Shown: piece after piece, positions 1 through 41,681 of the stretch
How positions within the stretch are numbered: the first letter of the stretch is position 1
Layout: each line of letters begins with the position of its first letter
Source: a gamma proteobacterium endosymbiont of Lamellibrachia anaximandri
GTDB taxonomy: Bacteria; Pseudomonadota; Gammaproteobacteria; Chromatiales; Chromatiaceae
Assembly: GCA_016756835.1 (NCBI GenBank)
Contig: JAESPE010000021.1
Location: forward strand, 1 to 41,681
Length of the DNA: 41,681 nucleotides
Direction of reading: 5' to 3'
Position numbers and translations under genes: made by a program
The notes under the pieces: model-generated
Databases searched by the model: none
What the model saw: the letters and a program-made list of their open reading frames with translations, nothing else
Told to the model about the DNA's origin: nothing

Positions 1-412
1 TCTTGCCTACTTTGCTTCCCCTCTGGCGCAAGGCACGCCGGGTAAGCAGTGCGGCCTCGCGGCTACCGGGGACTACCAGCCTTCGCTTCGCTCTCCATGG
101 CTGGCAGCGATAGAAGGTAGTCGGCTTGCCTTTGGCATCCAGGTTCCAGCCTACAAATTTTCCTGCGCATTTGAAGGTGGCATCGGAATTACGCAGGAAT
201 TCGCTCTCCTTGATACCCAGTTGCTGGAGCATGCGGGGGAAACCCGTCACCGTCCCTTCGCCAACACCAATGGTAGGGATATTTGGCGACTCAATCAGGG
301 TCACCTTGACCTTGGACTCACCCTTGTTCAGCATCGTGGTCAGAAACAGGCCCATCAACCAACCTGCCGAACCGCCACCCACGATGGTGATATCATCGAT
401 CCTCTCGTTCAT
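1..412 (-). CDS. Flavin-dependent (tryptophan-type) halogenase, N-terminal part, cut by window edge and possibly disrupted
   Basis: The frame starts at an ATG at 412 and is open to base 1 (137 codons seen; the family has about 500). Residues 12-18 read GGGSAGW, the FAD-binding glycine motif. Residues 47-53 (TIGVGEG) and 80-89 (FKCAGKFVGW) follow the PrnA-type halogenase pattern, and K81 sits where the catalytic lysine (K79 of PrnA) is expected. The match fades after about residue 101 (near base 110). From there the translation (CQPWRAKRRLVVPGS...) is Arg-rich and unlike the FYHLFG-type continuation of the family, and the DNA carries a small inverted repeat (76-81/99-104). Either a repeat has inserted and the gene is broken, or this is a divergent member. 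It lies 56 bases downstream of the TauE/SafE gene on the same strand. Family call firm, integrity doubtful. Confidence 0.75.
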   Translation of the reverse strand, partial: MNERIDDITIVGGGSAGWLMGLFLTTMLNKGESKVKVTLIESPNIPTIGVGEGTVTGFPRMLQQLGIKESEFLRNSDATFKCAGKFVGWNLDAKGKPTTFYRCQPWRAKRRLVVPGSREAALLTRRALRQRGSKVGK

Positions 413-468
413 CTCTCGGTCCCCGCTTTTCTTTACCATTATGTGCTTTTGATTGATGAGTCTTAGAC

Positions 469-1467
469 TCAATCAAACTCAGGCCAATCTGATCCCATGG
501 GTTCGTAACGTCTTACACTGTACATACCATAGTAGAGCAGTGAAAATACCACCAGCATAAGCAGACTGACCAGTACAACAGACGGTGTCATGGGGATCAG
601 CCAGAGTGAGCTGATAAATTCAATCAGGATCAGCAAGATCAATCCTTTCGCGATAACCTGACGATCCAGCAGACTACAGAGCATCGCCCCCATAGGCGCA
701 CCAACCACTACGACAGGTATGGCGGCAAGCCACCACTCTCTGATCTCTGGCGTAAAACCATCGATCACGAAAATATGCAGCAGAAAACCGACAATCGAAT
801 TCGATGCCATCAGAATCACTGAGGTGGGTGTTGAAATTTTTTCACTCACCCTGAATAACAGCACCATGACAGAGAAGGTAATGATGTCGATGCCGTTACC
901 CACCAGACCAGACATCACACCGCCAACGAAACCTGCAAGAGCGATAATCCAAGACTCGTATCCACTCTCATCCGGCAGCCGGTCGTGGCAGAGTCGCATG
1001 CGGCGGTTCAGCATGAACAGCGTGACCGCAAAACTGGTAACCAGAAAGGTAAAACTCATCTTGATCATCGCAGATGAGAGCAACGGCGCCACCACTGCCG
1101 CACCCAGAATCATGCCAGGAATACCGGCGACGCCCGCCCAACGTATCACCCGCCATTCGACTCGTACGCCCATTGCGATGATCACCAGCGACGCAGCACT
1201 CATACCCACGCTCTGGATGGCCAATGAGAAAACTTTTGCGTCGGCTGGATCGATCTGCAACACTTTGGTAAAGACCGGGAAGGCGATTGCACCGCCACCT
1301 TCGCTGGTGGCGCCTGCGATAAATGAACCAAACACCATTGTCAGCGCCACTCGCCAGTGTTCCAGCGTGGCGGCAACAGCTGACTCTCCCCCGCCAAGCA
1401 GATACCATGCAGACCAGATGGCGATCGCCATCACACTATGAAATAAAAGGACTCGTCTGGAGATCAA
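469..1467 (-). CDS. TauE/SafE family sulfite/anion exporter-like permease
   Basis: A 332-residue, strongly hydrophobic protein with about eight membrane segments. The N-terminal half carries the family's Gly/Ala-rich helix (FGSFIAGATSEGGGAIAFPV) and the second half repeats the pattern (LAGFVGGVMSGLVGNGIDII). The TauE/SafE (DUF81) family moves sulfite, sulfoacetate or other small organosulfur anions across the inner membrane; the substrate here is unknown. The start is a TTG at 1467 with AGG four to five bases upstream. An ATG at 1431 is the next choice but has no visible ribosome site and would cut the first membrane helix. It may be co-transcribed with the halogenase gene that follows it. 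Confidence 0.85.
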   Translation of the reverse strand: MISRRVLLFHSVMAIAIWSAWYLLGGGESAVAATLEHWRVALTMVFGSFIAGATSEGGGAIAFPVFTKVLQIDPADAKVFSLAIQSVGMSAASLVIIAMGVRVEWRVIRWAGVAGIPGMILGAAVVAPLLSSAMIKMSFTFLVTSFAVTLFMLNRRMRLCHDRLPDESGYESWIIALAGFVGGVMSGLVGNGIDIITFSVMVLLFRVSEKISTPTSVILMASNSIVGFLLHIFVIDGFTPEIREWWLAAIPVVVVGAPMGAMLCSLLDRQVIAKGLILLILIEFISSLWLIPMTPSVVLVSLLMLVVFSLLYYGMYSVRRYEPMGSDWPEFD

Positions 1468-1708
1468 TGGCCTGGATTATCCTATTAAGAATAGGGTTAA
1501 TAACATCTGAAAACGGATATTGTCATTCGAATCCTTTTCAAATTTCAGTTACCCTGCAATTCTATAGTCTCACTTCAAAGCAAGGCCTGTTTAACAAACA
1601 TTCATCATCGTTAAAAAGACTGCAAATAGGGACCTGGTCCACCATTAATTGAGTCACGTATTTATATTGCCGAATCTATACCATTCATTTTTTATTTAGA
1701 GAGCCACA

Positions 1709-2548
1709 TTGAATAACAACCTCAAGATAGGCGTTTTCGTGGACGCCGAAAATATCCGCTACAACGGCGGTTACCAACTTCGATACGATATTCTACGCCG
1801 CTTTGCCGCACGTTTTGGCGGTAATTTATTACGCATGAACACCTATATCGCCTTTGATCAGGAACGCGCAAAGGAGGACTATGAATACGCCAAACGGGCG
1901 CGTTCGTACCAGCAGATGGTACGGGATTACGGCTGGAAGATCATCGTTAAAATCGTACGCCGCTACACCGATGAAGAGGGCAATATCACAACCAAGGCCA
2001 ATGCGGATCTCGATCTGGCGGTCGATGCCATGCTGCAGTCGGAAAAACTCGATCTGGTGCTGCTGGTCACCGGAGACGGCGATTTCCTGCAGGTGGTGAC
2101 TGCCCTGCAGGACCGGGGCTGCCGTGTAGAACTGCTCGGTTTCCGCAACGTCTCCAAGGAACTGCAACGGCAGGTCGACGACTATTTTTCCGGTTTTCTG
2201 ATTCCCGACCTGTTACCGATCTCCTATGAACCACGTAATGAGTGGGGCTCCCCCGGCTCCTGCGTCCGTGGCATCTGCTCGAAATGGTTTCCCGACAAAG
2301 GATATGGCTTTCTGCGCTTCATCAGGCGTATCGATCCGAACCTGTGGATTACGGATCCACGCGATGCGGAATCCCCCTATGAGAGCGTATTCTGCCATGC
2401 CAATGAGTTGGCCGACGGTGTCACTGACGAACTCCTGTCAAACCGGGAGAGCGTGCTCGAATTCTATATCGAGAAGAGTGATAAAGGCGACGGCATGGTT
2501 GCCAACAATGTTCGTCTGGTCCCCTCTTACGGAAATCATGGTCTATGA
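1709..2548 (+). CDS. NYN-domain (LabA/DUF88-like) ribonuclease fused to a cold-shock-like domain
   Basis: 279 residues. Residues 6-165 form an NYN/PIN-like nuclease domain. Acidic positions expected to bind metal are visible at D12 (FVDAEN), D100/D102 (NADLDL) and D123/D125 (TGDGDF). Residues about 188-275 resemble a cold-shock/OB fold with GICSKWFPDKGYGFLRF (the KWF..KGYGF signature of RNP1), then FCHANEL and a closing EKSDKGDGMVANNV strand. Together they suggest an RNase that brings its own nucleic-acid-binding domain. The start is TTG at 1709, supported by GAGAG about eight bases upstream and by the conserved N-terminal strand beginning immediately. It is convergent with the Nudix gene (16-base gap). 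The RNA target is unknown. Confidence 0.85.
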   Translation: MNNNLKIGVFVDAENIRYNGGYQLRYDILRRFAARFGGNLLRMNTYIAFDQERAKEDYEYAKRARSYQQMVRDYGWKIIVKIVRRYTDEEGNITTKANADLDLAVDAMLQSEKLDLVLLVTGDGDFLQVVTALQDRGCRVELLGFRNVSKELQRQVDDYFSGFLIPDLLPISYEPRNEWGSPGSCVRGICSKWFPDKGYGFLRFIRRIDPNLWITDPRDAESPYESVFCHANELADGVTDELLSNRESVLEFYIEKSDKGDGMVANNVRLVPSYGNHGL

Positions 2549-2564
2549 CTTACGTCTGCTGACT

Positions 2565-3134
2565 CTACAGCAGTTGGGTGTGGTAGCGGCGGGGATTGTC
2601 TGACAGACGGACAATCGTCCCGCTGCGCAATTCGTAGTGGTTACGCCTGGCATCCTCGAAAAAAAGCCGCAGGGTTTCATGGACCACAGGGAAGGCAATC
2701 TCATCCCAGGGAATCTCCTGCTCAGCGAACAGAGCGACCTCCAGACTCTCACTGCCCGGTCCAAAGTCAAGATCCATCAGGCGGCTTTTGAACAACAAAT
2801 AAACCTGGCTGATGTGAGGAAGATTGAAGAGAGTATACAACGCCTCCACCTCCACTCTGGCATTCGCCTCCTCCAGGGTCTCCCTGGCTGCACCCTCCTG
2901 GCTGGTCTCGCCGTTTTCCATAAAACCCGCAGGCAGTGTCCATAGCCCGTAACGGGGTTCGATCGCTCGACGGCAGAGCAGCACTTTGTCCTCCCACATC
3001 GGAATACAACCCACCACCATCTTGGGATTCTGATAGTGGACCGTCAGACACTCAGCGCAGATGTGCCTGGGCCGATTGTCTCCATCCGGCACTTTGATTT
3101 CCACTTCAGCTCCACACTGGCTGCAATACTTCAT
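2565..3134 (-). CDS. Zinc-ribbon Nudix hydrolase
   Basis: 189 residues. The N-terminal zinc ribbon has C4/C7 and C26/C29. Residues about 70-92 carry the Nudix box (GFMENGETSQEG followed by RETLEEAN), with the G-x5-E-x7-RE-x2-EE pattern complete. Proteins of this layout hydrolyse nucleoside-diphosphate derivatives such as ADP-ribose or NADH; the specificity cannot be read from sequence. It is shorter than NudC and lacks the NudC N-terminal domain. Transcribed alone and convergent with the NYN gene. Confidence 0.88.
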   Translation of the reverse strand: MKYCSQCGAEVEIKVPDGDNRPRHICAECLTVHYQNPKMVVGCIPMWEDKVLLCRRAIEPRYGLWTLPAGFMENGETSQEGAARETLEEANARVEVEALYTLFNLPHISQVYLLFKSRLMDLDFGPGSESLEVALFAEQEIPWDEIAFPVVHETLRLFFEDARRNHYELRSGTIVRLSDNPRRYHTQLL

Positions 3135-3418
3135 CGATCAACTCTCATATTTCTCCTGCTCCAACAGACCTTCGGCCAATTTTTCAAACCATTTAGTGCC
3201 CAATGGCACCTTCTATTATCACCTAATGACCCCAACCCCTGCGATTTTCCATACAAATAGTAATAGTAAGATATGCAATCCCCGAAGACTGCATCAGTTT
3301 TGCACACACCGCAAAAGCAACAATCAGCGGTCACTAACCGATAAAGAAAGCGAAGGTTAGATAATCGCCATAGCTCCCGGTAAAATCAGCCGGACTTCAC
3401 ACCGGAGATGGTCAGATC

Positions 3419-4933
3419 ATGCAGGACAATACACCACAAACCACAGACCTCCAGGAGACTGTTGCTGCCATCGATTTGGGCTCCAACAGTTTCCACATGA
3501 TTGTCGCCCGTGTTACCGACGGCAACCTGCAGGTCATCGACAAATTGCGGGAGATGGTGAGGCTTGGCGAAGGGTTGACCAAAACAAAGCAGCTTAAACC
3601 CGAGGTAGCAGAAAGGGCTATCGCCTGCCTTGAACGCTTCGGCCAACGATTGGGTTCTATCCCTTCTGAAAATGTCCGCACCGTCGGCACCAACACCCTG
3701 CGTCAGGTTAGTTCAGCAGACAATTTCCTGGCGGCCGCCCAGCAGGCACTGGGCCATCCCATCGAGGTCATTGCCGGCCGCGAAGAGGCCCGCCTGATCT
3801 ATCTCGGCGTGGCTTACGGCCTTGCCGCAGGGGATGAACGCCGCCTGGTGGTGGATATCGGTGGCGGCAGTACTGAACTCATCATCGGTGAAGGTTTCAC
3901 CACCCGCCAGCGCGAGAGCCTGCACATGGGCTGCGTCAGCATAAGCAGGAGATTTTTCAAAGACGGCCAAATCACCGCCAAGGCAATGAAAAAGGCAGAG
4001 CTTGCCTGCGCCATCGAGATCCGTCCTGTACGCACCTGGTTTCGCGACGGCAACTGGACTCTCGCCATCGGCAGTTCCGGCACCATCAAGGCGATCCGTA
4101 ATGTGGTCCAGGAAGAGGGTTGGAGTGAGCAGGGCATCACCCTAAGATCTCTGGAAAAACTGCAAAAGGCAATGATTGCTGCGGGCAGTGTAGAAGCGCT
4201 CAACCTGAAAGGACTGACATCGGAACGGAAACCTGTCTTCTCTGGTGGCGTCGCGGTCCTCCTTGCAGTCTTTCGCCACATCGGCATCGAGCAGATGCAG
4301 GTCTCTGACGAGGCGCTGCGAGAAGGATTGATCTACGACATGGTTGGCCGCAGCCGCCACGAAGACACCCGTGATCGCACCATCAAATCTCTATCCAAAC
4401 GCTACAATATCGATGCTGATCAGGCAGTGCGTGTCGAAGCCACTGCCCTGGCCTTCTTCAACCAAGTCATCAAAGCCTGGAAGATGGGCGACCCCCGCTA
4501 TTCCAGCATGCTGAGTTGGGCCGCGCTTGTGCATGAGATCGGCCTCACCGTCTCCCACAGCCAGTTCAATAAGCACGGCGCCTATCTGCTGGAAAACTCC
4601 GACATGTCGGGATTTACCCGGCAGGAACAGTGCGTGATTGCCGCGCTGGTGCGGGGACACAGGCGCAAATTTCCCACCTCCACCTTCGAGGCTCTTCCCA
4701 GGGAGGTGGTGCTCTGTACAAAACAACTTTGCGTTCTGCTGCGTCTTGCAGTGCTGTTGCATCGCAGCCGATCAGCGGTAACCAAGCCGCACGCCCTGTT
4801 GGAGGTCGAGGGAAACCATCTGCTATTGGAGTTTCCAAAAGGCTGGCTGGAGTCTCATCCACTGACCCGCGCCGAGTTAATACAGGAAGCGAACTATCTT
4901 GAGGCCGCTGGCTTCGAACTCTCTTTCGAATAA
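3419..4933 (+). CDS. ppx: Exopolyphosphatase / pppGpp phosphohydrolase (Ppx/GppA family)
   Basis: 504 residues, the usual length of the long family members. The ASKHA-fold motifs are present: AAIDLGSNSFHMIV near residue 16, GREEARLIYLGV near 120 and VVDIGGGSTELIIGEG near 142. The C-terminal half (after about 310) is the HD-like helical domain with WAALVHEIGLTVSHS. These enzymes remove terminal phosphate from inorganic polyphosphate and/or pppGpp. Ppx versus GppA cannot be settled by eye; the length favours Ppx. A GGAGATGG ribosome site precedes the ATG. It is monocistronic, with a hairpin just after the stop. The 284 bases upstream (3135-3418) contain no gene that I can see. Confidence 0.9.
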   Translation: MQDNTPQTTDLQETVAAIDLGSNSFHMIVARVTDGNLQVIDKLREMVRLGEGLTKTKQLKPEVAERAIACLERFGQRLGSIPSENVRTVGTNTLRQVSSADNFLAAAQQALGHPIEVIAGREEARLIYLGVAYGLAAGDERRLVVDIGGGSTELIIGEGFTTRQRESLHMGCVSISRRFFKDGQITAKAMKKAELACAIEIRPVRTWFRDGNWTLAIGSSGTIKAIRNVVQEEGWSEQGITLRSLEKLQKAMIAAGSVEALNLKGLTSERKPVFSGGVAVLLAVFRHIGIEQMQVSDEALREGLIYDMVGRSRHEDTRDRTIKSLSKRYNIDADQAVRVEATALAFFNQVIKAWKMGDPRYSSMLSWAALVHEIGLTVSHSQFNKHGAYLLENSDMSGFTRQEQCVIAALVRGHRRKFPTSTFEALPREVVLCTKQLCVLLRLAVLLHRSRSAVTKPHALLEVEGNHLLLEFPKGWLESHPLTRAELIQEANYLEAAGFELSFE

Positions 4934-4989
4934 TCCAGAACAGGATCAGTAGACCTGATCAAACATAGCGGGTCATGCACCAGGAGGTT

Positions 4990-5016
4990 GCCGGTTCCAC
5001 TCTAATTTGAACCGGC
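4990..5016 (+). terminator. Hairpin between convergent ppx and the Sco gene
   Basis: Perfect 8-bp stem GCCGGTTC (4990-4997) / GAACCGGC (5009-5016) with an 11-base loop, followed on the plus strand by CTATTGTTTC. It lies directly against the stop codon of the opposing Sco gene, so it may serve both directions. The U tract is weak. Confidence 0.45.
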
Positions 5017-5640
5017 CTATTGTTTCGTCGCCCTTTCTGACAGCATTCGTCTCATCAGGGTCAACATCTCTTCGGGTGGTGTACCATGAGGCACCACTTT
5101 CGCCAGCTTCCCCCCCCGGTCGATAAAGTAAGTATCCGCCGAGTGATCCACGACATAGTTGGTCTCGGAGTGCTGCTCTACGATGCTGTAGGCTGCGCCA
5201 TATTTCCCTGCGACCTCCCCCACGGCTTCCGGCAAACCTGTGACACCTAAAATGCTTGGATGGAAGTACTCTCCATACACCCTGAGCCGCTCCAGTGAAT
5301 CGCGATTGGGATCAACGCTGATAAACAGCGGCTGTACCCCGGCAAGCTCATCCACAGTCAGTTCGTTCAGGGCCATGCTGAGAAAACCCAGACTCGTCGG
5401 GCAGATATCAGGGCACCAGGTATAGCCAAAATAGAGGATGACGACCTTACCCTGATAATCGTTCAGCGACACAGGCCCCAGATGCGATTCAAGCGCAAAA
5501 TTGCCACCAACGGGTGTTGCGGAGATGGAGAGTTGTTCGTGGCTGGGTACGCTGTCAGACTGAGGGGCCCAGAACAGCGCCACCCATATCAGTAAACCGC
5601 TCAACAACACAATAACGCCCAGTAGGAAGATACGCTGCAT
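5017..5640 (-). CDS. SCO1/SenC/PrrC-type copper chaperone, membrane-anchored
   Basis: 207 residues. Residues 4-25 form one N-terminal membrane anchor; the rest is a periplasmic thioredoxin-like domain. The copper/redox site is complete: C76 and C80 in CPDICP and H166 in VDHSADTYFID. Family members deliver copper to the CuA site of cytochrome c oxidase or act as thiol oxidoreductases. It follows a secreted helical protein gene on the same strand (49-base gap), which follows parE. No cytochrome oxidase gene is in the window, so the client is not shown. Confidence 0.9.
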   Translation of the reverse strand: MQRIFLLGVIVLLSGLLIWVALFWAPQSDSVPSHEQLSISATPVGGNFALESHLGPVSLNDYQGKVVILYFGYTWCPDICPTSLGFLSMALNELTVDELAGVQPLFISVDPNRDSLERLRVYGEYFHPSILGVTGLPEAVGEVAGKYGAAYSIVEQHSETNYVVDHSADTYFIDRGGKLAKVVPHGTPPEEMLTLMRRMLSERATKQ

Positions 5641-5689
5641 GATGACTTCCGATTTTGGTATAGATCAAGCGGCTAATACGAATTAGTCA

Positions 5690-6250
5690 CTATTCGCTTC
5701 TTTGCCCAATCAGCTTTGAGGCAGCCTGGACAGTTTCGGTATACAAAGTGAGCATATCCAGAAACTTCTCATTCCTTTCAATGATCACGTTCTCCTGCTT
5801 GATATCTTCATCCAGCGACTCATCAATCCTTTCAATCACTATTTCCACTTTTTCCAGCTGACGTGTCAGTCCCACAGATTGCCGCTGCAGGTCCACCGCA
5901 ATAAAATGGAGTTGCATGGAGGAGACTGTCGGGTGTTGGTGGAGACGAAGCAGACGTTCGATGTCGCTCTGGGCGCGACTCATATGACGTTCGAATTCAA
6001 AAGAATCAAACTGCCTGAAACCTGCCTGATGACGCAGATTTCGTAGCTGAACCCGTAATGACGGGGCCAGTTTCCTCACTTGATCCAGCTGACTCTGCAG
6101 CTGGCGCAAATCGGCCGTATCAAGCAACTTTGTTTTCGTTCCACCATTGCTGGAGAAACGCTCATTGTCTGCCGGCGCGGCAATAACGACCGGCGACATC
6201 AGAGCAACTGCCAAGACAATCAGTAAAAGACCCTGTTTATACATATTCAA
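5690..6250 (-). CDS. Secreted helical protein of unknown function
   Basis: 186 residues. The N-terminus is a classical signal peptide (Lys at residue 5, hydrophobic stretch 8-24, then AAPADN as the likely cleavage region). The mature part is almost entirely predicted helix, rich in Leu, Gln, Arg and Glu with heptad-like spacing, so a periplasmic coiled-coil or helical bundle is likely. I do not recognise the family. It sits between parE (52 bases upstream) and the Sco gene (49 bases downstream), all on the same strand. Confidence 0.7.
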   Translation of the reverse strand: MNMYKQGLLLIVLAVALMSPVVIAAPADNERFSSNGGTKTKLLDTADLRQLQSQLDQVRKLAPSLRVQLRNLRHQAGFRQFDSFEFERHMSRAQSDIERLLRLHQHPTVSSMQLHFIAVDLQRQSVGLTRQLEKVEIVIERIDESLDEDIKQENVIIERNEKFLDMLTLYTETVQAASKLIGQRSE

Positions 6251-6302
6251 TATCCGGGGAGCACCCTCAAACAGTTAAAAAATCCAACAAAACCCGAGTC
6301 AC

Positions 6303-8207
<1,905 letters not shown>

Positions 8208-8365
8208 TCAAGTTTAAACTTGGAAATATACGAAGCCGGGAAGTTTACACATCCTGGTAGCCCGTGGCGAGGTTTCAATCCCGTATGGGTTGGCTTTATC
8301 TCTTTACCGTGTGGTCTAATAGTTGATATTCAATCCACACAAACATCCGTATATAGAGTCCAACC

Positions 8366-8602
8366 GTGCCGAGAAAAAAGAAGAGCCCGCCCCTGGAAGA
8401 GGCGCTGAGCGAGCTGGAATCCCTGGTCGAGACCCTGGAACAGGGCGACTTATCCCTTGATGAGTCACTGAAATCTTTCGAACGGGGGGTGGAACTGACA
8501 CGTACCTGCCAGAAGGCGCTGGAGGCGGCGGAACAGAAAGTTCGTCTATTGGCCGGCGATTCCAATGACGCTGAATTGGAGCCTTTCCAACGTGACGAGT
8601 GA
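8366..8602 (+). CDS. xseB: Exodeoxyribonuclease VII small subunit
   Basis: 78 residues, a normal size. The family core is visible: LEEALSELESLVETLEQGDL, then SLDESLKSFERGVEL and CQKALEAAEQKV, two helices that pack against XseA. The Lys-rich N-terminus (PRKKKS) is common in this family. The start is a GTG at 8366 preceded by TAGAGTCC. xseA is not in the window. The 3' end overlaps the ispA start by 11 bases, so the two are translationally coupled. Confidence 0.93.
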   Translation: MPRKKKSPPLEEALSELESLVETLEQGDLSLDESLKSFERGVELTRTCQKALEAAEQKVRLLAGDSNDAELEPFQRDE

Positions 8603-9494
8603 AACCCATCTTAAGGACTTCATGCAGTTCTGCCAGGCACGGGTGGAGCACGCCCTCGATCGCACTTTGCCGACGACCGGCACTACGCCCACTCTACTGC
8701 ACGAAGCGATGCGCTATGCCGCCCTGGGAGGAGGCAAACGAGTCCGACCTGTACTCGTCTATGCTGCGGGACAGGCCACCGGCGTCAAGATGGAGCGGCT
8801 GGATGCCGCTGCCTGTGCGATCGAGATGATCCACGCATACTCACTTGTGCATGACGATTTGCCGGCAATGGATGACGATGACCTGCGCCGTGGGCGCCCC
8901 ACCTGCCACAAAGCATTCGACGAGGCCACTGCTATTCTGGTCGGCGACGCATTGCAGACTCTGGCCTTCCAGATCCTTTGCACCGATAACACGCTGGAAG
9001 CAACTGCCGAAACCCGGCTGAAGATGGTGGAGACACTTGCCCGTGCGAGCGGTTCCAGAGGCATGGCTGGTGGCCAGGCACTGGATCTCGGTGCGACCGG
9101 ACGCGAGCTGAATCTTACCGAACTGGAAAATCTGCATATCCACAAAACGGGCGCGCTGATCTGCGCCAGCGTCCGCATGGGCACACTATTGAATCCCGAT
9201 CTCGATTCTGAAATAGTCCGCAAACTCAGCCACTTTGCAAAATGTATCGGGCTGGCATTCCAGATCCGGGACGATATCCTGGATGTGGAGGGGGACACCG
9301 AGACCCTGGGAAAAACCCAGGGCAAGGACCAGGCCCAGAACAAATCCACCTACCCTTCCCTACTCGGCCTCACAGGCGCCCGCGAGAAAGCGGAGGAGTT
9401 CCGACAGAATGCCTTACAGAGCCTGGAGGGTTTTGGCGAAGAGGCAGCACCGTTACGTTGGATCGCCGATTACATCATCGATCGAAATCATTAA
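8592..9494 (+). CDS. ispA: Farnesyl diphosphate synthase (geranyltranstransferase)
   Basis: About 300 residues from the GTG at 8592 (an ATG at 8565 would add nine residues). The GTG is preferred because TTGGAG lies about ten bases upstream and the length then matches E. coli IspA (299). The chain-elongation motifs are intact: GGGKRVRP, the first Asp-rich motif DDLPAMDDDDLRRG, GGQALDLG, HKTGALI and the second Asp-rich motif FQIRDDILDVEGD. It joins IPP to DMAPP/GPP to give farnesyl diphosphate for quinones and undecaprenyl carriers. It pairs with xseB as usual, but the dxs gene that often follows is absent. Confidence 0.95.
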   Translation: MTSETHLKDFMQFCQARVEHALDRTLPTTGTTPTLLHEAMRYAALGGGKRVRPVLVYAAGQATGVKMERLDAAACAIEMIHAYSLVHDDLPAMDDDDLRRGRPTCHKAFDEATAILVGDALQTLAFQILCTDNTLEATAETRLKMVETLARASGSRGMAGGQALDLGATGRELNLTELENLHIHKTGALICASVRMGTLLNPDLDSEIVRKLSHFAKCIGLAFQIRDDILDVEGDTETLGKTQGKDQAQNKSTYPSLLGLTGAREKAEEFRQNALQSLEGFGEEAAPLRWIADYIIDRNH

Positions 9495-9680
9495 CTTGCA
9501 CCCTACCCCTCTGCTTGGGATAATTGATCGTTTTACGCTGGCCGTCTTCCCAATGGGGAGGATACGGAAAAACCAGAGGTTCTGTCAGTTGTCCCTGAAC
9601 GGGCGGCAGACTATCCTCCGACTTCCCGACTCAAGTATTTGCATGACTTCGCACTAGGTTGGCGAAGCAGGATCCCAGAC

Positions 9681-10496
9681 ATGGCAGAAAACACCCCTCA
9701 CACCGGCACCCAGATTGCGGATGTCCAAAACAGCGAAGATACCCGCAGGATCGCCATAGATAAGGTGGGCATCAAGGATATCCGCCACCCGGTACGCATC
9801 AAAGATCGCAGTGAGGGCGAACAGCACACCATTGCAAACTTCAATATGTACGTCAACCTGCCCCACAACTTCAAGGGCACGCACATGTCCCGTTTCGTGG
9901 AGATCCTCAACAGCCACGACTACGAAATCACCGTTGAATCCTTCAAGGACATGCTGAAGGAGATGGCGGAGCGCCTGGAAGCCGAGTCGGGCCACATCGA
10001 GATGAACTTCCCTTTCTTCATCAATAAGACCGCGCCGATTTCCAATGTACAGAGCCTTCTCGACTACGATGTCACCCTGATAGGAGAGATCCACAGCGGT
10101 GTTCCCAGTATCGACATCAAGGTAGTAGTGCCGGTAACCAGCCTCTGTCCCTGCTCGAAAAAGATTTCCGATCGTGGTGCCCACAACCAGCGTTCTCACG
10201 TCACGATACAGGCACGTACCAGAGGATTTATCTGGATTGAGGAGATCATCGAAATAGTTGAGCAGGAGGCATCATGCGAACTCTTCGGACTACTCAAGCG
10301 ACCGGATGAGAAACATGTCACCGAGCGCGCTTATGATAATCCAAAGTTTGTCGAGGACATGGTTAGGGACGTGGCGGTGCGCCTCAACAATGAGGACCGC
10401 ATCAGTGCCTATATCATTGAATCGGAGAACTTCGAATCGATCCACAACCACTCGGCCTATGCACTGATCGAGCGGGACAAGACGGCGGGTAGTTAG
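9681..10496 (+). CDS. folE2: GTP cyclohydrolase FolE2 (GCYH-IB)
   Basis: 271 residues from ATG 9681, chosen over an in-frame ATG at 9639 because AGGA lies eight bases upstream and family members start near here. Recognisable segments are [29 protein letters not shown], the catalytic-cysteine stretch [20 protein letters not shown], and SHVTI. It opens GTP to 7,8-dihydroneopterin triphosphate, the first step of folate and queuosine-type pterin synthesis, without strict need for zinc. In many bacteria folE2 is Zur-regulated; I looked for a Zur-like palindrome in 9495-9680 and saw none. It follows ispA at 186 bases. Confidence 0.95.
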
Positions 10497-10509
10497 CAAC
10501 CGGCAAATC

Positions 10510-10572
10510 GTAGGCCGGTTCAAGCTTGCGGAACCGGCAGCACGCCCGATCCGCAAGCTTGATCGGGCCTAC
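10510..10572. repeat. REP-like near-perfect inverted repeat
   Basis: Two 29-base arms (10510-10538 and 10544-10572) pair with about four mismatches around a 5-base loop (AGCAC). The core is TCAAGCTTGCGGA. It sits between the convergent folE2 and retropepsin-like genes, a typical site for REP/BIME-type elements, and could also stop transcription from both sides. There is no T run, so a classical intrinsic terminator is less likely. Confidence 0.75.
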
Positions 10573-10603
10573 AGCTCATAAATCTGCCATTTAGATTTAT
10601 CTG

Positions 10604-11248
10604 TTAATACTTGCTGTGCAACAGCAATACCGCCCCCTGATCCTCCATCTTCACCCGGCTGAGGAAACTCATACCCAACAATACCCGGCGCGGACTCTCC
10701 CCTTCGATAACAAACCCTCGTACCTGGTTCAGCCTGATATCCCCCACCTGCACCCGATCCAGTATCACTTCATAGGCCGGTGTTATGCCGGATGCCGTAC
10801 TGACCGAAATACGCTTGCCATCCAGCTTATATGAGACCCCCAGGCGCTTGGCAACTCCTGAATTCATGGCCACCGCCGACGCCCCCGTATCGACCAAAAA
10901 GTGCACGTTACGGCCATTGATGCTGCCTACCGTCGAGTAACTGCTGTTCAGATCCCGCTGGATCCTGGCGGTGGTCGTTTCCGGTTTGCTGAATTGGCTG
11001 GAGACATGACTGCCGAGCCGGTATATCTGCCGCTCTCCATCCACCTCTATCACCGCCTCACGGCTGTCCGCATCGATCAAGACCACGCCCTCCGGCGAAG
11101 GCTTATCGAGCTTCAGCAGACGACGGGTACCGTCGATGGTGACCATTGCCTTGTTGGAAAAAAGCGCCTCGATAGTAATCCTGTCAACCGCGATGGCTGC
11201 CACAGGAAACAGTATGGCAATCAGCAGGAAGGCCAGCCGTCTCAGCAT
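10604..11248 (-). CDS. Retropepsin-like (clan AA) aspartic protease, secreted or membrane-anchored
   Basis: 214 residues. There is an N-terminal signal or anchor (RRLAFLLIAILFPVAAIAV). The catalytic motif FLVDTGAS is near residue 118, and the C-terminal ILDRVQVGDIRLNQVRG and VLLGMSFLSRV segments match the TIGR02281-type bacterial single-domain aspartic proteases, which must dimerise to be active. The N-terminal 90 residues hold a small beta-rich region of the kind seen in these proteins. Its ATG overlaps the pgpA stop (TGATG), so it is the last gene of the nusB-thiL-pgpA run. Substrate unknown. Confidence 0.85.
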   Translation of the reverse strand: MLRRLAFLLIAILFPVAAIAVDRITIEALFSNKAMVTIDGTRRLLKLDKPSPEGVVLIDADSREAVIEVDGERQIYRLGSHVSSQFSKPETTTARIQRDLNSSYSTVGSINGRNVHFLVDTGASAVAMNSGVAKRLGVSYKLDGKRISVSTASGITPAYEVILDRVQVGDIRLNQVRGFVIEGESPRRVLLGMSFLSRVKMEDQGAVLLLHSKY

Positions 11249-11736
11249 CAGACAAGCCCCGAAATTCGGATCAACTGCATCACCAACAGTGCGAAGATGC
11301 CTGCCACCACATCATCCAGCATGATGCCCAGTCCTCCGCCCACCTTACGGTCGATGGCGTTGATGGGCCAGGGCTTGAAAATATCGAAGAGGCGAAACAG
11401 TACAAACCCGAGCAGCAGCCACTGCCAACCTGCGGGCGCCATAATCATGGTAATCAGATATCCGACAATCTCATCCCAAACGATACCGCCATGATCGTGT
11501 ACACCGAGATCGCGGGAGGTTCGCTCACAGAGCCAGATCCCCACCACGAACATCAGCGACACAGTAACCAAATAGGCGGTCAGTGCCAGTGGAGCCAACA
11601 ACAGATAGATCGGGACTGCGGCCAAGGTGCCGAAAGTACCCGGCGCAAAAGGCATGGCGCCGCTACCAAAACCAAAAGCCAGCAGATGTACCGGGTTACG
11701 CAGATTGGGGGCGGGGTTGGCGGTTGAGTCAAACAT
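11248..11736 (-). CDS. pgpA: Phosphatidylglycerophosphatase A
   Basis: 162 residues from ATG 11736, which overlaps the thiL stop by eight bases; a longer frame to 11820 lies wholly inside thiL and is rejected. Motifs: GFGSGAMPFAPGTFGTLAAV near the N-terminus, HDHGGIVWDEIVGYL in the middle and DDVVAGIFALLVMQL near the end, with three to four membrane helices. It removes phosphate from phosphatidylglycerol phosphate in the inner membrane. The thiL-pgpA pairing is standard in gammaproteobacteria. Confidence 0.93.
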   Translation of the reverse strand: MFDSTANPAPNLRNPVHLLAFGFGSGAMPFAPGTFGTLAAVPIYLLLAPLALTAYLVTVSLMFVVGIWLCERTSRDLGVHDHGGIVWDEIVGYLITMIMAPAGWQWLLLGFVLFRLFDIFKPWPINAIDRKVGGGLGIMLDDVVAGIFALLVMQLIRISGLV

Positions 11737-12703
11737 CGGTAAAATGATCAAATCCTGCGGCAGGTGGTTGCCAAAGGGTACCATCCTCCCGCTCGCAGCG
11801 CAGTCCGGAGTCCGCTTCAATGCGGCCGACCACTGCTATCGGCAAAGCCAGGCGGCCACTAATCGCCTCCACCTCATGCAGCCTTTCGGAAGGCAAAGTG
11901 AAGCAGAGCTCATAATCATCCCCCGCGGCCAACGGCAGCGACCATCCATCCGTTTCAGCAACAACCTCTGCCACCGGCAACGACAGGGGGAGCTGTGAGA
12001 GATTCAATCTGCCACCCACTCCACTAGCCTGCAGGATGTGTCCGAGGTCGGCCAGGAGTCCGTCGGAGATATCGATGGCGGCGGTGGCTCGCCCACGCAG
12101 TTCAAGCCCCATCCCAATGCGGGGTTCCGGACGTTCCAGCCGTTGTACGACATCACGCAAGTCAACGGTTTTCAGCAACCTGTGCCCCTGCTTTGCGGAG
12201 AGTGCGAGGCCGGCATCTCCAAGGTTTCCGGTGACGCAGATCAGGTCATCCGGATGAGCGCCGGATCGGGTCAATGCACTGCCCGAGGGCAAAAAACCCT
12301 GGGCCTGAACCGTGATGGAGAGCGGTCCGCGGGTAGTGTCTCCGCCGATGAGTTGCACACCATAGCATTTCGCCAACGCTGAAAAGCCCTTGCTGAACGC
12401 CGCCAGCCAGTTGCTGTCTACTGCGGGCAGAGTCAGGGCCAATGTCACCCAGGCGGGTTGCGCTCCCATCGCTGCCAAATCGCTGAGATTGACCGCCAGC
12501 ACCTTATGACCTAACGCTTGCGGATCCACATCGGGAAAAAAATGCACGCCGGACACGAGAGTATCCACAGTGACCGCCAGCTCATGCCCCGGAGGCAACT
12601 GCAACAGGGCACAGTCATCACCGATGCCAAGCACCACGTCATCACGGATGGCCGAAGGTTCGGAAAAATAGAGTCGAATCAGATCAAATTCGGATAAGGC
12701 CAT
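11729..12703 (-). CDS. thiL: Thiamine-monophosphate kinase
   Basis: 324 residues (E. coli ThiL 325). Family landmarks are in order: SEFDLIRLYF, GIGDDCALL, VTVDTLVSGVHF, NLSDLAAMGA, LIGGDTTRGP, VTGNLGDAGLAL, IDISDGLLADLGHI and GDDYELCFT, including the Asp-rich ATP/Mg sites. It phosphorylates thiamine monophosphate to the cofactor thiamine diphosphate. It lies between nusB (194-base gap with an operator-like palindrome) and pgpA (8-base overlap). Confidence 0.95.
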   Translation of the reverse strand: MALSEFDLIRLYFSEPSAIRDDVVLGIGDDCALLQLPPGHELAVTVDTLVSGVHFFPDVDPQALGHKVLAVNLSDLAAMGAQPAWVTLALTLPAVDSNWLAAFSKGFSALAKCYGVQLIGGDTTRGPLSITVQAQGFLPSGSALTRSGAHPDDLICVTGNLGDAGLALSAKQGHRLLKTVDLRDVVQRLERPEPRIGMGLELRGRATAAIDISDGLLADLGHILQASGVGGRLNLSQLPLSLPVAEVVAETDGWSLPLAAGDDYELCFTLPSERLHEVEAISGRLALPIAVVGRIEADSGLRCEREDGTLWQPPAAGFDHFTDV

Positions 12704-12786
12704 GTTTTTTCAATAGCTTATTGCGGAAGAAGGCCTGCCTATCGAAACAATATCAGTGTAGCTTGCACAGCTTGGAATGCAGATTA

Positions 12787-12804
12787 CGGTGATAGGTATC
12801 ACCG
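12787..12804. promoter_or_regulatory. 18-bp palindrome in the nusB-thiL gap
   Basis: CGGTGATA (12787-12794) and TATCACCG (12797-12804) form perfect 8-bp arms around GG, about 85 bases upstream of the thiL start. Symmetry and position suit a regulator binding site. I cannot name the regulator, and chance is possible. Confidence 0.35.
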
Positions 12805-12897
12805 GTGCAATCCTGATGCTGACATTTGCCATCCTGGCACTCAGGTAGGGTATTGCAAAACCGGGCAGCAAGCAGGATGAGATCTGAGGAGCCTGAC

Positions 12898-13329
12898 TCA
12901 GGCCTTTTTTGCCTTCATCTCCACCTTGCGGATCTCTTTGGCCACTTTATCCAATACACCATTGACGAACCGGTGGCCCTGCTCCGCTCCAAACACCTTG
13001 GCCAATTCCACCGATTCATTGATCACCACCCGATAGGGCACCTCCGGGTGATAGTTTAATTCATAGACACCGAGCCGCAACACCGCCCGCTCTACTGGAT
13101 CGACGCTTTCGATAGCGCGATCGAGGGCAGGCTTCAGCAGTTCATCCAACTCAGTCAGGTGTCTGGGGACACCGTGCAGCAGATCCTGAAAATAGGGCAC
13201 CTCAAAGCTTTTGACATCCTGCTCCGCCAGAAACTGCTCCACAATAGCACCGACATCCTGGCCTGCCATCTGCCACTGGTAGACGGCCTGAACCGCATGC
13301 CGGCGCGCCTGGCTGCGTTTGCGGCTCAT
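12898..13329 (-). CDS. nusB: Transcription antitermination factor NusB
   Basis: 143 residues from ATG 13329 (E. coli NusB 139). A longer frame extends upstream but lies inside ribH. Family features are the basic N-terminus ([20 protein letters not shown]), [30 protein letters not shown] and [11 protein letters not shown]. With NusE it binds boxA RNA for rRNA antitermination. The start overlaps the ribH stop (ATGA), the usual ribH-nusB coupling. The C-terminus is Lys-rich. Confidence 0.95.
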
Positions 13330-13799
13330 GCCCCGATCTGACGAAACAGATTCACCATCTCGATAGCAGAGAGCGTCGCTTCGGCACCCTTGTTGCCTGC
13401 CTTGGTTCCCGCTCGCTCGATGGCCTGCTCGATGGTGTCGACCGTCAATACTCCGAAGGCTATGGGGACGCCGTGTTTCAGGCTGACCTGAGACATCCCT
13501 TTCACACACTCGCCGGCCACATATTCAAAATGGGGGGTGCCGCCACGAATCACTGCACCCAGCGCGATGATGGCATCATATTCACCCTTTGCGGCGATCT
13601 TCTCCAGTAATACCGGCATCTCAAAGGCGCCGGGCAGTCTGACCAGCGTAATATCATCCTCAGACGCGCCGTGGCGTTTCAGGGTGTCAATCGCCCCGTC
13701 CACCAGACTCTCCACAACAAAGCTGTTGAAACGCGCAGCCACTACACAGAACCGCGCATTCTCAATCGTCAGTGCGCCTTCAATGGTTTTGATGGTCAT
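13326..13799 (-). CDS. ribH: 6,7-dimethyl-8-ribityllumazine synthase
   Basis: 157 residues from ATG 13799, chosen because AGGG lies eight bases upstream; an in-frame start at 13832 has no such site. Key segments are [54 protein letters not shown] and [19 protein letters not shown]. The last includes the active-site neighbourhood, and the H of PHFE is the catalytic base. It condenses the ribB and ribD products to lumazine. Gene order ribB(A)-ribH-nusB is standard, but here an element of about 180 bases with a terminator separates it from ribB(A), so it probably has its own promoter. Confidence 0.95.
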
Positions 13800-13889
13800 G
13801 TTCTTTACCCTGAAAAATAGATCTATTATCAAAAACGCGCGCTCGCGTTCCAGCTAGGATTAACCCGACATCATAATAGGCCATCTTCA

Positions 13890-13986
13890 GGGCTTCAAAA
13901 ATGCCCCTGATCAAGGCGTGACTCGCAGCCAATGGCGATTCCCTTGGCAAGAGGCACAACGCGGAGCAGGGGCATTCTTGAAGCCC
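13890..13986. repeat. 97-bp element bounded by 20-bp inverted repeats
   Basis: The left arm (13890-13909) GGGCTTCAAAAATGCCCCTG and the right arm (13967-13986) are inverted copies with one mismatch, enclosing 57 bases without a reading frame. Size and symmetry resemble a small MITE or a palindromic intergenic repeat. It sits between the ribB(A) terminator and the ribH promoter region. Confidence 0.75.
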
Positions 13987-14000
13987 CTATCCGATTACTA

Positions 14001-14043
14001 TAAAAATCAGGCCTTTGTGTGCTGGCCGACAGCACACAAAGGC
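14001..14043 (-). terminator. Rho-independent terminator downstream of ribB(A)
   Basis: A perfect 14-bp stem (14011-14024 with 14030-14043, arms GCCTTTGTGTGCTG/CAGCACACAAAGGC) has a 5-base loop and is followed on the minus strand by CTGATTTTTAT. It ends 33 bases after the ribB(A) stop and should end most glyA-to-ribB(A) transcription before ribH. Confidence 0.75.
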
Positions 14044-14076
14044 TGAAGATGACCCATTATGGTGCCGGGTTAATAG

Positions 14077-15192
14077 TTATTCACAATCGACGTATTCAAC
14101 CACTTCCATACCGAAACCGGAGAGGCCGTGGATACTCTTCGGCGCACTGAGCACACGCATCTTACGCACACCCAGATCAGAGAGAATCTGCGCGCCGACA
14201 CCGTAGGTGCGTAGCTCCTTGCTATTGTCGTGCTTACCGAACGACTCGCCTTCCGGCCTCTGCAGCTGCAGCTCCATCATACGCTGCACGATCTCCCGGG
14301 CGGTGTCGTGATTACGCAGCACCACGATCACGCCTTGCCCCGCTTTACTCACCTGTTTCATGGCATTTTCAAGTGGCCAACCACAATCACCACCGGTTGA
14401 ACTGAACAAATCACACAAGCTGTTCTGCATGTGAACGCGAACCAGTGTCGGCTTATCCGGTTTCGGATGCCCCATCACCAGCGCCAGATGCAGCTCGTTA
14501 TCCACCATATCCTGATAGGCAACCAAGCGGAAATTGCCGTGCTGGGTGGGAAATGCACATTCGCTGACCCGCTCCACTGTATGCTCATTTTTCACCCGAT
14601 ACTGGATCAGATCGGCGATGGTGCCGATTTTCAGATCGTGCTCTTGAGCAAACTTCTCAAGATCCGACCGGCGCGCCATGGTCCCGTCGTCGTTGAGAAT
14701 CTCCACGATGACGGAAGCGGCGCGGAAACCCGCCATGCGGGCCAAATCACACCCCGCTTCGGTATGACCGGCACGTACCAGCACACCACCAGGCTGCGCC
14801 ATCAGCGGAAAGATATGCCCTGGTTGCTCAATATCCTGAGGTTGTGCGTCCTCTGCCACAGCAGCCAAAATAGTGGTAGCCCGATCAGCGGCCGAGATAC
14901 CAGTGGTCACCCCTTCGGCGGCCTCAATAGAGACTGTGAAATTGGTCGCAGCCAGCTCATCGTCAGTGGGCACCATCAGGGGCAAGCGTAACTGGCTGCA
15001 GCGCTCTTTCGTGAGCGTAAGGCAGATCAGGCCGCGGCCGTAACGAGCCATGAAATTGACCGCATCCGGGGTCACAATCTCGGCAGCCATAATGAGATCG
15101 CCCTCGTTCTCACGATCCTCATCATCCATGATGACAACCATCTTCCCCTGTTTCAGGTCGGCAACGATTTCTTCTGTAGTATTAAGGGACAT
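14077..15192 (-). CDS. ribB: 3,4-dihydroxy-2-butanone 4-phosphate synthase fused to a degenerate GTP cyclohydrolase II domain (RibBX type)
   Basis: 371 residues from ATG 15192. Residues 1-205 are a complete RibB domain: [11 protein letters not shown] (23-33), a central segment with [12 protein letters not shown], and HTEAGCDL (143-150). Residues 206-371 have the GTP cyclohydrolase II fold but not its active site. The zinc cysteines of the usual C-x10-CDC pattern are reduced to C260 and C270 ([12 protein letters not shown]), and the QEGRGIG loop reads NHDTARE (294-300). It should therefore make the four-carbon riboflavin precursor but not open GTP; such RibBX hybrids are known in proteobacteria. 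Annotation as bifunctional RibBA would be misleading. It follows ribE by 89 bases. Confidence 0.93.
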
Positions 15193-15281
15193 ATATCCAG
15201 TCTTGATTATTGGCAAAGCGAACAGGCAATTGTAACAGAGGCGGGATTAACAACAAACGCTGTCAAACCAAGTTTATGCGT

Positions 15282-15941
15282 TTAGCGGATAAAACCCCGT
15301 TCCAGCAACAACGCTTCGGTGACACCCGATGCCGCTGATTCAGACGCCTTCTCTCCGAGCACCAGCCGTTCGAGGTAGCGGGCGATCAGGTCGACCTCCA
15401 GGTTCACTTCATGCCCCACCTGAATCCCTTCGAGGGTTGTCTCCTTCAGGGTATGAGGGACGATATTGAGATCGAAGCGATTTCCGTCAATGCCGTTCAC
15501 CGTCAAGCTGGCGCCATCAACGCAAATGGAGCCTTTGTGGGCGATATATTTTGCCAGCGCTTTGGGTGCCTCAATGTCAAAACGGATGGATCGGGCATCC
15601 TCCCGGCGACCCAGCACCTTCCCAACACCATCCACATGTCCGCTCACCAGGTGGCCACCGAGACGAGAGTTCAGGGTCAAGGCCTTCTCCAGATTCACCG
15701 GACTCCCCGGCTTGAGATTATGGAGCGTAGTCAAGGAAAGTGTCTCACGGGAGACATCCGCCCGAAAGCCATCCCCAGTCAACTCGACCACCGTCAGGCA
15801 GACACCGTTGGTGGCGATACTGTCGCCAAGAGCAACGTCAGCCAAATCCAACTGCCCAGTGTGGATGTATAGGCGTACGTCTCCGCCTTTAGACTCCTGG
15901 CCAGCAAGTGTGCCGATCGATTGTATGATACCCGTAAACAT
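15282..15941 (-). CDS. ribE: Riboflavin synthase (alpha chain)
   Basis: 219 residues made of two similar lumazine-binding halves: MFTGIIQSIGTL and ATNGVCLTVVEL with GHLVSGHVDGVGKV, then SICVDGASLTVNGID. It dismutates two molecules of dimethylribityllumazine to riboflavin. It lies 19 bases after ribD on the same strand; the gene is called ribE or ribC in different nomenclatures. Confidence 0.95.
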   Translation of the reverse strand: MFTGIIQSIGTLAGQESKGGDVRLYIHTGQLDLADVALGDSIATNGVCLTVVELTGDGFRADVSRETLSLTTLHNLKPGSPVNLEKALTLNSRLGGHLVSGHVDGVGKVLGRREDARSIRFDIEAPKALAKYIAHKGSICVDGASLTVNGIDGNRFDLNIVPHTLKETTLEGIQVGHEVNLEVDLIARYLERLVLGEKASESAASGVTEALLLERGFIR

Positions 15942-15960
15942 ATTGATTTCGCTCTGAATT

Positions 15961-17085
15961 CTAATGGCGATATAACGGTTTGGCAGTGATACGGATCTCT
16001 TCGCCCACCTGACGCAAGTCGGTGATATCGAGTTCTAAGCGATCCTCCATCTTCTCCAGACCCGGCAGATGGAAGAGTCCTCTCGCCCCATCTCCCATGA
16101 TATGAGGTGCCACATAGATCACCAGTTCGTCGATCAGCTGCTGCTCCAGCATAGCACCGGCCAGCACAGCGCCTGACTCAAGCATCACCTCATGCAGTTC
16201 CCGCGCTGTGAGCTGCGCCATCACTGCAGTCAGGTCCAGCACATCGTCCCGGGGCATCACCAGCACCACCTCGGCTCCCGCAGCTTCCAGGGCAGCTGTC
16301 TGCCGGGGATGGTCATCACTACCCAGTATCAGTGTTTTTCCCGGCAGGGACAGCATCTTGGCATTGGGTGACATCTCCAACTGCGGGTCCAAGACGACCC
16401 TCACCGGATGCGGCGTCTGCAGCCCCTCATCCAACCCCAGCTCTTGTGAAGTCAGCCGAACATTCATCGAAGCATCGTCGGCAAGCACCGTGGAAATGCC
16501 GGTCAGAATCGCGCTGCTGCGGGCGCGCAACAGATGCACATCATGGCGAGCCGCAGACGAGGTGATCCACTTGCTCTCACCACTGGCCATCGCCGTACGC
16601 CCATCCAGACTCATGGCCAGCTTACAGCGCACGTAGGGTTTGCCGTGACGCATGCGCTTGATAAAACCCGGATTCAACGCCTCGGCCTGGAGCTGCATCA
16701 GCCCCGCTTCAGCAATTATTCCTGCCTGCTGCAACTGCGTTAGCCCCTGCCCGGCGACTTGAGGATTGGGATCTTCCATGGCAGCTACAACACGAGTGAC
16801 ACCCGCTTCGATCAGTCCATCTGTACAGGGTGGGGTACGCCCATGATGGCAACAGGGCTCCAGTGTGACATAAGCCGTCGATCCCGCGGCCCGCGTACCC
16901 GCCATGGCGATAGCATTGCGTTCAGCATGAGGCTCTCCGGCGCGGCGATGGTAGCCTTCACCGACAATCTCATCCCCCTTCACCAACACACAACCAACCC
17001 TGGGATTGGGATGGGTGGTATAACGTCCCCGCTCCGCCAGACGAATCGCTCTGGCCATATAGAGGTGGTCGCTGCCGCTACTCAT
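15961..17085 (-). CDS. ribD: Bifunctional riboflavin deaminase/reductase RibD
   Basis: 374 residues. The N-terminal cytidine-deaminase-like domain has [10 protein letters not shown] (catalytic HAE) and [12 protein letters not shown] (zinc cysteines). The C-terminal half (from about 150) is the NADPH-dependent reductase, with [20 protein letters not shown] and [15 protein letters not shown]. It carries out steps two and three after GTP opening. Its start overlaps the nrdR stop (ATGA), an arrangement typical of proteobacteria. Confidence 0.95.
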
Positions 17086-17594
17086 TTGTCCTTTTTATCG
17101 CGACTTAGAAGATCCATCTGCTGTCTGCGCGCCTCTGGACCAGGCTGGCTCTCCAGGCGGTCAATCTCCTCCCGGAAAGCGTTAACATCCTCAAATTTGC
17201 GGTAGACGGATGCGAAGCGCACATAGGCAACCTGGTCCAGCGTCTTCAGTTCATCCATGACCATCTCCCCGATTTGCAGCGACGCAACTTCTCGTTCTCC
17301 ACTGGCGGTTAACTTGCGGGTGATATGGTTGATTGCCGCCTCCACCTGTTCAGTGCTGACTGGGCGCTTCTCCAGCGCCCGCATCATGCCGGAACGCAGT
17401 TTACGACCGTCGAAGGGCGTGCGGCTGCCATCGTGCTTGACGACTCTGGGCAGGTTCAGCTCCGCGGCTTCATAAGTGGTGAACCGTTCCTGGCAGACTG
17501 CACACTGACGACGACGTCGAATCTGATCGCCATCTCCCGCGAGGCGGGAGTCTATGACCTTGGTATCCTGTGCTCCGCAAAAAGGGCAGCGCAT
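17082..17594 (-). CDS. nrdR: Transcriptional repressor NrdR
   Basis: 170 residues, about 20 longer than E. coli NrdR because of a charged C-terminal tail. The zinc ribbon has CPFCG and CAVCQERF with the basic RRRRQ before it. An ATP-cone follows ([17 protein letters not shown]). It senses dATP/ATP and represses ribonucleotide reductase genes. The leader upstream of ATG 17594 has no purine-rich ribosome site and instead holds GGCCCTC repeats. No NrdR boxes were seen in the window. Confidence 0.95.
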
Positions 17595-17603
17595 GGAGGG
17601 ATT

Positions 17604-17674
17604 AGGGCCGAGGGCCGAGGGCCGGGGGCCAAGGAAATATATTGCGCAATATCATCATTATCTAACCTTGGCCC
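17604..17674. repeat. Tandem 7-mers plus inverted repeat in the glyA-nrdR gap
   Basis: Three AGGGCCG units and a partial fourth lie at 17604-17630. GGGCCAAGG (17626-17634) pairs with CCTTGGCCC (17666-17674), enclosing a perfect palindrome ATATTGCGCAATAT (17639-17652). The RNA of the minus-strand operon could fold here, immediately before the nrdR start. Confidence 0.6.
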
Positions 17675-17680
17675 TATTAT

Positions 17681-18934
17681 TCAAGCGTAGACCGGGTATT
17701 TTGCGCAGATAGCCAGAGCCTTCTCCTTAACCCCATCAATCACTGCCTGATCTCCACGACTATCGATTACGTCGCACATCCAGCCCGCAAGTTCAGCAGC
17801 ATCGGCCTCATCGAAACCCCGGGTGGTGATAGCCGGTGTACCGACCCGGATACCCGAAGTCACGAAGGGGGATTGAGGGTCGTTCGGCACTGCATTCTTG
17901 TTGACGGTGATGTTCGCAGCACCCAGCCAGGCATCCACATCCTTGCCGGTCAGACCTGCCTCAATGAAGCTGACCAGAAACAGATGGTCATCGGTACCCT
18001 TGGAGACCACATCGTAGCCGCGATCCATAAAAACCCGGGCCATCGCCCGGGCATTTTTAATCACCAGGCCCTGGTAGGCTTTGAATTCGGGCTCCATCGC
18101 CTCCTTGAAGGCCACTGCCTTTGCGGCAATCACATGCATCAGGGGACCACCTTGAATGCCGGGAAAGACCACTGAATTCAGTTTCTTTTCTATCTCTGCG
18201 TTGGCCTTTGCCAGAATCAGGCCGCCACGGGGGCCTCGCAGGGTTTTGTGCGTGGTCGTAGTGGTCACATCGGCAATATTTACCGGACTCGGATAGTGGC
18301 CGGCTGCAATCGGGCCAGCAACATGCGCCATATCAACGAACAGATAGGCGCCCACCTCATCGGATATATCACGAAAACGCTGCCAATCGACAACGCGGGA
18401 GTAGGCGGAAAAGCCTGCGATAATCATTTTTGGCTTGTGCTCACGGGCAAGACGCTCGACCTCTTCATAATCGATCTCACCGGTCTCGGGGTTGAGACCA
18501 TACTGAACGGCATGGTAAAGCTTGCCGGAGAAATTAGGCTTGGCGCCGTGAGTCAGGTGGCCTCCATGAGCCAGGCTCATGCCAAGTACGGTGTCGCCTG
18601 GCTGGCAGAGCGCCATATAGACCGCCGCGTTGGCTTGAGAACCGGAGTGAGGCTGGACATTCGCGTAGTCCGCATCAAACAGCGCCTTGGCACGATCAAT
18701 GGCCAACTGCTCGGCAACATCCACATTCTCACAACCGCCATAGTAGCGTTTGTAGGGATAGCCCTCGGCATATTTGTTCGTCAGCACACTACCCTGAGCC
18801 TGCATGACGCGGGGACTGGTGTAGTTTTCAGAGGCGATCAGCTCGATATGCTCTTCCTGGCGCGTCTCTTCGGCTTGCATTGCCGACCACAACTCATCGT
18901 CATACCCTTGGATTTGCATGTTCTTGTTAAACAT
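17681..18934 (-). CDS. glyA: Serine hydroxymethyltransferase
   Basis: 417 residues, identical in length to E. coli GlyA. Landmarks: [48 protein letters not shown]-type region (residues 94-105), the PLP lysine in [14 protein letters not shown], and [13 protein letters not shown]. It converts serine and tetrahydrofolate to glycine and methylene-THF. It is first in the run to nrdR and the rib genes. A GGGGA about ten bases before the ATG is the likely ribosome site. The AT-rich leader beyond holds an imperfect inverted repeat but no clear riboswitch. Confidence 0.97.
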
Positions 18935-19159
18935 CAGGCCATTTCCCCGCCAATAAAAAACGAATTAATATAGCAAAAAAAAGCAAACCGGTCTCTAAAC
19001 CAGTTCACTTGCTCTAAGAGACAGAAAAAGATTTTCACTCTCTGCAGAAAATCACAGTTTTTCCCTTTACGGCTGTTGCCTTAGCCGTTATTTTAACGGG
19101 GATAATAATTACATTCATCTGCTTGGCACTTTTGAAGTAAAACTTAAGGGGTATTTTCC

Positions 19160-19939
19160 ATGCGTCGTGTATCGGCAAAGACCATTCTGCTCTTTCTCTT
19201 GGCGCTGCTCTTCATTCCGATCCAGGCACCTGCCGTCGAATTGAGCATGGGCGAAGCGATCAACAAGGCTGGCCGGCAGCGCATGCTGACCCAACGGATC
19301 ATCAAGACCTATTGCCAAATGGGGCAGGATATCCGCTATCGCATCGCTAAAAAACAGCGCAAGGCTTCACTTGATCTCTTTGCTGCGCAACTGGCCGAGT
19401 TGAAAAAATTCAAGGTGAACAGCAGCGTCACCCAAGCGTTAGAGACGGTCTCCACACTGTGGGCTCCTTTTCACCAGCTCGCGGCAGTCAAGCCCAATCG
19501 CACCTCTGCCAAAGCAGTACGCCAGGCCGGGGAGGAGCTGCTAAATGCATCACACCGTGTTGTTGTGTTGCTCGAGACCGCTTCCGGCACGTCCACCGGG
19601 AAATTGGTCAATATGGCCGGACGCCAGCGCATGCTATCCCAGCGCATGGCCAACCTATATATGCTGCGCAGCTGGAAATTCCAACAACCACTCTACGAAT
19701 CCGATTACAAAAAGGCGGTAGCAGATTTCGACAGCGCACTGCAGCAGTTAAGGTCGGCTCCAGAGAACACACCCGAGATAGATCAGGCACTGACGGGGGT
19801 AAAGGAGCAATGGGATTTATTCAGCCTTGGCAATAACCTGGAGGACGGCAATTTTGTTCCCTCTCTGGTCAGCCGTTCACTGGATAAGATTCTCGTCGCA
19901 ATGAATAAGATTACCGGCATGTATGCGGCATTGATGTAG
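19160..19939 (+). CDS. Secreted protein with two PilJ/NarX-type sensor domains
   Basis: 259 residues. A signal peptide covers about 1-25 (IQAPAV near cleavage). Two internal repeats each begin with the PilJ N-terminal signature: AGRQRMLTQRI (residues 37-47) and AGRQRMLSQRM (153-163), followed by long helices. In NarX and PilJ this four-helix module senses ligand outside the membrane and is joined to a kinase or MCP domain; here there is no membrane return or output domain. It is thus a free periplasmic protein, perhaps a ligand-binding partner. AAGGGG sits nine bases before the ATG. Divergent from glyA and convergent with the GT4 gene. Confidence 0.8.
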   Translation: MRRVSAKTILLFLLALLFIPIQAPAVELSMGEAINKAGRQRMLTQRIIKTYCQMGQDIRYRIAKKQRKASLDLFAAQLAELKKFKVNSSVTQALETVSTLWAPFHQLAAVKPNRTSAKAVRQAGEELLNASHRVVVLLETASGTSTGKLVNMAGRQRMLSQRMANLYMLRSWKFQQPLYESDYKKAVADFDSALQQLRSAPENTPEIDQALTGVKEQWDLFSLGNNLEDGNFVPSLVSRSLDKILVAMNKITGMYAALM

Positions 19940-19993
19940 GTATAAAACCGGATTGATCTGCCTCGGCAGACCGGCACTTCGCTCTACAGAAAA

Positions 19994-21121
19994 TCAAACA
20001 TCCCTGAAGAGAGAAGAAAATTTCTCCATCGCAGCATTCAGTTCGTGATTTTCCACGAAATACTGCCGGGAGTTCAGGGACATCTGCGTCCACTCATCCT
20101 CATCACTGTGCAGATGACCTACTTTCCCGGCAAGATCTGATATCTCAGAACCGGCAAAGCCCAACTGCTTCCGTTGCACGAGATCATCAGGATCGAAAGT
20201 TGTGACGATAGGCAGTCCCTCGCTCCAGGCCTCGATAAAGGTATTGGGAAAACCTTCAAAGGAGGAGGTACAACATAGAATTCTGGCATTTGCGTAGAAA
20301 TCCCGAATCCTGTCCCGCTCGACCATACCGCAAATATTGACGTTCTCCGCCTGCTCCGCCGCATCAAGTACGCTACGCGCATACTCGGAGTCTCTGTTGG
20401 GTTTTCCCAGAACATCATAGGTGATTTCCGGTGTTTTGGCCGCCATTTCAAGCAGGAACTCCAGGCGTTTCTCCTCACTTATCCGACCAACCCAGATCAC
20501 CCCTTTGCGTTCATGAAAATCCTTGGGCGCCGATTGTTCCGCAGGCAACAGATCGGGACAGGGCATAGGCAACACGGTTGAGGTCATGCCAAAAGCATCC
20601 AGCAAAGCCACACCCTGTTTTTCAGTCTGCACAATCAAATGGTCCGCCAACTCCAACCCTTTCTTGTAGAGGTACTTCTCTCTGAAGGAGTCCAGACAGG
20701 GTAGATTTGGCTGACAATCAGCGTCGCTGGCAGAGGAGAAGATGAATTTCTTATGGTTCCGCTTACACCACAAGGCAACCTGGCCAGTTACATACTCGGC
20801 GCCATTTTGATAGTAGACATCGGCATCAGCACGCTTGAGTGCAGCATTGAGACTGCTCCAACGCGGGTGGAAAAAACGCAGCCCGGGAAGACCCTCGTCC
20901 TTACGACACAGCTTGATGAGCCTAACGCCATCAATGACAAAGTCCTGTTCCTGACCCTCATCCCAAGTAATGATCGAGACGTCGAAACCCTTCTTCTGCA
21001 GCCAGAAAGCCATCATGCTGGTCTGACGCTCAACGCCACCCACATGCCCGGCGCTCCCGCCTGATATAGCGCCATAGGCATTGTGCGCCACGAGAGAAAT
21101 TTTTATTGTCATTCCAGACAC
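19994..21121 (-). CDS. Glycosyltransferase family 4 (GT-B)
   Basis: 375 residues. The N-terminal domain starts with ISLVAHNAYGAISGG and contains GGVERQ. The C-terminal nucleotide-sugar domain has GVIWVGRISEEKRLEFLLE, and the E-x7-E motif lies in SFEGFPNTFIEAWSEGLP. It transfers a sugar from a nucleotide donor; the acceptor is unknown. The GTG at 21121 has AAGG eight bases upstream, and an ATG at 21112 is the alternative. It follows the chain-length gene by 68 bases on the same strand, pointing to exopolysaccharide synthesis. Confidence 0.85.
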   Translation of the reverse strand: MSGMTIKISLVAHNAYGAISGGSAGHVGGVERQTSMMAFWLQKKGFDVSIITWDEGQEQDFVIDGVRLIKLCRKDEGLPGLRFFHPRWSSLNAALKRADADVYYQNGAEYVTGQVALWCKRNHKKFIFSSASDADCQPNLPCLDSFREKYLYKKGLELADHLIVQTEKQGVALLDAFGMTSTVLPMPCPDLLPAEQSAPKDFHERKGVIWVGRISEEKRLEFLLEMAAKTPEITYDVLGKPNRDSEYARSVLDAAEQAENVNICGMVERDRIRDFYANARILCCTSSFEGFPNTFIEAWSEGLPIVTTFDPDDLVQRKQLGFAGSEISDLAGKVGHLHSDEDEWTQMSLNSRQYFVENHELNAAMEKFSSLFRDV

Positions 21122-21189
21122 TACACGAACCTTAGGATTCAGACTGATAGACGAAGTATTTGAGGGGAATTCCTTGGGGAAAACCTTCC

Positions 21190-22770
21190 TTAACCGCTAC
21201 CAACTATTTTAATGAGGGCAATAATCTCGCCACGCAAACCAATACTATAAATAACCATGATAGCGCCGAACACAATCACGAGCATCGACCCGACCGTCAC
21301 AAAGGCACTAACTTCAAGCCTGCGCTTCATCGCCACACTACTGGTCCAGACTCTGGACACCTGGCCAAGCACGGGTATTTGCGTCCCTTTCCTGAGCAAT
21401 GTCGTATCGTAATAGACTGGTTTGAACTGCGCGATAAGAAATGCCAACCCCCCACCGGCAGCGAGACTCAACACCAGGATGACTACGCTGAAAATCACCC
21501 GCTTGGGGCCGGCGGGAACCAACGGAACCTTTGGTGGATCAATTACCCGAAACTTTACATTGTCACCCGCCTCGTCTGCCTGTTCCGACATGCGGGCAGA
21601 TTCCAGGCGCTGCACCAACTGCTCATAGGTTTCTTTGTTGATGCTGTAATCTCGATTGAGCTTCTTCAGTTCAGCCTCTACCTGTGGCAAGGTATCCAGC
21701 TTTTCCCTCAGTGCTTTAATTCTCTTTTCATATTCGTTCGTTCTGACGCGAATCCCTGTTAAGGTAACTTCTGATTGGCGATAAGCCAGTTTCAACTCCT
21801 CCACCGCGATCGAGGTTACATTAACGTCGGAATCGCCGGCAGCTTGACTCTCCTGAATTTCCCTCTCTTGTTTCCTCAGCTCAGCTATCGTCTGCCTTGC
21901 CTCCTTAACATCCGGATGGGCTTCAGTGTATCTCAGAAGAAGGTCATCGAGCCTTTTTTCCATGGCCAGAATACGCTGTTCACCTGGGGTCGTAGCCACT
22001 GACAAACGCCCTTCTGCCTCCCGGCGTTGTCTCTCATCCCTCTCGGCGGCTTCGTATTGGCGCCTCAACTCGTCACGTCGAATCCTGGCCTCTTTCAGCT
22101 CCAGATTGAGATCCTGCAAAGTAACCCGCACCTCTTGCAGTCTCGCAAAAACACCACCATCCTGGCCTGGCAAGGTATCGATATACTTTCTTTTGAAATC
22201 GGTCAGCCGATTCTCAGCCTCAATAAGCCGGGATTCATACTCCCTGATCTGTTGTTCCAGAAACCTTTGAGCCGTATCCGACTCAATCCGGGTATCGCCC
22301 AGTGCTGACTCCACAAAGATATTCAGCAGTATTTCCACTACCTTTTTGGCAATATATGGATCCTGGGCAGCATAGCCAATAGTGTAGAAATTCTGCCGTT
22401 TTTGAGTCTCAATCGATATCTCACTTTTAAGCTTTTCAAGCAGGCGCTCTTTCTCTGCCACGGTTGTAGCATCATGATCCATGTCCGTTTCGCGCATCAC
22501 CTTTTCAAGGTTTTTCCGGCTCAAGAGCGTACGGGTCATCAACTGAAGCCGTTGCGCAAGATTGGTCTCCACTGCCAGCCCTTTCAATAGGGGACGCAGA
22601 ACCGTTTCTGTATCCACAAAAACCCTGGCATTCGACTCGTACTTGTCGGGCATGACAAAAACTGCGGCCCAGCCGACAATAGCAATCAGCCAGGCTGCGA
22701 TCATCGCATACCAGCGATACCGCCATGCGGAGCGAATCTGATTCTTGATGATATTGATTAAATCTTTCAT
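21190..22770 (-). CDS. XrtA/PEP-CTERM-type polysaccharide chain-length determinant (Wzz/GumC-like)
   Basis: 526 residues. Membrane segments lie near 20-40 and 440-460, with a further one at about 485-510. The long periplasmic part is mostly coiled coil with many EKR-rich stretches. The start (SAWRYRWYAMIAAWLIAIVGW), YESNARVFVDTETVL and the proline-rich IDPPKVPLVPAGPKR before the second membrane span match polysaccharide co-polymerases, best the exosortase-associated TIGR03007 type. It has no kinase domain; the partner tyrosine autokinase that normally follows is not in the window. It controls export chain length. Confidence 0.88.
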   Translation of the reverse strand: MKDLINIIKNQIRSAWRYRWYAMIAAWLIAIVGWAAVFVMPDKYESNARVFVDTETVLRPLLKGLAVETNLAQRLQLMTRTLLSRKNLEKVMRETDMDHDATTVAEKERLLEKLKSEISIETQKRQNFYTIGYAAQDPYIAKKVVEILLNIFVESALGDTRIESDTAQRFLEQQIREYESRLIEAENRLTDFKRKYIDTLPGQDGGVFARLQEVRVTLQDLNLELKEARIRRDELRRQYEAAERDERQRREAEGRLSVATTPGEQRILAMEKRLDDLLLRYTEAHPDVKEARQTIAELRKQEREIQESQAAGDSDVNVTSIAVEELKLAYRQSEVTLTGIRVRTNEYEKRIKALREKLDTLPQVEAELKKLNRDYSINKETYEQLVQRLESARMSEQADEAGDNVKFRVIDPPKVPLVPAGPKRVIFSVVILVLSLAAGGGLAFLIAQFKPVYYDTTLLRKGTQIPVLGQVSRVWTSSVAMKRRLEVSAFVTVGSMLVIVFGAIMVIYSIGLRGEIIALIKIVGSG

Positions 22771-23604
22771 GACATGAGTATCTAGGGGTCTCTAATATCC
22801 TAATTTCCAGATTCCGTTCATCGGTGCGAGAAAATTTTTCCTTGCATAGATAGAACGCAACCCGGTTCCATGGGTAATCACAGGGATGGATGACCAGCCA
22901 TTATTAGCATTCCGTAACAGCCGGTTTCTTTCGCCAGCTACCGGCACAGCCCTGCCCATCAAACCGCTACATGATACAGATGCATCGACCCAGTTACCAA
23001 TGCGCCTGTAAAGAAAGGTGACAGTCATTGCAGAAAGGGAATATCAGCGTATGCTTATACATTTTTCTGCTTGATATCATAGAGCTACCTTAATCCAAAG
23101 GTGGCCAAGTCATTAGACTTAGACCGACACGGAAACGATGTAATCGCCACCGACTACCATTTTTATTTGAGCAGGATTTGAATTGTCCGGTTACTCACGC
23201 TCAGGGCAGTTGCTTGAGCTTTTCATAATGACATTGAGTACCTGTTGTTTGTTATGGATGCCCAAGTCATCGGCAGTAAAAAGGAAATACTTTAGGCATT
23301 TGGACAAATGCAGCTAAAATCTCCCACGTCCATGGGATTACCTCACCGCTTTGTGAATTTTTCAAAGAGTTTGGAGCGAGATCCCCAAAGACAGCCAATA
23401 TTCAAAGATGTCCAAAAGTAGCATCCTGAATATATGAGAAAAAGACATTTTGCCCACTCGCCGAACTTCGCCTAGGCCCAGATCAGCAATTCTCCGTTGG
23501 CTCAAAAAGCATAGTAGAAATTGTGGGGGTCTTGCGCACTCGAACTTGGTGAGGGGGTGAGGGATAGAGATCCTCTCTCGGCAGATTCGCTGCGTCCAAT
23601 AAAT
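22771..23604. other. 834-bp stretch without a convincing gene
   Basis: Both strands are broken by stops. One 78-codon minus-strand frame (22792-23028) resembles nothing I know and has no convincing ribosome site. Base composition looks lower in G+C than the flanks up to about 23500. It may be a decayed part of the neighbouring polysaccharide locus. I see no tRNA, terminator or insertion-sequence end. Confidence 0.5.
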
Positions 23605-23943
23605 TCACTTCTCAGCGCATTCCATGCAACGCGTATTCGCCGGGTCAACGGAAAGCCGACGAATGCCTATCTCTTCGCCACACACAAAACAGTATCCGTA
23701 CTCGCCTGATTCAATGCGACGCAAGGCACCTTCGACCTTCAAGAGATGAGACTGACGTCGCCTGGATGCTTCCAGTGCCATTTGCTGTGCCTGCATGGCA
23801 TCCATGCGAGAAAGCCTGCCAACTCTTGCCTGATCAAGTTCCAAGGGTTTGTTTGTCTCCTTGAATGTTTCCTCCAGTTCCTGGAGCTCAGATCTCAGAC
23901 GAAGAAGGTGTTGTCTGATTTGCTCCATCTCTTCTTCGGTCAT
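23605..23943 (-). CDS. DksA/TraR-type C4 zinc-finger protein
   Basis: 112 residues. A long N-terminal coiled coil (residues 1-70, with ELQELEETFKET) is followed by the zinc finger C85-x2-C88 (YCFVCG) and C107-x2-C110 (RCMECAEK). The motif GEYGYCFVCGEEIGIRRL is typical of the DksA/TraR family, which enters the RNA polymerase secondary channel. It is shorter than DksA (151) and lacks the D-x-x-D-A tip in its usual form, though SRMDAMQAQQM is similar. It follows a conserved unknown gene by 39 bases. Confidence 0.88.
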   Translation of the reverse strand: MTEEEMEQIRQHLLRLRSELQELEETFKETNKPLELDQARVGRLSRMDAMQAQQMALEASRRRQSHLLKVEGALRRIESGEYGYCFVCGEEIGIRRLSVDPANTRCMECAEK

Positions 23944-23982
23944 TGGTCACCACTACAATTGTTATCGCTGCTGACGCACTGG

Positions 23983-24456
23983 TCAGGCAAGCCGCAACTG
24001 CGCCAAAGAAGCGATCGCATCTCCCCCACTTATGTCCGGAATGATAGTCAGTTCGAGCACAGTAACCGCCGGCAGCTCGACAAGATGCTCTTCCGTCTCG
24101 CTGGTTGCAGCCTGGGGACTGAAGTTCCACTGCTGCCGTACGATTTCCTGAAACGACTGCCCGCCATCCGGCGACCAACGCAAGACGTACTCTTGCGTTC
24201 GCTCAATGCGGGTTTCCACAAAGTTCAACCAAATCTGCCGGAGGCTTTGCGGGTCGGCGAAGAGAAGCCGGATCGTCTGCTTTCCTGGACCTGCAGCACG
24301 CCACCCAGAGGCACGGCCGGGCAGCAATGCGGACTCAATTGGATGCGAGACGTCCTCCGAGGTGATCTCCACCTCCGCGAGTCCTTCCAGATTCAACCAA
24401 TTCAGGTCAGGAGATAGGGTTTCTTGCTGAACTGAGGTGATGATTCGTTTGCGCAT
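23983..24456 (-). CDS. Conserved protein of unknown function, probable beta-sandwich (discoidin-like)
   Basis: 157 residues from ATG 24456, with AGAAGG about eight bases upstream; an in-frame TTG at 24477 is less likely. No signal peptide. The layout recalls F5/8 discoidin-like carbohydrate-binding folds: GWRAAGPGKQTIRLLF, RIERTQEYVLRWSPDGG, FQEIVRQQWNFSPQ and a C-terminal VTVLELTIIPDISGG. The pattern is familiar to me as a widespread hypothetical family, but I cannot name it. The fold assignment is inference. It precedes the DksA-like gene on the same strand. Confidence 0.7.
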   Translation of the reverse strand: MRKRIITSVQQETLSPDLNWLNLEGLAEVEITSEDVSHPIESALLPGRASGWRAAGPGKQTIRLLFADPQSLRQIWLNFVETRIERTQEYVLRWSPDGGQSFQEIVRQQWNFSPQAATSETEEHLVELPAVTVLELTIIPDISGGDAIASLAQLRLA

Positions 24457-24620
24457 CGTTATGCCTTCTGATCTCAAGCCAGGGAAACTCCCTGTGCCTT
24501 ACAGCTAAATAAACAGATGTAGCGATCCGTATATCGTGGCACCTTGATTGCCTTGAAAAATACCCTGGTGGAAATATCTTACGTGGCATTCAAATTAAGA
24601 GAGAACCGGGTACTAAAGAA

Positions 24621-24878
24621 TCACTTGCATTTTTTCTTCAGTTCATTACGCCGCTTGGATCCTTTCTTCAATTGCAGGGTGACAATTTTCAGTTCCGTTG
24701 ATAAGCGTTTCTTTTTTGTCGGATTATTTTCGTTACTCTGTTTTTTCTCTAATTTCTTCTTTTTCTCCTTTAGCTTATTCAACAGTTCGTCTATTTCGTC
24801 ACACTGGGCAGTTTTCTTCTTTTCTGCCTTCTTCAAGAAACCATTTAAACTGTCCAGCAACTTTTCTATACCCATCAC
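24621..24878 (-). CDS. Small Lys-rich coiled-coil protein of unknown function
   Basis: 85 residues, more than a quarter of them Lys. After GIEKLLDSLNGFLKK comes a charged helix (ELLNKLKEKKKKLEKK), a short break at NENNPTKKKR and a second helix. C26 and C84 are the only cysteines. It may bind nucleic acid or another acidic partner; this is inference from charge alone. It stands alone between the conserved unknown gene and the Na/Pi transporter. I do not recognise a named family. Confidence 0.6.
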   Translation of the reverse strand: MMGIEKLLDSLNGFLKKAEKKKTAQCDEIDELLNKLKEKKKKLEKKQSNENNPTKKKRLSTELKIVTLQLKKGSKRRNELKKKCK

Positions 24879-24959
24879 AAATCTCCCGTTCTCAGATTCT
24901 CTTAAAGGCTATATCTTCCACAATCTGCGCAATGATACACTTGAATTATTACAAAATGT

Positions 24960-26756
24960 TTACGCCTCTATCGCTTCAAGTGAAATGACACTCTTGGCCA
25001 TGCGTTTGGAGAAATAGTAGATGCGCTTCTGTTTTTCGATGATATCGACTTCAATGGTGTAAGCCGGAATACGGTTGGGCTCTTCGGCCACCAGCCGTTC
25101 CGCCTGATGGGCGGCCGCTGAGTCAGTCATTTTGGTGATCTCCTCTTTCATGGCTGTCACAACCTGTGCGGCTTCCTCACTATTCTGGGAAACTGCCTGT
25201 ACCGCTGCTTTGAAAGCCTTGGTAACCACTTCATGAAAACCCAAAAGAACCTCGCGGGTCGGTTCACTGATTGAAAATCCTGCATTTATCCGGTCAAAGC
25301 CCAAACCCACCAGATTGGTTTCAATCGTATCACCTATGTTCTCTAGATCGCTCACAGCTTCCATGAGCTTGAGAAACTCCTCGGTCTGCTGATCCGATAA
25401 TGACCGCTTACTGATACGTCCCATGTAGTCGATGATTTGCTCGTAGAGGATATCCACTTGGTCATCCAGGTCACGGACAGCGGACAATGACTCTTTATTG
25501 CCAGTGATGATGGCCGGCATAATGCTATCCAGCATCTCTTGTACGCGCTCTCCCATATGCAGCACTTCCAAACGAACCCGGCCTAAGGCAAGTGAAGGCG
25601 TTGTCAGCAACTCTTCATCAAGGTATTTGGCGCTGACCAGCAGATCCTCCTCCTCCAGCGTGCTGTCTGGAATCAACCACTCAACCAGACGGGCGATCTG
25701 GGTGGTAAAGCCGATAAAGATCAGTGTATTGGCAATATTAAAAATGGTATGAGCATTGGCGATCTGACGAGGCGTTTCCGCACCAAGACGATCCACACCG
25801 GAGAGTTCCGGATGAACCGGCGACAGCGCGGTGACCCAATTGGCGAGATGGTCTATAAACAGCACCCATATCAGTACGCCCGCAATATTGAACAGGACAT
25901 GCACTACGGCTGCACGGACTGCTTCTCTGGGTTTGCCAATGGAGGCCAGCATGGCTGTGATGCAGGTTCCGACATTCGCACCAAACGCCAGGGCGATACC
26001 TGCCGGAAGCGTTATAAACCCCTGGCTGGCCATGACGATAACAATACCGGTGGTAGCAGATGAGGACTGTATCAGCCCGGTAAAGGCCGCCGCCACCAGG
26101 ATACCGACCAGGGGATTTTCCATCTGAATCATCAGGTCAAGGAAAGGCTGATAGGTACGCAGTGGCTGCATGGCATTACTCATGACGCTCATGCCGAAAA
26201 ACACCAGCCCCAATCCCATGAGCATAGTGCCATACTGTTTTATTTTGTCCTGTTTGGAGATGAACAGCATGCTGAATCCAACGCCGACCATCAGCAATGC
26301 GGCCTTGGTCACTTTGAAGGCAACAATCTGAGCCGTGATCGTGGTGCCAATATTGGCGCCCATGATCACCCCGACAGATTGCGACATGGACATCAGCCCT
26401 GCGGTGATAAATCCAACTACCAGTACGGTGGTAACGGATGAGGATTGAATAATTGCAGTCACGAACGCGCCCGTCGTGGCACCCATGAAGCGATTGGTGG
26501 TCAACTTGGCCAGGATCAATTTCATGCGTTCGCCGGCGACGGCCTTGAGGGCCTCCGACATCTGCTCCATGCCAAACAGAAAGAGCGCCAGCCCACCGAA
26601 CAGCTGCATGCCCATGGTGCCCCATTTCATCTCTGATTCAGCGCCTGCGGCGGCGAATACCGGGTAGACCATGAATGCTGCTGCCAGACCTGCGAGCAAA
26701 ACCAGCGTCCCTCTTGTTAAATAAGCCTCAAACCAGAGTCTGCTTTTTGTATACAT
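24960..26756 (-). CDS. Na+/phosphate cotransporter (NptA/YjbB type) with C-terminal PhoU domain
   Basis: About 598 residues from ATG 26756, which has GAGGTG upstream; a GTG at 26765 lacks one. The two Na/Pi repeats carry the paired IIQSSSVTTVLVVGFI (about 104) and LIQSSSATTGIVIVMAS (about 234) motifs. About nine membrane helices are followed by a soluble PhoU-like helical domain (from about 390, with VSDLENIGDTIETNL). It probably moves phosphate with sodium, perhaps as an exporter; the PhoU tail suggests phosphate-linked control. The UspA gene is 12-21 bases upstream. Confidence 0.92.
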   Translation of the reverse strand: MYTKSRLWFEAYLTRGTLVLLAGLAAAFMVYPVFAAAGAESEMKWGTMGMQLFGGLALFLFGMEQMSEALKAVAGERMKLILAKLTTNRFMGATTGAFVTAIIQSSSVTTVLVVGFITAGLMSMSQSVGVIMGANIGTTITAQIVAFKVTKAALLMVGVGFSMLFISKQDKIKQYGTMLMGLGLVFFGMSVMSNAMQPLRTYQPFLDLMIQMENPLVGILVAAAFTGLIQSSSATTGIVIVMASQGFITLPAGIALAFGANVGTCITAMLASIGKPREAVRAAVVHVLFNIAGVLIWVLFIDHLANWVTALSPVHPELSGVDRLGAETPRQIANAHTIFNIANTLIFIGFTTQIARLVEWLIPDSTLEEEDLLVSAKYLDEELLTTPSLALGRVRLEVLHMGERVQEMLDSIMPAIITGNKESLSAVRDLDDQVDILYEQIIDYMGRISKRSLSDQQTEEFLKLMEAVSDLENIGDTIETNLVGLGFDRINAGFSISEPTREVLLGFHEVVTKAFKAAVQAVSQNSEEAAQVVTAMKEEITKMTDSAAAHQAERLVAEEPNRIPAYTIEVDIIEKQKRIYYFSKRMAKSVISLEAIEA

Positions 26757-26777
26757 GCTGTACACCTCGGTGATTTA

Positions 26778-27242
26778 TTATGCCTTGACGATGGTTACAG
26801 GTACCGATGACAATCGTACCACCTGCTCTGCTTTTGAACCCAATAGCATGTGATCCAGGCCGGTACGGCCCTGGCTCCCCATCACAACCATTGAGGCATT
26901 CAGTTTTTCGCTAACCTGAAGGATCTTCGTCACCGGCAGTCCCACCACAAGCATGGTCTTGGCCTTGCGCAGTGCGCCTATCTTCGGGTGCCGCTTTTTA
27001 ACCGCCTTCATGAAGTCTTCAAACATATCCAGGGCCAAGTCTTCAATTCTGACAAGACTGTTTTTCTTATTGATGGTGGAGTAATAACCTGGCATGTCTC
27101 CCGGATCATGAACCACGTGGAGGACAGTGATCGGCAATTTCATGCTCTGAGCCATTTCACAGGCCTTGATCAAGGCCATTTCCGAATGATGGGAAAAGTC
27201 CACAGGGACAAGAATCGAATGTTTGCGTGATTTGTTAGACAA
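26778..27242 (-). CDS. Universal stress protein (UspA family)
   Basis: 154 residues, single Usp domain. The N-terminal SILVPVDFSHHSEMALIKAC and the C-terminal ATP-binding signature (VVMGSQGRTGLDHMLLGSKA, then VTIVK) are complete, so it is predicted to be the ATP-binding type. The start is TTG 27242 with GGAG about eight bases upstream. Located directly before the Na/Pi transporter, likely in one transcript. Confidence 0.92.
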   Translation of the reverse strand: MSNKSRKHSILVPVDFSHHSEMALIKACEMAQSMKLPITVLHVVHDPGDMPGYYSTINKKNSLVRIEDLALDMFEDFMKAVKKRHPKIGALRKAKTMLVVGLPVTKILQVSEKLNASMVVMGSQGRTGLDHMLLGSKAEQVVRLSSVPVTIVKA

Positions 27243-27308
27243 TTTTCTTCTCCATCAACAATTTTGTAATTATTTAGCATACCACCAGCACCACTCGCCG
27301 GCGCACTT

Positions 27309-27779
27309 TCAGTCGCCCCGATCAACCGCGCAGACCACGATCTCCGACATTCTTGCCGCAATCCCCTGAATGGTGATGATCCCGCGGTACTCCCCTTCGT
27401 CCACTACGAAAAGGTAGCTGGTATCGTTCCTCTCCATCATCGCCAGAGCCTTGATCGCCGGTGCATCAGAGCTGGTAAAAACACCTGCCTTGCGCACATA
27501 GGAATCCACTTGGCTGCACAGCACCTGGTTGATCTTTTCCTCTGCATTGTCCACACAGGAAAGAAAACCACCCAGTAACGGTGCCAACTCCACCATGTAT
27601 TCTGGCAGGCAGGAGAACTTCATGATGTTTTTAAGAGTGAGCCGGCCGGTTATCTTCCCTTTCTCGTTGACACAAGGCAGGGCCTGAACATGCGTCCTAC
27701 CACACTCAGAAAATACCTCGCGAACCAGCATGCCGCTTCGAATGACTCCGGTCTCGATGATGCAGTCTTTAACCAGCAT
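27309..27779 (-). CDS. Two-CBS-domain protein
   Basis: 156 residues from ATG 27779 with AGAGGA upstream; longer frames run into the permease gene. It holds two CBS repeats: MLVREVFSECGRTHVQALPCVNEKGKITG and a C-terminal YLFVVDEGEYRGIITIQGI. CBS pairs usually bind adenine nucleotides. It has no other domain, so it may be a regulatory subunit of the neighbouring permease (35-base gap). Confidence 0.85.
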   Translation of the reverse strand: MLVKDCIIETGVIRSGMLVREVFSECGRTHVQALPCVNEKGKITGRLTLKNIMKFSCLPEYMVELAPLLGGFLSCVDNAEEKINQVLCSQVDSYVRKAGVFTSSDAPAIKALAMMERNDTSYLFVVDEGEYRGIITIQGIAARMSEIVVCAVDRGD

Positions 27780-27814
27780 GGGGAATCCTCTGTCGGCTCT
27801 GGGCCGCCGTTCAC

Positions 27815-29158
27815 TCAAAGATAGCGCAAATAGACATAAACTGTTGCGATCACAATGCTCAACAGCATCAACGGGAAGGCTGCCATCATAAAGGAGAGAA
27901 AGCCGATGCGATGGCCCGCACGTTCGGCGAAGCCCGCCACGATCAAATTGGCACTGGCCCCGATCAGGGAACCATTTCCCCCGAGACAGGCGCCCAATGC
28001 CAGCGACCACCAGATCGGCATCAGGTTCTCCGCGCCACCGAAAGTAGGGGCCATGGATTCAATCATCGGGATCATTGTGGCGACGAAGGGGATATTATCC
28101 ACCAGAGCCGAGGCAACGGCAGAGACCCAGAGGATAGCGATTGCGGTCACTGCCATATCACCCCCGGTCAGACCGATCACCCAGTCGCCCAGCATCTGCA
28201 ACAGACCTGCATGCTCGATGCCACTCACCACGATGAACAGGCCGACAAAAAAGAAGATGGTCACCCATTCCACTTCGGCGAAGGAGTGATGCACATCTTC
28301 GGTCTGATCCTCAGCATCCTCGCCAATGTTATTCAGCAGCAACAGCAGACCGGCCCCGAACATGGCGATGGTGGCCGGCTCCAGGTGCAGCGGGTGAGCA
28401 AAAACAAAACCGATGATCACCAAGGACAGTACCGACAGCGACTGCTTGAGCAGCCTCACGTCTGTGATCGCATCCCGTTCCCGAAACTGCATTACCCGCT
28501 GCCGGGCCTCATCGCTCGTCTCCAGACTTCTACCCCAAACAAAGTAAATCACCAGCAGCGTCACCAACATGATAAGGGGAGTGATCGGCGCGGTATTGAG
28601 CAGAAAATCGTTGAACGACATCCCCACCGCCGAACCAATCATGATATTGGGTGGATCACCGATCAGGGTCGCGGTACCGCCGATATTAGAGGCGAAGATC
28701 TCGCTGAACAGATAGGGATAGGGGTTGACCTTCAGCTCTTCGGTAATGAGCAGAGTCACCGGAGCAATCAGCAAAACTGTGGTTACATTATCCAGCAATG
28801 CCGAAAGAACTGCCGTAACCAGAGACAGCATGAGCAGAATGCCCCAAGGCCGTGCCTCCACCTTCTTGGCCGACCAGACCGCAACAAACTGAAACACTCC
28901 ACAGCGCCGGGTAATGGCCACGATCACCATCATCCCGGTGAGCAGCCCCAGGGTATTGAAGTCCACCCCGGAGATCGCCTGCTCCTGATTGAGCACACCC
29001 AGGGTTATCATCAGTCCCGCCCCAAGACCAGCCACGATAGCGCGGTTGATCTTCTCACTGACAATCACCGCGTAGGTGGCGATAAACAGGAGAGTGGAGA
29101 CCAGTAGCGGGTCCCAGCCGAAAATTACGTGAGAGAGGGTTGCTGTCTCGCCATGCAT
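27815..29158 (-). CDS. ArsB/NhaD-type ion permease
   Basis: 447 residues with about 11-12 membrane helices. The family's two-fold repeat is visible: LSALLDNVTTVLLIAPV (about 114) with ASNIGGTATLIGDPPNIMIG (about 152), and ASALVDNIPFVATMIPM with GACLGGNGSLIGASANLI. Members act as Na+/H+ antiporters or move arsenite or organic anions. The acidic loop (NNIGEDAEDQTEDVHH) is unusual. Its ATG lies two bases after the stop of a CBS-protein gene, so it is coupled to that gene. The ion is not identifiable from sequence. Confidence 0.9.
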   Translation of the reverse strand: MHGETATLSHVIFGWDPLLVSTLLFIATYAVIVSEKINRAIVAGLGAGLMITLGVLNQEQAISGVDFNTLGLLTGMMVIVAITRRCGVFQFVAVWSAKKVEARPWGILLMLSLVTAVLSALLDNVTTVLLIAPVTLLITEELKVNPYPYLFSEIFASNIGGTATLIGDPPNIMIGSAVGMSFNDFLLNTAPITPLIMLVTLLVIYFVWGRSLETSDEARQRVMQFRERDAITDVRLLKQSLSVLSLVIIGFVFAHPLHLEPATIAMFGAGLLLLLNNIGEDAEDQTEDVHHSFAEVEWVTIFFFVGLFIVVSGIEHAGLLQMLGDWVIGLTGGDMAVTAIAILWVSAVASALVDNIPFVATMIPMIESMAPTFGGAENLMPIWWSLALGACLGGNGSLIGASANLIVAGFAERAGHRIGFLSFMMAAFPLMLLSIVIATVYVYLRYL

Positions 29159-29160
29159 AA

Positions 29161-29706
29161 TCAGGACGCCTTCTCTTCTTCGCTCTCGCCAGGCTCCGGG
29201 TCATCAGCCCCCACGGCAGAAACGGTTTCCATTTCGCACATGTTCACCAGCAGCTTCTCCACCACATCCCAGGCCGAAACCATCCCCACCAGCTTCTTCT
29301 TTTTCCCTTTGAGAACAATTACCGGCAGGCTGGTGTCCACGCTCTGATCCAGCAGTTCCAGCACCTCAGGAAAGCCAGTGCTAGGCTTGCAGAACATCAG
29401 GCGTTTCTTTTTCTCCAGGAAATCAGAGACCGGGCGCTGACTCACCTCCTTTATCCGTTCCGCCATCTCACTCATCTCATCCGGCATGAAACTCAGATCC
29501 TGCAATCCAAGATTCATCTGTGCCGCTTTGGGCAGCAGTAACCTGGTCAGGCGACGAATCCCGAACAGCCCCACGAACTGATCGTTTTCATCCACCACCG
29601 GCAGGTTACGGATCTGCTGGGCATGCATCACCCGTAACGCGTCACACACCCTATCCGTCGGCTTCAACTTCACCAGCCGAAAGCTCATGATAGATTCAGC
29701 GGTCAT
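29161..29706 (-). CDS. Two-CBS-domain protein
   Basis: 181 residues, two CBS repeats (IMSFRLVKLKPTDRV with NLPVVDENDQFVGLFG, then LPVIVLKGKKKKLVGMVSAW) and an acidic tail. A strong AAGGAG ribosome site precedes the ATG at 29706. Its stop lies two bases before the permease ATG, implying a regulatory role in ion transport, perhaps through ATP/AMP binding. Confidence 0.88.
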   Translation of the reverse strand: MTAESIMSFRLVKLKPTDRVCDALRVMHAQQIRNLPVVDENDQFVGLFGIRRLTRLLLPKAAQMNLGLQDLSFMPDEMSEMAERIKEVSQRPVSDFLEKKKRLMFCKPSTGFPEVLELLDQSVDTSLPVIVLKGKKKKLVGMVSAWDVVEKLLVNMCEMETVSAVGADDPEPGESEEEKAS

Positions 29707-29769
29707 AAGATTCTCCTTAGCGTATCAAATACCGTGCTGATTCAAGCAGCGCACACTTTTTTCTTCTAT

Positions 29770-31032
29770 CTACAACAGCCGTTCTACCCGTACCTTAATG
29801 ACCGAGCGCTCATCCGCCTCCAACACGCTCAGGCGATAACCCTGCTCTTCGATGGCGTCACCTGGAGAGGGGATATGGCGCAGGCGACTGATGATCAATC
29901 CCCCGATAGTATGTGCTTCCTCCACAGGAAAGTGTACATACAGGGTATCATTGACCTCGGAGATGGGCATTCTGCCGCTCATCAGGTGGCTATTTTCATT
30001 CTCATGTTCGATATAGGCCCGCTTCTTTGGATGATACTCATCAAAGTCATATCCCACATCGATCTCACCCACGACCTCTTCAAAAACATCTTCCATGGTG
30101 AGAATCCCCACCGCAGAGCCAAACTCATCAACCACCACCGCCATGTGATCTTCACGGGCCTGCAACTGGGGAAGCGCCCGGTCAATCGTCTGCTTTGGCG
30201 AAAGAAACAGCACCGGTTTCATATAGTCAGCGACAGACTTCTCCATGATGTCCGGGTCCATCAAATCCCATGAATTCAGGGTCAGGACTTTCTTGATATT
30301 GGTAATGTTACCCCGATAGACAGGCAAGCGGTTGAAACCGTATTTCATCACCAGGCGCGTCGTCTCCTTCATGGAACGGGCCTCATTCAAACCGACCACA
30401 TCAGCCAAAGGAATCATCGCCTCACCCACCGTGGTATCGCCAAAACGGATGATCCGTCGAATACGCTTGCGATCAATCGTCGATGGGTTGGCAGCAGAGT
30501 CCGATACATCCAACAGCACTCGCAGTTCCTCGCGGGTGATAAACATATTCTGCGGAATGCTCCCATTCCCCACAATACGGGTGATGAAACGTGCTATCCG
30601 ACTGAAGATAAAGATCACCGGATAGAAAAGATAAGAGAAAAAACGCAGGGCATAGATAAGCCGACCGGAAATCGTATCCGCCTTTTGCTGGAAGATACTC
30701 TTGGGGACAACTTCTCCCAGAATCAGCAGCACAGGGGTAAGCACGATAATTGATATCAGATCACCCACCGAGCCAAACAGATCGATAAAAATCAGCGCGC
30801 CCAGGGTGGATATGGTGACTGTAGCCAGATTGGTTCCCACCAGTGTGGTTCCCAAAATGACGTCTGGCGTGCGAAACAAATTAAGTACCAACGCAGCACC
30901 ACGATTCCCCATCTTTGCCTGATGCCGCAACTTGACTTTATCCGAATTGACCATGGCAATTTCGGAGCCGGAGAAAAACCCCTTCAGCAACAGAAAGGCG
31001 ATAATCAGAAAGAGTTCTACAGCCCAGTCCAT
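29770..31032 (-). CDS. CNNM/CorC-type membrane protein (DUF21-CBS-CorC_HlyC)
   Basis: 420 residues from ATG 31032, preceded by GGGAGA; a GTG at 31035 is the other choice. The N-terminal DUF21 domain has four hydrophobic segments (LIIAFLLLKGFFSGSEIAMV at the front). A CBS pair lies in the middle (TVGEAMIPLADV, MAVVVDEFGSAVGILTMEDV). The C-terminus is a CorC_HlyC domain. Members are linked to Mg2+/Co2+ efflux. Start and stop of the pair overlap (TGATG) with the paralogue upstream. Confidence 0.9.
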   Translation of the reverse strand: MDWAVELFLIIAFLLLKGFFSGSEIAMVNSDKVKLRHQAKMGNRGAALVLNLFRTPDVILGTTLVGTNLATVTISTLGALIFIDLFGSVGDLISIIVLTPVLLILGEVVPKSIFQQKADTISGRLIYALRFFSYLFYPVIFIFSRIARFITRIVGNGSIPQNMFITREELRVLLDVSDSAANPSTIDRKRIRRIIRFGDTTVGEAMIPLADVVGLNEARSMKETTRLVMKYGFNRLPVYRGNITNIKKVLTLNSWDLMDPDIMEKSVADYMKPVLFLSPKQTIDRALPQLQAREDHMAVVVDEFGSAVGILTMEDVFEEVVGEIDVGYDFDEYHPKKRAYIEHENENSHLMSGRMPISEVNDTLYVHFPVEEAHTIGGLIISRLRHIPSPGDAIEEQGYRLSVLEADERSVIKVRVERLL

Positions 31033-32531
31033 CACTTCTCTCCCAACGGCCGTGTGTCGTCAGACACCTTATCGGATGCCATTTCATCAGATGCCTTCCC
31101 ATCAGATATCGTCTCGGGCGAAGCCTTTTGATCGGTACCTTCACCATCCGAATCCGGTTCAAGCTCAGTCTCAGTACCGACTGCAGTATCGTCACCAGCC
31201 GTATCAATCTGCTGCTTATTTGATGAGGATATTTTCTGAACCTGGAGTTCACTGATCCTCAACCCGCTTCGTTGCTTGACGATGAAGCGAAATCCCTCGT
31301 AATTTATCTGCTCACCCGGTTCGGGCAGCCTGTCAAATAAGCGGAAGGCGACACCACCGATAGTGGACATCACCGCATCTTCAATAGCAAAATTGGTGAG
31401 ATTATAAAAATCTGTCAGACGCATATCGCCGGGTACGACATAGCTGTTCTCATCATCCTCCTTGTAATACTCCTGTCCCTCCATCTTTCCGGAGATTTCA
31501 CCGAAAATGAAGGTCAGCACATCCTTCATGGTGACAATACCCAGCACCTCACCATATTCACCCAGAATGATGGCAACACGAGTATTGTGCATCTGGAAAT
31601 AATCGAACATCTCATCCACCTTCTTGGTGGGTGGCACATAATGCGCCGGCTTCAGGATCATATCCAGAGTGATCATAGAGAGATCATCCACGCCTCGGAC
31701 AAGTTTCAATATATCTTCGGAATGGATGAAACCGATTACATTGTCCCAGTGCCCCTGGTAGACGGGTATGCGGGGATGGCGATAACGGCGGAACTGCTCG
31801 ATCAATTCAGGAACAGGTAGGTCCGCATCAAGAAAGCATATGCGGGGGCCAGGCGTCATGATGCGCGAAATATCCGTTTCCGATGCCTCCAATACGTTAT
31901 CGATCAGCACCCTTTCTGTCGCATCGATAATGCCGGTCTGCTCGCCCTCCTCCAAAAGGGTTCTGAGTTCATCGGGCTGCAGGATATTTTCCCTGTCAAC
32001 GGCATCCCCCACCACCAGGGTGGTGATCCAGTCAGCGACCACACGCACCGCCTCACGCAACGGCGTTATGAAAACCATCCAGCGCGGCAGAATCCGTGCG
32101 GTAATACGGGTGGTGAACTTAATGGGATAGCTGACCGCGATGGTCTTGGGGGTCACCTCACCGATCAACAGCAACAGGGGCACCATAATCACTATGTTCA
32201 TCCAGCCCACATCCTGCTCGCTGTAAAGCAGCAGCAGAATCGCCGTCATATTCACGGCCGAGGCGATGTTGACCAGTTCATTGCCACATAGAATAGAGAT
32301 GATCAAACGGCGCGGCTCATCCAGCATCGCGTGAATACTCTCAGAATCACTGTGGCGCGATTGCCGGAGCTTTTGCAAATCTATGCGACTGAGAGAAAAC
32401 AACGCTGTTTCTGATCCTGAAAACACAGCGGATGCGAGCAATAGGATCACCTGAAACAGGATGCGAACAAACAGCTCCCCATTTTCGATATTAAAAGTAA
32501 GCGCATCAAAAAATGCTTTTATCTCATCCAT
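31032..32531 (-). CDS. CNNM/CorC-type membrane protein with long acidic tail
   Basis: 499 residues; a paralogue of the next gene with the same DUF21-CBS-CorC_HlyC order (SAVFSGSETALFSLSR, TDISRIMTPGPRICFL, VAIILGEYGEVLGIVTMKDV). The last 70 residues are extra and acidic, with repeats of SDGKASDE / ASDKVSDD type. Likely function is divalent-cation (Mg2+/Co2+) efflux at the inner membrane. The tail has no counterpart in the neighbour and may be unstructured. Confidence 0.9.
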   Translation of the reverse strand: MDEIKAFFDALTFNIENGELFVRILFQVILLLASAVFSGSETALFSLSRIDLQKLRQSRHSDSESIHAMLDEPRRLIISILCGNELVNIASAVNMTAILLLLYSEQDVGWMNIVIMVPLLLLIGEVTPKTIAVSYPIKFTTRITARILPRWMVFITPLREAVRVVADWITTLVVGDAVDRENILQPDELRTLLEEGEQTGIIDATERVLIDNVLEASETDISRIMTPGPRICFLDADLPVPELIEQFRRYRHPRIPVYQGHWDNVIGFIHSEDILKLVRGVDDLSMITLDMILKPAHYVPPTKKVDEMFDYFQMHNTRVAIILGEYGEVLGIVTMKDVLTFIFGEISGKMEGQEYYKEDDENSYVVPGDMRLTDFYNLTNFAIEDAVMSTIGGVAFRLFDRLPEPGEQINYEGFRFIVKQRSGLRISELQVQKISSSNKQQIDTAGDDTAVGTETELEPDSDGEGTDQKASPETISDGKASDEMASDKVSDDTRPLGEK

Positions 32532-32673
32532 TTTTTGTTTTCATTGTTGCTTTGCCAATCGGAGCAATCTAACCCAATTCTTGTCTTGCCGCGTTGATCT
32601 GAGGACAACAAATGCCATTTAGTATAAAAAATCCTGGCCAAGTCGGTCCCTGCGGTACCAGGTAGTAAACTTG

Positions 32674-33867
32674 TCAGGTCATTGACAACAGCGCTGCCAC
32701 CAGCAGTTCTGCATCGTAATAGGGTGCGCTACGCTTGCTGACCAGCGGCACCTGCACAACCTGCACCCCCAGCTCCTTCATCAAACCATTGGACAAAGAA
32801 GATGGGTAAGCCCCTTTGCGGTCGTCCATCAGCACGTAATTCAGCGATCGGTTATCGTCAGAAGCATCAGGCACATCGGCGCGCAACTGTGCCAGCAGAG
32901 CCTGCACCATACGATCAGAGGTCATGCCGATCTGTTCAGGATCCTGCCCCAAGTTGGGAATATACACCTTGGGACAGTCAGTTTCGACAATGGCTCTCCC
33001 CACACCACGGGGCAGCAGGTTGGCCAACAGGCTGGTGTAGAAACTCCCGGGCGGGTAGCAGATCAGCTCTGACCGCTGGATCAGCTTGCGATTCTTCTTG
33101 CGCAGGATAGCCTCGGCAGGCACTGCCTTATCCAGCCGACTGGACAGAAACAACTTTTTTATGGGTGAGGCCAGCGGCGTCACTTCCTTTCCGGTCAATC
33201 GGTGCTGACCGATAACTTGGCTGCCATCCTCCAGTTTTGCGCCCAGATGAAGATGATCGTTGACCACCGCGCGCACCGTACCGCGCACCTCCACCAACTT
33301 GGAAAAGAGAAAAATAATCGGGTCCAGATGTTGATGGTTATTCAGATAGCCGCCGGCCAGGATCAGATTGCCGATACTGGCGCCACGCAGGTCAAAACGC
33401 TTGGGCATGGCCTCACGAAAATAACCGAGCTGGTGGCGGATCAGGCGACGCATGGGATTGGAGATAGGTTCCACCATCCGATCCCGGCCCAGGATCATAT
33501 TGTCCAACTGACGCAACAGATCGCGATTCTTCACCTCCTTCGCAAAACGATGGGCGAACAGGCTATATACCTCAGGATTACCGGTCACGCTGTCATCGGC
33601 CAGGGCGATCAAGCGACTTCGCAGATCACCGATGGATGGCATATCAAAGGCTTTGCGCAGTGTTGCCGAACTACCGCCGGAATCAAACGGAGTGACCAAG
33701 TGGGTTGAATTATGAGTATATTGCTTCAATACTTGGCAGACCCCGGTCAGGGCCGAGCCACCGCTGAAAAACAGTAAACGGGGACCAAGTTCCGGTGCTC
33801 GGCTATAGCGGTTTATGCGCACCAGATCGGGAATCTTCGCCGAGCGCGTAACTTTAACAGTCGCCAT
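32674..33867 (-). CDS. CofD/YvcK-like protein of the GAK type
   Basis: 397 residues. FFSGGSALTGV (34-43), VTPFDSGGSS (58-67) and the following SIGDLRSRLIALADD (78-92) and ASIGNLILAGGYL mark the CofD/YvcK fold. CofD transfers a phospholactyl-type group to a deazaflavin; YvcK relatives bind UDP-sugars. The length, the N-terminal RINRYSRAPELGP and the gene neighbours fit what I recall as the GAK-system CofD-like family, whose reaction is unknown. It is divergent from the eight-gene plus-strand cluster, with only 91 bases between. Confidence 0.85.
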   Translation of the reverse strand: MATVKVTRSAKIPDLVRINRYSRAPELGPRLLFFSGGSALTGVCQVLKQYTHNSTHLVTPFDSGGSSATLRKAFDMPSIGDLRSRLIALADDSVTGNPEVYSLFAHRFAKEVKNRDLLRQLDNMILGRDRMVEPISNPMRRLIRHQLGYFREAMPKRFDLRGASIGNLILAGGYLNNHQHLDPIIFLFSKLVEVRGTVRAVVNDHLHLGAKLEDGSQVIGQHRLTGKEVTPLASPIKKLFLSSRLDKAVPAEAILRKKNRKLIQRSELICYPPGSFYTSLLANLLPRGVGRAIVETDCPKVYIPNLGQDPEQIGMTSDRMVQALLAQLRADVPDASDDNRSLNYVLMDDRKGAYPSSLSNGLMKELGVQVVQVPLVSKRSAPYYDAELLVAALLSMT

Positions 33868-33958
33868 ATCAAATCATACTTCCGATTGTGATTCTTTCTT
33901 CTTGAAACTAGGCTAATATGAAGAGAATTACAAACTGGAAATATTCGCAGTAAACACC
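33868..33958. promoter_or_regulatory. Divergent promoter region of the GAK-like locus
   Basis: The only gap between the CofD-like gene and the eight-gene operon, AT-rich relative to the flanks. TAATAT at about 33915-33920 is a possible -10 for the plus strand; no good -35 is visible at the right spacing. No operator-like palindrome was seen. Ribosome sites on both sides are weak. Confidence 0.4.
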
Positions 33959-34429
33959 ATGGGAAATCTGATCCCCGGCATTCGCAACGCGGCCCGCGCG
34001 CTGATCGTGCGCGATGGACATCTGTTGTTGCTGCGCAAAGAAGATGATGAACTCGGAGAGCGCTATGCTCTGCCTGGCGGAGCCCAGGAAGCCGGAGAGA
34101 CCTTACCGGTAGCCCTTAACCGGGAATGCCTTGAGGAGATCAACACCGAGGTTGTGATACGTGACCTGCTGCATGTGGCCGACTGGTTCAAACCACGCGA
34201 CACCATTCCACCCACCACCCGCCAGCGGGTGGAATTTCTGTTCGACTGCACCGTACCCGAAAACTACCAACCACGAAACGGCCACCGGCCCGACAAGCAT
34301 CAAGTGGACGTTGTGTGGAAGAAACTGGGTGAACTACAAGATATCCAACTCCTGCCAAAGGCACTGACCAGCTACCTGATGGATTACCCAAAGAGCGAAA
34401 AAACCATCTACCTGGGAACGCTGGACTGA
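33959..34429 (+). CDS. Nudix hydrolase, first gene of the GAK-like operon
   Basis: 156 residues. The Nudix box is complete at 41-63: GAQEAGE, then RECLEEI with R55-E56 and E59-E60 for metal. No zinc ribbon. A long insert (WFKPRDTIPPTTRQRVEFLF) follows the box. It should hydrolyse a diphosphate linkage; the substrate is unknown. Eleven bases separate it from the next gene. Confidence 0.88.
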   Translation: MGNLIPGIRNAARALIVRDGHLLLLRKEDDELGERYALPGGAQEAGETLPVALNRECLEEINTEVVIRDLLHVADWFKPRDTIPPTTRQRVEFLFDCTVPENYQPRNGHRPDKHQVDVVWKKLGELQDIQLLPKALTSYLMDYPKSEKTIYLGTLD

Positions 34430-34440
34430 GAACTCACTGC

Positions 34441-36081
34441 ATGCACCTTTCCAAAAACATCCGAGACAACCTGCATTTTCTGATCGCAGAAGTCGGCTCT
34501 CAGGTTGGTAACCTACATGCCTACATAGATACCTCTTCGCCTCCCCAGGCACAGCGCATTGTCGATCGCAGCGGCTATGCCTATAACCTCAAGATGCGTA
34601 TCCACAACAGCTGTTTGGGACAGATCGTACGCCACAAAGGCAACGATACCCGAACCCAAACCCTGCGTGCCGCTGAGTCCATTGCCACCGATCTGGAACG
34701 TATCGCCGAATTGTGCCGGAACTGCATTCATCAGATGGCCTATCTGAAGAAGAAAAGCTGCCTGCGACCAGCCGATTATGCACGACTGCTCGACCAGGTC
34801 AGCGTCGGTCTGCAGATGGTGCAACCCGCCATCCAGGACAAAGATACCGGCTTGGCCCTGAAACTCGGGCAGATCGAGCATCACCTGGACCGGGACTACC
34901 GCAAACTGCTGAAACACCACACAAAACTGCTGAAAAAAAAGCAACACACCGAAGATTTGATTGCCGCCCTGTTTGTGGCCCACAGCATTGAGCAGATGGG
35001 TGACGCTCTGCTCAATATCAGTGAGGCCATCATCTCCGCCAATCTGGGCCAGCCTATCAACATCGACCGCTACTACCATCTGATGGAATCCATCGGCCGC
35101 CTGGAGGCCGAAAAAAACCTCGACAGTCTGACCATCAAACCAGTAGCCGAAACCCGCTCCGGAAGCGCTATTTCGGGCATCAGCAATCCAAAGAGAAAGA
35201 ACGATGGTTATGTGGCCATTTTCAAGGATGGTAAAAAGCGCAAACTGAAAGAAGAACGGGAAGGGGTAGAGAGCTGGCACGAGATCTACCCCGGACTGGC
35301 GCCCAAGATCCTCTCCTACCACAAGCGCGGCCAATCCGCCTCGCTGCTGATTGAGCATCTGGCCGGCATGACCTTTGAACATGTCCTGCTGCGTGAATCC
35401 CAGCCACTGCTCAACAAAACCATGGGGCATCTGTGCGCCACCCTGGAATCGGTATGGCGTGAAACCCGCAGCAAGAAAAAAATCAGCGCCAACTACATGG
35501 ACCAACTGGCCAAGCGCCTGCCGGATGTCTACGAGATCCACCCCGAGTTCCGCCAGAGTGACAGCCAGGTGTGCGGCCTGAAAATACCCAGCTTCGAATC
35601 CCTGCTCAAGCGCTCCCGCGCCTATGAGACCAGGCTCAAGGCACCGTTCTCGGTGTATATCCACGGCGATTTCAACGTCGACAATATCATTTACGACCCA
35701 CTGGCCAAGCGTATCAACTTCATCGACCTGCACCGCTCCCGCTACATGGACTATGTGCAGGACGTGTCGGTATTCATGGTCTCCAATTACCGCCTGCAGG
35801 TACTGGATGCACCCTTGCGCCGTCGCATCATGCAAACGGTGCAGAGCTTTTACCGCTTCGCACGCAAGTATGCAAAAAAAGCCGGCGACGAGACCTTCGA
35901 GCTGCGCCTGGCCCTGGGACTGGCCCGTTCCTTCGCCACCTCTACCCGTTTCATCCTCGACAAGTCCCTGGCCCGAGCCATGATGCTGCGTGCCCGCTAC
36001 CTGTTGGAGCGCGTATTGGAGACAGATCCGAAGCAGGCCGCTAATTTCCAACTTCCTATAAAGGAGCTGTTCATTGCTTAA
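34441..36081 (+). CDS. PhoU-like domain fused to an aminoglycoside-phosphotransferase-type kinase
   Basis: 546 residues. Residues 1-215 form a helical PhoU-like half, with ATDLERIAELCRNCIHQM and AHSIEQMGDALLNISEAI matching the E/D-x3-D helix repeats. A linker follows, then an APH-type kinase (about 250-530). Its catalytic loop is HGDFNVDN (H408, D410, N415) and the Mg-binding Asp is in FIDLHRS (D429). The lysine of the N-lobe is not obvious. It should phosphorylate a small molecule or a sugar-like acceptor. The stop overlaps the ATP-grasp start by eight bases. I do not know a described enzyme with this architecture. Confidence 0.85.
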   Translation: MHLSKNIRDNLHFLIAEVGSQVGNLHAYIDTSSPPQAQRIVDRSGYAYNLKMRIHNSCLGQIVRHKGNDTRTQTLRAAESIATDLERIAELCRNCIHQMAYLKKKSCLRPADYARLLDQVSVGLQMVQPAIQDKDTGLALKLGQIEHHLDRDYRKLLKHHTKLLKKKQHTEDLIAALFVAHSIEQMGDALLNISEAIISANLGQPINIDRYYHLMESIGRLEAEKNLDSLTIKPVAETRSGSAISGISNPKRKNDGYVAIFKDGKKRKLKEEREGVESWHEIYPGLAPKILSYHKRGQSASLLIEHLAGMTFEHVLLRESQPLLNKTMGHLCATLESVWRETRSKKKISANYMDQLAKRLPDVYEIHPEFRQSDSQVCGLKIPSFESLLKRSRAYETRLKAPFSVYIHGDFNVDNIIYDPLAKRINFIDLHRSRYMDYVQDVSVFMVSNYRLQVLDAPLRRRIMQTVQSFYRFARKYAKKAGDETFELRLALGLARSFATSTRFILDKSLARAMMLRARYLLERVLETDPKQAANFQLPIKELFIA

Positions 36082-36961
36082 AATTGGCATCATCGGCATC
36101 CCCGGCAAGTGGTCCACAGAGACCCTGGCCGATGCCGTAGAATCCCGCACCGGCTACCGCCGGATCATCGACATGGGCGAGGTGGAACTGGACCTCGCCG
36201 GCAAACGGCTGCTGCACGGCGACACGGATCTGTGCAGCCTCGACGGCCTGATCATTAAAAAGATCAGCGCCAGCTACAGTCCCAACACCCTGGATCGCCT
36301 GGAACTGTTACGGGTGGCGGAACACGCCGGGGTACGTATCTTCAGCCGGCCCCTGAACATCCTGCGCCTGGTCGACCGCCTGAGCTGCACGGTCACCCTG
36401 CGCAACGCGGATATCCCCATGCCCGAGACCCGAGTCACCGAGAACGTGGCGGCAGCCATGACCACGGTGCGCGAATTCGGCAGCGCGGTGTTCAAACCCC
36501 TCTACTCCACCAAGGCGCGCGGCATGTGCGTGATCGACGCAGCGCTGTCCGACAGCGACATGCAGGCCCAGATCCTAGCCTTCCAGGCAGAGAACCCCAT
36601 GATGTACATCCAGAAAAAAGTGGCCCTGCCGGGCAGGGATCTGGGTATGGTATTTCTGGCTGGCAAATACCTGGGCACCTATGCACGGGTCTCCCAAAGC
36701 GACACCTGGAACACCACCATCCACAGCGGCGGGCGCTACGAGAATCACCTTCCACCTGACGACATTATCGAACTGGCACGCCGCGCACAGGCACCGTTCG
36801 AGATGGATTTCACCACCGTCGATGTGGCTGAAACCGATGCTGGCCCCATCGTCTTCGAGGTCTCTGCCTTTGGCGGCTTCCGCGGCGCCAAGGAAGGAAT
36901 CGGCATTGATGCCGCCGGGCTCTACAGCGAACACGTCATACGGGAAATCTCTACACAATGA
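36074..36961 (+). CDS. RimK-like ATP-grasp ligase (GAK type)
   Basis: 295 residues. The start is TTG 36074 with AAAGGAG eight bases upstream. The ATP-grasp central part shows VFKPLYSTKARGM (K141 as ATP contact), IQKKVALPGRDLG and, at the end, VDVAETDAGPIVFEVSAFGGF with D250 and E262 in metal-binding positions; the usual Asn of E-V-N is S264. Such enzymes join a carboxylate to an amine via an acyl-phosphate. It matches what I recall as the GAK-system ATP-grasp family. Overlaps the next gene by four bases (ATGA). Confidence 0.88.
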   Translation: MLKIGIIGIPGKWSTETLADAVESRTGYRRIIDMGEVELDLAGKRLLHGDTDLCSLDGLIIKKISASYSPNTLDRLELLRVAEHAGVRIFSRPLNILRLVDRLSCTVTLRNADIPMPETRVTENVAAAMTTVREFGSAVFKPLYSTKARGMCVIDAALSDSDMQAQILAFQAENPMMYIQKKVALPGRDLGMVFLAGKYLGTYARVSQSDTWNTTIHSGGRYENHLPPDDIIELARRAQAPFEMDFTTVDVAETDAGPIVFEVSAFGGFRGAKEGIGIDAAGLYSEHVIREISTQ

Positions 36962-38058
36962 ACAACACTCTGACCATGGAAACCGCCGCCTCTGCCCTGC
37001 AGGATGGCGCCAGTCTCGTCGATGAAGCACTCTATCTCGCCCTTGGAGAGTGTTCGTTGCGGCTGCGTTCCAACTCCGCCGAGCTGCTGGCAAAGCTCAC
37101 GGTCTATTTCTCCCATGTGGCAACCGGGCCATCTGATAAGGTGGATCTTGAGGTTATCGCCATCGAACGGGATATCTCGGACCTGGGCGTAGCGTTCACC
37201 GACTGGAAGCGGGAACCGGGCAAGACAGGCCGCAAAGACGCCTATCTGGATCTGCCTGACGCCCGCTTGGTGTTGAAGGTACGCACCGGTATGGTGTTCC
37301 TGCAGAGCAGCGGCCCGTGTATCGCAGCCGGCCCCTGCCTGCAATACGACAACCAGGTGATCAATTTCATCAATGCCCAGTACATGAACTGGTTGCAGCA
37401 TAGAGACTGGCTGATCTGTCACGCCTCGGGGCTGGTATACAAGGGCGGCTGCCTGGGCATCGCAGGCTTCTCCGGCGGCGGCAAGTCCACTCTGATGCTG
37501 CACCTGATGGATCACGACGAGGTCTCCTACCTGACCAATGACCGCTTGTTCATCCGCAGTCAGAATGGCGGCACAGGTGCAGTGGGGATCCCCAAGCTGC
37601 CAAGGGTCAACCCCGGCACTATCGTGCACAATCCACGCCTGCACAGCCTGATATCCAGCGAGCAGCGTGAGTCCTTCCTGGCGCTGCCCCAAGACGAACT
37701 CTGGCACCTGGAAGACAAATATGACGTGCTAGTGGAACAGGTCTACGGACACGACCGCATCACCCCCGAGGCACCCTTATCCGCTTTTCTGATACTCAAC
37801 TGGCGGCGCGATTCCAACGAGGCAACCACGGTGGAACGCGTGGACCTGGACCAGCGCCGGGATCTGCTGACCGGCACTATCATGAAATCCCCTGGGCCCT
37901 TTTACCAGTACCCCGACGGCAGCTTCTTCAGCGATACTACCGAACTGGATCAGGCACCCTACCCCAAGGTGCTGAAAGACGTGCCCGTTTATGAGGCGCG
38001 AGGCGGCATCAACTTCGAGACCCTTACTGATATCTGTCTGCAACAGTTGATGGGCTGA
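36958..38058 (+). CDS. HPr kinase-related kinase (HprK-related kinase B type)
   Basis: 366 residues. A P-loop GFSGGGKST (170-178, K176) follows a YKGGCLGIA strand, as in the HprK C-terminal domain. TNDRLFI and GIPKLPRVNPGTI come later. The N-terminal 150 residues have no HprK counterpart. No HPr gene is in the window, so the target is unlikely to be HPr. The overlap with the ATP-grasp gene and the amphi-Trp protein downstream fit the GAK set. Confidence 0.87.
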   Translation: MNNTLTMETAASALQDGASLVDEALYLALGECSLRLRSNSAELLAKLTVYFSHVATGPSDKVDLEVIAIERDISDLGVAFTDWKREPGKTGRKDAYLDLPDARLVLKVRTGMVFLQSSGPCIAAGPCLQYDNQVINFINAQYMNWLQHRDWLICHASGLVYKGGCLGIAGFSGGGKSTLMLHLMDHDEVSYLTNDRLFIRSQNGGTGAVGIPKLPRVNPGTIVHNPRLHSLISSEQRESFLALPQDELWHLEDKYDVLVEQVYGHDRITPEAPLSAFLILNWRRDSNEATTVERVDLDQRRDLLTGTIMKSPGPFYQYPDGSFFSDTTELDQAPYPKVLKDVPVYEARGGINFETLTDICLQQLMG

Positions 38059-38083
38059 AAACGCATACGAGACATAACTGACC

Positions 38084-39061
38084 ATGACGACTGAACTGCT
38101 GATCCTGCGACACGGTAAATCAGACTGGAGCCTGGGCGAGGCCGATTTCTCTCGACCCATCACGGACCGGGGCAAGCGCGGTGCCCAACGCATGGGCGTA
38201 TGGCTCTGGCAGCAGGATCTGTTGCCGGACCACATCATCTGTTCACCGGCAGAGCGGGCTCTGGTCACCGCTCAAAAGACCTGCAAGGCCATGGGCATGG
38301 ATCCCAAGACTATCCATAAGGACCAGCGGATCTACGAGGCAGGCTTCAGTGACCTGTTGAACGTACTGCATGAATGCCCTGCCCAGGCCAGACGGGTCAT
38401 GCTGGTAGGTCATAACCCCGGATTGGAAATGCTGCTGCTGCACCTCAGCAACAAACCTATCGATAACCCGGCAGACGGCAAGCTGTTGCCCACCGCCACT
38501 CTGGCCCGTCTGACCATGCCGGATGACTGGAGCCAGCTACAAAAAGGCTGCGCCGAAGTCATCTCCATCACCCGTCCCGGCAGCCTGCAGGAGAAGTTCC
38601 CCTACCCTGCACCCCACGGCGATGAATTTCGCGACCGACCTGCCTACTACTATAGCCAGTCCTCGGTGATTCCCTACCGCATGCATAAAGGTAAACCGCA
38701 GATACTGGTCATCCTGTCCAGCAAGAAAAAACACTTCGTAGTACCCAAAGGCATCAAAGAGCCTGGCCTCTCACCACGTGAATCCGCAGCCCAAGAGGCC
38801 TGGGAGGAAGCGGGTGTGGAGGGTGAAGTTGGCGACACCGCCTTGGGCAGCTACCGTTATCAGAAATGGGGTGCGACCTGCACGGTGCAGGTCTACCCCA
38901 TGCGCGTAACCCGTGAGATCCCGGAGCATGAGTGGGAAGAGAGCCACCGGGGCCGCCAGTGGGTAACACCGAAACAGGCGACCAAGCGCCTCAAGCAAGC
39001 AGAGCTGGCGCCACTGGTAAAGGCACTGGCCAAGCAGCTAGGAGCCTTGTCTGAGACATGA
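38084..39061 (+). CDS. SixA-type histidine phosphatase fused to a Nudix domain
   Basis: 325 residues. Residues 1-160 are a SixA-like phosphatase with R9-H10-G11 in ILRHGKSDW and the second catalytic His H110 in VGHNPGLE. Residues 185-325 are a Nudix domain. Its box at 223-245 is GIKEPGLSPRESAAQEAWEE: the first Glu of G-x5-E is Leu and the Arg of RE is Gln, leaving QE-A-W-EE, a variant seen in DIPP-like Nudix enzymes that act on polyphosphorylated substrates. Two phosphate-removing activities in one chain. Overlaps the next gene by four bases. Confidence 0.87.
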   Translation: MTTELLILRHGKSDWSLGEADFSRPITDRGKRGAQRMGVWLWQQDLLPDHIICSPAERALVTAQKTCKAMGMDPKTIHKDQRIYEAGFSDLLNVLHECPAQARRVMLVGHNPGLEMLLLHLSNKPIDNPADGKLLPTATLARLTMPDDWSQLQKGCAEVISITRPGSLQEKFPYPAPHGDEFRDRPAYYYSQSSVIPYRMHKGKPQILVILSSKKKHFVVPKGIKEPGLSPRESAAQEAWEEAGVEGEVGDTALGSYRYQKWGATCTVQVYPMRVTREIPEHEWEESHRGRQWVTPKQATKRLKQAELAPLVKALAKQLGALSET

Positions 39062-39747
39062 GGCGAATCGCCGCACTCATCCGGCACGGTGATTATCACC
39101 AGCGGTCGGGAGCCCCCAGTGCCCATCAACCCTATCCGCTGAACGCGGCTGGCAGGGAACACGCCCACCAAGCAGCCAAGGAGGTGCAGGATACGCTGCT
39201 GCAACACAACTGGCAGCTGGCACCTGTCATCGACAGCTCCCGAATGCTGCGCGGTTGGCAGACTGCACAGATTATCGCTGAGACGCTGGTCACCCCAGAA
39301 GCAACAGTGGATTCCTTCGACGCCTTGGCTGAGCGAGGCATGGGTTGCCTGGCCAACCTAAGCGTGGTCGAGATCGAAAAAATCCTGCAGCAGGATCCAC
39401 GTTATCCAGAGGCGCCATCGGACTGGAAATCCAACAGCCACTACTGCCTGCCCCTACAGGGAGCCGAATCGCTCATGCAGGCCGGAGAACGGGTGGCAAA
39501 TCACCTGCGTGAACGCATTGCTGGACTGTCAGCGAACGTTAGCGTCGACCAGCTCAAACTATTCGTCGGCCACGGTGCTGCGTTCCGCCACGCCGCCCAT
39601 CATCTGGGCGTGCTGGCCTTCGAACAGATCGCTGCACTTAGCATGTACCATGGTCGACCAGTGTTTCTGGAGAACCTGCCGGATGGAAGCTGGCAGCAGG
39701 TAGCCGGTGATTGGAAGGTACGCGGCGGCGATGCCTATACCGACTAA
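39058..39747 (+). CDS. Histidine phosphatase (PGAM/SixA superfamily)
   Basis: 229 residues. The RHG motif is at 9-11 (LIRHGDYH), and the second His is in FVGHGAAFRHAAH. A 30-residue insertion (GMGCLANLSVVEIEK to SDWKSNSHYC) follows the first domain half. It is a single-domain protein and differs clearly from the SixA domain of the preceding gene. ATG overlaps that gene's stop. Confidence 0.87.
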   Translation: MRRIAALIRHGDYHQRSGAPSAHQPYPLNAAGREHAHQAAKEVQDTLLQHNWQLAPVIDSSRMLRGWQTAQIIAETLVTPEATVDSFDALAERGMGCLANLSVVEIEKILQQDPRYPEAPSDWKSNSHYCLPLQGAESLMQAGERVANHLRERIAGLSANVSVDQLKLFVGHGAAFRHAAHHLGVLAFEQIAALSMYHGRPVFLENLPDGSWQQVAGDWKVRGGDAYTD

Positions 39748-39771
39748 AAACAACAATAACTAACTCCGGAC

Positions 39772-41169
39772 ATGAAACAGCGCACAACGACCAAACACAT
39801 ACCCGATTACCAGGGCCAGCGCTGGCTGCAACCAAAGTTACCAGCCCAGGGTGAATCCTGGCTGCTCGGCAAACAGCACTCCCTCGCGAAAGAAACCCCC
39901 AAACAAGCCGCTCGCATCGAGGTGCTGGGCCAACTGATCGAGCAGGCGCCATGGAAATGGCCAAAACGGCCACTATATTTTATCTGCGATCTGCATGCCG
40001 ATACCGATGCATTCCACGCATCACTGGTGGCATCCGGGCTGATTAAGAAAACCGGCACACGAGACAAGGACTACAAACTCACCAAAGCAGCTCGTAAGGG
40101 CCGCATCCTGATCGGTGGTGACTGTTTCGACAAAGGTCCCAGCGTGCTACGCCTGCTGCGTAGCATCCATAGGCTGAAGAAACGGGGAGCCAGGATCTCG
40201 GTACTGGCCGGCAACCACGATATCCGGACAATGATCGGCATGCGCGCAATGGATGGAAGCAACGACCCGCGTATCGAACACTTTTTCGTGCGCATGGGTC
40301 CCAAGGCCATACCGCTGCTTAAGGAGATCGCAGAAGAGTACCTCAAGGGCTCGAACCGGCTACGCGGGATACCCAGAACACGGGAATGCAGGCAACGACT
40401 GTTCCCCTCAAAAAAATGGTTCGATGATTTCCCCATGCGGGCCGAATGGATGATGCCGGAGCCTGGCATCACCAAAGAACTGCACCGCCTGAAAGAGAAG
40501 GTGCAGCAGTTCACTCAGGGGTGTGAGGAGATCGGCCTGTCACTGCGCACTGCCTATGCAGCGACACTCAAGTTCCAGGAAATTTTTCTGCATCCCAAGG
40601 GCGAATTTACCTGGTTCTACCGCAAACTGCGCCTGGCCCACCGCGAAGGTGCTTTCCTCTTCATCCATGCAGGGTTGAATGACCGTATCTGCCGCCTGAT
40701 CGCCAATCACGGTATCGGTTACCTGAACCGTCAGTTCTGCCGAGAGGCCTGGAGCGATCCCTTTGCCTTCTACTACGGCTCGCTGGCGAACACCCTGCGT
40801 ACCAAATACAGGCCGGTGGATATGCCGTTCACGCCCTACGGCGTGGATCTGATGCACCGCAAGGGTATCCACGCCATCGTACACGGTCACCGCAACCTGC
40901 TGCATGGCCAGCGGATTATGCTACGCAAGGGTATGATCAACTTTGAGTGCGACACGTCCCTGGATCGCAACACGCGCAGCAAGGAAGGCCTGACAGGACA
41001 CGGTGCCTCAGTGACCATCTTCCACCCGGGGGGCCAGGTACTGGGCATCAGCAACGACTACCCCAACATCAAAGTCTTCGAGCCGCAGGCCTTGGTGAAA
41101 AAAAGACGCAAGGCACGCAAAGCTGCGGGCAAGCGTCACAAGTCTATACGAGGAAATCGAACCGCATGA
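39772..41169 (+). CDS. Calcineurin-like metallophosphoesterase
   Basis: 465 residues. The dinuclear metal motifs are intact: D73-x-H75 (FICDLHAD), GGDCFDKG (D117, D120), GNHD (147-150), FIHAGL near 298 and VHGHRN near 370. A region of about 150 residues between GNHD and FIHAGL is unusually long. The C-terminal 30 residues are Lys/Arg-rich (KKRRKARKAAGKRHKS), possibly binding an anionic partner. It should cleave phosphate esters. Its stop overlaps the next start (ATGA). Confidence 0.87.
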   Translation: MKQRTTTKHIPDYQGQRWLQPKLPAQGESWLLGKQHSLAKETPKQAARIEVLGQLIEQAPWKWPKRPLYFICDLHADTDAFHASLVASGLIKKTGTRDKDYKLTKAARKGRILIGGDCFDKGPSVLRLLRSIHRLKKRGARISVLAGNHDIRTMIGMRAMDGSNDPRIEHFFVRMGPKAIPLLKEIAEEYLKGSNRLRGIPRTRECRQRLFPSKKWFDDFPMRAEWMMPEPGITKELHRLKEKVQQFTQGCEEIGLSLRTAYAATLKFQEIFLHPKGEFTWFYRKLRLAHREGAFLFIHAGLNDRICRLIANHGIGYLNRQFCREAWSDPFAFYYGSLANTLRTKYRPVDMPFTPYGVDLMHRKGIHAIVHGHRNLLHGQRIMLRKGMINFECDTSLDRNTRSKEGLTGHGASVTIFHPGGQVLGISNDYPNIKVFEPQALVKKRRKARKAAGKRHKSIRGNRTA

Positions 41170-41444
41170 GAACCGATGGAAAAAGCTTCAGGCACGAATC
41201 ACTGCAGGACACAAAAGCCATCCGTGACCTGCTCAAGTCCATTAGCCAGGGTCTCAAAGAGGGGCACCTCAGCTTCAGCGATGCAGATGGCGAGATCGTG
41301 ATGGAACCGGAGGGTCTGTTGCAGTTCAAACTGACCGCAGCCAAGCGACAAGGTCGGCACCGGATCAACATACGTATCAGTTGGCAGGTGGATGAATCAT
41401 CGGAGAAGAAGGAAAAATCCCTGACCGTACGTTCACGCCGTTAA
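41166..41444 (+). CDS. Amphi-Trp domain protein
   Basis: 92 residues from ATG 41166. The pattern fits the amphi-Trp family (recalled NCBIfam TIGR04354): FRHESLQDTKAIRDLLKSI, then GLKEGHLSFSDADGEIVMEP, LLQFKLTAA and a strand with a single Trp (INIRISWQV, about residue 79). The family is small, of unknown role, and found with the ATP-grasp and HprK-like kinase in GAK loci. The short Lys-rich C-terminus is not part of the core. Last gene of the operon; no clear terminator follows. Confidence 0.83.
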   Translation: MRTDGKSFRHESLQDTKAIRDLLKSISQGLKEGHLSFSDADGEIVMEPEGLLQFKLTAAKRQGRHRINIRISWQVDESSEKKEKSLTVRSRR

Positions 41445-41481
41445 GCAGTAGCATCCAGGAATATACATTTTAGTGAAACCA

Positions 41482-41538
41482 CGTCATCCCGGCGCAAGCT
41501 GGGATCCAGAGAATTCAACGGCTTGCTGGATTCCGGCG
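41482..41538. repeat. REP-like palindromic intergenic repeat
   Basis: ATCCCGGC-GCAA-GCTGGGAT (41486-41505) forms a hairpin with one mismatch, and GGATCCAG reappears inverted as CTGGATTCC (41526-41534). This style (GTCATCCCGGCGCAAGC) is common between genes in proteobacteria. It starts about 37 bases after the operon's last stop. Confidence 0.6.
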
Positions 41539-41580
41539 CAACTTCTCAATAGTTCCCTGCATGCCCTTGCACGGAATCGG

Positions 41581-41681
41581 CTAAGGAGCCTCTGAATAAG
41601 TCCGGGCCGTTCAGATTGTGAGATGAAATGCGCTGATTTGAGGCGGAAATCGCACGTAATAGCAGGCTATTGCGAAGATTT
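41581..41681. mobile_element. Probable left end of an IS5-type insertion sequence, cut by window edge
   Basis: GGAGCCTCTGAATAAG at 41585-41600 resembles the IS5 terminal repeat (recalled as GGAAGGTGCGAATAAG). It is preceded by CTAA, which fits the YTAR target of that family. The remaining 80 bases have no gene start and would be the non-coding lead into a transposase. The other end lies outside the window. Confidence 0.5.

Follow-up and report, generated by a model that had tools for sequence, protein, structure and literature searches.

GAK is already a named bacterial system, carried in NCBIfam with its function left blank, and we found nothing relevant to it among 5.4 million open papers. 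Its four main families are the amphi-Trp protein (TIGR04354), HprK-related kinase B (TIGR04355, here HprK_B), an ATP-grasp enzyme (TIGR04356) and a CofD-like protein (TIGR04357); the NCBIfam set also includes XXXCH (TIGR04358), which is optional and occurs in delta-type loci. Among proteins that resemble its parts, RimK modifies S6, HprK phosphorylates HPr, which is a small protein, and MutT1 adjoins ppk1 in mycobacteria. Eukaryotic PPIP5K/Vip1 ties an ATP-grasp domain and a histidine phosphatase to phosphate homeostasis (PMC11836120). What is new here is the anatomy and genomic context of GAK, which we describe from an intact nine-gene cluster in a tubeworm endosymbiont and from related loci.

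The window, a whole stretch of 41,681 nucleotides (contig JAESPE010000021.1), holds the nine genes at positions 32674-41444, and all nine reading frames are open according to its sequence and ORF list (Table 1). The CofD-like gene is divergent from an eight-gene operon whose junctions are, in order, a gap of 11 bases, overlaps of 8 and 4, a gap of 25, an overlap of 4, a gap of 24 and an overlap of 4; the ORF coordinates thus bear out the original prediction of a nine-gene locus with four of seven junctions overlapping by 4-8 bases. For the amphi-Trp gene, the mechanical ORF list extends the frame back to a GTG at 40947. GAK membership, likewise predicted, was confirmed by profile search, in which all four named families exceeded the curated NCBIfam cut-offs: 543 bits against 340 for the CofD-like protein, 450 against 300 for the ATP-grasp enzyme, 351 against 200 for HprK_B and 62 against 31 for amphi-Trp. 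Pfam and NCBIfam together upheld the predicted kinases and phosphate-removing domains (two Nudix, two histidine phosphatase and one metallophosphoesterase, beside PhoU and APH, a RimK-like ATP-grasp and CofD), and none of the nine proteins matched the XXXCH profile.

Table 1. Genes of the GAK cluster and its context in the window
Feature	Position	Strand	Basis and status
CofD-like protein, GAK type, 397 aa	32674..33867	-	TIGR04357; accessory, not core
Nudix hydrolase, 156 aa	33959..34429	+	PF00293, 49 bits; accessory
PhoU-APH fusion (APH-type small-molecule kinase), 546 aa	34441..36081	+	PF01895 + PF01636; core
RimK/MptN-like ATP-grasp enzyme, GAK type, 295 aa, TTG start	36074..36961	+	TIGR04356; core
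HprK-related kinase B, PEP-carboxykinase-like fold (predicted), 366 aa	36958..38058	+	TIGR04355; near-core
SixA-type histidine phosphatase fused to Nudix, 325 aa	38084..39061	+	PF00300 + PF00293; accessory
Histidine phosphatase, branch 1, 229 aa	39058..39747	+	PF00300, 58 bits; accessory
ApaH/PPP-type metallophosphoesterase, 465 aa	39772..41169	+	PF00149, just above threshold; accessory in gamma/alpha loci
Small amphi-Trp protein, 92 aa	41166..41444	+	TIGR04354; core
Na/phosphate cotransporter (context gene)	24960..26765	-	Translation; clusters with those of L002/L006/L011
Two CorC/CBS-type membrane proteins adjoining the cluster (context genes)	29770..32531	-	ORFs; family named by eye

We compared 65 loci (the window and 64 others) and examined co-occurrence in a sample of 369 genomes, 14 of them GAK-positive. 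Overlapping subsets of the gene set recur in all 64 other loci, so that the grouping is far from chance; besides gamma-, alpha- and delta-type proteobacteria, the GAK loci sampled represent a few further phyla. PhoU-APH accompanies the ATP-grasp enzyme more constantly than any other protein: its gene immediately precedes the ATP-grasp gene in 56/64 loci and is present in every GAK-positive genome (14/14; Fisher 2e-24), and so it is not the addition to the system that had been supposed. HprK_B and the metallophosphoesterase are each found in 12 of those 14 genomes. Occurrence in unrelated contexts, which the original prediction had named as evidence against itself, was not seen for these three genes; co-occurrence is obligate, and the GAK-free genomes among the 369 contain no orphan PhoU-APH, metallophosphoesterase or HprK_B, one GAK remnant aside. 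That remnant, the single extra PhoU-APH match (G243), is a fragment adjoining CofD and SixA-Nudix, and we reject it as an orphan in favor of a decayed or fragmentary GAK cluster. CofD, a named GAK member, is dispensable, being absent from 18/31 GAK genomes tested, and the hydrolases form an exchangeable layer, with the lone Nudix in 21/65 loci and SixA-Nudix in 29/65. What looks like an interruption of SixA-Nudix in L003 comes from a run of N at a scaffold gap and was rejected as biology. XXXCH is present in L051, and phmmer finds it in five loci only, so it is not a general GAK feature. Delta-type loci also carry a conserved 392-aa protein that has no Pfam, NCBIfam or PDB match; its motifs HWH, TQHN, HPEQFWP and GDDTH look PHP-like by eye.

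The best reading of this gene set, as yet unproven, is that its products synthesize, alter and eliminate a single phosphorylated molecule. We tentatively propose, at somewhat less than an even chance, that GAK is a module responsive to phosphate whose enzymes build, remodel and break down a phosphorylated small molecule. At its core, PhoU-APH would couple a kinase arm to a phosphate-signalling domain of PhoU type, the ATP-grasp enzyme of RimK/MptN type would probably form a bond between a carboxylate of the molecule and an amine, such as an amino acid, and amphi-Trp would be a binding or scaffold subunit. The usually present PEP-carboxykinase-fold kinase may supply or phosphorylate a small acid; CofD, where present, may transfer a phospho-acid onto an alcohol, the kind of step known from F420 assembly; and the two Nudix domains, two histidine phosphatases and PPP-type phosphoesterase would remove phosphate and reset the pool. 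The molecule itself, the order of these steps and the role of amphi-Trp are what we infer.

The catalytic residues of the core enzymes are intact. PhoU-APH matches PhoU (7.8e-17) and APH(3') (4.6e-6) in the PDB, and K262, K268, E272, H408, D410, N415 and D429 are invariant in 56 sequences. Because the PhoU domain keeps its own motif residues only in part, Pi sensing by this domain is a plausible but unproven role. In the ATP-grasp enzyme, K141, K147, D250, E262 and S264 are invariant in 62 sequences, extra basic residues, K147 and R149, are nearly invariant in the glycine-rich loop, and Ser264 takes the place of the usual metal-binding Asn, by comparison with RimK. These loop residues and Ser264 would suit a kinase rather than a ligase, as in an analogue of the inositol-pyrophosphate system in which ATP-grasp and APH kinases make a highly phosphorylated polyol that histidine phosphatase, Nudix and phosphoesterase degrade; PPIP5K, with its ATP-grasp kinase domain, histidine phosphatase and role in phosphate homeostasis, is the precedent (PMC11836120). 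We consider this very improbable, as the PDB matches of the ATP-grasp enzyme include no inositol kinase even at E 10, its clear matches are all amino-acid ligases, and NCBIfam puts it nearest MptN and RimK.

Among the hydrolases, R9, H10, R65, E92 and H172 of the histidine phosphatase are invariant in 40 sequences, as are D73, H75, D117, D120, N148, H149, H299 and H373 of the metallophosphoesterase in 42 sequences; the top PDB match of the latter is ApaH (E 0.001). The phosphatase half of SixA-Nudix keeps H10 in 22/29 sequences and has lost catalytic residues in some relatives.

An HprK-like enzyme had been predicted, and this holds for the P-loop core of HprK_B, which matches HPr kinase/phosphorylase at Z 14 to 15 across about 135 residues, but not for the whole protein: its AlphaFold model (pLDDT 93) has a PEP-carboxykinase-like two-lobe fold over its full length, the predicted structure aligning with PEP carboxykinase at Z 17.1 and rmsd 4.1 over 302 residues with 13% identity. 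H155, K176, D195 and R216 are invariant in 54 sequences. HPr is present in the window's genome (G000) but absent from 9/32 GAK genomes, including the complete genomes G100 and G239, both with HprK_B; HPr is thus rejected as the general substrate, and another acceptor is favored. A rival account is protein modification: amphi-Trp or another protein would receive amino acids from the ATP-grasp enzyme and phosphate from the HprK-like kinase, with the phosphatases reversing the modification. Among solved structures, the ATP-grasp enzyme is closest to RimK and LysX, which are protein modifiers, and the ability of RimK-type ligases to act on proteins counts against our small-molecule reading; HprK acts on a small protein, and amphi-Trp is small and nearby in 52/65 loci. 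Yet amphi-Trp has no invariant Ser/Thr/Tyr, its best candidate S12 being Ala in 11/53 sequences, e.g. in Marinomonas (L038), where HprK_B is retained, and its C-terminus is not conserved. An obligatory HprK_B phospho-acceptor role for amphi-Trp is thus not supported, and together with the missing HPr and the PEP-carboxykinase-like fold this makes protein modification a rather unlikely account. The amphi-Trp model predicts a helix and four strands at moderate confidence (pLDDT 72), and a search with it gave no PDB match at E 0.001.

A link between GAK and the cell's phosphate handling is moderately to well supported. It is indicated by the neighboring genes, a context not seen in the original prediction, and in certain lineages by PhoB-box-like promoters. 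A Na/Pi cotransporter is found in six loci, that of L006 having a Na_Pi_cotrans plus PhoU profile; by eye, L007 has a Pit transporter with DUF47 and PhoU, and L004 has PstS. CorC/CBS-type homologues adjoin GAK in L002, L003, L004, L007, L008 and L011. PhoB-box-like sites lie upstream of 16/60 GAK operons vs 6/274 control promoters from the same loci, a signal that drops to 6/44 genera (p 0.011) with relatives collapsed, which counts against the phosphate-responsive reading; none was found in the window's own promoter or in delta-type loci. CYTH-CHAD proteins adjoin GAK in L004, L006, L007, L027 and L049, PPK1 lies within about 15 kb of GAK in G003, G006/G407, G007, G311 and G337, the window's own genome also has PPK1 (at G000:C168), and CHAD is present in 11/14 GAK-positive vs 24/60 GAK-negative genomes (p 0.016). 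CHAD domains bind polyphosphate and sit on granules (PMC6537752), and this adjacency and enrichment would fit a granule system in which GAK builds, tags or mobilizes polyphosphate with PPK1 and CYTH-CHAD proteins. These neighbors are found chiefly in a small number of gammaproteobacterial lineages; PPK1 is missing from 11/52 GAK genomes, four Marinomonas genomes (G031, G032, G033 and G035) have PPK1 without CHAD, and PPK1, PPK2 and CHAD are all absent from six GAK genomes of delta type, so that polyphosphate is rejected as a universal GAK substrate and the granule account seems distinctly unlikely.

The constant PhoU-kinase partner and the phosphate and polyphosphate neighbors turn the blank function of GAK into a testable question. 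A speculative extension of the small-molecule reading, on balance unlikely, is that GAK is an undescribed phosphate-status signalling pathway, in which a new phosphorylated compound, serving as messenger or store, is produced by the PhoU-coupled kinase and ATP-grasp enzyme and its level controlled by dedicated hydrolases of the Nudix, histidine-phosphatase and PPP types; functionally, this would resemble the way inositol pyrophosphates control phosphate homeostasis in eukaryotes. A new metabolite, if there is one, would add a new pathway to the phosphate physiology of bacteria.

Several known systems share parts with GAK. Like PPIP5K/Vip1, it combines ATP-grasp and histidine phosphatase with a phosphate link, but without sequence match to inositol kinases. 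Mycobacterial MutT1 unites Nudix and histidine phosphatase in one protein, as SixA-Nudix does, whereas its domain order is reversed and the match is weak (E 0.0046, far below cut-off). HPr kinase/phosphorylase shares the P-loop core of HprK_B, and differs in that the GAK kinase matches PEP carboxykinase at full length and HPr is missing from some GAK genomes. The assembly of F420 and tetrahydromethanopterin side chains (CofD, CofF, MptN) likewise pairs a CofD-fold transferase with a RimK-family glutamate ligase; CofD is dispensable in GAK, however, and GAK proteins fall far short of the thresholds for MptN (350), CofF (300) and YvcK (196), the ATP-grasp enzyme reaching 137 bits with MptN, its best-scoring characterized family, and 26 with CofF, which places it outside those side-chain families. 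With the GAK system of NCBIfam itself, the locus shares all four main families, adjacent here, and to that set it adds the constant partner PhoU-APH and four phosphohydrolase genes.

The cluster in the window is real and is a member of an already named system, GAK, the NCBIfam set of ATP-grasp, amphi-Trp, HprK-related kinase B (HprK_B, or HprK_rel_B) and CofD-like proteins. All nine genes that the original prediction had assigned to a GAK-like phosphoryl-transfer locus lie at the predicted positions and are intact, and the proposed membership is upheld by four products that score above the curated NCBIfam cut-offs. The CofD gene is opposed to an eight-gene operon across 91 bases, and the junctions within the operon are, in order, +11, -8, -4, +25, -4, +24 and -4 bases, so that four of the seven overlap, as had been claimed. 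Pfam likewise bears out the predicted domains: PhoU with an APH-type kinase (the PhoU-APH fusion), two Nudix, two histidine phosphatase and one metallophosphoesterase. The closest relatives come from Escarpia and Lamellibrachia tubeworm endosymbionts (96-97% identity). A REP-like sequence (GTCATCCCGGCGCAAGCTGGGATCCAG) lies 3' of the operon.

Locations of features in the window and in GAK loci of other genomes (L-numbers), with NCBIfam scores of the GAK family members
Feature	Location	Remark
Eight-gene operon	window 33959-41444
ATP-grasp		GAK family, NCBIfam, 450 bits (cut-off 300)
HprK_rel_B		GAK family, NCBIfam, 351 bits (cut-off 200)
CofD		GAK family, NCBIfam, 543 bits (cut-off 340)
amphi-Trp		GAK family, NCBIfam, 62 bits (cut-off 31)
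REP-like sequence	window 41480-41520
Na/Pi cotransporter	window 24960-26765
Ppx/GppA-like gene	window 3419-4933	by eye
392-aa protein gene	L051:6828-8006
CofD-like fusion	L022:16638-18440
Second HprK_B copy	L066:1721-2785	genome G200
ParA-like ATPase beside CYTH-CHAD	L004:1342-2109; L066:5782-6534; L067:1243-1992	by eye
GAPDH-like gene	L070:3896-6120; L042:15509-16522

New from this analysis is a constant PhoU-kinase partner of GAK. Among 64 named GAK loci whose neighbourhoods we read, PhoU-APH lies immediately 5' of the ATP-grasp gene in 56; in several others it sits elsewhere within the cluster, and the rest are located on short contigs. In a sample of 369 genomes of the same class, the GAK ATP-grasp is found above cut-off in 13 and frameshifted in one more, and PhoU-APH (E 1e-40) occurs in all 14 of them and in no other genome except G243, which has a fragment. 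That fragment is accompanied by CofD, SixA-Nudix (a SixA-type histidine phosphatase fused to Nudix) and a phosphoesterase fragment, in a GAK cluster that is decayed or fragmentary. The Fisher p for the association of PhoU-APH with GAK is 2e-24, a value that serves as a guide only, given that the sample includes related genomes, which are not independent. The phosphoesterase and HprK_B are each present in 12 of the 369 genomes, every one GAK-positive. PhoU-APH is found in all 14 GAK-positive genomes of this sample and CofD is absent from 18 of the 31 GAK genomes tested; PhoU-APH is therefore the more faithful GAK marker.

A second point added here is that the hydrolases are an exchangeable layer of GAK. 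The commonest gene order in gamma/alpha loci is PhoU-APH, ATP-grasp, HprK_B, histidine phosphatase, phosphoesterase, amphi-Trp; in delta and others it is amphi-Trp, PhoU-APH, ATP-grasp, HprK_B, CofD. Delta-type loci are without phosphohydrolases, except for one (L060) with SixA-Nudix and a Nudix, and in nine of them a conserved 392-aa protein, which has no family match, takes the place of these enzymes, its gene lying just 5' of amphi-Trp. Judged by eye, its motifs resemble those of PHP phosphoesterases. Five delta-type loci carry an XXXCH protein. The smallest cluster seen (L069) holds amphi-Trp, PhoU-APH and ATP-grasp, and another of the smallest (L070) has HprK_B as well. One locus (L022) encodes a CofD-like protein fused to an N-terminal region of ~200 aa that appears to contain membrane helices, which suggests that the protein is located at the membrane in that lineage. 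In genome G200, HprK_B is present a second time, on a separate contig, flanked by a Nudix/histidine-phosphatase pair and by CorC and CYTH-CHAD.

The phosphate context of GAK is also new. Scanning the 200 bases upstream of operons with a weighted PhoB-box consensus, we find PhoB-box-like sites at 16 of 60 GAK operons versus 6 of 274 control promoters from the same loci (Fisher 6e-9); with operons grouped by genus, the count is 6 of 44 (p 0.011). The signal is strong in Marinomonas and appears also in Thalassospira, Gilvimarinus, Monaibacterium, Thiomicrorhabdus and locus L008; the same scan of operon upstream regions gives no site in the window or the delta-type loci. Within the flanks that were read, a Na/Pi cotransporter is near GAK in six loci and CYTH-CHAD in five (at least three lineages), and PPK1 is also among the neighbours; one flank (L007) has PhoU, DUF47 and Pit, identified by eye. 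In five distinct genomes PPK1 is at most about 15 kb away from GAK. CHAD is found in 11 of the 14 GAK-positive genomes and in 24 of 60 genomes that lack GAK (p 0.016). In several loci a ParA-like ATPase gene adjoins the CYTH-CHAD gene, and its product could position polyphosphate granules. In the window, a gene resembling Ppx/GppA exopolyphosphatase lies ~28 kb from the cluster. Two genomes have a GAPDH-like gene near GAK, in L070 with an MFS gene, resembling the GAPDH-ArsJ arsenate-export pair, and in L042 with a strong PhoB-box-like site and PhoU nearby.

Polyphosphate as the common GAK substrate is ruled out, because PPK1, PPK2 and CHAD are all absent from six delta-type GAK genomes. The mechanism that we consider likeliest is a pathway that responds to phosphate and would produce and destroy a phosphorylated small molecule; for the identity of the molecule and the order of the reactions we rely on inference. 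A literature search on GAK found neither an assay nor a paper.

Across relatives, catalytic residues are invariant in the ATP-grasp, HprK_B, APH kinase, phosphoesterase and stand-alone histidine phosphatase; in SixA-Nudix the SixA half is decayed in some relatives and the Nudix Glu is retained. The ATP-grasp is closest to RimK, LysX and MptN, has a basic glycine-rich loop, and carries Ser at what we take to be the place of the usual metal-binding Asn. HPr is not the general substrate of HprK_B, since two complete genomes (G100 and G239) carry HprK_B without HPr. Finally, we add that the kinase is PEPCK-like in its predicted structure: for the confident HprK_B model (pLDDT 93), the alignment extends over 302 residues with ATP-dependent PEP carboxykinase (Z 17.1), as compared to 137 residues with HprK (Z 14.8).

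Follow-up and report, generated by a model that had tools for sequence, protein, structure and literature searches.

A PhoU–APH kinase fusion in the GAK system of Pseudomonadota, with predicted PhoB control in some lineages

The stretch of DNA analysed here (41,681 nucleotides, hereafter the window), from a gamma proteobacterium endosymbiont of Lamellibrachia anaximandri, encodes a protein that almost certainly joins a PhoU-like helical module to an APH-type kinase in a single chain, and comparison across genomes makes us highly confident that this fusion is a core, apparently obligatory member of the GAK system in Pseudomonadota. The explanation that we prefer for the whole, in which we place middling confidence, is that of a phosphate-starvation-linked GAK kinase with a PhoU docking or regulatory module. 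The GAK system is the NCBIfam set TIGR04354–TIGR04358, which includes an ATP-grasp enzyme, an amphi-Trp protein and a HprK-like kinase and is uncharacterised (NCBIfam annotation). A search of the open-access literature found no papers on the GAK system and none on PhoU–kinase fusions, and no characterised enzyme of this layout, of which the first-pass annotation of the sequence had also known none, was found in the literature or databases searched. The domains and the GAK name in NCBIfam are known; what is new is their undescribed, apparently obligatory combination and the proposed regulatory input. The GAK system thereby gains an apparently obligatory kinase without an earlier name and a testable condition of its use, phosphate starvation through PhoB, and conserved hypothetical genes of marine and symbiotic Proteobacteria become experimentally approachable.

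Table 1. Features of the fusion gene and its surroundings in the window. Fractions of 56 refer to loci with enough downstream DNA.
Feature	Position	Strand	Evidence
PhoU–APH fusion gene	34441–36081	+	Intact ORF, 546 aa, ATG start
PhoU-fold half, residues 1–212, two three-helix bundles	34441–35076	+	Pfam PhoU, AlphaFold, 4q25 match
Helical linker, residues 213–230	35077–35130	+	Helix 208–225; 0 invariant positions in 55 sequences
APH-type kinase half, residues 231–546	35131–36078	+	Pfam APH/EcKL above cut-off; MTR kinase structural match
Nucleotide-binding hairpin AETRSGSAISG, residues 236–246	35146–35178	+	A236, S240, G241 invariant; strands 231–237/243–248
Beta3 lysine K262 to alphaC glutamate E272	35224–35256	+	Both invariant
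Catalytic loop HGDFNVDN, residues 408–415	35662–35685	+	H408, D410, N415 invariant, 55 sequences
Metal-binding FIDLH, residues 427–431	35719–35733	+	D429 invariant
GAK system CofD-like protein, divergent	32674–33867	-	TIGR04357 543 bits, cut-off 340; 5/13 GAK genomes
Divergent promoter region, 91 bp	33868–33958	.	No clear PHO box, best score 9.7 of 14
NUDIX hydrolase, first operon gene	33959–34429	+	Pfam NUDIX 6.5e-13; upstream in 52/65 loci with enough flank
GAK system ATP-grasp enzyme, 8-bp overlap with fusion gene	36074–36961	+	TIGR04356 450 bits, cut-off 300
HprK-related kinase B	36958–38058	+	TIGR04355 351 bits, cut-off 200; 55/56 loci
SixA-like histidine phosphatase fused to NUDIX	38084–39061	+	Pfam His_Phos_1 and NUDIX; downstream in 28/56 loci
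Histidine phosphatase family protein	39058–39747	+	Pfam 1.1e-15; 54/56 loci
Calcineurin-like metallophosphoesterase	39772–41169	+	Pfam 2.4e-4, 22.0 bits against cut-off 21.5; 54/56 loci
Amphi-Trp domain protein	41166–41444	+	TIGR04354 62 bits, cut-off 31; 55/56 loci

The first-pass annotation had read roughly the first 215 residues as PhoU-like and the remainder as an APH kinase, and both assignments held when sequence profiles and predicted structures were compared. The N-terminal part matches Pfam PhoU at 3e-14 (53.6 bits, cut-off 23.5), ending at about residue 212, and residues ~287–452 match Pfam APH at 2.3e-8 (34.5 bits, cut-off 23.2); among 55 aligned full-length fusion relatives the PhoU match was found in 53/55 and the APH match in 55/55. 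An AlphaFold model built from these 55 relatives had a mean pLDDT of 87.6 and a pTM of 0.64, the latter leaving the relative placement of the two halves uncertain. Its PhoU half consists of helices 5–31, 44–64 and 69–100 followed by 110–132, 136–164 and 170–202, and aligns with Pseudomonas aeruginosa PhoU (4q25) over 203 residues (Z 25.5, rmsd 1.9 Å), so the non-PhoU helical bundle that would have counted against the annotation was not what the prediction returned. In the kinase half the N-lobe contains a beta hairpin, beta3 and alphaC and is followed by a helical C-lobe; this half aligns with 5-methylthioribose (MTR) kinase 2pun over 303 residues (Z 21.0, rmsd 4.5), and its structural matches to APH-fold kinases lie at Z ~21. 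A sequence-profile search of the PDB, which is independent of the model, returned five PhoU structures together with APH(3')-Ia. The pairwise distances measured on one half track those measured on the other (correlation 0.82; largest value among 1000 permutations, 0.22), which fits a single old fusion, although common ancestry would by itself also produce a correlation.

Conservation was scored on the 55 full-length fusion sequences, which extend down to 46% identity. Both motifs on which the kinase had originally been proposed, HGDFNVDN and FIDLH, are present, and K262, E272, H408, G409, D410, F411, N412, D414, N415 and D429 are invariant, so that the HxDxxxxN loop and the IDxx metal aspartate of the APH superfamily are found in every sequence. 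The ATP-binding lysine, whose absence would have spoken against a kinase, is accounted for by K262, which sits in beta3. Invariant positions number 61/316 in the kinase half and 11/212 in the PhoU half. Judged by these residues, the kinase half is very probably catalytically active. The fusion thus shares the fold and all catalytic motifs of the APH/choline kinase/MTR kinase superfamily (PF01636), but adds the PhoU extension and reaches the cut-off of no subfamily of known substrate. Some copies, plasmid ones among them, carry the RefSeq name ‘aminoglycoside phosphotransferase family protein’, and Foldseek gives its best E-values against APH(3')-Ia; even so, a role as an aminoglycoside resistance enzyme is hardly credible given that the gene always lies in a GAK operon. 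APH(3') identity was rejected on this constant context and on a score of 31.6 bits against an equivalog cut-off of 205, and the copies so called are probably misnamed.

In the window the fusion gene lies beside genes for the GAK ATP-grasp enzyme, HprK-related kinase B, amphi-Trp protein and CofD-like protein, all above their curated cut-offs, the first three being those by which GAK membership was judged. The XXXCH protein (TIGR04358) was over cut-off in 0/13 GAK genomes and is apparently not essential there, so the assignment of the cluster to GAK stands. No NCBIfam model names the PhoU–APH fusion, and in RefSeq the genes beside the plasmid copies are labelled ‘GAK system’, whereas the fusion is called simply ‘phosphotransferase’. 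No Rfam elements were found in window positions 32000–41681. Next to the cluster stand two adjacent CNNM/CBS/CorC-HlyC transporter-like genes (29770–32531, - strand), and genes of this kind also flank the GAK cluster in loci L018, L022 and L053.

The search for the same fusion in other genomes, suggested at the outset, turned up 121 relatives, of which 80 were kept, among gamma-, alpha- and zetaproteobacteria. Among 398 Pseudomonadota genomes, the 13 with the GAK ATP-grasp enzyme over cut-off were the same 13 that encode a full-length fusion, and none of the other 385 had a full-length fusion at 1e-20; these counts span ten genera, all within Pseudomonadota, and represent related genomes rather than independent events. 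In a fourteenth genome, which lacked the fusion, a fragment of the ATP-grasp enzyme scoring below cut-off lay close to the end of a contig. The ATP-grasp gene follows immediately 3' of the fusion in 79/79 loci, mostly at -8 to +25 bp, and is present in all 56 loci with enough downstream DNA, alongside the other neighbours at the frequencies given in Table 1. All five plasmids with the GAK ATP-grasp gene (5/5) also carry the fusion, and on an alphaproteobacterial plasmid the gene order is the same as in the window. In one genus (g114), 36/48 genomes encode the fusion, and a single genome (G104) was positive among 48 searched from its class. No virus-borne copies were found among IMG/VR contigs.

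The first-pass annotation had further suggested that the PhoU part could tie the kinase to phosphate supply, and PHO boxes predicted upstream of the operon lend such a link independent support in several lineages. A PHO box consists of two 7-nt direct repeats (CTGTCAT in E. coli) 4 nt apart (PMC4415409). Using the fixed E. coli consensus at a threshold of at least 12/14, boxes were found in 4/75 operon upstream regions against 2/1063 controls, for which the remaining upstream regions of these loci were used (p 2.4e-4); two of the four hits belong to a single genus. A more permissive scoring of the half-sites, the weights of which were picked after the first hits were known and fixed before the second set, gave 6/75 operon upstreams against 4/1012 controls, at a spacing of 4 only. 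In the second set of 62 further loci, some of them near-identical to loci of the first set and about half (30) from genus g114, 26 had a box at the PHO spacing of 4, compared with 0, 3, 1, 1, 0 and 7 loci at spacings of 2, 3, 5, 6, 7 and 15 respectively, the seven at spacing 15 being the echo expected of three tandem repeats. The 30 aligned g114 upstream regions diverge except for TGTCACATAACTGTCAT, followed by TATAG at a fixed distance, i.e. a predicted PHO box plus -10 element. When loci were collapsed at 70% protein identity, 10/56 clusters had a box in at least half of their members, against 0–2 of 56 at other spacings, and 46/56 lacked a convincing PHO box; among random 300-bp stretches the box score was reached by 2/504. 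From these predicted boxes, regulation of the GAK operon by PhoB in part of its range appears very likely. No convincing box was seen in the divergent promoter of the window or in the GAK operon upstreams of the window's nearest relatives, so the phosphate claim covers some lineages and not the symbiont from which the window comes. Two g114 genomes have unlinked CofD-like genes, and no PHO box was found upstream of these.

Also consistent with a phosphate link, a gene for a Na+/Pi cotransporter with a PhoU domain at its C-terminus lies about 8 kb from the GAK cluster in the window (24960–26765, - strand) and at a similar distance in the window's closest relatives; in loci L020, L022, L026 and L230 such a gene is found a few kb or less from the cluster. 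Elsewhere in the window, a PHO-box-like match of 13 of 14 at position 855 (- strand) falls inside a TauE-like transporter ORF and is probably due to chance.

Whether the PhoU half itself could relay phosphate status is a separate matter. PhoU has been described as binding metal and as being built from two bundles of three helices (PMC6232261). The fusion has this double bundle in common with the PhoU family (TIGR02135, PF01895), both in the model and in the 4q25 alignment, but differs in carrying a kinase, in lacking most metal-site acids and in lying outside any pst operon, and it scores 54.7 bits on the PhoU equivalog TIGR02135, short of the cut-off of 130.25. The E/DXXXD residues, which we take from the Thermotoga maritima structure to be the metal ligands of PhoU, are largely lost or variable across the 55 fusions. 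In an alignment of these with 15 canonical PhoUs from GAK genomes, the canonical proteins are acidic at position 44 in 15/15 (D in 14/15), have E86 and D90 in 15/15, E184 in 14/15 and D188 in 13/15, and carry D or E at position 55 in 14/15, whilst the fusions carry H or Q at position 55, E, G, R or N at 90, E, R or Q at 184 and mostly D or E at 188, and most of them have S or A at 44. Acidic residues persist at 86, 150 and 188 in many fusion members, so some metal binding could survive. The PhoU half has acquired invariant residues specific to the fusion (N10, F13, L14, E17, G45, Y46, L50, E195 and S199), and reads as a fold that was retained with a repurposed surface.

All 13 GAK genomes (13/13) encode a separate true PhoU above the equivalog cut-off, which together with the loss of most metal-site acids makes a metal-dependent PhoU relay unlikely. 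A PhoU half that senses phosphate, or a phosphate/metal complex, in the canonical manner and gates the kinase would suit the true PhoU fold, the phosphate-linked promoters predicted in some lineages and the Na+/Pi cotransporter genes near the cluster in several genomes; we nonetheless regard it as quite improbable, since the canonical PhoUs of the same genomes keep the acids that the fusion has largely lost, a separate PhoU is always at hand and the conserved neighbours were not seen to include Pst/PhoR genes. The suggested tie to phosphate supply therefore survives at the level of the predicted promoters and not as a canonical PhoU relay, and on balance we favour a non-canonical docking or regulatory module. 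Divergent copies in two small genomes (1.7–1.9 Mb; L222 and L223) have open frames of 533–542 aa, and their profile match takes in the whole kinase and part of the PhoU half only; the PhoU half may diverge faster there.

In the mechanism that we propose, phosphate starvation would switch on the GAK operon through PhoB in several gammaproteobacterial lineages, and the kinase half would carry out an ATP-dependent phosphorylation of a hydroxyl, the acceptor most probably being a small metabolite. The fusion would work with the ATP-grasp ligase, whose gene comes next and usually overlaps or abuts that of the fusion, and this ligase would ligate onto the kinase product or a partner. The operon's HprK-like kinase and phosphoesterases may work on these phosphorylated products or on linked ones. 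As a repurposed docking, oligomerisation or regulatory module, the PhoU half would dock a partner or gate the kinase.

As to the substrate, we lean towards a small molecule, on which most APH-fold kinases act. Phosphorylation of a protein, for example the operon's amphi-Trp protein in the way that HprK phosphorylates HPr/Crh, seems unlikely but is a fair rival because amphi-Trp is nearly universal in these loci, sits with a HprK-like kinase and has an invariant H10 and S12. The amphi-Trp proteins of GAK operons (that of the window and L009–L088) share F8, H10, S12, G29, G33 and W73, with H10 and S12 falling in an N-terminal segment predicted to be without secondary structure, and the structural matches of the kinase half include LxmK, the APH-fold kinase of the lexapeptide system (LxmKY), an enzyme that presumably acts on peptides. 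Against a protein substrate, HprK_B would be the more natural kinase for such a target, and the predicted amphi-Trp model, a single helix with four strands, resembled no solved structure significantly; an HPr-like fold was considered and set aside, HPr not being among the matches listed, which is no proof of its absence. Counted in favour of a protein substrate is the Bacillus subtilis operon yvcI-yvcJ-glmR(yvcK)-yvcL-crh-yvcN, in which a YvcK/CofD-like protein is encoded with Crh (PMC6171935). The likeness to GAK lies in these two components and is an analogy that implies no homology between the systems; the operon has no APH kinase, PhoU or ATP-grasp. Crh is a target of HprK, and yvcI is a Nudix gene.

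The next best family of the ATP-grasp protein after GAK is the tetrahydromethanopterin:glutamate ligase MptN (6e-40) and a CofD-like gene is adjacent in the window, from which one might envisage a glutamylated cofactor-like molecule made on an F420/methanopterin-like route by the kinase, a CofD-like transferase and an MptN/RimK-like glutamate ligase. This we find doubtful, since the CofD-like protein scores nearer to YvcK (TIGR01826, 131 bits) and is absent from 8/13 GAK genomes, and the number of phosphoesterases would go unexplained. In eukaryotes, the level of inositol pyrophosphates as a phosphate-homeostasis signal is set by an ATP-grasp kinase, a histidine acid phosphatase and Nudix pyrophosphatases (PMC11836120). 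By analogy, the GAK operon might make and erase a soluble phosphate-status messenger, a multiply phosphorylated or pyrophosphorylated small molecule that would be built by a PhoU-gated APH kinase with the ATP-grasp enzyme and degraded by the histidine phosphatase, Nudix and metallophosphoesterase proteins, a proposal that we consider very unlikely.

The fusion gene is intact in the window and broken in three ways in close tubeworm-symbiont relatives: by a 1-base gap in L012 and L093 (L012 10483–10498), in L040 and L103 by an insertion of 277 bp where the kinase half begins (L040 10720–10996), and by an internal TAA counted within the fusion match in G005. Locus L091 is also among the assemblies with a frameshifted, interrupted or stop-bearing fusion gene, and in L012 the SixA-NUDIX gene is split (14425–14921). 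Where the fusion is broken the neighbouring GAK genes are mostly intact. The interruptions mean either that the fusion is dispensable in these symbionts or that the assemblies are wrong, and together with the SixA-NUDIX split they suggest relaxed selection or assembly errors. The L040 insertion ends in sequence present in at least 40 copies in the genome of the window. The first ~110 bp of the window (1–110) match, by translation, this short repeat, of which that genome holds at least 40 identical 100-bp copies, mostly at contig ends.
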